Shown here in pieces: positions 1 to 64,000 of a stretch of 64,000 nt of DNA; positions within the stretch are counted from its first letter, which is position 1; each line of letters begins with the position of its first letter. A program made the translations under genes and the position numbers. The DNA is from Cupriavidus pauculus. Lineage in GTDB: Bacteria > Pseudomonadota > Gammaproteobacteria > Burkholderiales > Burkholderiaceae. The notes beneath the pieces are model-generated. The model was not told the DNA's origin. It did no database searches and saw nothing but the letters and a program-made list of their open reading frames with translations. The DNA lies in the NCBI RefSeq assembly GCF_002858765.1, contig NZ_PJRP01000012.1:62001-126000 (forward strand). Direction: 5' to 3'.

Positions 1-869
1 GGCGACCAGTGGCCGATCCGCGAGCCGGCGCCCGGATGCAGCGCGAGCCGGACATCGATGCGCGTTACCGGCGCCATCAAGGCGGGATCGACGATCCAGT
101 CGCCGCGATGGATGTCGGCCTTGTCGATGCCGGCCAGGTTCAGTGCGCAACGCTGCCCCGCCAGGCCGGCTTCGGCGGGCCGGTTCTGGGCGTGGATGCT
201 GCGCACGCGCGCGGGTAGGCCCGATGGCGCCACCTGCATCACGTCTCCCACGGCCACGCGGCCGCCGAACACGGTGCCGGTGACCACGGTGCCATGGCCG
301 CCCAGCGTGAACACGCGGTCCACGGCCAGCCGGAACAGGCCACCGGCGCCGTGCGCGGGCGTGTGCTGGGCGGTGTCTTGCAGCCAGGTGCGCAGCGCGG
401 CGACGCCCGGGTCGGCATCGTCGGTGGCGTTGAGCGGGAACACGTCGGACCCCTCATAGGGGGTGCCGGCCAGCAGTGCCTCGATCTCGCCGCGCACGCT
501 AGCCAGTTGCGTGGCGTCGGCCCGGTCGGCCTTGGTCAGCGCCACCACGGCACGCGGCACGCCCAGGCGTTCGACGATGGTCAGGTGCTCGCGTGTCTGC
601 GGCATGACGCCGTCGTCGGCGGCCACCACCAGCAGCGCCAGGTCGATGCCGCTGGCCCCGGCCGCCATCGTATGAATCAGGCGTTCGTGGCCCGGCACGT
701 CGATATAGCCCAGTACATCGCCATCGGGCAGCGGCGTGTAGGCGTACCCCAGTTCGATCGAGATGCCGCGCGCCTTCTCTTCCTTGAGCCGATCGGTATC
801 GACGCCGGTCAGCGCGCGCACCAGCGTGGTCTTGCCGTGGTCGATATGTCCGGCCGTGCCTACGATCAT
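1..869 (-). CDS. selB: SelB, selenocysteine-specific elongation factor (partial, N-terminal ~289 residues)
   Basis: SelB is an EF-Tu-like GTPase that carries selenocysteyl-tRNA to the ribosome at UGA codons followed by a SECIS hairpin. The visible part starts [20 protein letters not shown] (P-loop G1), followed by DVPGHE (G3) and TKAD (G4), so the GTPase domain is present; the mRNA-binding winged-helix C-terminus lies beyond the window edge. Its ATG (867-869) overlaps the TGA of selA (866-868), indicating translational coupling as the last gene seen of the formate dehydrogenase operon. The context, with a UGA-containing fdoG upstream in the same operon, fits exactly. Confidence 0.95.
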
Positions 870-2305
870 AAGCGCAGCGCCTCCGCCAGCAAGGGCCACT
901 GGGCTGTGAACGCGGCTTCGTCGGCGGCTTCCAGGCAGCGCAGGTCTAGCCACAGCGCGTTTTCGCTGACGCGGCCGATCACGGGGCGCGGCAGCGCGCG
1001 CAGCGCGGCTTCCAGTTGCTGCAGGCGCCGGCCGCTACGCTTGCCGGCGTCGCGCGGGCCGATCACCAGCCCGAAGCTGGCCAGCTGCCCGCCGGGCATC
1101 GCACCACTGCCGATCTGGCTGACCATGGCGACTGCCGCCACTTGCCAGCCATCGCCCAGCGGCGCCTGCAGCCAGGGCAGCAGGCGGTCGGCCATCGACG
1201 CCATCTCGCTGGCGGGCCGCGTCAGCAGGCGCAGCGTGGGCAGGGATTGCGCCAGCGTGTCCGGATCGCGATACAGCCGCAGCACCGGCTCCAGCGCGGC
1301 CAGCGTGAGCTTGCCCACGCGCAGCGCGCGCTTGAGCGGGTTTTTCTTGATCTTCGCGATGAGGTCGGCACGGCCCACGATCAGGCCCGCCTGCGGGCCG
1401 CCCAGCAGCTTGTCGCCGCTGAACGTGACCAGGTCGGCGCCTGCGGCGATGGTGTCGCGCACCGTGGTCTCGCGCGGCAGGCCCCATTGCGTGAGATCGC
1501 TCAGCGTGCCGCTGCCCAGATCCACCACCACCGGCAGGCCTAGCGGCTGCGCGATGCGCGCCACCTCGGCCACTTCCACGCTGCGCGTGAAGCCGGTGAT
1601 TTCGTAGTTGCTGCAATGCACCTTCATCAACAGCGCCGTGCGCGCGCCAACGGCGTTGGCGTAGTCGTGCGGATGCGTGCGGTTGGTCGTGCCGATCTCC
1701 ACCAGCTTGACGCCGGCGCGCTGCATGACATCGGGAATCCGGAAGGCGCCGCCGATTTCCACCAGTTCGCCGCGCGACACCACCACCTCGCGGCGTTGTG
1801 CCAGCGTGTTCAGCATCAGCAGCACGGCCGCCGCGTTGTTGTTGACCACCGTGGCGGCCTGGGCGCCGGTCAGTTCGCACAGCAGGTCGTCGACCAGGTC
1901 GTCGCGGTCGCCACGGCCACCCGTGCCGAGATCGAATTCGAGATTGGCCGGCGTGGTCATGGCGCGCATCACGGCCTGCACCGCGCTATCGGGCAGCAGC
2001 GCCCGGCCCAGGTTGGTGTGCAGCACGGTGCCGGTCAGGTTGAATACGGCGCGCAGGCGCGGCTGGGCGTCGCGGGCCAGTTGCGTGGCCAGGGCGGCGC
2101 ACAGGGCGTCGTCGCCGATGGCCTGGCGCGTAAGCTGCCCAGTCACGGCCTGGGCGCGCAGCATATCGAGCAGGCGGCGCAGGGCGCTGGTGGCCGGCAC
2201 GCGGCCGTATCGGTCCAGCAACGGCTGCAGGCCTGGCAACCGCAGCACGCGGTCGACCGAAGGGATGTCGGCGGGGCGGGCGGGCATCGACACGGTGTCG
2301 TTCAT
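866..2305 (-). CDS. selA: SelA, L-seryl-tRNA(Sec) selenium transferase
   Basis: Converts Ser-tRNA(Sec) to Sec-tRNA(Sec) using selenophosphate and PLP. The 479-residue length is normal for bacterial SelA. The PLP-binding lysine sits in [13 protein letters not shown] at about K299, with the family stretch [12 protein letters not shown] shortly after. The N-terminal helical tRNA(Sec)-binding region ([13 protein letters not shown]) is present. The start overlaps the end of fdhE by 4 bases (2302-2305) and the stop overlaps the selB start by 4 bases, so the three genes are tightly coupled. selC (tRNA-Sec) and selD were not found in the window and must lie elsewhere. Confidence 0.97.
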
Positions 2306-3273
2306 CCACGAACCCCCACCATCTCCACGCCGCCGTCGTCGCCGTCTTCGTCGTCATCGGCCAGCCACAGCAGCGGATTGCCGTTGGCGCGGCCGTAGCC
2401 CGCTTCGCCCATCATCACGTCGAGCGCCAGGGAGGCCAGGTCGTCGGCCAGCGGCTCGACCATCGGGTCCTTCTCCATGTAGGCGATCTTGCGGTAGTGG
2501 TGGCACTGGTCGCAGGTTTCGGCCTTGAGCGCGTCGCCCTGGCCTTCGACGGCGTAGTAGCTGATGCCCTCGGTGGTTTCGCAGTGGCTGCACTTTACGC
2601 GCACCATGTGCCATTCGGTGGCGCACAGGCCGCAGTGCAGGTAGCGCAGCCCCTGGTAGCGTCCGCCGATGCGCACGATGCTGGCCACCGGCAGTGTGCC
2701 GCAGACCGGGCAGACCGTGTGGACGTCGAGCATCGGCATGTCCTTCTCGCGCAGCTGGCTAGCCAACACGGTGCGATCCAGTTGCAGGGCCGCCATCAGC
2801 AGCGGCGCGATGGTGGTGTCGATGGGGTGGTCGCCGGCGGGGAGCAGCCCCAGCAGCGCCTGCACGGCGTGGGCCAGCGCATCGGCCGGCATCGCGTGCA
2901 GGGTGGCCAGCGGGGCAGCGAGTTCGGGGGCAGTGGTGGCGAGCCGCTCGAACAGCGCGGCGGCGGCGTGCGGCGCGCCGGCGTCCTGCGCGGGCAGCAG
3001 TGGCATGCAGTGTTCGCCGGCGCGGTTGATGGCTTCGGGGGAAAGCGGTGCGAAATCGGGAGACTGGGCGAGCGACTGGGCCACCACATGCTGCGCATCG
3101 GCGACCGTGGCCATCAGCAGCAGGTAAGGGCCGATCGGATTGCCGGGCGCCAGCTGGCGTAGCCGCTGGGCCCGCGCGGTGAAAATTTCGGCAAGGTCGG
3201 GCAAACGCACACGCGCGATGGCGATGTGGTCGATCGATTCGATTTCCGCCGGCTCCAGAATGCGCTGCACCAT
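2302..3273 (-). CDS. fdhE: FdhE, formate dehydrogenase accessory protein
   Basis: Cytoplasmic assembly factor for respiratory formate dehydrogenases; the E. coli family member is a rubredoxin-like iron protein that interacts with the catalytic subunit. The 323-residue protein carries the expected paired CxxC motifs in its C-terminal half: CPVC, CGLC, CSHC and CDQC. The N-terminus shows the family segment [19 protein letters not shown]. It follows fdoI by about 59 bases and overlaps selA by 4 bases, so it belongs to the same operon. No frameshift or unusual feature seen. Confidence 0.95.
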
Positions 3274-3332
3274 CAGTCGTCATCCCTTGGCAGTCCGGCT
3301 TGTCTGGCGTATCGGCTTACGCCACCGGCCCG

Positions 3333-3977
3333 CTATTTGTCGCCTGGCCGGAAGTTCTCCCGGAACCACGCGCGATGATGTTTCCACGCCCAACCGGGCG
3401 TGACCGTTCCGCGCGTCATGGCCTGCACGGAACCCTTGACCCATACGGCTGCATAGATGTGGACAATGATGCCGCAAATCAGCGCGAAGGCGCAAACGGC
3501 ATGCACCACCGACGCCACCCGCAGGGCCCAGATCGGGAAGAACGCCGAGAAGTAGGTGCGCCAGATGACGATGCCGCTTAGCAGCAACAGCACCAGGCAA
3601 GCCACCATCAGGAAGAACAGCAGCTTCTGGCCGGCGTTGTAGCGGCCCACGTCGGGCAGGTTTTCCTCGTGGTTGGTCAGTACCTCGCGTCCGTGGCGCA
3701 GCCATTCGCGGTCGCTCCAGGTCATCAGGTTGTGATGCCAGAACTTCACGGCCAGGATCAGGAAGGCCACGAACATCACCACGCCCAGGAACGGGTGCAG
3801 GATGCGCGTCCAGGTGCCGCCCCCGAACAGCGCGCTCATCCAGAACATCGACGGATGGAACAGTGCCAGCCCGGACAGCGCCAGCAGCACGAACGTCAGC
3901 GCGACGATCCAGTGGTTGGTGCGTTCGCCCGCGCTGTAGCGGCGGATGGTTGCCTCGCGGCGCTTATCGATTCTCAT
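3333..3977 (-). CDS. fdoI: Formate dehydrogenase gamma subunit, cytochrome b556
   Basis: Membrane anchor that passes electrons from the beta subunit to quinone. The 214-residue protein has four hydrophobic segments (about residues 24-42, 60-78, 113-131 and 148-170) with histidines suited to b-type haem ligation, for example in the first segment ERTNHWIV and in FLGVVMF/KFWHHNL. Its start overlaps the fdoH stop by 14 bases (3964-3977). It belongs to the FdnI/FdoI family of membrane-bound formate dehydrogenases; I cannot tell nitrate-inducible from aerobic type from sequence alone, so the 'fdo' name is a convenience. Confidence 0.93.
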
Positions 3978-4938
3978 CGCGTGCCTCCTCGGGTGGCACC
4001 ACTTCGTCAGGCGTGCCGCGCGGCCTGGGGTTGTCGCGGCCCCAGCGCACGATCTCGTCCTCGGCCGCCGCTTCGTCCTCGGGGCCGGTCTCGTTCGGGC
4101 CCACGCGGATGTAGTGGAAGAAGCCGGCCAGCGCCGCGATGGCCATGCCGGCCACGGCCAGCGGCTTGGCCAGGCCCTTCCACAGGCTCACCAGCGGGCT
4201 GATATGCGGATCGTCGGGCAGCCCGTGGTACAGGCTCGGCTGGTCGGCATGGTGCAGCACGTACATCACATGGGTGCCCGACACGCCGGCCGGGTTGTAC
4301 AGGCCGGCCTTCTCGAACCCGCGCGACTTCAGGTCGACGATGCGTTCCTCGGCATGGGCAATCATGTCGGTCTTGGTGCCGAACACGATGGCGCCGGTCG
4401 GGCAGGTCTTCACGCAGGCCGGCTCCTGGCCCACGGCCACGCGGTCAGAGCACAGCGTGCACTTGTAGGCCTTGTGGTCCTGCTTGGAGATGCGCGGGAT
4501 ATTGAACGGGCAGCCGGTGATGCAATAGCCGCAGCCGATGCAGTTTTCCTCGTGAAAGTCGACGATGCCGTTCGCGTACTGCACGATGGCCCCCGGCGAC
4601 GGGCAGGCCTTCAGGCAGCCGGGGTCCTCGCAGTGCATGCAGCCATCCTTGCGGATCAGCCATTCGAGGTTGCCGTTCGGGTTCTCGTACTCGGCAAACC
4701 GCATCAGTGTCCACGTATGCTCGTCCAGGTCGGACGGGTTGTCATAGACGCCCACGTTGACGCCCACATCGCCGCGCAGGTCGTTCCACTCCATGCATGC
4801 GGCCTGGCAGGCCTTGCAGCCGATGCACTTGGTGGTGTCGACCAGCTTGGCCACGCTGCCGGTGACCGGCTCGCGCACGCTGGGCGACGGCGTGGTGGTG
4901 GCCGACCGGCGCACGATATCCAGAGACTGCAGTGCCAT
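3964..4938 (-). CDS. fdoH: Formate dehydrogenase beta subunit, four [4Fe-4S] ferredoxin protein
   Basis: Electron-transfer subunit between the molybdopterin subunit and the cytochrome b subunit. Four cysteine clusters are visible in order: [35 protein letters not shown] and [16 protein letters not shown] followed by KTCP. A C-terminal hydrophobic helix ([17 protein letters not shown]) anchors it to the membrane, as in FdnH/FdoH. The tail after the helix is acidic and then Arg/Pro-rich. It starts 9 bases after the fdoG stop. Length (324) is slightly above E. coli FdoH (300) because of the charged tail. Confidence 0.96.
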
Positions 4939-4947
4939 GTCTGTCTC

Positions 4948-7900
4948 CTATGCCCGTTCGACCTTGACCATGAACGACTTGAACTCGGGCGTCTGGGTGT
5001 TGCCGTCGCCCACGAACGGCGTCAGCGTGTTGGCCAGGAAGCCCGGCTTGGTCAGCCCGGTAAAGCCCCAGTGCAGCGGAATGCCCACCATATGCACGGT
5101 CTTGCCATCGATCTTGAACGGCTTGATCCGCTTGGTCACCAACGCCACAGCGCGGATGTAGCCGCGCATCGACGTCACCTTGACGCGGTCGCCCGCCTTC
5201 ACGCCCACCTGCTTCGCCAGTTCCTCGCCGATCTCCACGAACTGTTCCGGCTGCAGGATCGCGTTGATGCGCGCGTGCTTGGTCCAGTAGTGGAAATGCT
5301 CGGTCAGGCGGTACGTGGTGGCGATGACCGGATAGGCATCGGGCTTGCCGAACTGCGCCCAGTCGTCCTTGAACACGCGCGCCGCCGGGTTGCTGACGAC
5401 CTTGGAGTCCTTGCCGTTGAGCGGGTTGTAGCCCAGCGGGTTCTCGAACGGCTCGTAGTGCTCGGGGAACGGCCCCTCCACCATGTTCTGCCGCGCAAAG
5501 AACCGCGCCACCCCTTCGGCCTGCATGATGAACGGGCCCATGCCGTTGGCCGGGTCTTCATCGAGCTTGAAGTCGGGCGTGTCGAAGCCGGTCCAGCTCT
5601 TGCCGTTCCACGCGACCAGCTTGCGCGCCGGATTGAACGGCTTGCCGCTCACGTCGCACGATGCGCGGTTGTACAGCACGCGGCGGTTGGCCGGCCAGGC
5701 CCACGACCAGTTCAGGTTCTGGCCGATGCCGGTGGGGTCGCTGTTGTCGCGCTTGGCCATCTGGTTGCCGGCCTGCGTCCACGACCCGCAGTAGATCCAG
5801 CAGCCGCTCATGGTGCTGCCGTCGGCCTGCAGTTCGCCAAAGCTGCTGAGCTGCTCGCCGGCCTTGCGCACCACCTTGGTCGAATCCTTCGGGTCCACCA
5901 GGTCGGTCAGCGCCTTGCCCGAATACTCCTTGGCCAGTTCCTCGGGTGAGGGAGAGTGCGGCACCGCATAGGGCCACCACAGGTTGACGATCGGGTCGGG
6001 ATACTTGCCGCCTTCCTTCTGGTACATCGCGCGGATGCGCAGCCACAAGGCCGACATGATCTCGATGTCGCTGCGCGCCTCGCCCGGCGGATCGGCGCCC
6101 TGCCAGTGCCATTGCAGCCAGCGCGACGAATTGACCAGCGCGCCGTTTTCCTCGGCAAAGCAGGTGGTGGGCAGGCGGAACACCTCGGTCTGGATCGTCT
6201 TCGGATCGACGTTGTTCGACTCGCCGTAATTTCGCCAGAATTCGCTGGTCTCGGTGGCCAGCGGGTCCATTACCACCATAAACTTGAGCTGGCTCAGGCC
6301 CTTCAGCAGCTTGGCCTTGTTGGGGGCCGCCGCCAGCGGGTTGAAGCCCTGGAGGATGTAGCCATTGATGCGCCCGGCGTTCATCAACTCGAACACCTGC
6401 AGCATGTCGTACGGCTTGTCGAGCTTGGGCAGGTAGTCGAACGCCCAGTTGTTGTCCTTCGTGGCGGCCGGCCCCCACCAGGCCTTCATCAGGCTCACGT
6501 GGAACTTGCCGTAGTTCTGCCAGTAGCTGAGCTGGTTGGGCCGCAGCGGCTTGAACGATCGGGCCTCGATGTACTTGTCGTAGTCCACCTCGGGGTCGGA
6601 CGGCAGCGTCAGGTAGCCGGGCAGCAGGTTCGTCATCAGGCCCAGGTCGGTCAGGCCCTGGATGTTCGAGTGCCCGCGCAGCGCGTTCATGCCGCCGCCG
6701 GCGATGCCGATATTGCCCAGCAGCAGCTGCACCATGGCGCCGGTGCGGATCATCTGCGAGCCGATCGAGTGCTGCGTCCAGCCCAGCGCGTACATGATCG
6801 TCATGGCGCGGTCGGGCGTGGCCGTCGACGCCATCATCTCGCAGACCTTCAGGAACCGGTCCTGCGGCGTGCCGCAGACGCGCTCCACCATCTCGGGCGT
6901 ATAGCGCGCGTAGTGGGCCTTCAGCAGGTTGTAGACGCAGCGCGGGTGGGCCAGCGTGGGGTCGGTCTTGACGAAGCCGTCGCCACCCATCTCCCAGTCC
7001 CAGGTCTCCTTGAGGTAGTTGCGCTTCTCGGCGTCGTAGCCCGAGAAGATGCCGTCCTTGAACTGGTAGTCCTCACGGACGATGAACGACATGTCCGTGT
7101 AGTTCTTCACGTACTCGTGCTGGATCTTGTCGTTTTCCAGCAGCCAGCGGATGACGCCGCCCAGGAACACGATGTCCGTGCCCGTGCGGATCTGCACGTA
7201 GTAGTCCGCCACCGATGCCGACCGCGTGAAGCGCGGGTCCACCACGATCAGCCGCGCCTTGTTGTGCGCCTTGGCCTCGGTAACCCACTTGAAACCGCAC
7301 GGGTGTGCCTCGGCGGCATTGCCGCCCATGATCAGCACAACGTCCGCGTTCTTGATGTCGACCCAATGGTTCGTCATCGCGCCACGGCCAAACGTCGGGG
7401 CAAGACCTGCCACCGTCGGGCCGTGTCAGACACGTGCCTGGTTGTCGAATCCCAGCATGCCAAGACTGCGGACAGTCTTGTGCGTGATGTAACCCACCTC
7501 GTTGCTGCTGGCGGACGCCGCCAGCATCGCGGTACTGAGCCAGCGGTTGACCGTGGTGCCTTGCTCGTTCTTCTCGATGAAGTTGGCGTCGCGGTCCTGC
7601 TTCATCAGCTTGGCGATGCGGTCCAGCGCGTCGTCCCATGTCATGCGCTGCCACTTGTCCGAGCCCGGCGCGCGGTACTCGGGGTATTGCAGGCGGTTGG
7701 GACTGTGGATGAAGTCGATCAGGCCGGCACCCTTGGGGCACAGCGTGCCGCGGTTCACCGGGTGATCGGGGTCGCCCTCGATATGGATGATGCTGGCCTT
7801 TGCGTTCTTGGCGTTGTCGCCAAGGCTGTACATCAGCAGGCCACACGCCACCGAGCAGTAGGGACATGTATTGCGGGTCTCGGTGGTGCGCGCCAGCTTG

Positions 7901-8016
7901 TAGGCACGCACCTCCGCCAGCGCCACATCGGGTGCGAACCCGATCAGCGCCAGGCTCGATCCCGCCAGCGACGCTCCCGTGAACTTCAGGAACTGTCGGC
8001 GGTTCATCGTAACCAT
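4948..8016 (-). CDS. fdoG: Formate dehydrogenase alpha subunit, selenocysteine- and molybdopterin-containing, Tat-exported
   Basis: Oxidises formate to CO2 in the periplasm with a bis-MGD molybdenum or tungsten centre. The reading frame is interrupted by one TGA at 7426-7428, which reads as selenocysteine at residue 197 in the context NQARV-U-HGPTVA, the same position as in E. coli FdnG/FdoG. Read through, the product is 1022 residues, close to the usual 1015. It opens with a Tat signal (NRRQFLKF then a hydrophobic stretch ending ALA). A [4Fe-4S] cluster is ligated by C51, C54, C58 and C93. The ATG at 8016 follows a strong AGGAGG seven bases away. The C-terminal part carries the dinucleotide-binding domain. 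It heads the operon fdoGHI-fdhE-selAB. A conventional gene caller would split it into two ORFs. Confidence 0.97.
7383..7428 (-). promoter_or_regulatory. UGA selenocysteine codon and bacterial SECIS hairpin in fdoG
   Basis: On the minus strand the TGA (7428-7426) is followed at once by a hairpin: lower stem CACGGCC (7425-7419) pairs perfectly with GGCCGTG (7389-7383). The upper part reads GG-T-GGCA with loop GGTCT and return TGCC-CC. This gives the bulged U and the GGUCU apical loop known to be needed for SelB binding in E. coli fdhF and fdnG. The distance from UGA to the apical loop matches the known elements. Confidence 0.92.
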
Positions 8017-8640
8017 GGGTACACCTCCTGGGACCGGACCGCCGTCCGGTCATGGACTTTCAGCGAGGACAAGGACGAGTATAGGCAGTAGTGGCGTTTT
8101 CGCTATGTGCGGTGCGGGCGTGTGATGGCGGCGGCTGTCGGTTACCGCGCAGACGGCGCGGGAGGCGGCATTCGCGCCTGCATGCGCCCCCAACGGGGCG
8201 TTTCAAGCGCGGCAAGGCGGGCCTGCGGGCGGTGAATTCATCACATTCGCGGGCTGGCCGCCGATCCCGTGGGCGGACACAAGTGGCGGGTGCGTTGCGC
8301 ATCCACAACCTGACGCCTGGCCATTGCGCCGACCAGCGTCCCGCCGTCGCCGAACGCGGCCAGCCCCTGCCTGCCGGGGCCGCAGGCACGGCCGCTTGGG
8401 GCGCGGCTTTCCGGGATGCCGCCTGCTCATGTATCGGTTTGGTATGACAAATATTACAAATTTGTCATCTGTCAATGCCCCTGCCGGGGGTTATCCGGTC
8501 CAAGACGCGTGATAGACACTCCACGCCGCCTGGCATTGCGTCAATCGCGTGCCAGGCCTGCGCGTGCCAGCAGCGGGGCCTGGGGTCGGATTTCCCGGGC
8601 ACGCGCAACGGAATAACCAACCAAACAAGAGACAACAGGG
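8017..8640. other. Intergenic region between fdoG and the 8641 lipoprotein (divergent)
   Basis: About 620 bases without a supported gene; short ORFs here lack ribosome sites and family features. It holds the fdoG promoter side (ribosome site near 8025) and an AT-richer segment at about 8430-8470 with a clear palindrome described separately. I looked for tRNA-Sec here and saw none. Confidence 0.6.
8445..8467. promoter_or_regulatory. Perfect 8-bp inverted repeat, probable operator
   Basis: TGACAAAT and ATTTGTCA are separated by 7 bases in the only AT-rich stretch of the intergenic region. The layout (about 23 bp, dyad symmetric) suits a dimeric regulator such as an FNR/Crp-like, GntR-like or LysR-like protein. 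It lies about 175 bases upstream of the 8641 gene and 430 bases upstream of fdoG; which gene it serves is not clear. Confidence 0.45.
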
Positions 8641-10251
8641 ATGAAATCGAGACTTCTTTTGACGGGTCTGGCCGCTGTCGTACTGACGGCGTGCGGCGGT
8701 GGCGGCGGAGATAGCGCGGCGCCGAGCGCAACGCCCCAGGCGACTTCAAATATCAGCGGTACTGTGGCGGTAGGCGCCGCGCTGCCGGCGATCAACGTGA
8801 CGGCAAAGTGCGCGCGGGGCTCCGGCACTGCCACCACGGCAGCCGACGGTACCTTCAAGGTGAGCATCGCCGATGCCGTCCGGCCGTGCGTGCTGTCGGT
8901 CGCGGCGCCGGACGGTTCGACGCTGCATTCGGTGGTACCAGCCGGCAGTGCATCCGATATCGTGGCCAATATCACGCCGCTGACCGAGCTGATCACGGCC
9001 GCCCTGGCCCAGGGCAGCACCGCCCAGTTCGCCACGCTCGACGCCGCCTCCCAGGCGCGCCTGACCGAGGCCAACCTGGCGACGGCGCTGGCCCTCGTCA
9101 AGCAACTGCTCAGCGGCAGCATCGACCTGGGCAACCTCAACCCGATCAAGGATCCGCTCGTCGCCGCAACCAGCGGCCAGGCCGGCAACGCCCTTGACCA
9201 GCTTCTGGACAAGCTGGCTGCCCGCCTGGCAGCCGCCCGCACTTCGGTGGGCGACCTGTCCGCCGCCGTGGGCGCGAACGGCAACGTGGCAGGCAAGCTG
9301 CAGCCGGGCGCCGAAACCTGCAACGTCATGAAGACGGCAGGCGAGTTCTTCGTGGCCGGCCAGGGTGGCTTCAGCCGCGTGCGCTATGACACGGCCACGG
9401 CCCAGCTGAGCACGCTGGACAGCCTGGGCAATGTCACGGCCAAGTCGCCGTTCATGCCCTACCAGGGCGAGGCTTGCCGCTACATCGCCACGGGCAATGG
9501 TGTCGTCAACGACGTGATGGTGTCGCGTTCGGGCCTGGCACTGATGCGCAACCTGTCCACGTGGCAACTGCCGGCGCTGATGGTGCCGGCGCAGCAGCTG
9601 TCGATGTCGGAGCTGGCAGGCAAGTGGAACGCGGTGGGCTTCGAGCGCGCCGCGCCCGGCCAGGCGTTCTACCCGACCCGCGGCACGTTCACGATCAACG
9701 CGTCCGGACAGTTCACCGCCGGTGCCGACTGCGCGGGCGTAAGCACGACGTGCTCTCCCTGGGCGCAGGCTGACCTGCCGGTGCTGACCCAGAACGCGCA
9801 TGGCGACTACACGCTGACGGACCCGAGCGGCACCGCCCCCGTGGCCGCCTTCAAGGACACCGATGGCACCGTGGTTGCCGTGGTGTCTTCGGCGAACGGC
9901 CTGATCATCGCCACCAAGCAGGTGGTGCGTCCGATGCCGACGGTGGGTTCGACCAATGCGTACTGGGATGTGGTGACGTACCAGAACCTGAGCGCCGTGA
10001 TGGCCGAGGAATCGACGGTGATCCAGAGCGTGGATACGTTGGCGGGTAGCTACACGCGCAAGCGTGTCAGCGATGGGCGGGTTGACACCTGGACGCAAAA
10101 TTCGCCGAGCATCGGCCTGCGTTATCGCGCGGGCGACAATCTGTCCCGCAAAGGCATCTCGCTGACGCTCGGTACGACCGGCGTAGGCGCGATGATCAGC
10201 CTCGACAACAGTCTGCTGTTCTACGATATCTCGGTGAGCCGCCCGCAGTAA
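8641..10251 (+). CDS. Predicted outer-surface lipoprotein, unknown function
   Basis: The 536-residue protein begins with a lipoprotein signal ending LTAC (C18), followed by a Gly run (CGGGGGDS). Residues 38-130 form a module with two cysteines (KC at 57, PCVL at 83) and the sequence ITPLTEL; the same module opens the collagen-like lipoprotein at 57510. After that comes an alanine-rich helical stretch and a C-terminal half with extended, beta-type sequence (FTINASGQFTAGADC). No catalytic motif is recognisable. It is monocistronic, followed by a strong terminator. Family name not known to me; surface or periplasmic location is inferred from the lipobox. Confidence 0.85.
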   Translation: MKSRLLLTGLAAVVLTACGGGGGDSAAPSATPQATSNISGTVAVGAALPAINVTAKCARGSGTATTAADGTFKVSIADAVRPCVLSVAAPDGSTLHSVVPAGSASDIVANITPLTELITAALAQGSTAQFATLDAASQARLTEANLATALALVKQLLSGSIDLGNLNPIKDPLVAATSGQAGNALDQLLDKLAARLAAARTSVGDLSAAVGANGNVAGKLQPGAETCNVMKTAGEFFVAGQGGFSRVRYDTATAQLSTLDSLGNVTAKSPFMPYQGEACRYIATGNGVVNDVMVSRSGLALMRNLSTWQLPALMVPAQQLSMSELAGKWNAVGFERAAPGQAFYPTRGTFTINASGQFTAGADCAGVSTTCSPWAQADLPVLTQNAHGDYTLTDPSGTAPVAAFKDTDGTVVAVVSSANGLIIATKQVVRPMPTVGSTNAYWDVVTYQNLSAVMAEESTVIQSVDTLAGSYTRKRVSDGRVDTWTQNSPSIGLRYRAGDNLSRKGISLTLGTTGVGAMISLDNSLLFYDISVSRPQ

Positions 10252-10289
10252 CGGCGGTCGGGCGGTATCACAAGCCGCCCGTCACATCG

Positions 10290-10323
10290 ACATGAAAAAA
10301 CCCGCCTTGGCGGGTTTTTTTCT
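10290..10323. terminator. Bidirectional rho-independent terminator
   Basis: AAAAAACCCGCC, a TT loop, then GGCGGGTTTTTTT. The A-run and T-run on either side allow it to end both the 8641 transcript and the leftward transcript of the metallo-hydrolase at 10345. Confidence 0.93.
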
Positions 10324-10344
10324 TTTCCGGGGCCGGTGCACGCC

Positions 10345-11265
10345 TCAAAAATCCACCTTCTGCCCGGGCTCCGGTACGATGACCGACGTGGCGGCGGACG
10401 TACCGAGCGCCGTCTTCAGTTCCGCCGGCGTGCCGCGCAGCATCGGGCTGGTGCCGTAGTGCATGGGGATCGCGTACTTGGGCCGGATGAAGTCGCGCAG
10501 CGCGATGGCGGCGTCCTGCGGCCCCATTGTGAAGTGGCCGCCGATCGGGATCATCACTAGGTCGGGCTTGTAGCGGTCGGCCACCATCATCATGTCGCCG
10601 AAGAGCCCGGTATCGCCCATGTGCCAGATCTTGAAGCCGTTCTCCATCTCGATGATGTAGCCCACGGGCTCGCCGCCGTAGTGGGTTTCATCCTTGCCGG
10701 TGGCGGGGTTCTTCCAGACCAGCTCCGACGAATGCTCGGCGTGCACGGCCGTGATCTTCGGGCCCGTATCGCCCAGCGGCGTGATGGTGCCGCTCTTGCC
10801 GAAGCGCATGGCCTGGCTGGCCGGCAACTGTCCCAGCGTAATCAGCTGCTGGCTCAGGCCGCCGGCATTCCACAGCGGTGCATTGTTGAGTTTGGCCAGG
10901 GCGACGGCATCGCCCAGGTGGTCGCCGTGCGCGTGCGTGACCAGGATCAGGTCGACCTTGCCCAGCGCGGACAGCTGCTTGTAGGCGGCGGGGGTCTTGG
11001 GGTTGCCGGTCAGCCAGGGGTCGACGACGATGACCTTGCCGCCCGGCGTGGTGATGCGCACGGCCGACTGGCCAAGCCAGAGCACTTCGGTCTTGCCTGC
11101 GGCCATCGGCGCCGTGGTGGTGGACGGGGCGGCCGGCTGCGCCGGCACTGGCGGATTTGAAGCGCTGGTGGCGCAGGCGGTGAGCAGCGCGCTGGCGCTG
11201 GCCAGCAGCCATGGCCGTGCCCAGGAATGCAGGCCGGAAAGCCCCGGCAGGCGGCGAGTCATCAT
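10345..11265 (-). CDS. MBL-fold metallo-hydrolase, UlaG/UPF0173-like, predicted lipoprotein
   Basis: Metallo-beta-lactamase fold enzyme of the small UlaG-like group. The metal motif is visible as THAHGDHLGD, with further histidines in AVHAEHSSE, WHMGDTGLFGD and the C-terminal PMHYGT. The N-terminus ends in a lipobox-like LLTAC after a hydrophobic stretch, so it is probably exported and lipid-anchored, unusual for this mostly cytoplasmic group. The start chosen is ATG 11265 (MMTRRLPG); the frame is open to an ATG at 11301, which would add 12 residues and is less natural for a signal peptide. Substrate unknown. Its 3' end shares the bidirectional terminator with the convergent 8641 gene. Confidence 0.85.
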   Translation of the reverse strand: MMTRRLPGLSGLHSWARPWLLASASALLTACATSASNPPVPAQPAAPSTTTAPMAAGKTEVLWLGQSAVRITTPGGKVIVVDPWLTGNPKTPAAYKQLSALGKVDLILVTHAHGDHLGDAVALAKLNNAPLWNAGGLSQQLITLGQLPASQAMRFGKSGTITPLGDTGPKITAVHAEHSSELVWKNPATGKDETHYGGEPVGYIIEMENGFKIWHMGDTGLFGDMMMVADRYKPDLVMIPIGGHFTMGPQDAAIALRDFIRPKYAIPMHYGTSPMLRGTPAELKTALGTSAATSVIVPEPGQKVDF

Positions 11266-11621
11266 GGTCGTCCCAGGTTGAAGTTGTCTCGACATTGCCA
11301 AAACCGCACCGCTTCAGGGGGTATTCGCGCAGGCACTGACGCGTTGCGAGGTGGAGTATTTGCATGCGCCGACAGGCTGTCAACCGGCGTTTCCCGGGGA
11401 CGGCGCAAGGAAGGACGCAGGGGGCGCAAGCAAGGCCGCAGGAAGTTGTAACGCCAAATTCAAGAAACGGCGATGTGCACGTGTGGGCAGGCCGTCCGGC
11501 GGGTGGCGATGTCGCCCGGCGCTTACATCTGCTCACGACGGCGTAACCCACTGTAATCATCGGGCGTCCATCATGCATTCCGTAGAGAGGGCCAACGTTG
11601 GCCCGACTGAAGGAGTGAAAG
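11266..11621. other. Intergenic region with a perfect palindrome before the 11622 gene
   Basis: About 350 bases between divergent genes with no supported ORF. The notable element is GGGCCAACGTTGGCCC at 11589-11604, a perfect 16-bp palindrome just upstream of the ribosome site AAGGAG. It could be an operator or a leader hairpin. Confidence 0.5.
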
Positions 11622-11972
11622 ATGCGCAAGTCGATTCGTTACACCGGTATCGCTGTCCTGAGTGCCGCCATGCTGGTCGCCGGGACGGCCTCGGCCCACG
11701 ACCGCTATCACCGTGGCGGTGGCGGATCTTCGGCAGGTGCCGCCATTGCGGTGGCTGCCGTGGCAGGCCTGGCCCTGGGGGCGCTGGTGGCCAGCAGCCA
11801 GCCGGTCTACGCCGCGCCGGCGCCGGTCTATGCGCCGCCGCAGCCGGTGGCCTATGCCGCGCCGGCCGTGCCGCCGGGCTACTGCTATAGCGACTACCAG
11901 GGCGGCTACGTGCCGTGCGGCCGTCCGGCACCGGTGCGGTACGCCCCGCCGCAGCAGTACTACGGCTATTGA
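11622..11972 (+). CDS. Small secreted Gly/Ala/Pro/Tyr-rich protein
   Basis: The 116-residue product has a clean Sec signal peptide (MRKSIRYTGIAVLSAAMLVAGTASA), a short His/Gly segment (HDRYHRGGGGSS), a hydrophobic Ala/Gly/Leu helix (about residues 39-58) and a Pro/Tyr/Ala-rich tail (APAPVYAPPQPVAYA) with two cysteines. It has a strong ribosome site (AAGGAGTGAAAG). Similar small proteins with one membrane or glycine-zipper-like helix occur in the beta-proteobacterial envelope. Function unknown. Confidence 0.8.
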   Translation: MRKSIRYTGIAVLSAAMLVAGTASAHDRYHRGGGGSSAGAAIAVAAVAGLALGALVASSQPVYAAPAPVYAPPQPVAYAAPAVPPGYCYSDYQGGYVPCGRPAPVRYAPPQQYYGY

Positions 11973-12013
11973 TATAGCCGAAACAGGCGACAGGGGCCGG
12001 CCCACGTTTGACC

Positions 12014-12037
12014 ACGGGGACGCCGGGGCGTCCCCGT
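12014..12037 (+). terminator. GC-rich hairpin, probable terminator after 11622 gene
   Basis: ACGGGGACGCC, a GG loop and GGCGTCCCCGT form a perfect 11-bp stem 40 bases after the stop. The following bases (ATTGAG) give only a short U-run, so termination may be incomplete. Confidence 0.6.
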
Positions 12038-12116
12038 ATTGAGGGATCACCGGGACGCGCCTAGAATGGCCGCTTTCCGCCGCCAGCCGTGCGGCGTGTC
12101 CCCCGGAACGCCCGTC

Positions 12117-13022
12117 ATGAAGCTCCATCAGCTGCGCGCGCTGGCCGCCGTCTCCGAAACCGGCAGCATCCAGGAGGCCTCGCGCCTGCTGTATGTCACC
12201 CAGCCGGCGTTGAGCAAGGCCATCAAGGAACTGGAAACGAGCGTCGGCGCCACGCTGTTCGTGCGCACCAGCAAGGGTGTGCAACTGACCCCCCATGGTC
12301 AGCGGCTGGTCGCCCACGCGCGGCTCATCAGCGAGAACGTGCGCCGCGCGCGCCAGGATCTGGAAGACATGAAGGGCACGGTGGTCAGCGACATCGTGGT
12401 GGGCGTCACGCCCGTCAGCGCGCTGCTGCGATCCGTGGGCGCCTGCCTGACCGCGTTCCGTGCCGATTTTCCGCATGCCCGGCTGCGCATCCTCGAAATG
12501 CGGCCCGCCCAGCTTCTGGAGCAGGTGCGTGAAGGCACGCTGGACTTTGCGCTGACCTCGCAATCGCTGCCCGTGGACCGTGCGCTCGATTGCACGCAGG
12601 CGTGCCGGGTGCCCACGCTGATCGCCGGCCGCAAGGGGCATCCGCTGCGCGGCGCGACTTCGCTTGCCGAACTGGTCCAGGCCGACTGGATGGTGCTCGA
12701 CCCGCTCTCCGACCCCCACACACCGTTGCACCAACTCTTCAGCGCCAACGGGCTGGACCTTCCCGCGCGCGTGGTGGAGTGCAATTCGATGACGCTCGCG
12801 CTGGAAATGAGCCGACTTGGCGATGTGCTGCTGCTGCTTTCCGAAGAGTCGCGCCGCAGCCGCTTCCTGGTGCAGACCATGGATTTCGTCGAGATCGCCG
12901 AACCGGTGCCGGAGCGCACCATCTCGCTGGTCACACGCGACCGTCACACGCTGACACTGGCCGCGTCGCGCCTGCACGACGCGCTGCTGGCGGCGCTGCG
13001 CGAGGACTTTCCCGGCACCTGA
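12117..13022 (+). CDS. LysR-family transcriptional regulator
   Basis: The 301-residue protein has the typical LysR N-terminal HTH (MKLHQLRALAAVSETGSI, then QPALSKAIKELE and FVRTSKGVQLTPHG) and a periplasmic-binding-fold effector domain (residues about 90-295). I chose ATG 12117; an in-frame ATG at 12039 would add 26 residues unlike any LysR N-terminus. It is followed in the same direction by an MFS transporter gene and an M20 amidohydrolase and is the likely regulator of that pair. The region 13023-13176 before the transporter is its likely target. Confidence 0.92.
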   Translation: MKLHQLRALAAVSETGSIQEASRLLYVTQPALSKAIKELETSVGATLFVRTSKGVQLTPHGQRLVAHARLISENVRRARQDLEDMKGTVVSDIVVGVTPVSALLRSVGACLTAFRADFPHARLRILEMRPAQLLEQVREGTLDFALTSQSLPVDRALDCTQACRVPTLIAGRKGHPLRGATSLAELVQADWMVLDPLSDPHTPLHQLFSANGLDLPARVVECNSMTLALEMSRLGDVLLLLSEESRRSRFLVQTMDFVEIAEPVPERTISLVTRDRHTLTLAASRLHDALLAALREDFPGT

Positions 13023-13176
13023 GCGCCCGGGCCGGTGATTACCAACGTTCATACCCATGAAAAAAAGCGGCGTGCTTTGCGGGTAGGCCCCTCCTAAGAT
13101 CGTCCGGACAGCACAACCCAAATAAAAAGAGCGGCATATCGATGACCGCTCCGGACGCACCACCACGAGGAGCCCC

Positions 13177-14514
13177 ATGAACGAAGCCAGTATGCCGCTG
13201 CGCAGCGATGCCGCAGCGGATGTTGTCCTGCCCGCCGTCACCCCAGCCACCCCCGCTACATCCGCCGCCCGCGGCCCCGCCCGGCACCGGGCCGTGATCG
13301 CCGCCGCCATCGGTAACGGCCTGGAGATCTACGACTTCACGGTCTACAGCTTTTTTGCCGCCACCATCGGCCGGCTATTCTTTCCGGCCAGCAGTCCGAT
13401 GGCGTCGCTGCTGCTGTCGTTCGCCACGTTTGGCGCGGGCTTTGTGATGCGTCCACTGGGTGCGGTGCTGATCGGCAGCATGGCCGACCGGCGCGGGCGC
13501 AAGGCCGCGCTGACGCTGACCATCGGGTTGATGACGGCCGGCACGGCGCTGATCGCCTTTACGCCGTCGTACGCCACCATCGGCGTGGCCGCCACGGTGC
13601 TGGTCGTGCTGGGGCGGTTGCTGCAGGGGCTGTCTGCCGGCGGCGAAGTGGGTGCGGCGTCGGCGCTGCTGATGGAATCGGCCACCCAGGATCGCCGCTG
13701 CTTCCTGGTGAGCTGGCAGGCTGCCACGCAGGGCGCGGCGGCCCTGCTGGGCGCGCTCACCGGCGCGGCGGTATCGGCCACGCTGAGCCCCGAGGCGCTG
13801 CAGTCGTGGGGCTGGCGCGTGCCGTTCATGGTCGGGCTGTTGATCGCGCCGGTAGGCATCTACATCCGCCGCCATCTGGAAGAAACGCACACCGAGAGCC
13901 GCGCCCACGCCAGCCTGCGCGCCGTGGTGCGCTAGCATGGCCGCACGCTGCTGCTCGGGGTGTTCCTGATGACCAGCAGCACGTCGTCGATGTACATCAT
14001 GGTGTTCTACATGCCGACGTACCTGGTCAACACGGTGCATATGCCGCAGGTGACGGCGTTCCTGGCCGCCTGCGTGGCCGGGCTGACGATGCTGGTGATG
14101 GCACCGCTGTTCGGCCGGCTGGCCGACCGGCTGCCGCGCCGCAAGCCGCTGCTGATCGCCAACAGCATCCTGTCGCTCTGCGTGATGCTGCCCAACTTTG
14201 CGCTGCTGTCGTCGGGGCCAGGCCTGCCGCTGACGCTGTGCTGCATCGCGCTGTCGGTCACCATCGGCTCGGTGGGCAGCGGCGCGGGCGCCGCGATGAT
14301 GATGGAGGCCCTGCCGCGCCATCACCGCGCCACCGGCATGTCGATCATGTACAGCGTGGGTGTGACGGTGTTCGGCGGGTTTGCGCCGCTGATCGTCACC
14401 TGGCTGATCGCCACCACCGGCAGCCGCATGGCGCCGGCGGGCTACCTGTTCTGCGCATCGGCCATCAGCTTTGCCGCACTCCTGCTGTTTCCCAGCCATC
14501 CCGGCCGCGAGTGA
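13177..14514 (+). pseudogene. MFS (metabolite:H+ symporter type) transporter interrupted by an in-frame amber codon
   Basis: Two consecutive open stretches, 13177-13935 and 13960-14514, lie in the same frame and are separated only by TAG at 13933-13935 (codon 253). Together they give a 445-residue MHS-type permease: first half GNGLEIYDFTVYSFFAATIG, MADRRGRKAALT and LLQGLSAGGEVGAASALLM; second half with helices 7-12 starting TLLLGVFLMTSSTSSMYI. The local sequence VVR-stop-HGRTLL suggests a CAG (Gln) to TAG change. Unless suppressed or a sequencing error, the product is a half-transporter. It is followed 8 bases later by the M20 amidohydrolase, which may have lost its uptake partner. Confidence 0.88.
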
Positions 14515-14522
14515 ACCTCATC

Positions 14523-15719
14523 ATGACGACCCATCTTCCGAACGCCGCCCGCGCGGCACTGGCCGCATCGGCCGAACGCTTTGCCGAGTTGCGCCACGGC
14601 ATCCATGCCCACCCCGAACTGGGCGCCGAAGTGCCGCGTACCGCCGGCATCGTGGCGGGGCTGCTGCGCGAGTGGGGCTATGACGTCCACACCGGCGTGG
14701 GCGGCCATGGCATCGTCGCGCAGCTCAAGGTGGGCGACGGCCCACGCCGTATTGGCATCCGTGCCGACATGGACGCCCTGCCGCTGCACGAGCGCACCGG
14801 CCTGCCATACCAGAGCCAGGTGCCGGGCCGCATGCATGCCTGCGGCCACGACGGCCACACGGCCACGCTACTGGCCGCCGCCGAATACCTGGCCGCCACG
14901 CGACACTTCGATGGCACGCTGAACCTGATCTTCCAGCCCGACGAGGAAGGCATGACCGGCGCGCTGGCGATGATGGAGGACGGCCTTTTTGAACGCTTTC
15001 CGTGCGATGCCATCTACGCGTACCACAACGCGCCCGGCCTGCCGGTGGGCATGGCCGTGGTACAGCCCGGCCCGCAAGGCGGATCGTCCGACCGCGTCAC
15101 GGTGACGTTTCGCGGCAAGGGCGGCCACGGGGCGATTCCGCACCGAGCGGCCGATCCCACGCTGGCGCTGGCGCAGGCGGTGGTGGCGCTGCAGGGCATC
15201 GTGGCGCGCAACGTGGCCCCGGTGGACGCCGCCGTCATCAGCGTCGGCCAGATCGAGGCGGGCACCACGTACAACATCATCCCGGAGACCGCTACGCTCA
15301 AGCTCAGCGTGCGGGCGACCAAGCCTGAAGTGCGCAAGCTGCTGGAGGACCGGATACGGGAAGTGGTGACGCACCAGGCCGCGTCATGCGGCGTGGCGGC
15401 CGAGATCGACTACCGGCATTTGGTGCCGGCCATCTGCAACACGGCGGCGGAGAGTGCCATCGCGTGGGCGGCGGTGGCCACCGTGCTGGGCGACGACAAG
15501 GTGATCCAGGTGCCGCCGTCCACGCAGATGGGCAGCGAGGACTTCGCGTGGATGCTGGAAAAGGTGCCCGGCTGCTACTTCGTGCTGGGCAACGGCACGG
15601 GGCAGTGGGTGGGCTGCTCGGTCCACAACGACGGCTACGACTTCAATGACGCGCTGATTCCGCTCGGTGCGGCATGCTGGGTGGCGCTGGCGGAGGGGTA
15701 TCTGCAGCGGGAGGGCTGA
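14523..15719 (+). CDS. M20-family amidohydrolase (hippurate / N-acyl-amino-acid hydrolase type)
   Basis: Zinc or manganese amidohydrolase that cleaves N-acyl amino acids. Metal-binding and catalytic motifs are present: RADMDALPLHE, MHACGHDGHTA, the general-base pair in QPDEEG, and the C-terminal MGSEDFAWMLE. The 398-residue length is normal. ATG 14523 starts 8 bases after the MFS stop. No signal peptide, so the enzyme is cytoplasmic and its substrate must be imported, presumably by the neighbouring (now interrupted) transporter. The exact acyl-amino acid cannot be told from sequence. Confidence 0.9.
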   Translation: MTTHLPNAARAALAASAERFAELRHGIHAHPELGAEVPRTAGIVAGLLREWGYDVHTGVGGHGIVAQLKVGDGPRRIGIRADMDALPLHERTGLPYQSQVPGRMHACGHDGHTATLLAAAEYLAATRHFDGTLNLIFQPDEEGMTGALAMMEDGLFERFPCDAIYAYHNAPGLPVGMAVVQPGPQGGSSDRVTVTFRGKGGHGAIPHRAADPTLALAQAVVALQGIVARNVAPVDAAVISVGQIEAGTTYNIIPETATLKLSVRATKPEVRKLLEDRIREVVTHQAASCGVAAEIDYRHLVPAICNTAAESAIAWAAVATVLGDDKVIQVPPSTQMGSEDFAWMLEKVPGCYFVLGNGTGQWVGCSVHNDGYDFNDALIPLGAACWVALAEGYLQREG

Positions 15720-15764
15720 GCCGCGCCGCCTGTCGACACCCGTGGCTGACCCAGGGGCAGTACC

Positions 15765-15992
15765 TCAGGTCGCGGCTTCGGCGGGTACGGGCGTTGGCGC
15801 GGCGCCTGGGGCATCGTCGACTTCGATGCCCCAGTCGCCGTGTTCGTACCAGTCGTCGCCCAGCAGTTCCATCGGATGCTGCGTTCGGCTGGAGCCATTG
15901 CCGCAGCCCATGGCATCGACCGAGCAGTATTTGTCGCAGCCCCAGCAGATGCGCTCGGGATGCTTCGGATGAATCGGAAATTTCTTGGCCAT
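15765..15992 (-). CDS. DUF3079 domain protein
   Basis: Small 75-residue cytoplasmic protein. The conserved N-terminal part MAKKFPIHPKHPERICWGCD, with CWGCDKYC and then MGCGNG, contains four cysteines suitable for metal binding and matches DUF3079. It continues HPMELLGDDWYEHGDWG and ends in a low-complexity Ala/Pro tail. The start is placed at the ATG of MAKKFP (15992); upstream in-frame ATGs do not encode conserved sequence. Function is unknown. It is convergent with the M20 gene. Confidence 0.85.
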   Translation of the reverse strand: MAKKFPIHPKHPERICWGCDKYCSVDAMGCGNGSSRTQHPMELLGDDWYEHGDWGIEVDDAPGAAPTPVPAEAAT

Positions 15993-16388
15993 AGCGAATG
16001 CGCCGGCGTGCGAGGTGTTGGGGCACGCCAACGTCATCGATAGTAGTCCGTCCATCACGTGGGTTTGGCGATATTGCTATTCGCTTTGCGCTGAATCAAA
16101 CGCGAATCCACGACGTGGAATCGGGTGACGGGTTCGGCAAGATCGCGTTACGCGTGCGGCCGTCGGCGTTTTTGAAGTAAGCAACTCATGCACGGCCGCC
16201 GCGCGGGCAATGCTTACAACCGTGAGTAGCCACTGCCATGCGGAGGTGCGTTGCCTGAATCCAGAATTACGAAATGTCCGCCGCCATGCGCAGGAGCGCC
16301 GTGGAACGGCGCTTGCGTAACAGCGGGGAAGTCCCCATGCGCTTCCGCCCGGGCCAGGGGGGTGATTAACGGTTCGATGGAGGAAACC
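15993..16388. other. Intergenic region, no gene seen
   Basis: About 400 bases between the divergent DUF3079 and small lipoprotein genes. The stretch 16050-16110 is less GC-rich and has ATTCGC...GCGAAT arms 17 bases apart (16079-16107), possibly promoter sequence for DUF3079. I see no convincing ORF or RNA. Confidence 0.4.
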
Positions 16389-16634
16389 ATGCGGAAGACA
16401 ACAACGACGGCAGCGGCGCTGGCCCTGGTGATGGCAATGCTCGGCGGCTGCACGGCGGCCGGGAGTGGCACGGGCTCCGGCTCGGTGACCGGCTCAGGCA
16501 GCGTAATCCCGACGGATTCGGGCGGCTCGCGCAGCGGCCATTATGGTGGCGGCGGCTATGGTTCGGCGCCAAGCGGTAGCACGAGCGGCAGCACCAGCGG
16601 CAGCGGCGCCACTTCGGGCAGCTCTTCGCGCTAA
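16389..16634 (+). CDS. Small Gly/Ser-rich lipoprotein
   Basis: The 81-residue protein has a lipoprotein signal ending MLGGC and a mature part made almost only of Gly, Ser and Thr (TAAGSGTGSGSVTGSGS, later GSTSGSTSGSGATSGSSSR). The ATG at 16389 is preceded by GGAGG at good spacing. Such flexible lipoproteins are common and unassigned in Burkholderiales. No catalytic feature. Confidence 0.75.
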   Translation: MRKTTTTAAALALVMAMLGGCTAAGSGTGSGSVTGSGSVIPTDSGGSRSGHYGGGGYGSAPSGSTSGSTSGSGATSGSSSR

Positions 16635-16703
16635 GCCAGGCGCAGTTGGCGCACGGTCCTCGCAAGAGGAAAGAGGACGTCACAGCAAGCAAGTGAAATA
16701 CAG

Positions 16704-16726
16704 GCGGGCCCAAGTGGCCCGCTTTT
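16704..16726 (+). terminator. Rho-independent terminator
   Basis: GCGGGCC, loop CAAGT, GGCCCGC, then TTTT, about 70 bases after the small lipoprotein stop. Confidence 0.85.
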
Positions 16727-16753
16727 GCATGGGCGCGCCCCACGCGTGGCGGC

Positions 16754-17488
16754 TTAGCTGGTGGAGCGCTTCAGCCGCATCGACACCGCAAAGCTGTCGG
16801 CCGGATGCACGGTCACGGACACCTCGAAGGCCTCGCCTGCGTCGTCGATGTACCGCCGCACGATCTTGAGCACGGACGCACCGGGCTCGATATGCAGCGC
16901 GTTGGTAATGCGCGGGTCGGTCAGCGTCGAGGCGCGTACCTCCTGCTCGATCTCGGCGATGTGTTTCCCGTGCCGGGTCTCCAGCAGCGAACTGACCAGT
17001 TCGCCCGGAAATTGGTACACCGCGTCGGCAATGTCGGTGTAGATCGGGTCGATATAGATATCGGTCCAGGCGATGGGCGCGGTGCTGGCGGCATCGCGCA
17101 TCCGCACGCTGGACACGCGCAGCCGTGGCGCATCTTCCGCGCAACCAATGTCCCTGGCGGCATCGCCGGTGACCGACACGGTTTCCACTGACTGCACCAC
17201 GCGCCGGTGCTCCTCGCTGAACTGCATCAGGTCGTTGATCGACGCAAGCGTCGGCCGGAACGCGGCGCGCGGCCGCGATGCTTCCACACGGGTACCCACG
17301 TTCTTGCGGCGCGACACCAGCCCCAGATCCTGCAGTTCCTGCAGCGCGGCGCGGATGGTGTAGCGGCTGGCCTGGAACTGATCGCACAGCTCGAATTCGG
17401 TAGGCAGCAGCCCGCCCACCGGGTAGTGGCCCGACGTAATGCCATCCAGCAACTGGCGGGTGATTTCAGCGGAATTGGTTCTGCTCAT
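16754..17488 (-). CDS. GntR-family regulator, HutC subfamily (UTRA effector domain)
   Basis: N-terminal winged helix (residues about 5-72: ITRQLLDGITSGHYPVGG, LPTEFELCDQFQASRYTIR, ALQELQDLGLVSRRKNVGT) and a C-terminal UTRA ligand-binding domain ending VSVTVHPADSFAVSMRLKRS. I prefer ATG 17488 (MSRTNSAEI); an ATG at 17503 is also in frame. It is transcribed away from the lyase/transporter cluster at 17633, and two near-identical palindromes lie between the two starts, so it very likely controls that cluster and itself. The effector is probably a substrate or product of the lyases. Confidence 0.93.
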   Translation of the reverse strand: MSRTNSAEITRQLLDGITSGHYPVGGLLPTEFELCDQFQASRYTIRAALQELQDLGLVSRRKNVGTRVEASRPRAAFRPTLASINDLMQFSEEHRRVVQSVETVSVTGDAARDIGCAEDAPRLRVSSVRMRDAASTAPIAWTDIYIDPIYTDIADAVYQFPGELVSSLLETRHGKHIAEIEQEVRASTLTDPRITNALHIEPGASVLKIVRRYIDDAGEAFEVSVTVHPADSFAVSMRLKRSTS

Positions 17489-17555
17489 ACAAACCTGAAG
17501 CATCGCGTTTTGCGGCGGCGCACAAATGTTGACGCGGGTTAACCCTCATTTTCTT

Positions 17556-17573
17556 AATATGTCCGAACATATT
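17556..17573. promoter_or_regulatory. GntR operator 1
   Basis: AATATGTCCGAACATATT: an 18-bp dyad with one mismatch, in the divergent region between gntR and the 17633 lyase. Shares the core ATATGT-(4 bases)-ACATAT with operator 2. Confidence 0.75.
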
Positions 17574-17582
17574 TAATGGTCG

Positions 17583-17598
17583 ATATGTTTGAACATAT
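17583..17598. promoter_or_regulatory. GntR operator 2
   Basis: ATATGTTTGAACATAT: a 16-bp dyad with one mismatch. Its centre is 26 bp from that of operator 1, about two and a half helical turns, and it lies 35 bases before the lyase ATG. Confidence 0.75.
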
Positions 17599-17632
17599 TA
17601 AGACTCTTGTCTGATCGCCACAAGGTAGCACC

Positions 17633-19006
17633 ATGACCCTGACTTCCATCCCCACCGCCAGTACCGTTGTTGATTCCGCGCTGTTCCGCGATGCCTTCGG
17701 CACGAAGAAAATGCGGCAGATCTTCTCCGACGGTGCGCTGGTCCAGCGCTACATCGACGTCGAAGTGGCGCTGGCCCGCGCCGAGGCCCGCGTGGGCGTG
17801 ATTCCGGCCGAAGCGGCCGAGGTCATCGCCCGCGAGTCCAGCATCGACCGCATCGACTTCGATCACATGCGCGAGGAAACCGACATTGTCGGCTATCCGA
17901 TCCTGCCGCTGGTACACCAGCTGGTGAAAATGTGCGGCGAAGCCGGCCGCTACGTGCACTGGGGCGCCACCACGCAGGACATCATGGACACGGCCGTGGC
18001 GCTGCAGGTGCGCGACGCGCTGGACAGCATCGACGCCGATATCCGCGAACTGCGCGGCATCCTGGCCGACCTCAGCATCAAGCACCGCGACACGCCGATG
18101 GCGGGCCGCACGCACCTGCAGCAGGCGCTGCCCGTGACGTTCGGCTACAAGACCGCCATCTGGCTGGCCATGTTCGACCGCCACCAGCAGCGCATTGCCG
18201 AACTGCGTCCGCGCGTGGCAGTGGTGGAATTCGCCGGTGCGGCCGGCACGCTGGCATCGCTGGGCGACAAGGGCTTCGACGTACAGCGCGCGATGGCCGA
18301 GGAACTGGGCCTGGGCGTGCCGGCCACCACCTGGCACGTGGCGCGCGACGGGTTTGCCGAGGCGATCAACCTGCTGGCCCTGGTAACCGGCTCGCTGGGC
18401 AAGATCGCGCTCGACATCATGATCATGGCGTCGACCGAGTTTGCCGAGGTCTACGAGCCGTTCGTGAAGGGCCGCGGCGCCAGCAGCACCATGCCGCAGA
18501 AGCGCAACCCCATTTCCAGCGAACTGATGCTGGCCGCCTCGAAGGCCGTGCGCCAGCATGCCGGGCTGATGGTGGACGCGATGGTGCAGGATTTCGAGCG
18601 CGCCACCGGCCCGTGGCACGCGGAATGGATTGCCATCCCCGAGAGCTTCATCCTGACGTCGGGCGCGCTGCACCAGGCCAAGTTTGCGCTGGGCGGCCTG
18701 ATCGTCGACACCGGCCGCATGCAGCACAACCTGGGCATCTCCAAGGGCCTGATCGTGGCCGAGGCCGTGATGATGCGCATGGCGCCGCACATCGGCCGCC
18801 AGCAGGCTCACGACGTGGTCTACGACGCCTGCCGCACCGTCAACGAGTCCGGCGGCACGCTGGCCGAGGCGCTGCTGGCCCTGCCCGAGGTCACCCGCCA
18901 TTTCGATCGCGCCGCCGTCGAGCAGATGGTGGACCCGGCCAACTACCTGGGCCTGGCGCCGCAGATGGTCGACCGCGCCATCGCACTGTCCAAAGAGGTT
19001 GCCTGA
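17633..19006 (+). CDS. Fumarase/aspartase-superfamily lyase (adenylosuccinate lyase / 3-carboxymuconate cycloisomerase type)
   Basis: The 457-residue protein has the superfamily signature SSTMPQKRNP (about residues 284-293), the HWGATTQDIMDTA region and the catalytic-loop segment AGRTHLQQALPVTFG. Those features place it with PcaB- and PurB-like lyases that eliminate fumarate or rearrange dicarboxylates. In a cluster with a dicarboxylate symporter and a fumarase-like protein, a lyase that splits an N-substituted aspartate or related succinate adduct to fumarate plus an amine is plausible (inference). It is not a housekeeping PurB by context. Expression is likely controlled by the divergent GntR. 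Confidence 0.85.
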   Translation: MTLTSIPTASTVVDSALFRDAFGTKKMRQIFSDGALVQRYIDVEVALARAEARVGVIPAEAAEVIARESSIDRIDFDHMREETDIVGYPILPLVHQLVKMCGEAGRYVHWGATTQDIMDTAVALQVRDALDSIDADIRELRGILADLSIKHRDTPMAGRTHLQQALPVTFGYKTAIWLAMFDRHQQRIAELRPRVAVVEFAGAAGTLASLGDKGFDVQRAMAEELGLGVPATTWHVARDGFAEAINLLALVTGSLGKIALDIMIMASTEFAEVYEPFVKGRGASSTMPQKRNPISSELMLAASKAVRQHAGLMVDAMVQDFERATGPWHAEWIAIPESFILTSGALHQAKFALGGLIVDTGRMQHNLGISKGLIVAEAVMMRMAPHIGRQQAHDVVYDACRTVNESGGTLAEALLALPEVTRHFDRAAVEQMVDPANYLGLAPQMVDRAIALSKEVA

Positions 19007-19036
19007 GGCCGCACGGCCCGGGTGGAGGAAGACACC

Positions 19037-20416
19037 ATGCAGCACACATCGACACAAACTCCCGCCGCACCGTCGGCACCGAAGCACCTGCCCTGGTATC
19101 GCCGGCTCGGCATGCAAGTCTTGCTGGCGCTGATCCTTGGCATCGTGGTCGGGTTCGCGCTGCCGCAGTTCGCGGCCAAGCTGAAACTGCTGGGCGACAT
19201 GTTCCTGTCGCTGATCAAGGCCGGTGTGGCGCCGCTGGTCTTCCTGACCATCGTCCACGGCATTGCGTCGGCCGGCGATGTGAAGAGCGCGGGCCGGGTG
19301 GGCTGGCGGTCGATCGTCTACTTCGAGGTGATCTCGACCATCGCGCTGATGGTGGGCATGCTGGCGGGCAACCTGCTGGAGATCGGCAAGGGCATGAGCC
19401 ATGTTGCCGGCAGCGCCGCCGTGCCCGCCGCCAAGGCCGCCGCGCCGCAGGGCTTCCTGGAATTCATGATGCACATCGTGCCCGACAACTTCGTCGGCGC
19501 GTTTGCCAAGGGCGAACTGCTGCAGGTGGTGGTGCTGGCCGTAATGGTGGGAATCGGCATCCTGGCCATTCCCGAGACGCGCCGCGAGAAGGTCAACGCC
19601 GGGCTTGACATGATTTCCGAGGTGCTGTTTTCGTTCATCAATCTGGTGATGAAGCTGGCCCCGATCGGCACGTTCGGCGCGGTGGCCTATTCGGTGGGCA
19701 GTAACGGGTCGGCCGTGCTGATCGCGCTGGCGCAGCTGGTGCTGAGCTTCTACGCCGTGGTGTTCCTGTTCATCGTCGTGGTGCTGGGCATCGTGGCCCG
19801 GCTGGCCGGTTTGAGCCTGTGGCGCTTCCTGCGGTACATCAAGGATGAAATCCTGATCGTGCTGGGCACCGCGTCGTCGGAAAGCGCGCTGCCGCGCCTG
19901 CTGATCAAGCTGCAGCGCCTGGGCTGCGCCAAGCAGACGGTGGGCCTGGTGCTGCCCACGGGCTATGCGTTCAACCTCGACGGCACGTCGCTCTTCATGG
20001 CGATGGGCGTGATGTTCATCTCCCATGCCTATGGCGTGCCGCTGACGCTGGACCACCAGATCGGCATCCTGGTGCTGATGCTGCTGACGTCAAAGGGCGC
20101 GGCCACGGTGTCGGGCGGGTCGTTCGTAGTGTTCGCCGCCACGGTGACGTCCACGGGCCTGCTGCCGGTAGAAGGGCTGGCCGTCATCTTCGGCGTGTAC
20201 CGCTTCCTGTCGATGGCCATTTCCACCTGCAACACCATCGGCAACAGCGTGGCCACGGTGGTGGTGGCCAAGTGGTCCGGCACGTTCGATGCGGAAACCG
20301 CCAAGCGGCATCTGTATCCGGAGCTGTATCCCGGCGTGGCGCTCGACGACGAACAGGCCGACAACCCCGCCGTGCAAGCCCACGACACGATGAAGCTGCG
20401 CACATCGGCCACCTGA
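19037..20416 (+). CDS. Dicarboxylate/amino acid:cation symporter (DAACS family, DctA/GltP-like)
   Basis: Inner-membrane transporter of about 459 residues. The first helix region reads YRRLGMQVLLALILGIVVGF, followed by FLSLIKAGVAPLVFLTIVHG. The substrate-binding core is present: SSESALPRLLIKL (hairpin 1), LPTGYAFNLDGTSLFMAMG (TM7), LLTSKGAATVSGGSFVVFAAT (hairpin 2) and NTIGNSVATVVVAKW (TM8). ATG 19037 follows GGAGG by 8 bases; a GTG at 19022 is in frame but lies before this site. It likely imports the dicarboxylate or acidic amino acid substrate processed by the flanking lyases. Confidence 0.93.
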   Translation: MQHTSTQTPAAPSAPKHLPWYRRLGMQVLLALILGIVVGFALPQFAAKLKLLGDMFLSLIKAGVAPLVFLTIVHGIASAGDVKSAGRVGWRSIVYFEVISTIALMVGMLAGNLLEIGKGMSHVAGSAAVPAAKAAAPQGFLEFMMHIVPDNFVGAFAKGELLQVVVLAVMVGIGILAIPETRREKVNAGLDMISEVLFSFINLVMKLAPIGTFGAVAYSVGSNGSAVLIALAQLVLSFYAVVFLFIVVVLGIVARLAGLSLWRFLRYIKDEILIVLGTASSESALPRLLIKLQRLGCAKQTVGLVLPTGYAFNLDGTSLFMAMGVMFISHAYGVPLTLDHQIGILVLMLLTSKGAATVSGGSFVVFAATVTSTGLLPVEGLAVIFGVYRFLSMAISTCNTIGNSVATVVVAKWSGTFDAETAKRHLYPELYPGVALDDEQADNPAVQAHDTMKLRTSAT

Positions 20417-20486
20417 CGGGCGCCTGGGGAGCCAGCCTCCCCCCACGCACCGGCCGGATCAGAACAAGAATTCCAACGGAGACAAC

Positions 20487-21455
20487 ATGAAACCCATCAT
20501 CGCCGCGGCCATTGGCACGCTACTGGCCGCCTCGGCCCACGCCCAGACCTACCCGTCACGGCCCATCACCTGGATCGTCCCGTTCGCGGCCGGCGGGCCC
20601 ACCGACGCACTGGCGCGCACCATCGCCGACCGCGTGTCGCGCGAGCTGGGCCAGTCGATCATCATCGACAACTCGCCCGGCGCGGGCGGCACTATCGGCG
20701 CTGCCAAGGGCGCCCGCGCGCAGCCGGACGGCTACACGATGCTGGTAGGGCATATGGGCTACATGGGCGCGGCGCCGGCCCTCTACAAGAAGCTGTCCTA
20801 CGACCCGGTGAAGGACTTCGCGCCGGTCTTCCGCTTCCCGGACACGCCGATGGTGCTGATGGTGCGCAAGGACCATCCGGCGCGCGACGTGCGCGAGTTC
20901 GTCGACTACGGCAAGAAGCATCCCGGAAAACTGAACCTGAGCAATGCCGGCATGGGCTCCACGTCACATCTGGTGGCGGCCATGTTCGCGTCGTCGGCGG
21001 GCATCAAGGTATCGCTGGTGCCGTACAAGGGCGCCGGGCCGGCACTGATCGACGTGATCGGCGGCCAGGCGGACGGCATGTTCGACCAGACCAATACGGC
21101 GCTGCCGCAGATCACCGAATCGAAGGTGCGGCCGCTGGCGGTGACGTCGGCCGCCCGCGTGCCGCAACTCAAGAACGTGCCGACCCTGGCGGAGACCGTG
21201 CTGCCGGGCTTCGAGGCGGCCACCTGGTACGGCATCTATGCGCCCAAGGGCACGCCCCAGGCGGCTGTCGACAAGGTGCAGCTGGCCTACCTGAAGGCGA
21301 TGGGCGACCGGGACTTCACCGCGAAGCTGGCCGGGCAGGCCATCCAGATGCTGCCGCCGGAGCAATACACGGCCAGCGCGCTGGGCAAGCATACGGCCGC
21401 CGAAGTGGCGCGCTGGAAAGTGCTGGCCACCAAGGCCAATATCTCGCTGGATTGA
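20487..21455 (+). CDS. Tripartite tricarboxylate transporter-type (Bug) periplasmic solute-binding protein
   Basis: The 322-residue protein has a Sec signal (MKPIIAAAIGTLLAASAHA) and the Bug-family pattern: YPSRPITWIVPFAAGGPTD near the N-terminus, IIIDNSPGAGGTIGA, and VPYKGAGPALIDVIGGQ in the middle. Bug proteins bind carboxylates, often amides or aromatic acids, in the periplasm. No TctA/TctB membrane partners are nearby, so it is an orphan receptor, perhaps signalling or sharing a transporter. It sits 70 bases after the symporter gene and 4 bases before the fumarase-like gene, in one operon. Confidence 0.93.
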   Translation: MKPIIAAAIGTLLAASAHAQTYPSRPITWIVPFAAGGPTDALARTIADRVSRELGQSIIIDNSPGAGGTIGAAKGARAQPDGYTMLVGHMGYMGAAPALYKKLSYDPVKDFAPVFRFPDTPMVLMVRKDHPARDVREFVDYGKKHPGKLNLSNAGMGSTSHLVAAMFASSAGIKVSLVPYKGAGPALIDVIGGQADGMFDQTNTALPQITESKVRPLAVTSAARVPQLKNVPTLAETVLPGFEAATWYGIYAPKGTPQAAVDKVQLAYLKAMGDRDFTAKLAGQAIQMLPPEQYTASALGKHTAAEVARWKVLATKANISLD

Positions 21456-21459
21456 ATCG

Positions 21460-22857
<1,398 letters not shown>

Positions 22858-22891
22858 CGGCTTGGCCTGGCTGCGGGCTTGGCTTAGCGGC

Positions 22892-23785
22892 CTAGCGGCG
22901 GCGCATCACCAGGTAGAGCCCGGCCGCCGCGATGGCCATGCCGGGCCAGGCCATCGCGGGCAGCGATTCGCCAAGCAGGGCGAACGCAATGACCGCCGTG
23001 ACGGGCGGGACGAGGAAGAACAGCGCCGACACGCGCGACGCCTCCCCATGGCGGATCATCGCCAGCAGCAGCGAGATCGCCACCAGCGAGTTGCCGACTA
23101 CTAGGTACGCCAGCGACCCGAACAGGCCCGGCGTCCATTGCACGTGCATCGGCTCCAGCCACCAGGCCAGCGGGGCCGTGACCAGCAGCGCCACCGTGTA
23201 CTGCACCGTATTGGCCAGTACCGGATGCACCGGTGCGCCGAAGCGCTTTTCCCACAGCGTGCCGATGGTCATGGCCAGCAGCGCCAGCACCGCGAAGGCC
23301 AGGCCCAGCAGCGATGTCATCTGCACCGATGACTTAGTCGTGATGACCATCACGGCACCGGCCACGCCGAGCGCCAGCCCGGCCCAGCGCACACGGTCGA
23401 CGCGCTCGCCGGCAATGGCCGGTGCCAGCAGCCCGATCAGGATCGGCTGTTGCGACGTGACCAGCGCCACCGCGCCGGCAGACATGCCCAGCTTGAGACT
23501 CAGGTAGGTAAACGCAAAATAGCCGGCCTGGATCAGCAGGCCGATCATCGCCAGATGCAGCCAGGGCGCCAGGCTGCGCGGCATCGGCGGCCGCAGCCAC
23601 AGGCAGGGGCCGATCAGCAGCGCCACCACGCAGGCGTAGCGCAGCGCCAGGAACGTCAGCGGATCGGCGTACTGCAGGCCCAGCTTCAGGAAGACAAAGC
23701 CGCAGGACCACAGCAGCAGGAACAGGGCGGGGGCCAGGCGCAGCCAGAGGGGGGTGGCTGGCGCCTGCAACGTGCGTTCAGGCAT
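22892..23785 (-). CDS. EamA/DMT-family transporter
   Basis: The 297-residue protein consists of ten hydrophobic helices in two EamA repeats, for example LFLLLWSCGFVFLKLGLQYA in the first and NTVQYTVALLVTAPLAWWLE in the second, ending in the basic VMRRR. Such proteins export amino acids or other metabolites. It converges with the fumarase-like gene and has no obvious functional partner. Substrate unknown. Confidence 0.9.
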   Translation of the reverse strand: MPERTLQAPATPLWLRLAPALFLLLWSCGFVFLKLGLQYADPLTFLALRYACVVALLIGPCLWLRPPMPRSLAPWLHLAMIGLLIQAGYFAFTYLSLKLGMSAGAVALVTSQQPILIGLLAPAIAGERVDRVRWAGLALGVAGAVMVITTKSSVQMTSLLGLAFAVLALLAMTIGTLWEKRFGAPVHPVLANTVQYTVALLVTAPLAWWLEPMHVQWTPGLFGSLAYLVVGNSLVAISLLLAMIRHGEASRVSALFFLVPPVTAVIAFALLGESLPAMAWPGMAIAAAGLYLVMRRR

Positions 23786-23894
23786 GGACGAGGGGCCCGG
23801 ACGGCGGCCGTGGCGGGAATCAGGCGCAACGATAACACCGGTTCGCCTGCTGCATTGTCACACCGTCACACTGCCGGCCCACGCGCCAGCCGGG

Positions 23895-26108
23895 TCAGGT
23901 CATCAGCTTTTCCTTCACGATCGGCAGATCGCGGATGCGCTTGCCCGTGGCGTGGTACACGGCGTTGGCCACCGCCGCCGCAAAACCGGTGATGCCGATC
24001 TCGCCAATGCCGCGCGCGCCGAATTCGTTGAACTCCAGGTCGGGATGATCGAGCAGCAGCACGTCGATCTGCGGCTGGTCGGCATGCACCGGCATCGCGT
24101 ACTCGGCGTAATTGTTGTTGCCGGGCATGCCGTTGCGCTCGTCGTACTCGGTGGCCTCGAACAGCGCCATGCCGATGCCCATCACGATCGCGCCTTCCAC
24201 CTGGTTGCGCGCCGTCACCGGGTTGATGACGCGGCCCACGTCGATGGCGCTGACCACGCGGGAGACCCACAGCCGCGAGATGCCGGGGTCCCAGCGCACT
24301 TCCACGAAATGGGCGCCGAACGACATGAACGACAGCTTGTCGAGATTCGGGGCGCCCCCCGTGCGGCCGAAGCCTTCGGCCGCCGCAAAGCGCTGCTTGT
24401 TCAGCACGGCCACGTAGTCGACACGGCGCTTGCCATCGGTCAGTTGGCCGCCTTCCATCCGCAGTGTCTCGGGCCTGGCACCGGCGAAATCGCCGCCTTC
24501 GCCCGTGGCGAACGTGCGCAGTTCGGCGATGGCGTGGCGCGCGGCCTCGGCCACCGCTGGCAGCACGCTGGCGGTGGCCCACGAACCGCCGGCCACCGGC
24601 GCCGCCGGGAACGACGAATCGCCCAGCCTGACGTCGATCTTCTCGAACGGCAGGCCGGTCAGTTCGCTGACGGTTTGCGCAACGATCGTGTACATGCCCG
24701 TGCCGATGTCCTGGATGGCGCAGGTGACCGCCGCCGTGCCGTCGGCGCGCAGGAACACGCGGGCCTCGGACGGCGTGCGCCATGCGTCCCAGTTGCAGGC
24801 CGCCATGCCGTAGCCGATGATCTCGGTGCCCTCGGTCATCGAACCGGGACGCGGATTGCGCTGGTCCCAGCCAAACTTGCGGCCGCCCACCTCGATGGCC
24901 TCGCGCAGGTAGTTGCTCGACCACGGCAGGTTCGTGCTTTCGTCGCGCGTGGAGATGTTATCGAGCCGGAACTGCAGCGGGTCTTTCTGGCATGCCAGCG
25001 CCAGTTCGTCGATGGCCGACTCCAGCGCGAACAGCCCCGGCGCCGCGCCGGGCGCGCGCATCGAGGTGGGGGCGCCACGGTGTACGCTGGTGGTGTGATG
25101 CGTGACGCTGACGTTCGGGCATGAGTACAGGCTTTGCGTCATGCCACCGCAGTTCTCCACATACTGCTCGATGAACGATGTGGTGTTGACCGATTCGTGC
25201 CGGATTGACGTGATCCGGCCATCGTCGCCCGCCGACAGGCGCAGCCGCTGCCGCGTCTCGGGCCGCTGGCCGGTGGTGGTGAACATGAAGGCGCGCGGCA
25301 CCACGAACTTCACAGGCCGCCCCGTCATCTTCGCCGCTGCGCTGGCGGCCACCGAATGCGGCCACAGGAACAGCTTGGACCCAAAGCCCGAGCCCAGGAA
25401 CGGGCAGTCGACCGTGACGCGCTCGGGGGTCAGGCCGAACACCAGTGCGATGGTATTCCGATGCACGGTCGCGCCCTGGGTGGCCTCGTAGAGGTGCAGG
25501 TCGCCGCCTTCCCACCAGGCAACGGTGGCGTGCATCTCCATCGGGTTGTGGGTTTCGACGGGGGTCCGGTAGACGGCATCGATGCGCACGGCGGACGCCA
25601 CGAACACAGGCTCAGGCGTGCCGCGCGCATGGCCGCTTCCGCCATCGCGCAACCCGTTGGCCCGGATGCCGTGCTCCAGGTCGATCACGGCCTGCGCGGC
25701 ATCGTACGACACCTTGACGCGGCAGGCGGCTTCGCGCGCGTGCTCGTAGGTGTCGGCGATCACCAGCGCCACCATCTGGCCGCCATAGTGAACGGTGTCG
25801 TCCTCGAACGGCAGGCGGTGTTCGTCGGTGATCGATGCGGTCAGGATCGTGGCGCCGGAGATCGGGCTCTTCGGCGTCTTGTACAGGCGCGGGAAGTTGC
25901 CGTTGTGGAGCACGTCGACCACGCCGGGCACGCGGCGCGCGTCGGCATGGTCGATGCCGGTGATGCGTCCGCTGGCCACGGTGCTGTACACGCCATAGGC
26001 GTGCAGCATGCCGGGCATGGATCGGTCGGCGGTATAAAGGGCGGCGCCGGTCACCTTGAGCCGGCCGTCGATGCGGCGCGGCGATGCGCCGATAGCGGTG
26101 CTGTTCAC
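23895..26108 (-). CDS. Molybdenum-cofactor subunit of an aldehyde oxidoreductase (xanthine dehydrogenase family, PaoC-like)
   Basis: The 737-residue protein holds the Mo-pterin-binding domains of the xanthine dehydrogenase family: N-terminal GRLKVTGAALYTAD, substrate-channel segments RAPGAAPGLFALESAIDE, and the catalytic glutamate region GARGIGEIGITGFAAAVANA near the C-terminus. It is cytoplasmic (no Tat signal seen) and forms a three-subunit enzyme with the two upstream genes, 37 bases away. E. coli PaoABC oxidises aromatic and aliphatic aldehydes; a detoxification role is a reasonable inference. No XdhC-type maturation factor is present in the window. Confidence 0.92.
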   Translation of the reverse strand: MNSTAIGASPRRIDGRLKVTGAALYTADRSMPGMLHAYGVYSTVASGRITGIDHADARRVPGVVDVLHNGNFPRLYKTPKSPISGATILTASITDEHRLPFEDDTVHYGGQMVALVIADTYEHAREAACRVKVSYDAAQAVIDLEHGIRANGLRDGGSGHARGTPEPVFVASAVRIDAVYRTPVETHNPMEMHATVAWWEGGDLHLYEATQGATVHRNTIALVFGLTPERVTVDCPFLGSGFGSKLFLWPHSVAASAAAKMTGRPVKFVVPRAFMFTTTGQRPETRQRLRLSAGDDGRITSIRHESVNTTSFIEQYVENCGGMTQSLYSCPNVSVTHHTTSVHRGAPTSMRAPGAAPGLFALESAIDELALACQKDPLQFRLDNISTRDESTNLPWSSNYLREAIEVGGRKFGWDQRNPRPGSMTEGTEIIGYGMAACNWDAWRTPSEARVFLRADGTAAVTCAIQDIGTGMYTIVAQTVSELTGLPFEKIDVRLGDSSFPAAPVAGGSWATASVLPAVAEAARHAIAELRTFATGEGGDFAGARPETLRMEGGQLTDGKRRVDYVAVLNKQRFAAAEGFGRTGGAPNLDKLSFMSFGAHFVEVRWDPGISRLWVSRVVSAIDVGRVINPVTARNQVEGAIVMGIGMALFEATEYDERNGMPGNNNYAEYAMPVHADQPQIDVLLLDHPDLEFNEFGARGIGEIGITGFAAAVANAVYHATGKRIRDLPIVKEKLMT

Positions 26109-26145
26109 GCGAGTCTCCCCTGGGAGTCGGCGGGTCGTGCCGGCT

Positions 26146-27129
26146 TCACGCCGTCAGGCGCGACAGGTTGCGGATCACGGCCTGCTGGCCGAGCGGAATC
26201 TTGAAGGCGTTCTGGCCATACGACACGGCGCCCGCCATTGCGGCGACGGCCGCCTCGCGGATCAGCGCCTCGCTGAGCGGCTTGCCGCGCAATACGGCTT
26301 CGGCATCGGGCGCACGCCACGGCCTGGTCGTCACGCCGCCCAGCGCGATGCGGATGTCGCGCATCGTGTTGCCGTCGAGCGCCAGGATCACGGCGCTCGA
26401 TGCCAGCGCAAACTGGTACGACGTGCGGTCGCGCAGCTTCAGGTAGGCCGACCGGCTGCCCGGCATCGGCGCATCGAGCGTGATATGCGTGATCATCTCG
26501 TCGGGCTCCAGCGCGTGCTCCTTCCACGGGGTGTCGCCGGGCAACAGGTGGAAGTCCGCGAACGCGATGTCGCGCGTGCCGTTCGGCCCCTGCACGTGAA
26601 TCGTTGCGCCGATGGCGACCATGGCCACGCACATGTCCGACGGATGCGCCGCGATGCACTGCGGGCTGCCGCCCAGCACCGCGTGCACGTTGCGGTTCAG
26701 GCCGTCGATGGCCGCGCATCCCGCGCCCGGCGTGCGCTTGTTGCAAGGCGACACGCCGTCGCGGAAGTAGCCGCAGCGCACGCGCTGCATGACGTTGCCG
26801 GCCGTGGTGGCCTTGTTGCGCAACTGCGTGCTGGCGCCGGACAGGATCGATTCCGACAGCACGGGATAGTGCTGCGCGATGTGCGCGTGGCGGGCCAGGT
26901 CGGTATTGCTGACCATCGCGCCGATCCGCACCTTGCCATCCGGGAGCGGCTCCACCTTGTCGAGTCCGAGTTTGTGGATGTCCACCACCCTGGCCGGCCG
27001 AATGATATCGAGCTTCATCAGATCGAGCAGCGTGGTGCCGCCCGCCAGGTAGACCGTGTTGGCGTCGCGGCCGTGGAGCACGATGGCCTGCTCCACGTCG
27101 GCAGCGCGCGCATATTCGAAATTGCGCAT
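26146..27129 (-). CDS. FAD-binding subunit of the aldehyde oxidoreductase (PaoB-like, with extra Fe-S cysteines)
   Basis: The 327-residue CO-dehydrogenase-type flavoprotein shows the FAD motifs YLAGGTTLLDLMK and TTAGNVMQRVRCGYFRD. An insertion with cysteines C119, C129, C138 and C158 (RCGYFRDGVSPCNKRTPGAGC) matches the [4Fe-4S]-binding segment reported for E. coli PaoB, absent from ordinary xanthine dehydrogenases. The ATG at 27129 overlaps the TGA of the 2Fe-2S gene (TGATG), so the two are translationally coupled. A longer in-frame ORF extends to 27663 but overlaps the neighbouring gene and is spurious. Confidence 0.93.
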   Translation of the reverse strand: MRNFEYARAADVEQAIVLHGRDANTVYLAGGTTLLDLMKLDIIRPARVVDIHKLGLDKVEPLPDGKVRIGAMVSNTDLARHAHIAQHYPVLSESILSGASTQLRNKATTAGNVMQRVRCGYFRDGVSPCNKRTPGAGCAAIDGLNRNVHAVLGGSPQCIAAHPSDMCVAMVAIGATIHVQGPNGTRDIAFADFHLLPGDTPWKEHALEPDEMITHITLDAPMPGSRSAYLKLRDRTSYQFALASSAVILALDGNTMRDIRIALGGVTTRPWRAPDAEAVLRGKPLSEALIREAAVAAMAGAVSYGQNAFKIPLGQQAVIRNLSRLTA

Positions 27130-27713
27130 CACGGTCTCCCGATCTTGCTGCGCGCGTCCTGGATGGCCGCCACGATGTTCTTGTACGCGCCGCAGCGGCA
27201 GATGTTGCCGCTCATGGCCTCGCGCACTGCAGCTTCGTCGGACGGCACGCGCGTGTCCTGCAGGATGCCCACCGCGCTCATCATCTGGCCGGCCGTGCAG
27301 TAGCCGCACTGGTAAGCATCGTGATCCCAGAACGCCTGCTGTACCGGGTGCAGCGTGCCGTCGCGCGCAAGACCTTCGACCGTGGTGATGTCGTCGCCAT
27401 CGTGCATCACCGTGACCGACAGGCACGCATTGACCGTGACGCCGTTGACGATCAGCGTGCAGGCGCCGCACTGGCCGTGGTCGCAGCCCTTCTTGGTGCC
27501 GGTCAGGTGCAACTGGTCGCGCAGCGTATCGAGCAGGATCGCATTGGCCGGCACCGTCACGCGATGCGTGGTGCCGTTGACCTTCAGCGTGACCGGATAG
27601 CCGGTGCCCGTGGCGTCCGGTGCAGCGGCCTCGGATGCCAGCGTCACGCCGTCGGCCACGCAAGCGGGCGTGGCGCCCGATCTGCCGATGGGCGCAGTTG
27701 TGGGGTCTTCCAT
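27129..27713 (-). CDS. 2Fe-2S subunit of the aldehyde oxidoreductase (PaoA-like)
   Basis: The 194-residue protein has the two [2Fe-2S] motifs of the family: CDHGQCGACTLIVNG (C77, C82, C85, then C97) and CGYCTAGQMM with NICRCGAYKN. The start at ATG 27713 follows AAGGAGAAACC; an upstream in-frame ATG at 27755 would bypass that site. Unlike E. coli PaoA, the N-terminus has no twin-arginine motif, suggesting a cytoplasmic enzyme. It is the first gene of the three-gene operon. Confidence 0.93.
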   Translation of the reverse strand: MEDPTTAPIGRSGATPACVADGVTLASEAAAPDATGTGYPVTLKVNGTTHRVTVPANAILLDTLRDQLHLTGTKKGCDHGQCGACTLIVNGVTVNACLSVTVMHDGDDITTVEGLARDGTLHPVQQAFWDHDAYQCGYCTAGQMMSAVGILQDTRVPSDEAAVREAMSGNICRCGAYKNIVAAIQDARSKIGRP

Positions 27714-27853
27714 GGTTTCTCCTTGGCGGGAGTCAGACCACCGGCCCGGCCACATTGCAAGGTTGTCATGTGCGGGCAGGGGCGACAGCGAGAACGCGCG
27801 CTCTCACTTTATGCGCCCCGTGCGCTTTTTCAAGGACGGTTTGCTGCGTGAGT

Positions 27854-27885
27854 GACAAGGAAAATGTCTGGACGTTTGTCTTGTC
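27854..27885. promoter_or_regulatory. Imperfect 32-bp dyad upstream of the aldehyde oxidoreductase operon
   Basis: Outer arms GACAAG and CTTGTC are exact; 12 of 16 positions match across the dyad. It lies about 140 bases before the 27713 start in an otherwise gene-free stretch and is a candidate operator for an unknown regulator. Confidence 0.4.
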
Positions 27886-27974
27886 CCGGCCATGGCGTTG
27901 TGGTTGCGCCGCGCCCGATGCCGCGATGGCATCACAGGAGCCGGCGCATGCGGAAGCCGGCGATTGCGCCCGCA

Positions 27975-28751
27975 TCACGACGCTGTCGCCTCATCCTCGT
28001 ACTCGTCGTGCCGTCGCCACCAGTTCACGGTCTCGTTGCGTCCCAGCGGTGCGCGGTCCAGCCACGGGTACATGCCCCACAGCGCGTCCAGGCCGCGCGC
28101 GTAGGCCGAATAGGTGTGATAGACCACGCCATCTTCCAGCACGAAGGCGCTCATGCCGGGGCGGTCGCGGGTGAAGGTGGGGACGTCGGTGCCACAGGTA
28201 GCGGCGGTGCGTACGGTCGATTCGGATGGCGGCGGGCTGTCGTCGTCGGGTGCGGCCCGCACGAAGTTGTACGCGAAGTCGCCGTCACGCTGCTGCTGCT
28301 CGGTGATCGACACGTCGAAGTCGAAGTTGAACGTGCTGTCGCTCGACGACGCCCAGGGAAAGCGCCAGCCCATGCGCTTGCGATACGCCAGCAGCTTGTC
28401 GATGGGCGCGCGTGACACGGCCCAGAGCATGACGTCGTGGTGCGCCAGGTGGATGGCGAAGCCGTTGAAGCCATCGGCGATGGACGAGCACGACGGGCAG
28501 CCCGCCTTGTAGTCGGGGCCGAACATGAAGTGGTAGACCAGCAGCTGCGAGCGGCCACGGAACAGGTCGGACAGCGCCACGTTGCCGTGTTCGGTATCGA
28601 AGCGGTAGGCCTTGTCCAGGTGTACCCACGGTAGCGCCTGGCGCTGTTGCGCCACGGCGTCGCTGCGGTGGGTCAGTTCCTTTTCGGCCGAGAGCAGGTC
28701 CAGGCGCGCGGCCAGCCATTCCGCGCGGGTGCCGGTGCGATGTGATGTCAT
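27975..28751 (-). CDS. DUF899 family protein (thioredoxin-like fold)
   Basis: The 258-residue protein shows the DUF899 features LVYHFMFGPDYKAGCPSCS, then SIADGFNGFAIHLAHHD, MLWAVSRAPIDKL and the C-terminal WLDRAPLGRNE. The CPSC pair sits where thioredoxin-fold proteins carry redox cysteines. Function unknown; sometimes linked to dithiol oxidoreduction by family name only. It is divergent from the HTH protein at 28839, sharing a short promoter region of less than 90 bases, so co-regulation is likely. Confidence 0.9.
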   Translation of the reverse strand: MTSHRTGTRAEWLAARLDLLSAEKELTHRSDAVAQQRQALPWVHLDKAYRFDTEHGNVALSDLFRGRSQLLVYHFMFGPDYKAGCPSCSSIADGFNGFAIHLAHHDVMLWAVSRAPIDKLLAYRKRMGWRFPWASSSDSTFNFDFDVSITEQQQRDGDFAYNFVRAAPDDDSPPPSESTVRTAATCGTDVPTFTRDRPGMSAFVLEDGVVYHTYSAYARGLDALWGMYPWLDRAPLGRNETVNWWRRHDEYEDEATAS

Positions 28752-28838
28752 CGTGATACCTCCGTGATTGGCAAGGGTCGTGTGCTAGATTAGGCGCCGG
28801 CTCCCAGCATGGGGAGTAACAGGTGTGGCGGGATTCCC

Positions 28839-30059
28839 ATGGACTCACTGATCACGGCGGCGGCGCGCGCGCTGGCGGCCGGCGACCCGCTCGGCGCGCT
28901 GAACCGCATCGCCCTGCGCGATGACGCTCCCGCGCTGGCCCTGCGCGGTATCGCCATGTCCCAACTGGGCGATTTCGTGCGCGCCCGCGCGCTGCTGCGC
29001 GGCGCGGCTCGCGCCTTTGGTCCCAGGGAAAGCATCGCGCGTGCCCGCTGCATCGTGGCCGAAGCCGAGATCGCCCTGGTGTCGCGCGACCTTGGCTGGC
29101 CTGCCAGGGCGCTGGACACGGCCTGGCAGGTGCTCGACACCCACGGCGACACCCTCAACGCCGCGCACGCGCGCTACCTGATCGCGCGGCATCACCTGCT
29201 CACCGGCCAGCTCGACGATGCCGAGCGGACCCTTGCCATGATCGATCCCGCGCCGTTGCCGCCCGCGCTGCGCGCCGCGCACGAACTGATAGCGGCCGGC
29301 ATTGCCGTGCGTCGCGTGTCGTTCTCGCCGGCGCGCGATGCGTTGCAGCGTGCCGGCGTTGCGGCGCGGCACGCTGGCATTCCCGCGTTGATGGCCGAAG
29401 TCGATGGCGCGCTGGACACGCTGCGCGCACCGGTGGCGCGTCTGCTGGCGCGGGGCATGGAGCAGCCGCTACGACTGGACGCGGTGGAGGCCTGGTTTGC
29501 GTCTGATGCCCTGATCGTGGATGCCTGCCGCATGGTCGTGCGGCAGCGGGCAGCCGTCGTGCCGCTGGCACGGCGGCCGGTGCTGTTTGCGCTGGCCCGT
29601 GCGCTGGCGCAGGCATGGCCCGACGATGTACCGCGCGACGTGCTGATCGCCACGGCCTTCCGCATGCGCCATCCCGATGACACGCACCGTGCACGCCTGC
29701 GCGTGGAAATCGGGCGGCTGCGCAAGGCGCTGGGCAAGCTGGCGGGTATCCATGCCACGTCGCAGGGCTTTGCGCTGGCGCCGCTTGCCGGAGTCGAGGT
29801 CGCGGTGATGACGCACCCCGTGGAGCAGGCCCACGCGGCGGTGCTGGCGTGCCTGGCCGATGGCGAATCGTGGTCAAGCTCGGCATTGGCGCTGGCGCTG
29901 GGCACCAGCCAGCGCACGGTGCAGCGCGCGCTCGATGCGCTGGCCGAGGCGGGCAAGGTCCAGCCGGTGGGAGGCGGCCGGGCGCGCCGCTGGATGACGC
30001 CGGCGATGGCCGGATTCGCGACGGCCTTGTTACTCCCCGCGCCGCTGCCCGGCGCGTAG
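28839..30059 (+). CDS. Transcriptional regulator with TPR-like N-terminus, OmpR-type and C-terminal winged-helix segments
   Basis: The N-terminal half (residues about 1-200) is alanine-rich helical repeat sequence of TPR type (LAAGDPLGALNRIALRD, GDFVRARALLRGAAR). Residues about 255-325 contain HRARLRVEIGRLRKALGK and TSQGFALAP, resembling the OmpR/PhoB effector domain. The C-terminus carries a second HTH (ALALGTSQRTVQRALDALAE) and ends hydrophobic. ATG 28839 is chosen; ATG 28809 is also in frame. It faces the DUF899 gene and precedes the beta-propeller gene by 72 bases. Family not named; a regulator of these neighbours is inferred. Confidence 0.75.
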   Translation: MDSLITAAARALAAGDPLGALNRIALRDDAPALALRGIAMSQLGDFVRARALLRGAARAFGPRESIARARCIVAEAEIALVSRDLGWPARALDTAWQVLDTHGDTLNAAHARYLIARHHLLTGQLDDAERTLAMIDPAPLPPALRAAHELIAAGIAVRRVSFSPARDALQRAGVAARHAGIPALMAEVDGALDTLRAPVARLLARGMEQPLRLDAVEAWFASDALIVDACRMVVRQRAAVVPLARRPVLFALARALAQAWPDDVPRDVLIATAFRMRHPDDTHRARLRVEIGRLRKALGKLAGIHATSQGFALAPLAGVEVAVMTHPVEQAHAAVLACLADGESWSSSALALALGTSQRTVQRALDALAEAGKVQPVGGGRARRWMTPAMAGFATALLLPAPLPGA

Positions 30060-30131
30060 CATGGTTCCAGATCCACCACGCAAGCGCGTCCATCGCGTCC
30101 CGAGCGTCCCGCAAGTCGAAAGGAAATCATC

Positions 30132-30764
30132 ATGAAGCGTATCGCCGCAGAGATTGTCCAGGAGTACGGCCCCTTTTCGGGTGTCGATCATGTCCATGGC
30201 CTGACGTACGACGGCAAGCAGGTCTGGTTCGCCGTGGGCGACAAGCTGCTGGCACTTGACCCCGCCAGTGGCAAGACCGCCCATGCGATCAGCGTGCCCG
30301 CGCATGCCGGCACCGCGTTCGATGGGCGCCACCTGTTCCAGATCGCGGAGCGCCGCATCCAGAAGATCGATCCGCAGACCGGGGCGGTGGTGGCCACCAT
30401 TCCGGCGCCGGGCAACGGCAATGACTCGGGCCTGGCCTGGGCCGAAGGGTCGCTCTGGGTGGGCCAGTATCGCGACCGCAAGATCCACGAGATCGACCCC
30501 GAGACCGGCGCGATCCGCCGCACCATCGAGTCGAGCCGCTTTGTCACGGGCGTGACCTGGGTCGATGGCCAGCTTTGGCACGGCACCTGGGAGAACGACC
30601 AGAGCGAACTGCGGCATATCGATCCGCAATCGGGCAAGGTGCTTGAAACGCTGGAGATGCCGGCCGGCGTCGGCGTGTCGGGCCTGGAGTCCGACGGCGC
30701 CGACCGCTTCTACTGCGGGGGCGGCGACAGCGGCAAGGTGCGGGCGGTGAAGCGGCCCAGGTAG
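30132..30764 (+). CDS. Small beta-propeller (glutamine cyclotransferase / Vgb-like) protein
   Basis: The 210-residue protein is built from repeated strands with the pattern 'G.LW.G......I..IDPETG': for example LLALDPASGKTAHAI, IQKIDPQTGAVVATI, IHEIDPETGAIRRTI and LRHIDPQSGKVLETL, giving about five blades. No signal peptide, so probably cytoplasmic, unusual for propellers of this type. It has a good ribosome site (AAAGGAAATCATC). Co-directional with the HTH regulator. Enzyme activity unknown; glutamine cyclotransferase activity cannot be assumed. Confidence 0.75.
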   Translation: MKRIAAEIVQEYGPFSGVDHVHGLTYDGKQVWFAVGDKLLALDPASGKTAHAISVPAHAGTAFDGRHLFQIAERRIQKIDPQTGAVVATIPAPGNGNDSGLAWAEGSLWVGQYRDRKIHEIDPETGAIRRTIESSRFVTGVTWVDGQLWHGTWENDQSELRHIDPQSGKVLETLEMPAGVGVSGLESDGADRFYCGGGDSGKVRAVKRPR

Positions 30765-30771
30765 GGCGTGA

Positions 30772-30806
30772 TTTCTCCCTCTCCCATGGAGGGACGAGGG
30801 GAGAAA
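30772..30806. repeat. CTCTCCC-type palindromic element
   Basis: TTTCTCCC and GGGGAGAAA arms enclose an inner TCCC/GGGA pair. It lies 8 bases after the propeller stop and could act as a terminator; it resembles the elements at 47181-47220 and 47285-47310. Confidence 0.5.
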
Positions 30807-30858
30807 ACCGGGGATCGCGAGTATCATCGGGCCGATCATTACCGTAAGGCACTTCCCG

Positions 30859-31365
30859 ATGTTCCAGCTCTCCGACAATCTCTCCGAATCCTCCAAGCCT
30901 GAACAGTACGCCGCCCTGGTGGAGATGGCGCGCGGGCTGCTGGCCGACGAGCGCGACCTGATTGCCAACGCGGCCAACTTTTCCGCGCTGGTCTACCACT
31001 CGCTGGCCGACCTCAACTGGGCCGGCTTCTACTTCTTCGATGGCACAGAACTGGTGGTGGGGCCGTTCCAGGGCAAGCCGGCCTGCGTGCGGATTGCCAT
31101 CGGGCGCGGCGTATGCGGCACGGCAGCCCTGACGCGGGCCACGCAGCTGGTGCGCGACGTGCATGCTTTCCCTGGGCATATCGCCTGCGATGCCGCGTCG
31201 CGCGCCGAGATCGTCGTGCCGCTGGTGGCGCCGGATGGCACGCTGATCGGCGTATGGGATGTCGACAGCCCGCGCGAGGCACGCTTCGACGAGGCCGACC
31301 AGGCCGGCATGGAAGCGCTGTGCGCGGTGTTTGTCGAATTGGGCTGGGGCCGCCGGGCCGGCTGA
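30859..31365 (+). CDS. msrC: Free methionine-(R)-sulfoxide reductase (GAF-domain fRMsr)
   Basis: Single GAF-domain enzyme (168 residues) that reduces free methionine-R-sulfoxide using thioredoxin. The three redox cysteines known in E. coli fRMsr are present at C76 (GKPACVRIAIG), C86 (GVCGTAA) and C110 (GHIACDAASRAEIVVPL), and the substrate segment LADLNWAGFYFF is conserved. Cytoplasmic oxidative-stress repair. The gene stands alone, convergent with the bestrophin gene 22 bases downstream. Confidence 0.95.
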   Translation: MFQLSDNLSESSKPEQYAALVEMARGLLADERDLIANAANFSALVYHSLADLNWAGFYFFDGTELVVGPFQGKPACVRIAIGRGVCGTAALTRATQLVRDVHAFPGHIACDAASRAEIVVPLVAPDGTLIGVWDVDSPREARFDEADQAGMEALCAVFVELGWGRRAG

Positions 31366-31387
31366 CGCCCGGTGTCCCGAGGCGTCG

Positions 31388-32299
31388 TCAGACCTGGATG
31401 AAGTCGTGCGGCGACGGCGCGGTGCTCTTGGGCGCCTCGCCAACCATCTCCAGCACCGTCGACTCGATCATGTAGGACATGGCCGTCAGGGCCAGGTCGT
31501 TGGGCTCCTCGCCAAACGGCTCCTCGATCTCGGCGCTCAGGGCCTCCAGCGCGAAGAACGTATAGGCGATAAAGCAGACGATGACCGGCGTCATCAGGCC
31601 GATCGAGTCGAGCAGCCCGAACGGCAGCAGAACGCAGTAGAGATAGATGCAGCGGTGGATGATGACCGAGTACGTGAACGGAATCGGCGTGCCGGCCAGC
31701 CGCTCGCAGCCGCCCAGCGCGGTGCTGAGCTGGTTCAGCGACATCTCCATCGGCTGGGCCAGCGCCGGCGCCAGCTGGCCTGCCCGGAGCCGCTCGCCGA
31801 CCCATTCTCCAGCCATCAGCAGCGCGATCGCAGGCCTGAACTTCGCCGCCTTTAGCCGGGCGGCGTCGGCTTCATCAAGGAACGGGGCCACGTCGGGCCA
31901 TGCGTCGGTGCCGCGCAACTGGTGTCGCAAGGCGTGGACGAAGGCACAGAGCCGATAGGCCAGCCGGCGCGCGTCGTGCTGGTCGGCCACCAGCGTCAGC
32001 GCCTGGCGCGTCAGCGAGCGCGATTCGTTGAGCACGCTGCCCCAGAGCGTGCGGCCTTCCCAGAAGCGCGCGTAGCTGGTGCTGTTGCGAAAGCCCAGGA
32101 AGATGGCCAGCGTAAGGCCGATCAGCGAGAACGGCACGAAGTTCAGCGACACCTTCCATTCGCCGATGCGCCCGTGAAAGACCGTGATGACCGCCGCGAA
32201 CAGCGTGATCGTGACGAGTTGCGGGGCAATCCTGGGCAGGACCGACCCCCGCAGCACGAACAGCATCTTGAACCAGTGGAGCGGCGGGCGGGTAATCAT
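31388..32299 (-). CDS. Bestrophin-family (UPF0187) ion channel protein
   Basis: The 303-residue membrane protein has the family core SLIGLTLAIFLGFRNSTSYARFWEGR in its first third, and the C-terminal part LLPFGLLDSIGLMTPVIV with YTFFALEALSAEIEEPFG, which matches the conserved acidic EEPFG motif of bestrophins. Bacterial homologues form pentameric channels. The ATG at 32299 (MITRPPLHWFKMLF) is the natural start; a much longer in-frame reading to 33487 overlaps the metallo-hydrolase gene and is a shadow. Confidence 0.92.
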   Translation of the reverse strand: MITRPPLHWFKMLFVLRGSVLPRIAPQLVTITLFAAVITVFHGRIGEWKVSLNFVPFSLIGLTLAIFLGFRNSTSYARFWEGRTLWGSVLNESRSLTRQALTLVADQHDARRLAYRLCAFVHALRHQLRGTDAWPDVAPFLDEADAARLKAAKFRPAIALLMAGEWVGERLRAGQLAPALAQPMEMSLNQLSTALGGCERLAGTPIPFTYSVIIHRCIYLYCVLLPFGLLDSIGLMTPVIVCFIAYTFFALEALSAEIEEPFGEEPNDLALTAMSYMIESTVLEMVGEAPKSTAPSPHDFIQV

Positions 32300-32397
32300 C
32301 GGCGTGCGGACATCGGGGCAAAGATGCCATGTTCGCACGCCGGCGCGCCGGCCAACAGGGGGGCTGTGCCGGTGGCGGCGAAGCGCCGCGGCGGCGA

Positions 32398-33450
32398 TCA
32401 GCGATCGCTGCGGATCGGCCCGAATTCCACCGGCACCCAGGTGTAGCCCACCTGGTCGCGCCGCACGTGGCCCAGCCCCGGGAACGGCAGGTGCGCGCCA
32501 CCCACCCACAGCTTGCCCTTTGCCGCATCGGCCAGCACGCGCTGGCGCGTCAGCACGGCCTGGTGGCTGTCCACGTCGAACTCGATCGCGATGTTCGGAC
32601 GGCGGAACTGCGTGGCGTGGCTGTGGACGATGTCGCCCCACAGCAGCAGGTTTTCCTTGCCCGACACGAACAGGTAGCCGGTGTGGCCCGGCGTATGGCC
32701 GCGCGTGGGCACGGCCCGCACGCCCGGGATCGGTTCTTCGCCGGCGGTGGCGTTGAACGTGCGGAAATGGTTCGCGGCCTGGTATGGGGCCACCGCATCG
32801 CGCGCCATGCCGAACAGCGGCCTGGCCCCTTCTGGGGCGCTGGCGGCCACCGATTCGCTGAGCCAGTAGTCGGCATCGGCTTTGTCGGCGTAGACCGTGG
32901 CGTTCGGGAACACGGCCTTGCCGTCGGCGCTCAGGCCGCAGGCGTGGTCGCCGTGCAGGTGGGTCAGCAGCACCGCATCCACTTGTTCCGGGGTGTAGCC
33001 GGACGCACGCAGGTTCTGCAGGATGCCGCCCAGCGTCGGGCCGAAGCACGCGGCCGCGCCGGTATCCACCAGCACCAGATGCGTACCCGTGTTGACCAGG
33101 TAGGCATTGACCGCCGTCTGCATGCCCGGCGTCGACGCCACGAACATCCGCGCCAGCAGGCTCTGCACCTCGCGCGCGCTGGTGTACTTCAGCACCTTGG
33201 GGTCCAGATCGATATAGCCGTCGTAGAGCGCCGTCACTTCGAGCTGGCCCACCATCATGCGGTAGTAGCCCGGTACCTGCGTCTTCTGCTGGGCGGGCGG
33301 GGCCGCCTGGGCCTCGCTGGCCGTCAGCGGCAGCGCCGTGGCCATGACGGCGGCCACTGCGGTGGCGGTAGCCGTGGCCGACAGGCGGGACAGCAGCGAA
33401 GACAGCGGGGCGGGGGACAAGCGGGCGCGGGGCAGGCGGCGCGATTCCAT
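32398..33450 (-). CDS. Exported MBL-fold metallo-hydrolase
   Basis: The 350-residue protein has an N-terminal export signal (residues 1-49, basic start then hydrophobic Ala/Val stretch ending EAQA). The metal-binding motif HLHGDHACGL, followed by RGHTPGHTGYLF and WGDIVHSHA, is that of the MBL superfamily, close to the quorum-quenching/alkyl-hydrolase type group. ATG 33450 follows GGAG by 8 bases; an ATG at 33507 is in frame but upstream of this site. Substrate unknown; location periplasmic by inference. Confidence 0.9.
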   Translation of the reverse strand: MESRRLPRARLSPAPLSSLLSRLSATATATAVAAVMATALPLTASEAQAAPPAQQKTQVPGYYRMMVGQLEVTALYDGYIDLDPKVLKYTSAREVQSLLARMFVASTPGMQTAVNAYLVNTGTHLVLVDTGAAACFGPTLGGILQNLRASGYTPEQVDAVLLTHLHGDHACGLSADGKAVFPNATVYADKADADYWLSESVAASAPEGARPLFGMARDAVAPYQAANHFRTFNATAGEEPIPGVRAVPTRGHTPGHTGYLFVSGKENLLLWGDIVHSHATQFRRPNIAIEFDVDSHQAVLTRQRVLADAAKGKLWVGGAHLPFPGLGHVRRDQVGYTWVPVEFGPIRSDR

Positions 33451-33773
33451 CGTGGATCTCCGAATGAGCGGGGTTTGGCGTCTGCAATCCGTTGCAGATG
33501 TACGCAAATCGTCACACTACGCGGATCTCCGGGCAGGGGCAAGTTGGGCCTTGCGGTAGTGGGGATAAGCCCTTCGGGTGACGGGCGGCGGGGGAGGGCG
33601 CGGGGATTGCAAGCTTCGATGCCCGGCCTTTGTAAAAAGCACATGGGCGCGCGGCCTTGCCCACGGTTTTGCCGGGGCTGCGCCAATGGCACCGTTTTTG
33701 CCTGCAGCGATAAAGGCCGCCCCCGCATGCAGCGGGGTGCGGAACTATTCAGAACGATGACGAAGGAGTCCCC
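33451..33773. other. Intergenic region with a 7-bp inverted repeat
   Basis: About 320 bases between divergent genes. TCTGCAA-TCCG-TTGCAGA at 33481-33498 lies 30 bases before the metallo-hydrolase start and may be its operator. No ORF or RNA gene supported; no convincing -35/-10 pair for the ferritin-like gene. Confidence 0.4.
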
Positions 33774-34331
33774 ATGTCTAACAAGCAACCGTTCCTGACG
33801 GACATCAAGACCATTCGCGAGCGTGCCCGCCAACACATCGACGACGGCGCGGTGACCGCTGGGTACGACGCCGAGCGCGACACCGTGATCAAGCTGCTGA
33901 ACGAGGCGCTGGCCACCGAAATCGTCTGCACGCTGCGCTATCGCCGCCACTACTTCATGGCCAAGGGGCCGAACTCGAAGAGCGTGGCCGAGGAATTTCT
34001 GGCGCACTCCAACGAAGAGCAGGGCCATGCCGACCAGATCGCCGAGCGGATCGTGCAACTGGGCGGCGAGCCCGACCTGTCTCCCGACGGGCTGGCGTCG
34101 CGCAGTCACGCCGAATACGTGGAAGGCACTTCGCTGACGGACATGATCAAGGAAAACCTGGTGGCCGAACGGATCGCCATCGACACCTATCGCGAGATCG
34201 TGCAGTACATCGGCCCGAAGGACCCGACCTCGCGCCGGCTGATGGAGAGCATCCTGGCCGTGGAAGAGGAACACGCGGACGAAATGCTGGACCTGCTGTC
34301 GTCGCATCCAGAAGACGAGAAGAAGCACTGA
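33774..34331 (+). CDS. Ferritin-like (bacterioferritin/Dps-related) di-iron protein
   Basis: The 185-residue four-helix-bundle protein has ferritin-type iron ligands: EALATEIVCTLRYRRHYF (Glu in helix A), EEFLAHSNEEQGHADQIAERI (ExxH of helix B), NLVAERIAIDTYREI (helix C) and EEEHADEMLDLL (ExxH of helix D). It belongs with bacterioferritin-like stress proteins that store iron or remove peroxide. It ends in a charged tail (SSHPEDEKKH). A ribosome site (GAAGGAG) precedes ATG 33774. Monocistronic. Confidence 0.92.
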   Translation: MSNKQPFLTDIKTIRERARQHIDDGAVTAGYDAERDTVIKLLNEALATEIVCTLRYRRHYFMAKGPNSKSVAEEFLAHSNEEQGHADQIAERIVQLGGEPDLSPDGLASRSHAEYVEGTSLTDMIKENLVAERIAIDTYREIVQYIGPKDPTSRRLMESILAVEEEHADEMLDLLSSHPEDEKKH

Positions 34332-34384
34332 GCGGGCGCCTGAAGGCGCCAGGGCCTGAGCCACGGAGCCACCGAGCCATGAAA

Positions 34385-34410
34385 GAAGGGGCGTGCATGC
34401 ACGCCCCTTC
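34385..34410. terminator. Perfect 26-bp palindrome between convergent genes
   Basis: Arms of 13 bases (GAAGGGGCGTGCA and its exact complement) meet without a loop. It lies between the convergent ferritin-like and DUF1254 genes and probably works as a bidirectional terminator; T-runs are short (TTC), so a protein-binding role is also possible. Confidence 0.6.
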
Positions 34411-34455
34411 GTCACCTTCGTCCCTTTCGGCCTTGCCCGGCCGGGCACCGGGCCG

Positions 34456-35538
34456 TCAGTTCACCGGCTGCGGCGCCGGGAACTGGTACTTGCCGCTGAG
34501 CACCTGCTGGCGCGGGCGGTACATCCGCACCGTGTAGTTCCATCCGTCGACGATGGGCAGGCAGTTGGCGGTATTGGCCTCGCAGCCGCCGAACTGGATC
34601 GTGATGGCACCGTCCGCGTCCCGCTTCGCCGTCAGGTTGTTCAGCGTATAGGCGCCGGCGGGGTTCTTCTCGAAGTAGCCCTTGGCGTTGTAGACGCTCA
34701 CCGACCAGAAGCCATCCACGGGCACATCCTTCACGTGCAGCCGGTAGATGGTCTTGCCGTCGTTCTTCGGTGGCGTCACGTTCAGGTACGTCGCGTCGCG
34801 GTCGGGATTGCCGCCCCAGCCCGCAGCGGCGCCGAGCAGATGCCGGACCGGATCGACTTCGCCCTTCTTGCCGAAAGCCCCCTTGAAGTCAGGCAAGGTG
34901 GACTGCAGCACCAGGATGGCGTCGCGCACCTTCTTCTGGCTGGCGGGGTCCCAGTCCGGTAGTTGCAGCGTGCCCGGCGCCTTCTGGCTGACCTGGATGG
35001 CATCCTGCAGCGCGTGTACCTGCTTGATGTCCTCGGGGCTGGCCGGGTCCACCAGCGTGCGCACGCCCACCACCGCGTAGCGCGTGCCCACGTTCTCGCG
35101 GGTCAGCACGTGCTTGCCGGCGCCGTAGTACACGGCCGGCACGTAGTGGTCCTCGCTGATGACCTGCATCGACATGAAACGCTTGCCCGGGTTGGGCATG
35201 GTAATGGTCACCGGGCCCGCGTCCAGGTCGAACACGCCGGACGAATAGATTGTGTCGCGGTTCAGGCGGATGACGGTCTGGTGGTCGATCGATGCAGGCT
35301 CGCGCCGGTGCAGGAGCTTGCCCATGCCGCCCTGTTTGGCCAGGCCGGCGATATACATGTCCGATTCGGCGCGCACGAAGTTGTCGGCCGTGACCGGCAC
35401 CGGGGCGCCTTCCGATGCGGGCTTGTCCTGCGCGTGGGCCATGCCGGCGGCGGCAAGGGCCGCTACCGCGAGGGCGTGGACGACCTTCGCGTGGACGACA
35501 TTGGCGTGGATGGCGTTGACGATCTGCGTCTCTTTCAC
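34456..35538 (-). CDS. Exported DUF1254/DUF1214 domain protein
   Basis: The 360-residue protein has the DUF1254 N-terminal part (AESDMYIAGLAKQGGMGKL, LNRDTIYSSGVFDLDAGPV) and DUF1214 C-terminal part (DGFWSVSVYNAKGYF, then NYTVRMYRPRQQVLSGKY). A signal sequence ending in GMAHAQ is seen, preceded by an odd repetitive run (NAIHANVVHAKVVHALAV). Start taken at GTG 35538 after AAAGGTGAGCCA; ATG 35598 is the other option. Function unknown; members are periplasmic and often lie near stress or catabolic genes. Confidence 0.85.
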   Translation of the reverse strand: MKETQIVNAIHANVVHAKVVHALAVAALAAAGMAHAQDKPASEGAPVPVTADNFVRAESDMYIAGLAKQGGMGKLLHRREPASIDHQTVIRLNRDTIYSSGVFDLDAGPVTITMPNPGKRFMSMQVISEDHYVPAVYYGAGKHVLTRENVGTRYAVVGVRTLVDPASPEDIKQVHALQDAIQVSQKAPGTLQLPDWDPASQKKVRDAILVLQSTLPDFKGAFGKKGEVDPVRHLLGAAAGWGGNPDRDATYLNVTPPKNDGKTIYRLHVKDVPVDGFWSVSVYNAKGYFEKNPAGAYTLNNLTAKRDADGAITIQFGGCEANTANCLPIVDGWNYTVRMYRPRQQVLSGKYQFPAPQPVN

Positions 35539-35687
35539 TGGCTCACCTTTCCCAAGGAAGCGTGGCCGGAGGGCCACTCGCGGGCCAGTATGCCGCAAGC
35601 CACCCGGCGCGGGAGTACCGTGCGAAATGACTCAGATCGCGTGTCGAAACCATTTAACTGACCGGGCCGCGACCCGGTGCGCCCCGC

Positions 35688-36563
35688 TCAGACCTTGCCG
35701 GCCGCGGCGCTGCGCAGGGTGTCGAGCAGCGCCGCGATGACGCGGTCCTCAGCCGGCGCCACGCGCGACACGAACGAGATCTGGCGTGAAGGCGGGGTGT
35801 CGCCCAGCGTCATCACGCGCACCGGGAATGCCTCGAGCAGATACGGGTCGGGCTGGGGCAGCACGGACACGCCCAGCCCGCGCGACGCCATGGCGACGAT
35901 GGCCGGAATCGACAGCAGTTCGATGCGCGAGCGCACGTCGGGGGCCGTCCGGCGCACGAAATCGGCAGCCACCGACCCGGCAATGGTCGACGTATCGAAG
36001 CGGATCCACTCGTAGGCCTTCAGCAGCGCCTTCGCGGTACGGCCTGCCGAATCGCGCGGCGCCACCAGTACGCACGGCTCGCGGAACAGCGGCGCCCAGC
36101 GCACGCGGGTCGAGGCACCCGATTCCGGCTGGGCCACCACGGCAGCGTCGATGGTGCCCGAGCGCAGCGCGTCGACCAGCCCGGTGGAGCGCCCGCGTTC
36201 CAGCCGCACGTCCAGGTTGGGATAACGCTCGCGCACCAGCGCCGTGAACGGCGGCAGCAGCGTCACCTGCATGGGTTCGATGATGCCCAGCGTAACCTTG
36301 CCTTCCACCACGGGCGCCGAGCGGCGGCGCAGCGACTCCATGGCATGGATCGCGCCGTCCAGCGTGGCGCTGACCTCCAGCGCAAACGGCGTGGGCCGCA
36401 CCTGCAATGCCGAGCGGTCGAACAGCGGCTGGCCGAAGTAGGTTTCCAGTTGCTTCATCTGCAGGCTGACCGCGCTGGGCGACAGGCTCATCTCGGCCGC
36501 CGCCCCGGCAAAGCTGCCACAGCGCAACACGGCGGCCAGCGTCTGGAAGCACTCCACCTTCAT
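35688..36563 (-). CDS. LysR-family transcriptional regulator
   Basis: The 291-residue protein shows the LysR HTH (MKVECFQTLAAVLRCGSFAG, SPSAVSLQMKQLE, FDRSALQVRPTPFA) and effector domain. It is divergent from the solute-binding protein / CoA transferase / cyclase / CitE cluster starting at 36690, the classical arrangement for a LysR regulator and its target. The 126-base region between the starts is AT-richer (GGTTTAAAAACGTC near 36580) and should hold its binding sites. Confidence 0.93.
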   Translation of the reverse strand: MKVECFQTLAAVLRCGSFAGAAAEMSLSPSAVSLQMKQLETYFGQPLFDRSALQVRPTPFALEVSATLDGAIHAMESLRRRSAPVVEGKVTLGIIEPMQVTLLPPFTALVRERYPNLDVRLERGRSTGLVDALRSGTIDAAVVAQPESGASTRVRWAPLFREPCVLVAPRDSAGRTAKALLKAYEWIRFDTSTIAGSVAADFVRRTAPDVRSRIELLSIPAIVAMASRGLGVSVLPQPDPYLLEAFPVRVMTLGDTPPSRQISFVSRVAPAEDRVIAALLDTLRSAAAGKV

Positions 36564-36689
36564 GAGTTTTTCTCACCGATAGGTTTAAAAACGTCACTTT
36601 ATCTCAATCGACGGCATGGCTACGATGCTTGCCAGACGGCGCCGATCGAACAGGTGCCGCACCGCACAATATCTGGAGACAACGCCGTG

Positions 36690-37700
36690 ATGCCGCATCG
36701 CCCGCGCCTGCGCACCCTTGCCACTGCCTTTTCCACTACCGTACTCACCGTTTCCGCCGTCGCCCTGGTCGCGGCGGGGATCACGGCCACCGCGCATGCG
36801 GCCGAGCCGGTCGTGCCCAAGACCATCCGTGTGGTGGTGCCGTTCCCGCCCAGCGGCAGCAACGACGTGTTCGCGCGGCTGGTCAGCGAAAAGCTGTCGA
36901 AGAAGCTGGGCGTCACGGCCATCGTCGACAACAAGCCGGGCGCCGGCGGTGCCATCGGCGCCGAATTCGTGGCGCGCTCGGCGCCCGATGGCGCCACGCT
37001 GATGATCACGTCGTCCACGTTCACGGGCAACGCCGCCGTGCAGCCCAAGACGAGCTACGACGTGAACAAGAGCTTCGTGCCGGTGGCGATGCTGGCCAGC
37101 GGCCCGATGGTGCTGGCCGTGTCCGAGAAGTCGCCCTACAAGACCGTGGCCGATCTGATCGCCGCCGCGAAGAAGGACAAGGGCGGCATCAACTATGGCT
37201 CCTCCGGTATCGGATCGATCAACCAGATGTCCAGCGAATTGCTGGCCGGTGACGCCGGTATCGAATTCACGCACGTGCCGTACAAGGGCATCTCGAACGC
37301 GCTGACCGACCTGATCGCCGGGCAGGTGCAGTTCGTGATTGCCAGCTTTCCGTCGGTGGCCACGCAGGTGAAGGGCGGCAAGCTGCGCGCGCTGGCCGTG
37401 ACGTCGCCGACGCGCTCGCGCTTTGCGCCGCAGTGGCCGGCGGTGGCCGAGACCGTGCCGAACTATTCCGCCGAACTCTGGTGGGGCGTGTTCGCGCCGG
37501 CCGGCACGCCGCAGCCACTGGTGGAAAAGCTCAACGCCGAGATCCGCGACATCATCGCTACGCCCGAGATGCGCGAAATCTTCTCGCGCGAAGGCGCCGA
37601 GCCATCCGCGATGACCGCCGCCCAGTTTGCCGAGCACATCCGCCGCGACAGCGCGCGCTGGAAGCAGGTGGCCAAGGCCCGCAACATCACCGCCGAATAA
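36690..37700 (+). CDS. Bug-type periplasmic solute-binding protein
   Basis: The 336-residue protein has a long signal (ATAFSTTVLTVSAVALVAAG... ending AHA) and the Bug pattern: KTIRVVVPFPPSGSNDVFAR, VDNKPGAGGAIGAEF, FTHVPYKGISNALTDLIAGQ. ATG 36690 is chosen; GTG 36687 directly before it is equally placed behind GGAG. First gene of the LysR-linked cluster, 16 bases before the CoA transferase. It likely captures the organic acid that the CoA transferase activates. Confidence 0.92.
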   Translation: MPHRPRLRTLATAFSTTVLTVSAVALVAAGITATAHAAEPVVPKTIRVVVPFPPSGSNDVFARLVSEKLSKKLGVTAIVDNKPGAGGAIGAEFVARSAPDGATLMITSSTFTGNAAVQPKTSYDVNKSFVPVAMLASGPMVLAVSEKSPYKTVADLIAAAKKDKGGINYGSSGIGSINQMSSELLAGDAGIEFTHVPYKGISNALTDLIAGQVQFVIASFPSVATQVKGGKLRALAVTSPTRSRFAPQWPAVAETVPNYSAELWWGVFAPAGTPQPLVEKLNAEIRDIIATPEMREIFSREGAEPSAMTAAQFAEHIRRDSARWKQVAKARNITAE

Positions 37701-37716
37701 TTCACAGAGTCTTTCC

Positions 37717-38949
37717 ATGTTCAGGCAGCAAGCCCTGGCGCCCGACGCCACCGGACCGCTCGACGGCATCCGCATCCTCGACCTCTCCCGCCTGGTGGCG
37801 GGCAACACGCTGACCATGGCGCTGGCCGACCTGGGCGCCGATGTGCTCAAGGTGGAACCGGCCAGCGGCGACACGCTGCGCGACTGGAAGGTCAAGGACG
37901 TGCCCACCGCCTGGAAGGCGTACTGCCGCAACAAGCGCAGCCTGTGCCTGAACTTCCGGGCCGAAGGCGCCATCGACGTGATTCTCGACCTCGTGGCCCA
38001 CGCCGATGTGTTTGTCGAGAGCTTCAAGCCAGGCACGCTCGAAACCATGGGCCTGGGGCCCGACGTGCTGATGGCGCGCAACCCCCGGCTGGTGATCGTG
38101 CGCGTATCGGGGTGGGGCCAGGACGGCCCGTATTCGCATCGTCCCGGCTTCGGCACGCTGGTGGAAGGCATGTCCGGGTTTGCGTCGATGAACGGCTTTG
38201 CCGACCGCGAGCCGGTGCTGCCGCCGATCTACCTGGGCGACATGACCGCCGGCCTGTACGGCGCCATCGGCGTGCTCAGCGCCGTGCGCAACGTGGAAGT
38301 GCGCGGCGGCGTGGGCCAGGTCATCGACCTGCCGCTGCTCGATCCGATCTTCGCCATCCTGGGCGCGCAGGCGGCCAACTACCGGCTGACCGGCAAGGTC
38401 AAGCCGCGTACGGGCAGCCGGTCTACCAACAGCGCGCCGCGCAACGCCTACCAGACGGCCGATGGCAAGTGGGTGTGCCTGTCGGCGTCCACGCAGGCCA
38501 TGACCGAGCGGCTGTTCCGCGCCATCGGCCGGCCCGAGCTGATTACCGATCCACGCTTCGCCGCCAATGCCGAGCGCGTGAAGCACGCCGCGCTGCTGGA
38601 CGGCATCATCGGCGAATTCCTGGGCACGATGACCCAGCCCGATTGCGTCGCCTTCTTTGACAAGGCCGGCGTGACGATCGGGCCGATCTACGACATCTCT
38701 GACATCGAGCACGACCCGCATTTCCACGCGCGCGACATCGTGGTGGAAATCCCCGACGCCGAGATGGGCCAGATTCCGGTGCACAACATCTCGCCGCGAC
38801 TGGGTGGCACGCCGGGCGCCTTTCGGCGCGCGGCACCGGCGCTGGGCGAGCATTCGCTCGAAGCGCTGCGCGCGGCCGGGCTCGACGACGCACGTATTGC
38901 CGCGCTGCAGGCCGCCGGCGTGGTAATTGACGCCGGCAAGGACCAATGA
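37717..38949 (+). CDS. CaiB/BaiF (type III) CoA transferase
   Basis: The 410-residue protein has the class features: GPLDGIRILDLSRLVAGN at the N-terminus, VFVESFKPGTLETMGLG, VSGWGQDGPYSHRPGFG, and the catalytic aspartate in YLGDMTAGLYG, followed by the PRNAYQTADGKWVCLS stretch. It moves CoA between carboxylates, often from succinyl-CoA. The 3' end overlaps the cyclase gene by 4 bases (ATGATG/TGA at 38946-38949). It would activate an imported di- or tricarboxylate for cleavage by the CitE-like lyase downstream. Confidence 0.93.
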   Translation: MFRQQALAPDATGPLDGIRILDLSRLVAGNTLTMALADLGADVLKVEPASGDTLRDWKVKDVPTAWKAYCRNKRSLCLNFRAEGAIDVILDLVAHADVFVESFKPGTLETMGLGPDVLMARNPRLVIVRVSGWGQDGPYSHRPGFGTLVEGMSGFASMNGFADREPVLPPIYLGDMTAGLYGAIGVLSAVRNVEVRGGVGQVIDLPLLDPIFAILGAQAANYRLTGKVKPRTGSRSTNSAPRNAYQTADGKWVCLSASTQAMTERLFRAIGRPELITDPRFAANAERVKHAALLDGIIGEFLGTMTQPDCVAFFDKAGVTIGPIYDISDIEHDPHFHARDIVVEIPDAEMGQIPVHNISPRLGGTPGAFRRAAPALGEHSLEALRAAGLDDARIAALQAAGVVIDAGKDQ

Positions 38950-39965
38950 TGGCCGCCAACCCGCGCTGGAAGCACCGTCCTGAAGGATCCAACTGGGGCG
39001 ACTTCGGCCCCGACGACCAGCTTGGCCGCCTCAACCTGATCGGCCCCGCGCAAGTGCTGGCCGCGGTGCGTGAGGTGCGCGTGGGGCTGACGTTCTCGCT
39101 GAGCCTGCCGCTCGATGTGCCGCGCGCCGGCGTGCTGAACCCGCGCCGCCGTCCGCCCGTGCTGCATCCGTCGGAAAAGGACGGCCAGCGCGTGTTCAAT
39201 CGCCCGATGGCTGGCGATATACCGGGCGCCACAGACGTGATCAGCGACGACCACGTCACGCTGTCGCCGCAGTACTCCACGCAGTGGGATGCCCTGGGCC
39301 ACGTGAACTGCCTGTTCGATGCCGACGGCGACGGCCAGGCCGAAACGGTAGGCTACAACGGTTACTCGGTGGGCACCGGCAGCGCGGCCGATGGCACGTT
39401 TATCGGCGCGCAGGCGCTGTCGATTGCGCCGATGGCCGCGCGCGGCATCCAGGGGCGCGGCACGCTGGTGGACGTGCACCGGCATTTCGGCCCGGCGCGG
39501 TGCGCGGTGGGCTATGACGACCTGATGCGCGTGATCGAGGCCGACGGTGTGGACGTGCAGCGTGGCGACATCCTCTGCGTGCATACCGGACTGGCCGACA
39601 TGGCACTGCAACTGTCCGCCGCCGACGACCATACCGGCCTGCGCAACGCCTGCGCCGTGCTCGACGGCACCGACGCACGGCTGCTGCGCTGGATCGACGA
39701 AGCCGGCATCGCCGCCATCGCCGCCGACAACCACGCGGTGGAAGAGCGTCGTCACGCACTGCCGCCGGGCACCACCGGCCCGCTACTGCCGCTGCACGAG
39801 CTTTGCCTGGTCAAGCTCGGCATCCCGCTGGGCGAGATGTGGCACCTGACGCCGCTGGCCGCGTGGCTGCACCAGGCCGGGCGTGCCTCGTTCCTGCTGA
39901 CCGCTCCGCCGATGCACCTGCCGCGCGCGGTGGGATCGCCGGCCAACCCGATTGCCACGGTCTGA
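38946..39965 (+). CDS. Cyclase-family (kynurenine-formamidase-like) metal hydrolase
   Basis: The 339-residue protein belongs to the cyclase superfamily. The metal site segment is the variant TQWDALGHVN rather than the usual HxGTHxDxxxH of KynB, and later residues include DVHRHFG and AADNHAVEE. Members open lactones, imides or formamides. Translationally coupled to the CoA transferase through a 4-base overlap. In this pathway it could hydrolyse a cyclic ester or anhydride-like intermediate (inference). No signal peptide. Confidence 0.88.
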   Translation: MMAANPRWKHRPEGSNWGDFGPDDQLGRLNLIGPAQVLAAVREVRVGLTFSLSLPLDVPRAGVLNPRRRPPVLHPSEKDGQRVFNRPMAGDIPGATDVISDDHVTLSPQYSTQWDALGHVNCLFDADGDGQAETVGYNGYSVGTGSAADGTFIGAQALSIAPMAARGIQGRGTLVDVHRHFGPARCAVGYDDLMRVIEADGVDVQRGDILCVHTGLADMALQLSAADDHTGLRNACAVLDGTDARLLRWIDEAGIAAIAADNHAVEERRHALPPGTTGPLLPLHELCLVKLGIPLGEMWHLTPLAAWLHQAGRASFLLTAPPMHLPRAVGSPANPIATV

Positions 39966-40002
39966 CCGACCGCATCCATTCAAGAAAACAGGAGACCTGT
40001 CC

Positions 40003-40962
40003 ATGCATCCGACCTGCCGCAAACTGCTGGTCGCAGTGGCCGCCTGCGCGCCGCTGCTGGCCGCCGCAGCCTACCCCGACCGCCCGATCCGCATGATCGT
40101 GCCGTATTCCGCCGGCGGTGGCGCCGACAACACGGCGCGCGTGATCGCGCAGCGCATGAGCGCGTCGATGGGCCAGCAGGTGGTGATCGACAACCGTCCC
40201 GGCGCGGCCGGCGTGATCGGTGAGGAAGCGGTGGCCAAGGCCACGCCCGATGGCTACACGGTGCTGTACGACGCGTCGGCGTTCGCGGTGAATCCGAGCC
40301 TGCGCAAGATGTCGTTCGACCCGCTCAAGGAACTGGTGCCGATCTCGCTGGTGGCCACCGCGGCCAACATCCTGGTGGTGCCGCCCAACGCGCCGTATAA
40401 GACGGTCAAGGAATTCATCGCCTATGCCAAGGCCAACCCCGGCAAGCTGACGTTCGCGTCGGCAGGATCGGGCAGCGGGTCGCACCTGGCCGGCGAACTG
40501 CTCAACGCCAAGGCCGGCATCGACCTGCTGCACGTGCCGTACAAAGGCGGTGCACCGGCGCTGACCGACGTGATGGGCAACCAGGTATCGGCCTACTTCG
40601 GCAACGTGGCATCCACGCTGAACTATGCCAAGGGCGGCAAGCTCAAGGCGCTGGCGGTGACGTCGCTCAAGCGCAACCCAGGCTTGCCCGATACGCCGAC
40701 GCTGGCCGAAAGCGGCCTGCCCGATTTCGAGGTGCTGGAGTGGAACGGCGTGTGGGTGCCCAAGGGCACGCCGCCCGACGTGGTGGCGCGGCTGGCGAAG
40801 GAAGTGCAGGGCGCCGTGGCCGATCCGCACGTACAGGACAAGCTGCGCCAGATGGGCCTGGAGCCGGTGGGCAATTCGCCGCAGCAGTTCGGCAAGTTCG
40901 TGCAGGGCGAGGCGGCGCGCTGGGGCGCGCTGGTCAAGCAGCGCAATATCCGCGCCGAATGA
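40003..40962 (+). CDS. Bug-type periplasmic solute-binding protein
   Basis: The 319-residue protein has a signal (LLVAVAACAPLLAAAA) and Bug motifs: YPDRPIRMIVPYSAGGGADN, VIDNRPGAAGVIGEEAV and LLHVPYKGGAPALTDVMGN. ATG 40003 follows CAGGAGACC. It is the second solute receptor in the same operon, which may mean two related substrates or one uptake and one sensing role. Stop overlaps the potential ATG 40959 of the CitE gene. Confidence 0.93.
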   Translation: MHPTCRKLLVAVAACAPLLAAAAYPDRPIRMIVPYSAGGGADNTARVIAQRMSASMGQQVVIDNRPGAAGVIGEEAVAKATPDGYTVLYDASAFAVNPSLRKMSFDPLKELVPISLVATAANILVVPPNAPYKTVKEFIAYAKANPGKLTFASAGSGSGSHLAGELLNAKAGIDLLHVPYKGGAPALTDVMGNQVSAYFGNVASTLNYAKGGKLKALAVTSLKRNPGLPDTPTLAESGLPDFEVLEWNGVWVPKGTPPDVVARLAKEVQGAVADPHVQDKLRQMGLEPVGNSPQQFGKFVQGEAARWGALVKQRNIRAE

Positions 40963-40976
40963 AGGTGAGGGCGATC

Positions 40977-41843
40977 ATGCGCAGCAAACTGTTTGTACCG
41001 GGATCGCGCCCGGAGCTGTTCGACAAGGCGCTGGCCAGCGCGGCCGACGCCCTGTCGTTCGATCTCGAAGACGCCGTGGCCGAGCCGCGCAAGGCCGAGG
41101 CCCGCGCAGCGCTGCAGGACCTGCTGGCCTCGGGCCGTACGGCGGCATCGGGCAAGACCATCATCGTGCGCGTGAACGCGCCGGACACCACCCACTTCGC
41201 GCCCGACATCGTCGCCGTGGTGCGCAACGGGCTGCATCTGGTCAACGTGCCGAAGGTGGAGGAAGTCGAGCAGGTGCACCTGGCCGCCAGGGCCGTGGCG
41301 CTGGCCGAGGCCGCCAACGGCGTGACCACGCCCGTGAAGCTGCTGCTCAATATCGAATCGCCACGGGGACTGCGCAAGGCGCATGAACTGGCCGCCGCCG
41401 ATGCGCGCGTGGCGGGGCTGCAACTGGGCTACGCCGACCTGTTCGAGCCGGCCGGCATCCACCGGCGCGAAACGCTGGCCGTGGCGCAGACGATGTTCCA
41501 GATGCGCATGGCCGCCGCCGAAGCCGGGGTGTTTGCTTACGACGCGGCCTTCGCGGACGTGAAGGATGCCGATGGCTACCGTGCCGAAGCCGAGCTGGCG
41601 CGCCGCTTGGGGTATCTGGGCAAGAGCTGCATCCATCCGAGCCAGATCGCGCTGGCCAATCAGGTATTCCAGCCGACCGAAGCCGAGATCGCCGCCGCAC
41701 AACGGATCGTGGCGGCCGCCGACGAGGCCGACGCCAAAGGCATAGGGGCCTATCTGGTCGACGGCAAGATGGTGGACCGGCCGTTCGTGGACCGCGCCCG
41801 CGCCGTGCTGGCACAGGCGCGGACGATGGGCTGGGCCGGCTGA
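40977..41843 (+). CDS. CitE-like HpcH/HpaI aldolase/citrate lyase family protein
   Basis: The 288-residue TIM-barrel protein has the CitE signatures MRSKLFVPGSRPELFDKAL, SFDLEDAVAEPRKAEAR (metal and CoA binding), LLLNIESPRGLRKAHEL, and GYLGKSCIHPSQI near the C-terminus. Such enzymes cleave citramalyl-, malyl- or similar CoA esters into acetyl-CoA or pyruvate plus a second acid. Start chosen at ATG 40977 after GAAGGTGAGG; ATG 40959 overlaps the preceding stop and is possible. It completes an import, CoA activation, ring-opening, cleavage sequence. Confidence 0.92.
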   Translation: MRSKLFVPGSRPELFDKALASAADALSFDLEDAVAEPRKAEARAALQDLLASGRTAASGKTIIVRVNAPDTTHFAPDIVAVVRNGLHLVNVPKVEEVEQVHLAARAVALAEAANGVTTPVKLLLNIESPRGLRKAHELAAADARVAGLQLGYADLFEPAGIHRRETLAVAQTMFQMRMAAAEAGVFAYDAAFADVKDADGYRAEAELARRLGYLGKSCIHPSQIALANQVFQPTEAEIAAAQRIVAAADEADAKGIGAYLVDGKMVDRPFVDRARAVLAQARTMGWAG

Positions 41844-41875
41844 AGCGTGCCTGGCGTGTCGCGCGCCGATGGCGC

Positions 41876-42265
41876 TTACCGCGCCGCGGCGCTCGGCTTG
41901 CAATCCTTGACGTAGCCGGTGACACGGCCCTTGCTCAGCAGGGGCCGCCAGTCGCCGGCGCTGCGGATCTGCACGTCCGTGCCCTGCCGCGCGGCGCGCA
42001 GGTTGATCAGATACGAGTAGCCCGCATCGGCGCGATGGCCATAGCCCACGCGCACATCCACCTTGCCCGGTTCGGGGTAGGCCTCCACCGTGGCGTCATC
42101 GCCAAGCTTCTGCTTCAGGCACAGCACCAGGTCGCCCACGCTGGCGTCCGAATGGAGCGTGTTGCCATCCTGCGATTCGAGGTACTCCATGCTGCTGCCG
42201 CTGGCACAGGCCGCCAGCAGCGGCGTAACGATAGCCGCGATCAACAGTGGCCGAATTCCGATCAT
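41876..42265 (-). CDS. Small predicted lipoprotein, unknown function
   Basis: The 129-residue protein has a lipobox at PLLAAC after a hydrophobic signal (MIGIRPLLIAAIVT). The mature part contains VGDLVLCLKQKLGDD and YLINLRAARQGTDVQIRS and ends in KDCKPSAAAR; the two mature cysteines may form a disulfide. ATG 42265 is preferred; ATG 42316 is in frame. Family not recognised. The DUF2239 gene lies on the other strand and its operator region is only 140 bases away, so they might share control. Confidence 0.75.
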   Translation of the reverse strand: MIGIRPLLIAAIVTPLLAACASGSSMEYLESQDGNTLHSDASVGDLVLCLKQKLGDDATVEAYPEPGKVDVRVGYGHRADAGYSYLINLRAARQGTDVQIRSAGDWRPLLSKGRVTGYVKDCKPSAAAR

Positions 42266-42374
42266 TGAAAGTCCCGTAAAAAGTCGTCTGGAAAATCTGC
42301 CCTGCGATGCTGCCACGCGCGGCGTTTCGGGTCAAAATCGGACGCCTTGGTCTACCTTCCTGCGGCCGACAAAA

Positions 42375-42392
42375 ATATTACCCGGGTGTAAT
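42375..42392. promoter_or_regulatory. Operator 1 for the DUF2239 promoter
   Basis: ATATTACCCGGGTGTAAT, a dyad with a core TTACCCGGGT, just upstream of the -35 box. Related to the perfect palindrome at 42404. Confidence 0.7.
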
Positions 42393-42421
42393 TGACTGCC
42401 CTTATATTACCCGGGTAATAT
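42392..42421 (+). promoter_or_regulatory. Sigma-70-type promoter of the DUF2239 gene
   Basis: TTGACT (42392-42397), 18-base spacer, TAATAT (42416-42421). The -10 box forms the right end of the palindromic operator 2, so a bound repressor would cover it. Confidence 0.65.
42404..42421. promoter_or_regulatory. Operator 2 for the DUF2239 promoter, perfect 18-bp palindrome
   Basis: ATATTACCC followed by its exact complement GGGTAATAT, 29 bp centre to centre from operator 1 and overlapping the promoter spacer and -10 box. Confidence 0.78.
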
Positions 42422-42453
42422 GCTCCCATCTCAACCGGAGTCGGGAGACCCGC

Positions 42454-43068
42454 ATGGAAGACATCGAATCTTGTACCGCCTTTGCAGGCGAACGGCGGCT
42501 GGCGTCCGGCACGCCGGTGGCGGTGGCATTGGCCGTGGCGGCCGCGCTGCGCGCCGATCCGCATCAATCGATCCTGGCGTTTGGCGATGTCACGGGCCGG
42601 CAGGTGGATTTCGACCTGCGCGGCAGCGACGCCGATATCGCCGCGCGGCTGGCGCCGCCGGCTGCCGAGGAGGGCCCGGCCAGGAAGGGCGCCGGGCGGC
42701 CGAAGCTGGGCGTCGTGGCGCGTGAAGTCACGCTGCTGCCGCGCCATTGGGAATGGCTGGGCGAGCAATCGGGCGGGGCATCGGTGACGTTGCGCAAGCT
42801 GGTGGATGCGGCGCGCAAGGGGCAGGGCGTGGAGGGGGCGGAAGGCGCGAAATTGGCCGCCAACCGTGCCAAGGCGGCGGCGGACCGCTTCATGTCGACG
42901 ATGCTCGGCAACCAGCCCGGCTACGAGGAAGCGTCGCGCGCGCTATATGGCGGCGACCGGGACCGCTTCCTGGCGCTGTCCCAGACGTGGCCCGCCGACC
43001 TGCGCGACCACGCCCGCAAGCTGGCCGCGCCGGCCTTCGACGCCGATCAGCCGAACGTGAACGCGTAG
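42454..43068 (+). CDS. DUF2239 family protein with a ribbon-helix-helix-like segment
   Basis: The 204-residue protein is of unknown function. The N-terminal half (TAFAGERRLASGTPVAVALA ... GRQVDFDLRG) is conserved in DUF2239. Residues 81-121 read GRPKLGVVAREVTLLPRHWE then WLGEQSGGASVTLRKLVDAA, which fits strand - helix - helix of a ribbon-helix-helix DNA-binding fold (strand 88-95, helix A 97-105, helix B 109-121; inference). The ATG at 42454 follows GGGAG. Two palindromes and a promoter lie just upstream, suggesting autoregulation. It converges with dipZ, overlapping by 22 bases at the 3' ends. Confidence 0.85.
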   Translation: MEDIESCTAFAGERRLASGTPVAVALAVAAALRADPHQSILAFGDVTGRQVDFDLRGSDADIAARLAPPAAEEGPARKGAGRPKLGVVAREVTLLPRHWEWLGEQSGGASVTLRKLVDAARKGQGVEGAEGAKLAANRAKAAADRFMSTMLGNQPGYEEASRALYGGDRDRFLALSQTWPADLRDHARKLAAPAFDADQPNVNA

Positions 43069-44870
43069 GCCTGGGCGCCCGGGTCGAGGAAGCGGATCTC
43101 GAACGTGTGTTCACCGACTTCGCCCGCCTGGCGCACCAGCTGGTAAAGCCGCGTGGCGATGATCGCCCCGTTGCCGTTGGCGTCGATGTCGGCGCCATGG
43201 CTGTCGCCCGGCGCCTTGCCGTCGATGGTCACCACGAAGCGCACGGCGCGGCCATTGGCGGCCGGCCCCAGCACCAGGTGCAGGTCGCGGGCCTGGAAGC
43301 GGTAGCGGATGCTGCCGTCGGCGCGCTCCACGGTGGCGAATTCCGGCCCCACCGTCCATTGGCCTGCCAGTCCCCACTGATTCAGGCGCAGGTTGCCGTC
43401 CACGGCGTAGTTGCGCGGTGCGTCCGGACGGATGCCGCCCGGCGAGGCAAAGTTCGACGCCTGGTTGTAGCCCACATAGGTTTCGCCAGAGCGGACGTTG
43501 CGCAGGTCGGGGGCGGCCTGTGCGCCCTTGGCATCGGGCACCACCACATCGCGCGACGCCGACGGCTGGCCGGCTTCGGCCAGCAGCGTCTGGATCACAC
43601 GCTCGGATTGGGCGTAGTCACCCTCGCCAAACTGGTGGTGGCGGATATTGCCGCGCGCATCGACAAAGTAGGCCGCCGGCCAGTAATTGTTGTTGAAGGC
43701 GCGCCAGATGTTGTAGTCGCTGTCCACGGCCACCGGGAAGCCGATCTTGAAGTCGCCAATCGCGCGGCGCACGTTGTCCGGCTTCTTCTCGAACGCGAAC
43801 TCGGGCGTGTGCACGCCGATGACCTGCAGGCCGGGGTACTTGTCGGCCCAGGCGCGCAGGTAGGGCAGCGTGCGGATGCAGTTGATGCAGGAATACGTCC
43901 AGAAATAGACCAGCGTGACCTTGCCCTGCAACTGCTGGCGCGTGATCGGCGCGCCGTTCGGCGTGTTGAACCACTGGACGGCGCCATCGAGCGATGGCAA
44001 CTGGCCTTCCACCGGCAGGCGGTTGCCGACGCCATAGCCCTCATAGCCCGTGCCGTTGGCAGCCAGCAGCATGCCGGCGGCCGGCGCGCCGTCGTTGACT
44101 GCGGCAGCCGTGGTCGAACCCTCGCTGCCGGCCTGCGGCACGCGTGCCGATGCGTTGTGCAGCCGGTCGATCAGTGCCTGTTCCAGCCGGGCCGGGCCGC
44201 TGACGGACAGCCGCGCCAGGAAACCGGTATCGGCGCCAATGGCGATGGCGGCCACGCCGCCCAGCACGCCCACGCCCAGGCCGCGACGCAACCATTCGCC
44301 GGCCCCCATCGAACGCTTCATGGCCAGGAACAGGCGGCCGCCCAGGCCCAGCGCAGCGGCCAGCGACGTGGCCGCACCGGCTGCGTACGCCACCAGCAGC
44401 AGCGAGCTTTGCACGCTGGCGCCCTGCAGCGCGGCCGTGGTCAGCACGATGCCCAGGATCGGGCCGGCGCAGGGTGCCCAAAGCATGCCCGTGGCCACCC
44501 CGAGCAGCAGCGACGCCCACGGCGACGCCGTGCCGGCCGTGCCATCGCCAGCCAGCCGGTTGCCCAGCGCCACCACGGGCCGGGTCAGCGCGTCGGCCAG
44601 CCGGGGCACCAGCAGCGACACGCCGAACACCGCCAGCAGGGCCAAGGCGGCGTAGCGGCCGTATTCGTTGGCGCGTACCGCCCAGGCGCCGCCCACCGAC
44701 GCCAGCGTGGCCACCGCCGCGAAGGTCAGCGCCATGCCGGCCAGCATCGGCAGCCGCCCGCGCAGGAACGGCTGGCCGCTGCCGCTCAGCACGAACGGCA
44801 GCACGGGCAGGATGCACGGGCTCAGGATGGTCAGGGCACCGCCCAGGTAGGCAAGGATCAGCAGCGTCAT
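43047..44870 (-). CDS. dipZ: DipZ-type protein: CcdA-like membrane domain fused to a thioredoxin-like domain and a C-terminal beta domain
   Basis: The 607-residue protein brings reducing power from the cytoplasm to the periplasm. It has an N-terminal CcdA-type membrane domain with the two reactive cysteines in TILSPCILPVLPF (C19) and MLWAPCAGPIL (C134), then a TlpA-like domain with WTYSCINC (C328, C331), and a C-terminal beta-sandwich-like tail (GLAGQWTVGPEF, LHLVLGPAANGRAVRF). ATG 44870 follows AAAGGA. The thioredoxin domain is closely similar to the separate protein at 48761. Divergent from the two-component system at 45100. Confidence 0.92.
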   Translation of the reverse strand: MTLLILAYLGGALTILSPCILPVLPFVLSGSGQPFLRGRLPMLAGMALTFAAVATLASVGGAWAVRANEYGRYAALALLAVFGVSLLVPRLADALTRPVVALGNRLAGDGTAGTASPWASLLLGVATGMLWAPCAGPILGIVLTTAALQGASVQSSLLLVAYAAGAATSLAAALGLGGRLFLAMKRSMGAGEWLRRGLGVGVLGGVAAIAIGADTGFLARLSVSGPARLEQALIDRLHNASARVPQAGSEGSTTAAAVNDGAPAAGMLLAANGTGYEGYGVGNRLPVEGQLPSLDGAVQWFNTPNGAPITRQQLQGKVTLVYFWTYSCINCIRTLPYLRAWADKYPGLQVIGVHTPEFAFEKKPDNVRRAIGDFKIGFPVAVDSDYNIWRAFNNNYWPAAYFVDARGNIRHHQFGEGDYAQSERVIQTLLAEAGQPSASRDVVVPDAKGAQAAPDLRNVRSGETYVGYNQASNFASPGGIRPDAPRNYAVDGNLRLNQWGLAGQWTVGPEFATVERADGSIRYRFQARDLHLVLGPAANGRAVRFVVTIDGKAPGDSHGADIDANGNGAIIATRLYQLVRQAGEVGEHTFEIRFLDPGAQAYAFTFG

Positions 44871-45099
44871 GGTCGGGTTCCTTTCGGAAGGGATTTGGGG
44901 CCAGCCATCTGGCATGCCCCAATGAGACGCCCGTGATCTACCGTAAATGTGTCGCCAATCGGCAAAGTTGTATGGCTTTGTGGGGCGGCTGCCGCCAGAT
45001 ACATTGCGATACACGCGAAGGCGCGCGCGCCCATACAATCTCGCCAACAGACTGATTGTTCACATTTTTCCTAGAAATAGATTGCCAGGGGTGAAGCTG

Positions 45100-45839
<740 letters not shown>

Positions 45840-45843
<4 letters not shown>

Positions 45844-47144
45844 GCACTCGCCGCTGGCGCTGGCCCCATACCATGGGGTCGCGCCTGTTCCTGATCCTGC
45901 TGGCGGGCATGATCGTCGCGCACCTGATGTCGTTTGCCGTGCTGTTTTCGGAGCGATACGTGTCGGCGCGACAGGTCATGCTGGGCACGCTGGAGACCGA
46001 CGTGGCGACGTCGGTGGCGATCCTGGACCGGATTCCCGCCGCCGAGCGCCCGCAGTGGCTGCCGCGCGTGAACCGTGGCAACTACCAGTACATCCTGGGG
46101 CCGGGGTCGCCGGGGGTGCCGGAAATGACCGAGCGCGGGCGCGACATCGCCGAGCGGATCATGGAAGCCACCGGCACGCACTATCCGGTCACGGTCCAGT
46201 CGATTCCTGGCGACGGCAAGCAGCTTCAGGCGCATCTGACGCTGACCGACGGCAGCCCGCTGACCATCGACGTGCACCCGCGCATGACGCCTATCGCCGA
46301 GTGGCTGCCTTATGTGCTGGTGCTGCAGTTGCTGCTGCTGATCCTGTGCTGCTGGTTCGCCGTGCGCCTGTCGATCCGCCCGCTGGTGGCGCTGGCCGAT
46401 GCCGCCGATGCCCTCAATCCGAATACCCGGTCGCAGCCGCTGGACGAGCAGGGCCCGACGGAACTGGCGCAGGCGGCGCGAGCCTTCAACGCCATGCGCG
46501 ACCGCATTGCGCAATTTGTCGAAGAGCGCGTGCAGATCCTGTCCGCCATCTCGCATGACTTGCAGACACCCATCACGCGGATGAAGCTGCGCGCAGAAAT
46601 GGCCGAGGATTCGGAGGAAAAGCGCAAGCTGGTCAACGACCTGGCGGAAATCCAGACGCTGGTGCGGGAAGGGTTGGCCTACGCGCGCAGCAGTGGCGGC
46701 GATGGCGAGGAGGCGTCCCGCATCGACCTGGGATCGTTTGTCGAAAGCCTGGTTTATGACTACCAGGACACCGGCAAGGATGTATCGATCAGCGAGAACG
46801 CCGGCGGCGCCATCGTCATCCGCCGCAACGCACTGCGGCGCGTGCTGACCAACCTGATCGACAACGCCATCAAGTATGGCGGCGGGGCGGCCGAAATGGC
46901 CGTCCACCGCGAACGCGACGCCGTGGTCATATCGATCATGGACCGGGGGCCGGGCATCCCCGAAGACAAGCTCGAGGCCGTCTTGCAGCCGTTTGTGCGC
47001 CTGGAGGGCTCGCGCAACCGCGAGACCGGCGGCACGGGCCTGGGTCTGGCCATCGCGCACCAGCTTGCGACGGCCATCGGCGGCTCGCTGACGCTGCGCA
47101 ATCGGGAAGGTGGCGGCCTGGCTGCGGATATCCGGCTGGGCTGA
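45840..47144 (+). CDS. Sensor histidine kinase
   Basis: The 434-residue membrane kinase starts at GTG 45840, overlapping the regulator stop (GTGA). TM1 is about residues 15-36, a periplasmic sensing loop of about 120 residues follows, TM2 about 156-176, then a HAMP domain, a HisKA box with the phospho-acceptor H239 in AISHDLQTPITRMK, and an ATPase domain with DNAIKYGG, DRGPGIPEDKL and GGTGLGLAI. The medium-sized periplasmic loop resembles EnvZ-type sensors. The signal is unknown; redox or envelope stress fits the neighbours. Confidence 0.94.
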
Positions 47145-47180
47145 GTTTTTCGCGACCGATTCTGGCGACCATGGTTTGCT

Positions 47181-47220
47181 CCCCTCTCCCGCCGTGCGGG
47201 AGCGGGGCCGGGGGAGAGGG
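47181..47220. repeat. CTCTCCC palindromic repeat, copy 1
   Basis: CCCTCTCCC and GGGAGAGGG arms around a GC-rich loop of about 22 bases, directly after the kinase gene. Possibly a REP-like element or terminator. Confidence 0.55.
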
Positions 47221-47284
47221 CCGGCGGTTCCAATCGCGAACCGTTGGCAAACAGGGCCTCCACGCCCTTTCTCCCATCCCCCAA

Positions 47285-47310
47285 CCCCTCTCCCACGCCC
47301 GGGAGAGGGG
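47285..47310. repeat. CTCTCCC palindromic repeat, copy 2
   Basis: CCCCTCTCCC and GGGAGAGGGG, perfect 10-bp arms around a 6-base loop; same core as the copies at 47181 and 30772. Confidence 0.6.
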
Positions 47311-47573
47311 GAGTGCATCAGGATGCACATCCATCCTTCTATCCCCCTCCGTCGTCCCCGCCTCCCTGCAGGCGCCTTCCCTTTTTGTACGCCTTTGTAT
47401 CAGGCCGCCGCGACGATACGTGCCCTGACAGAACGGCCGCCAAGTCGCTACGGGCGCGATACGTGGGCCGCCTTAAATACGGTCCATGGCAGCGCGACGC
47501 ACAAACGACAAAGCGAAAACGCTGCCACGGCAATCCACCGAATCGACCGCATACCACTGAAAAGGAAACCATC

Positions 47574-48185
47574 ATGTCCAAGAACCTCACCAAGCGCCTT
47601 GTCCTCGCCGTTGCCCTGGTTGCCGCCGCCGCTGGCGCACAGGCTTCCGTTGTCGGTGCCCGCGACGTGTACACCGACGGCGCCCGTGCCGTGCAGGGTG
47701 CCCGCGACGTGTTCAGCGAAGGTGCCCGTTCGGCCACCGACGCCCGCGACCCGTACACCGAAGGTGCCCGCTCGGTGCAGGAGCCGCGCAGCCCGTATTA
47801 CGACGGCGCCCACACCGTGGCCAGCCTGTCGGTGCGCTCGGCCGATCCGTTCCTCGACGGCGCCCGCTCGGTGCAAGACCAGCGCAGCCCGTACTACGAC
47901 GGCGCCCGCTCGGTGCAGGAACCGCGCAGCCCCTACTACGACGGCGCGCACACGGTAGCCGGCCTGGATCGCACCGGCGTGTCGGCCTCGCCGGCCCGCT
48001 CGGCCGACCCGTACCTGGACGGCGCCCGCTCGGTGCAGGACCAGCGCAGCCCGTTCTATGACGGCGCCCGCACGCTGGACCCGTACTACGAAGGTGCCCG
48101 CTCGGTAGCCGGCCTGGACCGCACCGGCGTGTCGGCCGACCCGGCACGCAGCGTCGATCCGTACCTGGACGGCGCCTACGCCTGA
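47574..48185 (+). CDS. Secreted tandem-repeat protein (DGA repeat type), unknown family
   Basis: The 203-residue protein has a Sec signal (MSKNLTKRLVLAVALVAAAA ending AQA) and a mature part made only of short repeats. About 11 copies of a core [DS]-[PV]-[YF]-x-[DE]-G-A-[RH] occur (RDVYTDGAR, RDPYTEGAR, RSPYYDGAH, ADPYLDGAR), in units of about 14 residues. Two copies of a second module G-L-D-R-T-G-V-S-A-x-P-A-R-S are interspersed. No cysteine, no known domain. The protein is rich in Asp, Arg, Tyr and Gly. ATG 47574 follows AAGGAAACC. The same two modules form the protein at 49990. It lies 77 bases before ohr, likely in one transcript. Confidence 0.85.
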   Translation: MSKNLTKRLVLAVALVAAAAGAQASVVGARDVYTDGARAVQGARDVFSEGARSATDARDPYTEGARSVQEPRSPYYDGAHTVASLSVRSADPFLDGARSVQDQRSPYYDGARSVQEPRSPYYDGAHTVAGLDRTGVSASPARSADPYLDGARSVQDQRSPFYDGARTLDPYYEGARSVAGLDRTGVSADPARSVDPYLDGAYA

Positions 48186-48262
48186 GGCCCGGCCCACATG
48201 TTGAAGCACCACCGAATCCGCATCACCACAACCAGACCACTGAACGAGACAAGGAAACCATC

Positions 48263-48682
48263 ATGACCCGCATCGAAAAAGTCCTGTACACCGGCAAGGT
48301 TCACATCACGTCTGGCGGCCGCGACGGCGCGGCACGCAGCGACGACGGCCAGCTCGACATCGACCTGTCGTCGCCGGGCAGCAAGGGCAACGGCACCAAC
48401 CCCGAGCAACTGCTGGCCGCCGGCTGGTCTGCCTGCTTCATCGGCGCCATCGGGCTGGCCGCCGGCAAGCAGAAGATCAAGCTGCCGGAAGACCTGTCGG
48501 TAGACGCAGAGGTGGACCTGGGCACGGCCGGTGTGGAGTACCTGCTGCAGGCTCGGCTACGCGTGCATATCCCCGGCATCGAGCGCGAGGTGGCGCAGGC
48601 GCTGGTGGACACCGCGCACCGCACCTGCCCGTACTCGAAGGCACTGCACGGCAACATCCATATCGAAACCGAACTGGTCTGA
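48263..48682 (+). CDS. ohr: Ohr/OsmC-family organic hydroperoxide reductase
   Basis: The 139-residue peroxidase detoxifies organic hydroperoxides with lipoylated protein as reductant. Catalytic residues of the family are present: R20 (GGRDG), E48 (NPEQLLAAGW), C58 (WSACFIGAI) and C122 (RTCPYSKA). The N-terminal LYTGKVHITSGGRDG matches Ohr rather than YhfA. It is preceded by the leader AAGGAAACCATC, nearly identical to that of the upstream repeat-protein gene. No OhrR regulator gene is adjacent in the window. Confidence 0.94.
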   Translation: MTRIEKVLYTGKVHITSGGRDGAARSDDGQLDIDLSSPGSKGNGTNPEQLLAAGWSACFIGAIGLAAGKQKIKLPEDLSVDAEVDLGTAGVEYLLQARLRVHIPGIEREVAQALVDTAHRTCPYSKALHGNIHIETELV

Positions 48683-48760
48683 CCAGTGTCCCATCGCCCC
48701 GTCAGCCACCGAGTCACCACTCGGGCGCGGGGCGAGCACCTCCAGAGAGGCCCCTGAATC

Positions 48761-49315
48761 ATGCGTAACGTCATCCGCGCCATGCTTGCCGCCATCGGCA
48801 TTGCGGCCATCTATACCTTCGGCACCGGCGCCATCGCCGAAAGTCCAAAGGTGGGCGACCAGGGCGCCGCGCCCGAATTCGTGGGGATCAACAATTGGCT
48901 GAATTCCGAGCCGCTAACGCTGCAGCAACTGCGCGGCAAGGTGGTGCTGGTCGACTTCTGGACGTACGCTTGCGGCAACTGCGTGAACACGCTGCCGCAT
49001 GTGAAACAGTGGTACGAGAAGTACAAGGACCAGGGCCTGGTGGTGGTGGGCGTGCACACGCCGGAGTTTCCGTTCGAGAAATCGACGGAGAACGTGCAGG
49101 CGGCGCTCAAGCGCTATGACATCCGCTACCCGGTGGCGCAGGACAACATGTACGGCACGTGGTCCGCGTACCGCAACCAGTATTGGCCCGCGCTCTACCT
49201 GATCGACGCCAACGGCCGCATCGTGTACCAGCACTACGGCGAAGGCCGCTACAAGGAAACCGAGGCAGCCCTCCAGAAACTGCTGGCGGAACGCAAGGCG
49301 GCACAGCCGGGATGA
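48761..49315 (+). CDS. Periplasmic TlpA-like thioredoxin (DipZ C-terminal type)
   Basis: The 184-residue protein has a signal anchor (VIRAMLAAIGIAAIYTF) and a thioredoxin domain with WTYACGNC (C71, C74). It shares long stretches with the thioredoxin domain of DipZ in this window: both read LQ-GKV-LV-FWTY-C-NC--TLP, later VIGVHTPEF/VVGVHTPEF and EGxY near the end. It is probably reduced by the CcdA domain of DipZ (inference). Third gene after the repeat protein and ohr, ended by a strong terminator. Confidence 0.92.
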   Translation: MRNVIRAMLAAIGIAAIYTFGTGAIAESPKVGDQGAAPEFVGINNWLNSEPLTLQQLRGKVVLVDFWTYACGNCVNTLPHVKQWYEKYKDQGLVVVGVHTPEFPFEKSTENVQAALKRYDIRYPVAQDNMYGTWSAYRNQYWPALYLIDANGRIVYQHYGEGRYKETEAALQKLLAERKAAQPG

Positions 49316-49345
49316 GTGAAGTCCGAGATGGCTTTGGAAATGGGG

Positions 49346-49374
49346 AAGGGCCTTGTTCGCAAGGCCCTTTTTTT
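49346..49374 (+). terminator. Rho-independent terminator
   Basis: AAGGGCCTTG, TTCG tetraloop, CAAGGCCCTT then T-run, 30 bases after the thioredoxin stop; ends the 47574-49315 transcript. Confidence 0.95.
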
Positions 49375-49388
49375 ATTGGCTGGCCGTC

Positions 49389-49724
49389 CTACCGCCCATC
49401 CAGCAACACCATCGTCAGCAACACCGACGCATCGGTCACGGCCTTCACGTCATGCCGGACGTTGCCGGCCAGGTAGATCAGGTCGCCGGGTTTCAGGCGC
49501 TGCGAGCCGTGGTCCAGGGCGACTTCGACTTCGCCTTCGATGCACTGGATGGTCAGCGGGCCGGCCACGGCGTGCGGGGGCAACTGTTTGCCCGCCAGCA
49601 TCACCAGGCGGGCCACTTCCATGTGGGGGGCCTTGAACAGCGCGGTGGTGGGGGTGTTCTTGAGGTTGGCGCCAAGCGGTAGCACGCTGGCGGTCTGGCC
49701 GGAAGACAGGTGGGGAATCGACAT
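49389..49724 (-). CDS. Cupin-domain protein
   Basis: The 111-residue single-cupin protein shows motif 1 around LPPHAVAGPLTIQCIEGEVEV and motif 2 LKPGDLIYLAGNVRHDVKA. The metal ligands are reduced compared with enzymes (one His in motif 1, one in motif 2), so it may be a sensor or binding protein. Cytoplasmic. Convergent with the thioredoxin gene across the terminator. Confidence 0.85.
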   Translation of the reverse strand: MSIPHLSSGQTASVLPLGANLKNTPTTALFKAPHMEVARLVMLAGKQLPPHAVAGPLTIQCIEGEVEVALDHGSQRLKPGDLIYLAGNVRHDVKAVTDASVLLTMVLLDGR

Positions 49725-49989
49725 GGCTTCGCTCGCTGACTGGGGATTGGCTGGTTCTACAGCCGCGCCTTCCTGCGCGCGGTAGGTTTCAGTCTATGGC
49801 CAAATCGCGTGCAAGGCACAGCGCGCCGCCAGCGGAGTGTGGCGCAGGTAGCGTAAGTCGACCCGGGGTGGCATGGCGATGGGCATCGGCAGGTGGCGTG
49901 TTGAACGACGTCCTGGGCTGACGGGCCGCGTCGCGCCGGGTGAGGACCCAGTCGGACGCGACCCGCCGGTGATGCCCCGATACCGCTGC

Positions 49990-50460
49990 TTAGGCCAGCG
50001 CGCCGTCCGTGTAGACGTCGATCGTGCGCGAGGGCTCGGCCGATACGCCGCTGCGGTCCATGCCGGCCAGCGCGCCGTCCGTGTAGACGTCGATCGTGCG
50101 CGAGGGCTCGGCCGATACGCCGCTGCGGTCCATGCCGGCCAGTGCGCCGTCGGTGTAGACGTCGATCATGCGCGAGGGCTCGGCAGATACGCCACGGAGG
50201 TCCATCCCGGACAGGGACCGGTCGTTGTCGATTTCGCGCGTGGTCGGGGCCACGACACGTGCGCCTTCGCTGAACGTGTCAAATCGGCCGGTGCGCGCGC
50301 CATCGGTGAAGACATCGCGCGCGTCCATGCGGAAGCTGTAGCCGTACCTGTCGCCAGCGTGCGTGCTGTCGCGCGGGCCCGAGGCATGGGCGCCGCCTGC
50401 CGCCAGGCCGAGGGCCAGCGCAGTGGTGGAGAGAAGGGAAAGGGTGAATCTGCGTGACAT
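49990..50460 (-). CDS. Secreted tandem-repeat protein (DGA repeat type), second copy
   Basis: The 156-residue protein has a Sec signal (MSRRFTLSLLSTTALALGLA ending AHA). The mature part contains RDVFTDGAR and FDTFSEGAR, then three copies of a 24-residue unit (GMDRSGVSAEPSR followed by TIDVYTDGALA; the first copy slightly diverged). These are the same two modules as in the 47574 protein. It ends exactly after the third unit. ATG 50460 follows GGAG; longer in-frame readings to 50652 have no signal. No known domain. Its three repeats are nearly identical in DNA, implying recent duplication. Confidence 0.83.
   Translation of the reverse strand: MSRRFTLSLLSTTALALGLAAGGAHASGPRDSTHAGDRYGYSFRMDARDVFTDGARTGRFDTFSEGARVVAPTTREIDNDRSLSGMDLRGVSAEPSRMIDVYTDGALAGMDRSGVSAEPSRTIDVYTDGALAGMDRSGVSAEPSRTIDVYTDGALA
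49993..50208 (-). repeat. Three tandem 72-bp repeats inside the 49990 gene
   Basis: Units at 49993-50064, 50065-50136 and 50137-50208. The first two are almost identical at base level; the third has a few changes. In-frame (24 codons), so the copy number could vary without breaking the gene. Confidence 0.9.
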
Positions 50461-50766
50461 GACAGAACTCCAAAGGCAGGTGAAACACAACGGAACGCCG
50501 CGAGGCGTTCCTCTGCTTTTACGCAGGTCCCGTACCAGCGGATGCAGAGGGACGAATGTGGCGCAGCCGTCGCGCCAGCGCTGAAAAACGCCATCGAACG
50601 TTTGCCACGCGCCAACACCCCTGCCTGCCTGCTGGCGGTCTACCGCAGACACCTCGCCCGGGTCAGGTCGGCGTCAGGCCCGTCTGATAGCGTCGCCAGA
50701 CGTATAGAGATCGCCATGCGCTGCCGTTATTTCCGGTACCCCCGCATCCGATGGCCCTGACAATTC
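50461..50766. other. Divergent intergenic region with a leader hairpin
   Basis: About 300 bases between the second repeat-protein gene and the diguanylate cyclase gene. GGAACGCC-GCGA-GGCGTTCC at 50492-50511 is a perfect 8-bp hairpin with a GNRA-type loop in the presumed leader of the repeat-protein mRNA. No gene seen. Confidence 0.5.
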
Positions 50767-52329
50767 ATGAAGACATATCTCCGCTCGGTGAGGTTCGGCC
50801 TGATACGTACGATGGCCCTAGGTGCACTGGTCACTGCCCTGCTGGTGGGCGGTGGGCTGTTTGTCATGAAGCGGTTTGATTCCTACGTCACCAGCATCTA
50901 TGTGGGTAACACGCTGCCGGTGGGGCAGCTTGGCGAACTGCGCGCCAGTTGCCTAGAGGCACGCCGCCGGCTGTGGAAGGCCCTGGCCATGCGGGCGCAT
51001 GGGGACGATCACGCCATTATTGCCGGCGTTCGCGATGACCTGGCACGCATGGACAAGGCCTGGGCGGCGTACTTTCCCACCAATGTCAGCGGTCCGCGCG
51101 AGCAGCAGGCGGCAGAGGCCCTAAGCCACGAACTCGCCGTGTTCCGCAATCTGGCGCTGGCCACGGCCGGGATGATCGCAGCCGGTCATCATGACGCTGG
51201 CAAGGCCTACCTGAGCGCACAAATTGGCCTTATGCAGCACATCGACGACCTGATGACGCGGGCCATCGATGCCAATGTTGCGCAGGCTGCCGCCCTGGCG
51301 CAGGGCAGTACGCGAATGCTGGAGCGGACCGCGCAAGCTGCGGCGGCCGTACTGGCCATCGCCATGGCAGTCTCGCTGGCCTTTGGCTTCCGGCTGCTGC
51401 GCGAGCGCGACGACGCGCGCCGGTCTTCGCGATACAGCCTGTGGTTGGTGGACCAGGCGTTCGAGCTGACGCAGGACGGCATGATGATTACCGACGTGCA
51501 CGGCGTGAGCGAAAAAGTGAATCCGGCCTTCGTGCGGCTCACGGGCTATACCGAGGCCGAACTGATCGGCAATACACCGCGCCTGCTCAGCTCGGGGCGC
51601 CAGCCGCCCGAGTTCTACCGCGATATGTGGCGGGCATTGCGCGAGACCGGCCATTGGCGCGGCGAGCTATGGAACCGGCGCAAGGACGGCGCGATCTATC
51701 GCGAATCGCTGTCGATCCACGGCATCCGCGGCCCGAAGGGCGAGGTGTCCAATTTCGTGGCGGTCTGCGCCGACATCACCCAGCGCCAGCTGGCGCAGGA
51801 CCGGCTCGGCTACCTGGCCACGCACGATGCGCTGACCGGGCTGCCCAATCGCACGCTGCTCGGTGAACGGCTGGAGCAGGCTATCGGGCGGGCGCGCCGG
51901 GGCGGCACGCATGTCGCCGTCATGTTTATCGATCTCGACGGATTCAAGGCCGTCAACGACACGCTGGGCCACGGCATTGGTGACGAGACGCTGATCACGG
52001 TGGCCCAGCGCCTGAAGGCCCAACTGCGCGAGGGCGATACCGTGGCGCGCCTGGGTGGCGACGAGTTCGCCATTGTGCTGGAGGATGTGGCGGACATCGG
52101 CCAGGTGGCGCCGCTGGCGGAACGGCTGGTGCACGCGGTGGGCGGCATCGACACCATCAACGATTGTCCGATCCGCATTACCCCGAGCATCGGCATCGCG
52201 TTGTATCCGGACGATGCCGGCGAACCCGATTACCTGCTGAACCTGGCCGATGAAAGCATGTATGTGGCCAAGCGGTCGGGCAAGAACGGCTACTGCTTCA
52301 GCGGGGCGCTGCCGCGCAAGGCGGCATAG
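50767..52329 (+). CDS. Membrane diguanylate cyclase (four-helix sensor, PAS, GGDEF)
   Basis: The 520-residue protein makes cyclic di-GMP. TM1 is about residues 13-34, a periplasmic helical sensor of about 150 residues follows (with ARRRLWKALAMRAHG), TM2 about 188-208, then a PAS domain (about 225-345: AFELTQDGMMITDVHG, NPAFVRLTGYTEAELIG) and a GGDEF domain. The active-site GGDEF is intact at 430-434, and an inhibitory RxxD site (REGD) lies five residues before it, so product feedback is expected. No EAL domain. Divergent from the repeat-protein gene. Confidence 0.94.
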   Translation: MKTYLRSVRFGLIRTMALGALVTALLVGGGLFVMKRFDSYVTSIYVGNTLPVGQLGELRASCLEARRRLWKALAMRAHGDDHAIIAGVRDDLARMDKAWAAYFPTNVSGPREQQAAEALSHELAVFRNLALATAGMIAAGHHDAGKAYLSAQIGLMQHIDDLMTRAIDANVAQAAALAQGSTRMLERTAQAAAAVLAIAMAVSLAFGFRLLRERDDARRSSRYSLWLVDQAFELTQDGMMITDVHGVSEKVNPAFVRLTGYTEAELIGNTPRLLSSGRQPPEFYRDMWRALRETGHWRGELWNRRKDGAIYRESLSIHGIRGPKGEVSNFVAVCADITQRQLAQDRLGYLATHDALTGLPNRTLLGERLEQAIGRARRGGTHVAVMFIDLDGFKAVNDTLGHGIGDETLITVAQRLKAQLREGDTVARLGGDEFAIVLEDVADIGQVAPLAERLVHAVGGIDTINDCPIRITPSIGIALYPDDAGEPDYLLNLADESMYVAKRSGKNGYCFSGALPRKAA

Positions 52330-52638
52330 AACGGTATTGGGCGCGCAGACCGGGATGGCGCGCGAGCAAAAAAAAAGCGCCAACTCCGGGAGAGCGGGCG
52401 CCATGGATCAAGGGAGGCCCGACGGGTCTGGACCGCCGGACGCATGAATAATCTAGGTCAGAAACCGATGCGTCAGCCGGTACGGAAAGCACCCGTTGCG
52501 GACACGGCCCCCCGTTGCGAACACCGGCATTGCGAACACCGAGGTTGGCCTACGCAGTTGTCAGACCACGGCCGACTACCGCGCCAGCTGCTTTGGGTGA
52601 ATAAGTAGGACATGTGACAGACACCCATGGAGGCGGAA
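52330..52638. other. Intergenic region with candidate small RNA and short direct repeats
   Basis: About 310 bases. Apart from the leftward terminator described next, it holds three near-copies of CGTTGCGAACACCGG at about 52492-52540. No ORF supported. Confidence 0.45.
52368..52450 (-). ncRNA. Candidate small RNA ending in a rho-independent terminator
   Basis: On the minus strand GCGCC ... GGCGC with inner CTCC/GGAG pairing is followed by nine T's (52376-52368), a textbook terminator pointing towards the 3' end of the diguanylate cyclase gene. No protein gene lies upstream on that strand for more than 1.5 kb. A weak promoter (TAGATT at 52455-52450, CTGACG with a short 15-base spacer) could start an RNA of about 75-80 nt that contains unpaired CCUCCC, a possible anti-Shine-Dalgarno motif. 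Only the terminator is firm. Confidence 0.35.
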
Positions 52639-52863
52639 ATGAGCGGGAAGGACGTACACGTGGTGCCGGCCCCGGACGGCTGGGCGGTGGAAGAGGCCAG
52701 GGGTGCCGAAGGCCGAAAGCTCTATGCCACGCAGGAGGACGCCGTCGAGGTAGCGACGGAGATGGCGCGGCAAAACAAGGCCGAGCTGTTTATCCACGGC
52801 CGCGACGGCCAGATACGGGCGCGCAATTCGTTCGGTCACGATCCCAGGTCGATACGGGGGTAA
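52639..52863 (+). CDS. DUF2188 domain protein
   Basis: Small 74-residue cytoplasmic protein: VHVVPAPDGWAVEEARGAEG, then ATQEDAVEVATEMARQNKAE and ELFIHGRDGQIRARNSFG, which is the DUF2188 pattern. ATG 52639 follows GGAGGCGGAA; the in-frame ATG at 52627 precedes that site. DUF2188 proteins are usually found with general-stress genes, as here. Function unknown. Confidence 0.87.
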   Translation: MSGKDVHVVPAPDGWAVEEARGAEGRKLYATQEDAVEVATEMARQNKAELFIHGRDGQIRARNSFGHDPRSIRG

Positions 52864-52868
52864 GTGCC

Positions 52869-53466
52869 GTGAGCAACCTGGGGACGGCCATGGAGGCTGT
52901 ATTCGGCGCGGGCAGGGACCTCGCCTGGTATCAGATGTGCGCGCGCGCCGCACTGGTATTCGTGGCGACATGGCTATTGCTGCGGGTGGCGGGCCGGCGA
53001 ACCTTTGCCCAGAAAACCGCGTTCGACCTCTGCATCGTGCTGCTGCTGGGCGCGGTCCTGTCGCGGGCGGTGGTGGGTGCCAGTCCGCTTGCAGGCACAC
53101 TCGCCGCGGCTGTGGTCCTGGTGTTCATGCATCGATTCGTCTGCCTGCTGTCCACGACATGGCCGGCGGCCCATCGTGCTCGTGAAGGACGGCATCGAGG
53201 ACCGCCATGCCCACCGGCGCGCCATGCTGACTGACGAAGACCTGGACGCCAACGCCAGGGCGACGCTGCACAGCTCGGGCTCGGACGCACGGCGGGACGC
53301 GCATCGGGACGCACAGCAGAACGGGCACGGCGACGCGCGATGGGATGTCGTGCTTGAGCGGGATGGGCAAATATCGTTCGTCAAGCACCTCGGGCAGCCA
53401 CGCCGCCCGGTGCAAGGGCCCTCGTACCCGCACCCTCAAACGGAGGACGCCCATGCATCCGGCTGA
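52869..53466 (+). pseudogene. DUF421 (YetF-like) membrane protein, frameshifted
   Basis: The first part, from GTG 52869 in one frame, encodes the DUF421 membrane region (LAWYQMCARAALVFVATWLL, KTAFDLCIVLLLGAVLSRAV). The conserved C-terminal cytoplasmic domain (PIVLVKDGIEDRHAHRRAML, TDEDLDANARATLHSSG, WDVVLERDGQISFVKH) is only found in the next frame after about 53160-53180. Read straight, the protein ends at 53234 with an unrelated tail. The junction also looks shortened relative to the family. Broken gene or sequencing error. Confidence 0.8.
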
Positions 53467-53975
53467 GGCGGCCGCGCACTTCCTGCAGCGCCACAACCTG
53501 CGGCTGGCGACGGCGGAGTCTTGCACGGCGGGGCTCATTGCGTCCCATATTGCCGATGTGCCCGGCTGCGGCGGCACGCTCAAGTGTGCAATCGTTGCCT
53601 ATTCGCCCGATGCCAAGGAGCAGATCCTTGGCGTCAGCGCCCAGCTGCGCGCAGCACGGCCTGACCAGCGAGGCGGTTTCGCTGGCCATGGCGCACGGCG
53701 TGATGCGGATCAGCCGGGCCGACGTGGCCGTCGCCAACACGGAGGTGGCCGATGACGGCGCCCCCGACGGTACACCGCCAGGTACGCAATGCTTTGCGTG
53801 GCTGATCCGCGTGCCCGGGGCCCCGATGTGCGCGTACACCGAAACACGCCAGTTTCGCGGGGATCGCACCGAGACGCGGCAGGCGGCTGCACAATGGGCG
53901 CTACAACGTATCGCGCATTACCACGCGCTGGCCTCGGCCGGTGGCAGGGACGCCGCTGGCACGGCGCATGCGTAA
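53453..53975 (+). pseudogene. CinA C-terminal-domain (nicotinamide-nucleotide amidase type) protein, frameshifted
   Basis: ATG 53453 opens MHPAEAAAHFLQRHNLRLAT, AESCTAGLIASHIADVPG, AIVAYSPDAKEQILGVSA in one frame. The continuation QHGLTSEAVSLAMAHGVMRI and SRADVAVANTEVADDG, then GTQCFAWLIR, lies in another frame. The shift falls at about 53645-53655 in a GCGCGC-type run (CTGCGCGCAGCACGG) and is explained by loss of one GC dinucleotide. The catalytic SCT motif is upstream of the break. Start overlaps the tail of the DUF421 remnant. Confidence 0.82.
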
Positions 53976-54207
53976 GGTACGCGTGCGGTGCGTGCGTGAG
54001 GTAGATGCGCAACAGGTGCAGTCGTCATCCATTGCCAGTGGCAGCCGAGAGGGCGACACTACGCGCCTGTTCAGTTTGTCTGCGTTTCGCACAGGCTGCT
54101 GCGGAAATGGCCGTCTTGGGGTGCGATGGCATGCCTTTATAGTGGGATCATCGCGCCAGCGTGATCCGGATGTCATGAAACAACGTGCAGTGGTTGGATC
54201 GGCCGAT

Positions 54208-54591
54208 ATGCCATTCATCAAACCAAAAATCAGAGCTACGGTCATTTGCGTCCGCGAGGGGCAAGTCCTGCTTGTGTCGAAAGACGGCGTGCGCTGGGCC
54301 CTGCCGGGCGGGCGCCCCGACGACGAGGAATCGCTCGTGGAAGCCGCATGGCGCGAACTGCGCGAGGAAACCGCGATCGAGGCCAAGTCGCTGACCACGG
54401 CATTCCAGTTCATCGGTGCCACCACGGTGCATCACGTGTTTGCGGCGGCCGTGGGCAAATCGGCCGCGCCCAAGCCTCGCAACGAGATCAAGTACCTGAA
54501 GTGGGCGCCGCGCGACGTGCTCGACGACCTGACCACCAGCCCCACCACGCGGGCCATCGTGTCGCAGTACTTCCTCGCCAGGGTCGGCTGA
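54208..54591 (+). CDS. NUDIX hydrolase
   Basis: The 127-residue protein shows the NUDIX box GRPDDEESLVEAAWRELREE (GX5EX7REUXEEXGU, with REETAI) after the strand RATVICVREGQVLLVSK. It hydrolyses a nucleoside diphosphate linked compound; the substrate is not predictable. Start set at ATG 54208 (MPFIKPKIRATV); ATG 54175 is in frame and possible. Part of the stress-type gene group. Confidence 0.88.
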   Translation: MPFIKPKIRATVICVREGQVLLVSKDGVRWALPGGRPDDEESLVEAAWRELREETAIEAKSLTTAFQFIGATTVHHVFAAAVGKSAAPKPRNEIKYLKWAPRDVLDDLTTSPTTRAIVSQYFLARVG

Positions 54592-54651
54592 CGCCGGCGC
54601 TGACATCCACCGCTGACATCCACAATATAGGGCGCGCAGATATTGCACCGT

Positions 54652-54682
54652 GTTTGCAGATCCGCCCCCTGGATCTGCAAAC
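54652..54682. terminator. 12-bp perfect hairpin between convergent genes
   Basis: GTTTGCAGATCC, loop GCCCCCT, GGATCTGCAAAC, between the convergent NUDIX and DUF4142 genes. No T-run; probably a bidirectional transcription barrier. A 13-bp direct repeat (CGCTGACATCCAC) lies just before it at 54598-54623. Confidence 0.6.
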
Positions 54683-54696
54683 GCCGGCCAAACGCC

Positions 54697-55260
54697 CTAC
54701 GGCTTCACTTGCGACGCCATTTTTTGCGCCATCTCCAGATGGTGTTCCAGCGTGGGCAGCGTCTGACGCGCGAACGACTTGACGCCATCGTCCTTGGCAT
54801 CGTCGGCCGCCTTTCTGAACAGCGCCACGGCGTCCTGGTGGGCATCCACGCCAATCTGCTGGGCATAGGCCCGGTCGAACTCGGCCCCCTTCATCTGGCC
54901 CAGCCTGGCCAGCGCCTGCTGGTCCTTCTGCAGCGGCGTGGCGGGCAACTGCACCCTGAGCCTTTGCGCCTGCTGCTTCAGCTTTGCCTCGGCGGCGCGA
55001 TGGTCCTGGATCATCTGCGTGGCAAACGACTTAACCGCAGGGCTGCTGGCGCGGCTTTGCGCCAGGTTGCTGGCGTCGATTTCCAGCGTGCCGGCCATGG
55101 CCGCCTTGCGCAGGAACATCACGTCGCCGTCGCCGGCCATGGCGGTGCCAGGCTGGTCCGACAGCGGCGCCGCATGCGCGCCCGGGGTTGCCACGGACAT
55201 GACTACCGCGGCGGCAGCAAGAATCAGGAAACCGGTAAGTCGCATGGTGGATGCTGGCAT
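54697..55260 (-). CDS. Exported DUF4142 protein
   Basis: The 187-residue protein has a signal peptide (LTGFLILAAAAVVMSVATPG, ending AHA) and a helical DUF4142 domain: FLRKAAMAGTLEIDASNLAQ, VKSFATQMIQDHRAAEAKLK, FARQTLPTLEHHLEMAQKM. These ferritin-like-fold periplasmic proteins respond to envelope or oxidative stress; activity unknown. ATG 55260 follows GAGG; ATG 55245 is also in frame. Divergent from the small gene at 55399. Confidence 0.9.
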   Translation of the reverse strand: MPASTMRLTGFLILAAAAVVMSVATPGAHAAPLSDQPGTAMAGDGDVMFLRKAAMAGTLEIDASNLAQSRASSPAVKSFATQMIQDHRAAEAKLKQQAQRLRVQLPATPLQKDQQALARLGQMKGAEFDRAYAQQIGVDAHQDAVALFRKAADDAKDDGVKSFARQTLPTLEHHLEMAQKMASQVKP

Positions 55261-55348
55261 GGCAGTCCTCGCTTGGTGGTGGATCGGTGCGAGGAACAAA
55301 GGCAAGCGCCATGCCGGATGCACAAGGTCCGACAAGACAGGCGGTCAT

Positions 55349-55365
55349 TGGCATGATGCTTGCGG
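55349..55365 (+). promoter_or_regulatory. Candidate sigma-54 promoter
   Basis: TGGCAT, five bases, TTGCGG: the -24 GG and -12 GC are correctly spaced (consensus TGGCAY-N5-TTGCW). It lies 34 bases before ATG 55399. Match at the last position is G rather than A/T. Confidence 0.4.
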
Positions 55366-55398
55366 CATTCCCGCCGCAATTGCCATCAGGAGACCGTG

Positions 55399-55614
55399 AT
55401 GTCCAGCAAACCAAATACCGGCAAGCAAGCCGAAAAGCGCGGCGGTGCCAATCCCAGTGTGCGTACCGACCGGCGCGCCGACCAGTTGAAGAGCCGCAGC
55501 GCAGATCCCGGCGAGAGCAGCTATGGCGGATTCCGCAACGAAGATCCCGGCGCGCAACATCAGGCCACGTCGACATCGCCGGGCAAGCGCCCGAAGAAGG
55601 GTCACGGGTCCTGA
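55399..55614 (+). CDS. Small hydrophilic protein, unknown function
   Basis: The 71-residue protein is highly charged and lacks hydrophobic segments: MSSKPNTGKQAEKRGGANPS, later SSYGGFRNEDPGAQHQA and a basic end GKRPKKGHGS. It looks intrinsically disordered, like small stress proteins. The ATG follows AGGAGACCGTG. It precedes the BON gene by 43 bases in the same direction. Confidence 0.72.
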   Translation: MSSKPNTGKQAEKRGGANPSVRTDRRADQLKSRSADPGESSYGGFRNEDPGAQHQATSTSPGKRPKKGHGS

Positions 55615-55657
55615 CATCGCACTGAATACCCACGGAAGTCAGCCAGCAGGAGAGGTC

Positions 55658-56158
55658 ATGAACCGAGACAGCAGGGACAGCGGGTATCGCGACGATCGAT
55701 TCCTCGACGACCACGCGTTGCCCGGCGGTTACGGCCGCGGTCCAGGAGGCTCGGCGCAGCTGCATGCGCGGCGCCAGCCGGCGGGCCCCAAGGGCTACAC
55801 GCGGCCGGACGAACGCATTCGCGAAGACCTGTGCGAACCCCTGGCCCACGCGGGCCGGCTCGACGTGCGGGAAGTAGGGGTGACGGTATCGGAAGGCTGG
55901 GTCACGCTGTCAGGCACGGTGCCGGCGCGTCCGCAGAAGTACAGCATCGAGGACATCGCCGCGTCGGTCTTCGGCGTCAAGGATGTCGAGAACCGGATCA
56001 GGGTGCTGCCCGGCAGCGGCGATACCCGCTGGACCGCCCAGTCGAGCCAGCCGGGTCTGACCGGCCAGCTTGGTCGCGCCGGTCAGACTGCAAGCCAGAA
56101 TGTGGGTACGGATGCGGGCCAGGACGTGGGGGCAGACGCTGGGGACAAGCCGGCGTAG
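55658..56158 (+). CDS. BON-domain protein
   Basis: The 166-residue protein has a disordered, Arg/Gly-rich N-terminus (residues 1-50), a BON domain (about 50-118: PDERIREDLCEPLAHAGRLD, VTVSEGWVTLSGTVPARPQK, AASVFGVKDVENRIRVLPG) and a Gly/Asp-rich tail. No signal peptide, so unlike OsmY it is likely cytoplasmic. ATG 55658 follows AGGAGAGGTC. Last gene of the stress-type group, convergent with the glycosyltransferase. Confidence 0.88.
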   Translation: MNRDSRDSGYRDDRFLDDHALPGGYGRGPGGSAQLHARRQPAGPKGYTRPDERIREDLCEPLAHAGRLDVREVGVTVSEGWVTLSGTVPARPQKYSIEDIAASVFGVKDVENRIRVLPGSGDTRWTAQSSQPGLTGQLGRAGQTASQNVGTDAGQDVGADAGDKPA

Positions 56159-56179
56159 CGCCCAACCGCCTTCTGCCCC

Positions 56180-57280
56180 CTACAGACCAAAATACTGGCT
56201 GTTCCCGACGATGCGCGCGCGCTCGCTGTCGGGAAAACGCTGGCCCGCGATCAACTGCTGCAGTGCGTGGCGACCCTGTTCGAGCGCACCCACGTAGTAC
56301 GCGCTGACCACCAGCTCATCAAGCGCCCGCCAGGCGTAGACTGATTCGTCGACGAACAGCGCGTCGGCGGGCTTTGGCATGCTGGCGGCCTGCTGCGCGA
56401 ACAGATGCGCCAGCGCGAATTCGCCGCGCAGCCGGTGATAGCGTGCCAGTTCGCACAGCGGCTCCGCCCGGGCCGGGCGCTGCTGATAGGCATTGAGGTA
56501 GGCCGCCTGCACCGCCGTGGGCGCATCGCCGCGACGCTCGCGCAGGACGGCGACCTGGAAGCGCGCGAACCAGACCTCCTCGTCCCAGCCGCCCATCGCC
56601 GCGCGTTCGTCGTAGAGACGCAGCGCATCATCGAGCTTGCCGGCGTCGCGATAGCTCTGCGCCAGATAGAAGCGGTAGCGCGTGTTGGCGGGCTCGTCGC
56701 GAATGGCCTGCTCCAGTACGGCGATATCGCGCAGGTAGGTCTGCGGATCGCGTGCACGGGCGCCGTCGCGCGCCACGACGATGGTGGCTTGGGGCAGGGC
56801 CTCCCAGCGGTGCGGCGCGTCCTGCGTCAGGAATTCGTGCAGCACGCCTTCCCAGCGCCAGGGTTGGTGGGCGCGCACCAGCGCATTGCGCAGGTAGTGC
56901 CACCCGTCCAGTTCGCAGCGGAACTGATAGCCGTCCGCCTGCAGGTCCGGCCAATGGAAGTCCGGCGCCATGCGCAGCGTCTCGTCGGCGTCGATGCACA
57001 GCAGGTAGTCGCCCTCGCCACTATCGCCGCCACCATCGCCCATGGCGGTGCGTGCCAGCGCCATGGCCTCGTTTCGGTTGTGCGCGAAGTTGCGCCACCG
57101 GCGTTCGTGCAACGTACCGGGTACGTCGGCCATGAAGCGGCGGATCACGTCCTGCGTGCCGTCGCTGGAGCCCGTGTCGACGATGACCCAATGGTCGATC
57201 CAGGGCTTCACGCTGGCCAGGCAGCGTTCGATCACCGGGGCTTCGTCCTTGACGATCATGTTTAGGCAGATGCGTGTCAC
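56180..57280 (-). CDS. Family 2 glycosyltransferase with TPR-like C-terminus
   Basis: The N-terminal GT2 domain (ICLNMIVKDEAPVIERCLAS, VIVDTGSSDGTQDVI, and the DxD-type LLCIDADET) belongs to the SunS/TPR-linked glycosyltransferase group. The C-terminal half has helical repeats (YRFYLAQSYRDAGKLDDALR, ELARYHRLRGEFALAHLFAQ). Start is most likely GTG 57280 after GCGAGGACC; ATG 57343 is in frame. It may add sugar to a protein; acceptor unknown. Divergent from the collagen-like lipoprotein gene across a GCCCCAC/GTGGGGC hairpin at 57365-57382. Confidence 0.88.
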   Translation of the reverse strand: MTRICLNMIVKDEAPVIERCLASVKPWIDHWVIVDTGSSDGTQDVIRRFMADVPGTLHERRWRNFAHNRNEAMALARTAMGDGGGDSGEGDYLLCIDADETLRMAPDFHWPDLQADGYQFRCELDGWHYLRNALVRAHQPWRWEGVLHEFLTQDAPHRWEALPQATIVVARDGARARDPQTYLRDIAVLEQAIRDEPANTRYRFYLAQSYRDAGKLDDALRLYDERAAMGGWDEEVWFARFQVAVLRERRGDAPTAVQAAYLNAYQQRPARAEPLCELARYHRLRGEFALAHLFAQQAASMPKPADALFVDESVYAWRALDELVVSAYYVGALEQGRHALQQLIAGQRFPDSERARIVGNSQYFGL

Positions 57281-57509
57281 CGCGGTCCTCGCAGGCTCAA
57301 AAATCCGGGCGAAGAATACCCGCTTTTCGCGCTGCGGTGGCATGCGGCGCGCGTATGGCTGTCTGCCCCACTAAGGTGGGGCGTGCCTGAGTGTCCCCGA
57401 CGGGCCCATCCATCGCTAAGATGCTGCCCCGCCACGAGCGGCCGGACTTCGCATGCCGGCGCGGGAGGCGCGTCGGATCCAATCATCCATTCAATCGGGA
57501 AACGGGAAA

Positions 57510-58805
57510 ATGAAACAACAACAATGGGCTGCCGCCCTGTCGGTCGCCACGTCGGTACTTCTTGCAAGCTGCGGTGGCGGAGACGACACTGGAACGTCCG
57601 CCAGCACCCCGACTGCCCTGCCGGCAGCGACGATTTCGGGCACTGCCGCCACCGGCGCGCCGATCACCAATGCCGCGCTGATGATCAAGTGCGTGAGTGG
57701 ACAAACGTCCGTGACGACCGGATCGGACGGTAGCTGGAGCGCGTCCACGGCGAATCTGGCGCTGCCGTGCGTGCTGCGCGTCACCACGGCCACCGGCGAA
57801 GTGTTGCATTCGTACATCGAATCGGCAGGCACGACGAACGTTACGCCGATTACCGAACTGGTTGTGGCGGGTGCGTATGGCAATGCCGACACCGAAGCGT
57901 TCTTCACCAATTTCTCGACGGTATCGGCTGCCGCAGCCAGCGAAAAGCTGGCGCTGGCCATTACCCAGGTCAAGCAGCGCCTGTCTACGCTGGGCGTCAA
58001 CGCGGATTCGCTGAACCTGCTGAACCAGAAGTTCAACCCGCGCAACGGCGACAACTACGACGATCGCCTGGAAGAAATCGCGGCCAAGCTCAAGCTGACC
58101 AATTCGACGCTGGCCGCGCTGTCGACCGACGTGGCGCAGGGTAAGGTGGGTCCGGTGGGCCCGACTGGTGCGACTGGCGCGGCCGGTGCGACGGGTGCGA
58201 CGGGTGCGACGGGTGCGACGGGTGCGACGGGTGCGACGGGCGCTGCGGGTGCGACGGGCGCTGCGGGTGCGACGGGCGCCGCCGGTGCGACGGGCGCGAA
58301 CGGTGCGACAGGTCCGCAAGGCAATACCGGCGCTACGGGCGGCACAGGCGCAACGGGTGTGACGGGCGCCACCGGTGCGGTGGGCGCAACCGGGGCGACA
58401 GGTGCCACGGGCGCAACCGGCGCCACGGGCGCTGCGGGTGCGACGGGTGCCACAGGCGTAGCGGGCGCCACGGGTGCGACCGGCGCCAACGGCGCTACCG
58501 GTGCCACGGGCCCCGCCGGCACGATTCCCGGCCTGGGTAACACCGGTAGCATCGGCGATGGCGTCGAAAGCGATTGCACGATGGCGACGGTCTGGCTGTC
58601 CGCCGCAAGCTTCGCGGCTGGCGGTGTGCACGCCGACGGCCGCACGCTACCCATCTCGACCAACCAGGCGCTGTTCGCGCTCCTCGGCACCAAGTTCGGT
58701 GGCAATGGCGTGTCCACCTTCCAGCTGCCGGATCTCCGGCCGCTGGAGCCCACGGGGCTCTACTACGTGATCTGCACCCAGGGCATCTTTCCCCAGCGCC
58801 AGTAA
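57510..58805 (+). CDS. Collagen-like lipoprotein with a C-terminal phage tail-collar domain
   Basis: The 431-residue protein has a lipobox LLASC (C21) and a Gly/Asp start (CGGGDDTG). Residues 40-130 form the two-cysteine module (KC at 61, PCVL at 87, ITELV) shared with the 8641 lipoprotein. Residues about 211-339 are about 43 uninterrupted Gly-X-Y triplets, mostly GAT, the collagen triple-helix pattern. The C-terminus ([20 protein letters not shown], then [17 protein letters not shown]) is a tail-collar domain typical of phage tail fibres. The design suggests a trimeric stalk anchored to the membrane with a distal head. Thr-rich triplets may be glycosylated, perhaps by the adjacent GT (speculative). 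Confidence 0.9.
58140..58526 (+). repeat. Collagen Gly-X-Y coding repeat
   Basis: About 43 codon triplets of the type GGN-GCN-ACN; 58186-58240 consists of exact 9-base copies (GGTGCGACG). Such runs may gain or lose units in frame by slippage. Confidence 0.9.
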
Positions 58806-59169
58806 AGCAGTCAGGGCCCGGGCCCTGGACGCGTGCGGCGATGCTGCCCGCGTCCGGGCGCCCACGCTTACCGCGCAGGTCGGCCGCGCTCTTCAGCAGC
58901 GAATCCAACGGCGAATCCGGCGGTACGCCGATATGGATGCTTGCGCGCACCTGGTGCCGGCAGGATCGTCGGGGTGCAGGCCTTGCTGCGATCGGACGAT
59001 CCAGGACAAGCGCCCTTGTCGCCGGGGCCGGAGACGCGCATTTCTCGTTCCAACTCGCATGTGACGGCATATGGGCATGCGGATATCTTCGTACCGCTGC
59101 GCGGGACAGGCACCTATTCTGGTAGATCGCACCGACGCACTTTGACCCCGACGTCAAGGAGGTTTCATC
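58806..59169. other. Intergenic region, no gene seen
   Basis: About 360 bases. It starts with a perfect 14-bp palindrome AGGGCCCGGGCCCT (58813-58826). Just before the next gene TTGAC-6-GTCAA (59142-59157) overlaps the ribosome site AAGGAGG. No ORF supported. Confidence 0.45.
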
Positions 59170-60576
59170 ATGAACCTGCGGCCCGATCCCACCTTTTACG
59201 CATCGCCCCGGCTTGCAATGGAGGCGCCGGCGGAAACCCACGCGTACACGCTGCTGCTGAGCCCCGATGGGTCGCAGCCCGACGCGTTGGCCGTCATCGA
59301 CGTCAATCCCGATTCGTCGCGCTACGGCACCGTCGTGCACACGGTGCCGATGACGGGGCGCGGCGATGAACTGCACCACTTCGGTTGGAACGCTTGTTCG
59401 TCCGCCCTCTCGCCGCTGACCGGACATGCGTTTCTGGAGCGGCGCTTCCTGATCATTCCCGGCATGCGCAGTTCGCGCATCTATGTGGTGGATACGAAGC
59501 CGGACCCCACGCGGGCGAAGCTCCACAAGGTCATCGAGCCTAACGAGATCTTCAGCAAGACCGGTTATTCGCGGCCCCATACCGTGCATTGCGGGCCGGA
59601 AGGCATCTATGTGAGCACGCTGGGTGGGGCGGGCCCGGATGGCACCGATGGCGCTCCCGGCATCTTCATCATGGATTGCCAGACGTTCGAGGTGCTGGGC
59701 CGCTGGGAGATCGACCGCGGCACACAAGACAAGCACTATGACTTCTGGTGGAACCTGCCGCGCGACTACATGGTGTCGAGTGAATGGGCGTTGCCGCCGC
59801 AGTTCGAGCGCGGCCTGGTGCCCGAAGATCTCTTGGCCAACCGCTACGGGCACCGGCTGCATTTCTGGGACCTGCGCGCGCGACGCAACGTACAGACGCT
59901 GGACTTGGGCGCCCAGCACCAGATGGCGCTGGAGGTGCGGCCCGCGCACGATCCGGTGCGCGAATACGGCTTTGTCGGCGTGGTGGTCGACACCACGAAC
60001 CTGGAGGGATCGATCTGGACATGGTGGCGCGAAGGCAGCCAGTTCCATATCGAGAAGACGGCCACGATTCCGCCCGAGCCCGCGTCGCCGGATGATCTGC
60101 CCCCGCTGCTGAAGGGCTTTGGCGCAGTGCCGCCGCTGGTGACCGATATCGACCTGTCGCTCGACGACCGATTTCTCTACGTATCGTGCTGGGGCACGGG
60201 CGAAATGCGGCAGTATGACGTCAGCGATCCGCGCAAGCCCACGCTGGCCGGATCGGTACACTTGGGCGGCATTGTCCGGCGCACCCCGCACCCGGACGGC
60301 TCGCCGTTCGCGGGCGGGCCGCAGATGGTGGAGATCAGCCGCGATGGCCGGCGCGTCTACTGGACCAACTCGCTGTATTCCACGTGGGACGACCAGTTCT
60401 ATCCGGACGGCGTGCCCGGCACGCAGGTCATGGCGCATGCCGGGGCCGATGGCGGGCTGCGGCTCGATGAACGCTTCCGGGCCACGTTTCCCGATGGCTA
60501 TCGGGCCCATCAGATCCGGCTGGAAGGCGGCGACTGCTCGACCGATTCGTTCTGCTATCCATCGGTGGGCGCTTGA
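59170..60576 (+). CDS. Selenium-binding protein family (SBP56 / methanethiol oxidase-like)
   Basis: The 468-residue beta-propeller belongs to SBP56. Typical segments are DELHHFGWNACSSALSPL, SRIYVVDTKPDPTRAKLHKV, YSRPHTVHCGPEGIYVSTLG, DKHYDFWWNLPRDYMVSSEW, and DRFLYVSCWGTGEMRQYDV, with the His and Cys used for metal and sulfur chemistry conserved. Bacterial members (MtoX) oxidise methanethiol. No signal peptide, whereas characterised MtoX is periplasmic, so substrate and location remain open. The stop overlaps or touches the membrane protein gene downstream. Confidence 0.93.
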   Translation: MNLRPDPTFYASPRLAMEAPAETHAYTLLLSPDGSQPDALAVIDVNPDSSRYGTVVHTVPMTGRGDELHHFGWNACSSALSPLTGHAFLERRFLIIPGMRSSRIYVVDTKPDPTRAKLHKVIEPNEIFSKTGYSRPHTVHCGPEGIYVSTLGGAGPDGTDGAPGIFIMDCQTFEVLGRWEIDRGTQDKHYDFWWNLPRDYMVSSEWALPPQFERGLVPEDLLANRYGHRLHFWDLRARRNVQTLDLGAQHQMALEVRPAHDPVREYGFVGVVVDTTNLEGSIWTWWREGSQFHIEKTATIPPEPASPDDLPPLLKGFGAVPPLVTDIDLSLDDRFLYVSCWGTGEMRQYDVSDPRKPTLAGSVHLGGIVRRTPHPDGSPFAGGPQMVEISRDGRRVYWTNSLYSTWDDQFYPDGVPGTQVMAHAGADGGLRLDERFRATFPDGYRAHQIRLEGGDCSTDSFCYPSVGA

Positions 60577-60587
60577 CCGCTGGCGCG

Positions 60588-61247
60588 ATGGCATCCTTGG
60601 AGCAGGCGGGGCTGTGGGCCGCCGTGCTGGCCAGCGGCCTGTACCACGGTCTCAATCCGGCGATGGGATGGCCGCTGGCGGTGTCGGGCGCGCTGATGAC
60701 GCGCAGCGCGCGCACGCTGCCAATTTCGCTTGGCTACCTGGGTGCCGGGCACGCGCTGGCCATTTTGACGCTGACATTGCCATTCGGGTTGCTGGTGTCA
60801 CTGGCTACATGGGAGATGCACATTCGCCTAGCCGCGAGCGTGTTGGTGGTGGCCTATGGTACGGCGTTGCTGGTCTGGCGCCGTCACCCGCGCGCATTGG
60901 CTCGCATTCCGCCGTCGCGGCTGGCTTTCTGGTCGTTCGCCGTCGCCATTGCCCATGGGGCAGGGCTGATGCTGGTGCCCATCTACCTTGGGCTCTGCTT
61001 CGCGCGCGGCGATCGTGGACACGCGGCGGCTGGCGCGCTGGCCTTCGGCAATGCCGGCACCGCCGTGCTGGTGACGGCGGTGCACACCATGGCGATGCTG
61101 GCCATGGGCGGCGGCCTGGCCTGGCTCACGTTCCGCTATCTCGGGCCGCAGTTCGTGGCGCGCAGCTGGTTCAATCTCGACGTGGTGTGGGCGCTCAGTC
61201 TTGTGCTGGTGGGCGGCGCATCGCTGACGCTGCTGGCAATGGGTTGA
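60588..61247 (+). CDS. Six- to seven-helix membrane protein, partner of the SBP56 gene
   Basis: The 219-residue hydrophobic protein has helices at about 5-22, 40-65, 70-90, 105-125, 135-165 and 195-215. Motifs such as GLYHGLNPAMGWPLAVSGAL and the second AHGAGLMLVPIYLGLCF show a repeated pattern of small residues and His. The frame is open to TTG 60573, which would overlap the SBP56 stop. No family recognised with certainty; a sulfur or metal transport role with the SBP56 protein is only suggested by the operon. Confidence 0.72.
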   Translation: MASLEQAGLWAAVLASGLYHGLNPAMGWPLAVSGALMTRSARTLPISLGYLGAGHALAILTLTLPFGLLVSLATWEMHIRLAASVLVVAYGTALLVWRRHPRALARIPPSRLAFWSFAVAIAHGAGLMLVPIYLGLCFARGDRGHAAAGALAFGNAGTAVLVTAVHTMAMLAMGGGLAWLTFRYLGPQFVARSWFNLDVVWALSLVLVGGASLTLLAMG

Positions 61248-61388
61248 TTTGTTGCCCGGGTGCGTTGTCGTTTGATCTCACGCTATCACGGGTATCGGGC
61301 ATTCCGTGATGCAATAGCCGCGCGGTTGAGGGTTGAAGTTCAGCAGGCCGCGAGGCCCTGTCATCGATGATGTGCAGGACGACAAGAA

Positions 61389-61809
61389 ATGAGCGCGGAA
61401 ACGATCCGCACTCTAAGAATATTCTCAGCCAACATGAATTCGATAATGACCGCCGCTACGGCATTCCCGGCTCAGGTGCAGGAGGCCAGCCTGACTGTCT
61501 ATCAACTGACTGTCGCTGGCATCCTGGCCGCGGCGATCGTGGGCATCGTGCTAGGCATCATGACCTACATGAGCCAATCACAATCGAGATATCGTGCAGG
61601 CGGAGGTCAAGCCGTTGGTGGCAAGGCTGGATGGCGTCGACAAGTATCTTGAGCAGATTGATATCCGTCTGGACAGGATGGATGACCGCTTCGACAAGAT
61701 GGATGAGCGAATGGACAGGGTGGAAGTCAAACTCGACAAGGTGGCTGACGACGTCGGTGTACTGGTGCAGGTCGTTTCGCGTCTGGCCGAAGACCGGGAA
61801 CGCGGATGA
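61389..61809 (+). pseudogene. Membrane-anchored coiled-coil protein, probably frameshifted
   Basis: The first part (from ATG 61389) encodes a segment with one TM helix (QLTVAGILAAAIVGIVLGIM). The second, in the next frame from about 61590, encodes EVKPLVARLDGVDKYLEQID and a regular heptad coiled coil (IRLDRMDDRFDKMDERMDRV). Joining them near CAATCGAGATATC gives one continuous TM plus coiled-coil protein of about 140 residues. Alternatively they are two separate small genes (the second starting at GTG 61594). Function unknown. Confidence 0.55.
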
Positions 61810-61850
61810 TAGACGCGTTCCCGGCGGGTGCCTCGATGGCGCGTTGCAAT

Positions 61851-62312
61851 CTACGGCTGGCCGGCCGGCGACTGCTGCCCCCACAAATCATCCACCGCCC
61901 GCATCGCCAACGGGTAACCATTGGCCCCCGCCCCGCAGATCACCGCCGTGGCTGCCACCGAAATCGTGGAATGGCGGTACTCCTGCGAGCGGCGGTGGAT
62001 ATTGCTGATGTGGACTTCCACCACGGGCCGGCGGATCAGCTTGACGGCGTCGAGCACCGGAATGCGGCCGAACGAGAAGCCTGCCGGGTTGATGATCAGC
62101 GCGGCGTCCTGAAAGTACGCTTCCTGAATCCAGTCGATCAGTTCGCTTTCGCTGTTGGTCTGCTGGAACACGCAGTCAAAGCGCAGCGTTTCGGCCATCG
62201 CCTGGCATTGCTGTTCGATGTCCTTCAGCGTGGTACTGCCGTAGATGTGCGGCTCCCGAACGCCCAGCATGTTCAGGTTCGAGCCGTTGAGAATATGGAG
62301 TTTGCGTTGCAT
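61851..62312 (-). CDS. aroQ: Type II 3-dehydroquinate dehydratase (divergent paralogue)
   Basis: The 153-residue protein belongs to the type II DHQase family: ILNGSNLNMLGVREPHIYG (N12, R19, Y24), NSESELIDWIQEAY, INPAG (N75), D88 and EVHISNIHRR (E99, H101, R108). However, the conserved active-site His81 (in the usual NPGAYTHTS) is Phe here (NPAGFSFGRIPVLD), and one extra residue precedes the R112 equivalent. It lies 10 bases after the MFS stop in the same operon. A catabolic quinate/shikimate role or a changed substrate is possible. Confidence 0.88.
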   Translation of the reverse strand: MQRKLHILNGSNLNMLGVREPHIYGSTTLKDIEQQCQAMAETLRFDCVFQQTNSESELIDWIQEAYFQDAALIINPAGFSFGRIPVLDAVKLIRRPVVEVHISNIHRRSQEYRHSTISVAATAVICGAGANGYPLAMRAVDDLWGQQSPAGQP

Positions 62313-62321
62313 GGTTCGGCT

Positions 62322-63665
62322 TCAGTGCGCGTGGCTTTGGTCCAGTGCCGTGCCCCGGGTCTCGCGGGAGATGGCGATCATGATGAAGGAGAGCAGGTTC
62401 AGCGAACCACAGACGGCGACGATGGCCCATGGCGATCCGTGAAACGCTTGGAGCAGGGCCACCGCGACGATCGGCATCGGGCCGCCGGTCAGCAGGTTGG
62501 CACCCGAGTACGACAGGGCGGAGCCGGTGTAGCGCGCCTCGGTCGGGAACGATTCGGCGAACCAGACCGGCTGGATGCCGCTCTGGAACTGCGTGAATCC
62601 GAGGAAGGCGCCCATGACGGCCATCGTCATCGCGTACGAGCCCTGGTTGAGGACCGGGAAGTAGATCAGGCAGCAGACCAGCGTACAGAACGACCCCAGC
62701 AGCAGCGCGCGCTTGCGGCCGATGCGGTCGCTGAGCCAGCCGCCGGCCAGTGCGCCGACGATGGCGCAGGCGTTGGCCACCATCAGGAACATGAAGCCGG
62801 TCTGCTTGGGCACGCCAAGATTGCGCGTCAGGTAGCTGAGCGAGAAGACCACGATCAGGTAGAACAGCGCCGCCGGGCCGCAGAAGAACAGCGTTAGCCG
62901 CAGCGCGGTCTTCCAGTGATGCCGGATCACGGTGCCCAGCGGATTGGTAGCGCGCGTGCGCGTGCCGCTCTTGCGCAGGGCCTCGAAGGCGGGCGTCTCG
63001 CTGACCTTCATCCGGATGTAGATGCCCAGGATGACCAGCAGGAAGCTAGCCAGGAACGGAATGCGCCAGCCGTACGACTCGAAGTCTTCGGGCGATAGCG
63101 CGGCGGCCAGCGCGAACAGTGTCAGGTTGGCCAAGATCTGGCTCAGCGGGGAGCAGATGCCAAGAAAGCCGGAGTACAGGCCACGGCGATCCGCCGACGC
63201 GTGCTCCACGGCCATCAGCTGGGCGCCGGTCGATTCGCCCCCGAGCGCAAAGCCCTGGACGATCCGGAGTGTCACCAGTAGGGCCGGTGCGGCGATGCCC
63301 ACCTGCTGGTAGGTCGGCAGCAGTCCCATCAGGAACGAAGACAGCCCCATCACCGACACGGTGATCAGCATCAGGTTGCGGCGACCCCAGCGGTCTCCCA
63401 GGATGCCGCAGATGATGGCGCCCAGCGGTCGTGCAGCCAGCCCGGCCCAGAAGCTGGCCAGCGAGGCCAGCAAGGAAGCCGTGGGGTCCAGCGACGGAAA
63501 GAACAGCTTCGGAAAAATGGTGGCAGCCACCACGCCGTACAGCGCAAAGTCGAACCACTCCAGGGCCGTGCCGACGGTCGCGCCAGCGACGGCGCGCCGG
63601 GCCATTTCAGGTTGGCCGGCCTGCGCCTGGGCAGGCGCGATGTTCGAGTCAGTTATCACTGACAT
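62322..63665 (-). CDS. MFS metabolite:H+ symporter (MHS family, ShiA/citrate-like)
   Basis: The 447-residue permease has 12 helices and the MHS signatures VGTALEWFDFALYGVVAATI, FWAGLAARPLGAIICGILGD followed by RWGRRNLML, RIVQGFALGGESTGAQLMAV, and AGGWLSDRIGRKRALLLG. It imports an organic acid with protons. ATG 63665 follows GGGGAG by 8 bases; ATG 63722 lies upstream of this site. It heads the operon with aroQ and is divergent from the IclR gene, which should control it. Confidence 0.93.
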   Translation of the reverse strand: MSVITDSNIAPAQAQAGQPEMARRAVAGATVGTALEWFDFALYGVVAATIFPKLFFPSLDPTASLLASLASFWAGLAARPLGAIICGILGDRWGRRNLMLITVSVMGLSSFLMGLLPTYQQVGIAAPALLVTLRIVQGFALGGESTGAQLMAVEHASADRRGLYSGFLGICSPLSQILANLTLFALAAALSPEDFESYGWRIPFLASFLLVILGIYIRMKVSETPAFEALRKSGTRTRATNPLGTVIRHHWKTALRLTLFFCGPAALFYLIVVFSLSYLTRNLGVPKQTGFMFLMVANACAIVGALAGGWLSDRIGRKRALLLGSFCTLVCCLIYFPVLNQGSYAMTMAVMGAFLGFTQFQSGIQPVWFAESFPTEARYTGSALSYSGANLLTGGPMPIVAVALLQAFHGSPWAIVAVCGSLNLLSFIMIAISRETRGTALDQSHAH

Positions 63666-63751
63666 GGTTGTCTCCCCTCTTTTATATGAGTATCGGTGTC
63701 GATTGCCGCAGCTTGTGCGCACTGCTATTGTTTGCGCGGCACGACCGGGGT

Positions 63752-63766
63752 GTTCCGCACCGGAAC
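63752..63766. promoter_or_regulatory. Probable IclR operator 1
   Basis: GTTCC-GCACC-GGAAC, a perfect 5-bp dyad in the divergent region between MFS and iclR. Confidence 0.55.
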
Positions 63767-63770
63767 TTCA

Positions 63771-63785
63771 TTCCGTAATACGAAA
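63771..63785. promoter_or_regulatory. Probable IclR operator 2 (imperfect)
   Basis: TTCCG-TAATA-CGAAA, related to operator 1 (TTCCG-CAC-CGGAA), directly before the IclR ATG. Confidence 0.4.
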
Positions 63786-63786
63786 T

Positions 63787-64000
63787 ATGTCACTGAAGGC
63801 AGGTCTCCGGATTCTTGATTTCCTGGCGTCGCAGGGCGAAGGCGCGGGGCTGGTTGTCATTGCCGAGGCGCTTGGCCTGCCGCGCAGCACCTGCCATCGC
63901 GTGCTGCATGAACTGGTCGACGGTGGCTATGTCCGGCAGCTGGTGGACCACAGCCGCTACATCCTGACGATGCGCATGACGTCGAACGGGCTCGAATTCC
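63787..64000 (+). CDS. IclR-family regulator (partial, N-terminal 71 residues)
   Basis: The frame runs off the window. It begins MSLKAGLRILDFLASQGEGA and continues with the HTH LVVIAEALGLPRSTCHRVLH and wing ELVDGGYVRQLVDHSRYIL, the IclR N-terminal domain. Divergent from the MFS-aroQ operon with palindromes between, so it is the likely regulator of it, as for many quinate, protocatechuate and shikimate regulators. The effector domain is beyond the window. Confidence 0.9.
   Translation, partial: MSLKAGLRILDFLASQGEGAGLVVIAEALGLPRSTCHRVLHELVDGGYVRQLVDHSRYILTMRMTSNGLEF

What the first reader, a model, noticed from the sequence alone, without database searches (positions are those of the whole stretch)
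47574..50460. A new family of exported two-module repeat proteins
Two genes (47574-48185 plus, 49990-50460 minus) encode signal-peptide proteins whose mature parts consist only of two short modules: A = [RI][DS][VP][YF]x[DE]GA and B = G[LM]D[RL]xGVSAxPxR. The order and number differ (about 11 A and 2 B in one, 5 A and 3 B in the other), there are no cysteines, and I recognise no family. The pattern of regularly spaced Asp/Glu, Tyr and Arg suggests metal, nucleic acid or polysaccharide binding, or a self-assembling material. They flank ohr, a thioredoxin and a cupin.
Basis: partly seen in the sequence, partly recalled or inferred. Interest (0 to 1): 0.82.

Follow-up and report, generated by a model that had tools for sequence, protein, structure and literature searches.

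The report
CopQ-family stress proteins in peroxide regulon
The two repeat proteins belong to an already described but functionally unexplained family of small exported stress proteins (CopQ-like) found in the soil bacteria Cupriavidus and Ralstonia, and one of them appears to be switched on together with peroxide- and thiol-repair enzymes by a neighbouring two-component sensor system.

Summary
In detail: both genes encode exported, cysteine-free proteins of repeated A (DxYxDGA) and B (GLDxxGVSAxPxR) modules, with 11 A/2 B and 5 A/3 B. "New family" does not hold. These are CopQ-like proteins, described for C. metallidurans in 2010 (RDXXTDG repeats, signal peptide, metal-induced, Cupriavidus/Ralstonia only; function unknown), though Pfam and NCBIfam lack a model. 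This genome has 28 candidates, scattered. New, as far as eight paper searches show, is the regulation of one subclass. A tandem 10-bp repeat (core TGTA-N6-TGTATC) lies 161-204 bp before the start codon in 25 of 31 CopQ genes in loci mostly chosen for carrying it, in Cupriavidus and Ralstonia. It also sits between dipZ and an OmpR/EnvZ-type two-component operon, and before ohr-resA and exported hydrolase genes. AlphaFold finds no fold beyond the signal helix. The chain is charge-mixed and poor in Cys, Met, Trp and His, which speaks against soft-metal chelation. Most likely: a disordered, oxidation- and metal-inert protective polymer of the envelope, induced with peroxide/thiol repair. Identity is near certain, the regulon strong, the molecular mechanism unproven.

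The parts
47574..48185 (+). copQ1: CopQ-like exported repeat protein P0001 (203 aa; 11 A, 2 B modules; ends DPYLDGAYA)
   Evidence: AlphaFold: only the signal helix is structured, mean pLDDT 53
49990..50460 (-). copQ2: second CopQ-like protein P0002 (156 aa; YGYSFR N-terminal element, 5 A, 3 B; ends DVYTDGALA)
   Evidence: mean pLDDT 52; no TGTAN6TGTATC box within 300 bp upstream at up to 1 mismatch; genes of the same type next to the cupin gene in L180 and L050 and in L173 (copQ2 at 9367-9765, cupin at 8850-9182)
47384..47401 (+). Putative response-regulator box, direct repeat TTTGTACGCCTTTGTATC; the core TGTAN6TGTATC starts 188 bp before the copQ1 start codon
47447..47463 (+). Second conserved repeat GCTACGGGCGCGATACG (11-bp phase) upstream of the -10-like element
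   Evidence: conserved in an alignment of 15 CopQ upstream regions from the two genera
47473..47478 (+). -10-like element TTAAAT, largely conserved; transcription start not mapped
   Evidence: inference
44998..45013 (-). Second copy of the box (TGTATCGCAATGTATC) in the dipZ/response-regulator divergent intergenic region
45100..45843 (+). OmpR-subfamily response regulator, proposed to bind the box (inferred)
45840..47144 (+). EnvZ-like sensor histidine kinase with HAMP, HisKA and HATPase domains (start 45840 or 45873)
43047..44870 (-). DipZ-like protein: DsbD-type membrane part (weak Pfam match), thioredoxin-like domain and Thioredoxin_10 C-terminal domain; name by domain content, recalled
   Evidence: start codon; beside the TCS in relatives
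48263..48682 (+). ohr, organic hydroperoxide resistance protein, 78 bp after copQ1
48761..49315 (+). ResA-like exported thiol-disulfide oxidoreductase, 79 bp after ohr
49389..49724 (-). small cupin-domain protein between the two copQ genes

Best explanation
Both proteins are members of the CopQ-like family of Cupriavidus and Ralstonia (shown). copQ1 belongs to a subclass controlled by a tandem 10-bp repeat box, most likely bound by the OmpR/EnvZ-type two-component system encoded next to it (box, position and synteny shown; binding inferred). That system co-controls DipZ-like and ResA-like thiol redox proteins, Ohr and exported alpha/beta or epoxide hydrolases, that is, an envelope response to peroxides or other oxidants or electrophiles (inferred from gene content). 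The CopQ chain is exported and predicted to have no fold. It is a well-mixed polyampholyte with one aromatic residue per module, a module number that varies from 4 to 11 among copQ1-type genes, and a conserved DGAxA C-terminus. It is poor in the residues that oxidants or soft metals attack. I propose that it acts as a stress-induced, redox- and metal-inert protective polymer in the envelope, holding damaged proteins or forming a weakly cross-linked hydrated layer, rather than as an enzyme or a metal chelator (inferred). The many copies, 28 candidates here, would supply such proteins under different regulators for different stresses.
For: Identity: homologues named CopQ; CH34 CopQ and CzcJ, placed by gene order on pMOL30, show the same RDxxTDGA modules; literature passages. 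Selection on protein: 22 DNA versions of 29 DPYTDGA. Regulon: 12 boxes versus 0 in the reversed control in this genome; 202 versus 41 over 30 genomes of the genus and 46 versus 10 over 16 g24 genomes, my sums. Besides four copQ genes the box lies between dipZ and the regulator gene and before an alpha/beta hydrolase, an epoxide hydrolase (two boxes) and an MFS gene. The order dipZ-box-TCS-box-CopQ-ohr-resA is found in L172, L173, L174, L175, L180, L050 and the window. In g24 (Ralstonia-type) genomes, whose sequences were not used to derive the pattern, 8 of 13 stretches fetched around boxes show box-CopQ-hydrolase and 4 show box-ohr-resA. Distance to ATG is 161-204 bp in all 25 box-bearing CopQ genes (boxes sought within 420 bp). 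Disorder: pLDDT 52-53, pTM 0.15-0.18; charge segregation one half to two thirds of that of shuffles in three proteins. Composition: C+M+W+H 1.9% in 27 own CopQ proteins versus 7.0% in 86 neighbour proteins; 137 of 159 proteins with at least three modules, from the two search listings plus three of this genome, end in [DEN]G[AST] plus 0-2 residues. Published: PrsQ1 and PrsQ2 (CopQ-like) are needed for silver resistance; three CopQ-like genes were reported as H2O2-induced by personal communication.
Against: No expression, binding or biochemical data exist for these two genes. Low pLDDT also arises from shallow, repeat-confused alignments (35 and 49 sequences). The box pattern was derived from copQ upstream regions, so the 4 boxes at the 28 paralogues of this genome are not independent evidence, and the relatives were mostly picked because they carry the box. 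Among five g24 genomes searched for both, three have a box before a CopQ match and two (G024, G151) do not. In some genomes the box count does not exceed the control (G291 4 versus 6, G346 3 versus 3, G105 0 versus 2). L176, L184, L185 and L187 have the two-component genes and box without a box-CopQ beside them. Strict boxes also occur in 18 of 123 sampled genomes outside the two genera. copQ2 and 23 others of the 28 paralogues lack an exact box (L046 has one with a mismatch), so the peroxide link does not cover the family. Aromatic spacing is not more regular than in shuffles. The composition control was neighbouring proteins, not matched for export. Published induction is mainly by metals.
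Confidence: 0.5

Rival explanations
1. Periplasmic metal buffer: Asp/Tyr-rich modules bind divalent or soft metal ions and lower free metal in the envelope.
For: Family named copper resistance; several members strongly metal-induced; PrsQ1/PrsQ2 needed for silver resistance; Asp is 13% of mature residues.
Against: Cys 0.3%, Met 0.6%, His 1.0% in 27 own paralogues, so almost no soft-metal ligands. Acidic residues are nearly balanced by Arg/Lys (NCPR -0.01 to -0.05 in the three proteins computed). copQ1 sits with peroxide/thiol genes, not efflux genes. No Pfam EF-hand or dockerin match at E <= 1.
Confidence: 0.15
2. Partner or regulator of exported proteins: CopQ binds the exported alpha/beta hydrolase, the ResA-like protein or the sensor kinase and tunes its activity or location.
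For: Box-CopQ-hydrolase cluster in 8 g24 stretches; catalase-CopQ-hydrolase cluster in L045 with a 28-bp gap; an alpha/beta hydrolase of this genome and its closest orthologue carry a C-terminal CopQ module, RDLFSDGA or RDPFADGA, absent from the 7 other orthologues whose ends were read; short conserved C-terminus.
Against: Neighbours differ among paralogues; 28 dispersed candidates; module number varies at the same kind of locus; hydrolase fusion seen in two species only, and the more distant hydrolases were not read.
Confidence: 0.2
3. Sacrificial scavenger: Tyr, Arg and Lys side chains soak up radicals, hypochlorous acid or reactive carbonyls.
For: About 9% Tyr+Phe and 14% Arg+Lys; regulon with Ohr and thiol repair.
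Against: The usual sacrificial residues Met and Cys are depleted, and 17 of 27 own mature sequences have no Cys, Met or Trp, against 12 of 304 80-residue pieces of neighbour proteins; 4-11 modules in copQ1-type genes suggest no fixed stoichiometric demand.
Confidence: 0.12
4. Multicopy peptide precursor: Arg/Lys-bounded modules are released by proteolysis as signalling peptides.
For: Near-identical short peptides between basic residues.
Against: Among the neighbours given to Pfam (a part only) the sole possible maturation enzyme is an FGE-sulfatase-domain protein 1.1 kb from the L021 paralogue, and that domain is recalled to act on cysteine, which CopQ lacks; module sequence varies within one protein.
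Confidence: 0.04

Closest known systems
CopQ-like small stress-responsive proteins of Cupriavidus/Ralstonia (CopQ, CzcJ, MmrQ, MmmQ, MmtQ, MmsQ, PrsQ1, PrsQ2)
   Same: Signal peptide, repeated RDxxTDGA module, many paralogues, same two genera
   Different: P0001 (203 aa) is longer than the 69-165 aa reported; module B and the YGYxFR element are not mentioned in the passages read; copQ1 lies in an ohr/thioredoxin neighbourhood instead of a metal-resistance cluster
OmpR/EnvZ-type two-component systems
   Same: OmpR-subfamily regulator, EnvZ-like kinase; box is a tandem 10-bp direct repeat, as recalled for OmpR sites
   Different: Below the NCBIfam equivalog cut-offs (254 of 331 bits; 193 of 415), different genes under the box
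DUF1471 (BhsA/McbA) small periplasmic stress proteins of enterobacteria (recalled)
   Same: Lineage-specific expansion of small exported proteins, each answering a different stress (recalled)
   Different: No match in the Pfam scan of P0001 and P0002 at E <= 1; DUF1471 is folded (recalled), CopQ predicted disordered
Hydrophilins/LEA proteins (recalled)
   Same: Glycine-rich, charged, disordered, stress-induced
   Different: No LEA Pfam match for P0001 or P0002 at E <= 1; exported; aromatic residue in every module

Membership tests
CopQ-like family | N-terminal Sec-type signal sequence | tested here: met
   Hydrophobic N-terminus with AxA end in both, by eye; in the models the N-terminal helix is the only long element, pLDDT 82 in P0001 and about 62 in P0002. 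SignalP was not run.
CopQ-like family | Repeated RDXXTDG-type motif joined by defined spacers | tested here: met
   11 and 5 modules; homologues named CopQ; CH34 CopQ and CzcJ, identified by gene order (the record calls both 'hypothetical protein'), carry the same motif
CopQ-like family | Restricted to Cupriavidus and Ralstonia | tested here: met
   75 of 398 genomes of the family, in 2 of 25 genera; 2 of 300 in the order and 2 of 299 in the phylum, both own genus. Of 79 named loci kept from 224 relatives, 75 are titled Cupriavidus or Ralstonia and 4 'Burkholderiaceae bacterium' 16 or 26
CopQ-like family | Small size, 69-165 aa | tested here: not met
   P0002 (156 aa) fits; P0001 (203 aa) does not. 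This is a descriptive range of one strain's 19 genes, not a defining limit; box-bearing CopQ genes in the mapped loci are 73-203 aa
CopQ-like family | Induction by metals or peroxide | not testable with these tools
   No expression data for this genome
OmpR-type regulon (proposed) | Tandem 10-bp direct-repeat site upstream of targets and of its own operon | tested here: met
OmpR-type regulon (proposed) | Regulator binds the site | not testable with these tools
   needs EMSA or ChIP
EF-hand/dockerin calcium binders | DxDxDG loop with matching profile | tested here: not met
   No Pfam match to either at E <= 1 for P0001 or P0002; the third position is Tyr/Phe in the 126 counted modules, although the search pattern required Tyr, Phe or His there

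The most novel reading that the evidence does not exclude
CopQ proteins are a lineage-specific class of bacterial envelope disordered proteins, Tyr/Arg sticker-and-spacer polyampholytes built from redox- and soft-metal-inert residues, that assemble in the periplasm under oxidant or metal stress. Tens of paralogues are wired to different regulators, and the C-terminal DGA module is a portable tag that can also be attached to exported hydrolases.
Probability: 0.22. Interest if true: 0.75.

Novelty: new member of a known kind. Interest (0 to 1): 0.48.

Why it matters
The CopQ family has been listed as metal-induced and of unknown function since 2010, with 19-21 copies in one model strain, and two members are needed for silver resistance in one mutant. 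Placing one subclass in a conserved two-component regulon with Ohr, thiol oxidoreductases and exported hydrolases, across two genera, gives a defined sensor, a defined box and a small gene set in which the function can be tested. It also suggests that the label 'copper resistance protein' misleads for at least part of the family.

Tried and rejected
Rejected: 'new family'. Soft-metal chelation as the main role (composition). Regular aromatic spacing as a hallmark: no more regular than in shuffles. AgrR box upstream of the own paralogues: within 2 mismatches only for L031. A Poisson P of 1.4e-9 for four boxes upstream of 28 CopQ genes is not used, because the pattern was derived from those genes. 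Fold searches were not run, since both models are low-confidence. Named plasmid or chromid records gave no annotated neighbours. C19:66708 (L044) matched weakly and gave no candidate ORF, so it was dropped; L048 (aminotransferase-like) was dropped as a chance pattern hit; L029, L039 and L046 have only one strict module and are the weakest of the 28. One search leaves out L029 and includes the hydrolase tail (L049); the 27-protein composition set leaves out L029 and L049, and its 159-protein set leaves out P0116 and proteins with fewer than three modules. One search was given 16 loci and aligned 15 (L294 yielded none). Of the two protein searches, only 120 of 238 hits were listed for P0002, and for P0001 only the 7994 candidates sharing most words were scored. 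Pfam was run on 28 proteins in all (8 + 10 + 10), so most neighbours of the paralogues were not classified. Literature: papers were read only as the passages; the rest were seen as search listings. That the box and regulon are not in print rests on eight paper searches, none of which named the box itself, in an open-access library that misses most subscription journals; the 2019 silver-resistance paper cited by PMC7380067 was not read.
Full report
What is there. The two ORFs translate exactly as described. P0001 is 203 aa with 11 A and 2 B modules; P0002 is 156 aa with 5 A and 3 B (A by pattern; B by eye). Both start with a hydrophobic signal sequence ending in A-x-A and contain no cysteine. 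'Only two modules' is slightly too simple: P0002 and its homologues begin with RDSxxAGDxYGYxFR, and linkers recur. Tandem DNA repeats of 72 bp (P0002) and 24, 42 and 150 bp (P0001) show recent expansion. The motif is nevertheless older than these DNA repeats: 29 DPYTDGA modules in the genome are written in 22 different DNA sequences.

Not a new family. Protein searches return 72 and 238 homologues (120 of the latter listed), many named 'copper resistance protein CopQ'. The CH34 genome paper describes CzcJ, MmrQ and CopQ as exported proteins with an RDXXTDG motif repeated 3 to 4 times, adds MmmQ, MmtQ and MmsQ with similar domains, reports metal induction and finds them only in Cupriavidus and Ralstonia (PMC2864759, passages). 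Later papers count 19 (PMC3384475, passages) or 21 (PMC7563307, passages) copies in that strain. PrsQ1 and PrsQ2, two CopQ-like proteins, are needed for silver resistance in mutant NA4S (PMC7380067, passages). The CH34 CopQ and CzcJ sequences, found on pMOL30 by gene order since the record calls both hypothetical, have the same modules. Neither Pfam nor NCBIfam has a model that matches.

Copy number and range. The codon pattern for DxYxDGA gives 105 hits against 5 for the reversed control. Inspection of 29 fetched stretches plus the window yields 28 candidate CopQ-like proteins, 25 of them with at least two strict modules, mostly standing alone. One further module sits at the C-terminus of an exported alpha/beta hydrolase (L049). 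Of 398 genomes of the family 75 have matches, in two of 25 genera: 59 of the own genus and 16 of g24. In the order 2 of 300, and in the phylum 2 of 299, have a match, both of the own genus. A named scan with a g24 member kept 79 loci of 224 relatives; 75 are titled Cupriavidus or Ralstonia and 4 unclassified Burkholderiaceae. Its best hit, on a 1,651,834-base contig of Ralstonia sp. UNC404CL21Col, overlaps the place of the G077 match on a contig of that same length, so g24 is very probably Ralstonia.

Regulation. The upstream DNA of copQ1 is conserved in three other paralogues and in two other species, around a direct repeat TTTGTACGCCTTTGTATC. The core TGTAN6TGTATC occurs 12 times in the genome, 0 in the reversed control. 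Nine of the 12 have a plausible target: four copQ genes, the dipZ/response-regulator intergenic region, an exported alpha/beta hydrolase, an epoxide hydrolase (two boxes) and an MFS gene; three (C1, C4:146251, C15) have no clear one. Over 30 genomes of the genus the sum is 202 hits against 41 in the control, with no excess in a few genomes such as G291 (my addition). Of 20 stretches of relatives, fetched mostly around such boxes, L172, L173, L174, L175 and L180 show dipZ-box-RR-HK-box-CopQ-ohr-resA, as do L050 and the window. L177-L179 have a second, diverged copy of the two-component system; L182 and L183 have dipZ-box-box-CopQ-resA; plasmid locus L053 has box-CopQ-box-resA; L188 has box-CopQ-ohr; L186 and L191 have box-CopQ; L181 has the system with a box before ohr; L176 has the box and resA without CopQ; L184, L185 and L187 have the system and box but no box-CopQ next to it; L190 has system-box-dipZ; L189 has a CopQ gene without box.

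Ralstonia as a separate test. In g24 genomes the box was found in 15 of 16, 46 hits against 10 in the control (my sums). Of five g24 genomes searched for both, three (G043, G067, G077) have a box just upstream of a CopQ match and two (G024, G151) do not. Of 13 stretches then fetched around boxes, 8 show box-CopQ-alpha/beta hydrolase (75-84% identical to the Cupriavidus C19 hydrolase that itself has the box), 4 show box-ohr-resA (three of them beside dipZ and the two-component genes), and one shows ohr-box-TCS-box-dipZ. In the mapped loci of both genera together 25 of 31 CopQ genes have the box, always 161-204 bp before the start codon chosen by the script. The six without are four copQ2-type genes, L184 and L189. 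The loci were mostly chosen for the box, so the fraction is biased; the constant distance is not. Alignment of 15 upstream regions shows the box, a second 11-bp-phased repeat GCTACGGGCGCGATACG and a -10-like TTAAAT. A stricter box pattern occurs in 14 of 14 own-genus, 10 of 13 g24 and 18 of 123 other genomes, with 2 control hits in all 150, so the box is not limited to CopQ carriers.

Anatomy of the protein. AlphaFold gives mean pLDDT 53 and 52, pTM 0.18 and 0.15, with no element but the N-terminal helix apart from one four-residue helix in P0002. The chain is a near-neutral, well-mixed polyampholyte (charge segregation one half to two thirds of shuffles in P0001, P0002 and P0166). Cys, Met, Trp and His make up 1.9% of 27 own paralogues versus 7.0% of 86 neighbouring proteins; 17 of 27, and 92 of 159 in the wider set, have no Cys, Met or Trp, against 12 of 304 80-residue pieces of the neighbours. 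Of the 159 proteins, 137 end in [DEN]G[AST] plus 0-2 residues. Box-bearing CopQ genes carry 4-11 modules in Cupriavidus and 4-5 in g24. Fixed ends and a variable middle fit a multivalent flexible polymer better than an enzyme or a stoichiometric binder (inference).

Function. The company of box-controlled CopQ (Ohr, ResA-like and DipZ-like thiol proteins, exported hydrolases) points to peroxide or electrophile damage in the envelope. Some other paralogues lie near catalase and an alpha/beta hydrolase (L045), an epoxide hydrolase and cytochrome P460 (L030), an ECF sigma factor (L032), a CusB/HlyD-type efflux gene (L037) and a cupredoxin (L022); most neighbours were not classified. Published induction by metals, and for three genes by H2O2 (personal communication cited in PMC3384475), fits metal-caused oxidative damage. 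I therefore prefer a protective, redox- and metal-inert disordered polymer. The molecular step is inference; a binding partner among exported hydrolases is the strongest rival, helped by the hydrolase with a CopQ tail in two species. A proteome study lists CzcJ and CopQ as not found under metal challenge (PMC11647595, passages), which may reflect small size, secretion or turnover.

Verdict. Already described family, new members, ordinary in identity; a new and testable regulatory setting; mechanism still open.

Noticed in passing
L049:4437-5336 (G000:C13) and L089: An exported alpha/beta hydrolase carries a CopQ-like module at its very C-terminus (RDLFSDGA; RDPFADGA in its closest orthologue, 95% identical); the 7 other orthologues read end before it.
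   Followed up: partly
L045:4468-7184: Catalase, CopQ-like gene and alpha/beta hydrolase in one direction, with 153- and 28-bp gaps.
   Followed up: partly
L177, L178, L179: A second, diverged two-component operon (kinase about 50% identical) with its own box lies between CopQ and the first one.
   Followed up: no
database homologues P0007, P0017, P0018, P0022, P0034, P0105: CopQ-like proteins are named 'hydroxyquinol 1,2-dioxygenase' in public records, apparently a propagated misannotation.
   Followed up: no
window 47260-47330: CCTCTCCCACGCCCGGGAGAGGG inverted repeat between the kinase gene and copQ1; a similar one in EM10, looking like a common intergenic repeat.
   Followed up: no
G130:C2:81716-81818: A divergent pair of strict boxes in a genome of another genus of the family that is not among the CopQ-positive genomes; may show the regulon before CopQ joined it.
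   Followed up: no
L021:3672-4559: An FGE-sulfatase-domain gene 1.1 kb from a box-bearing CopQ paralogue; relevance unknown.
   Followed up: no
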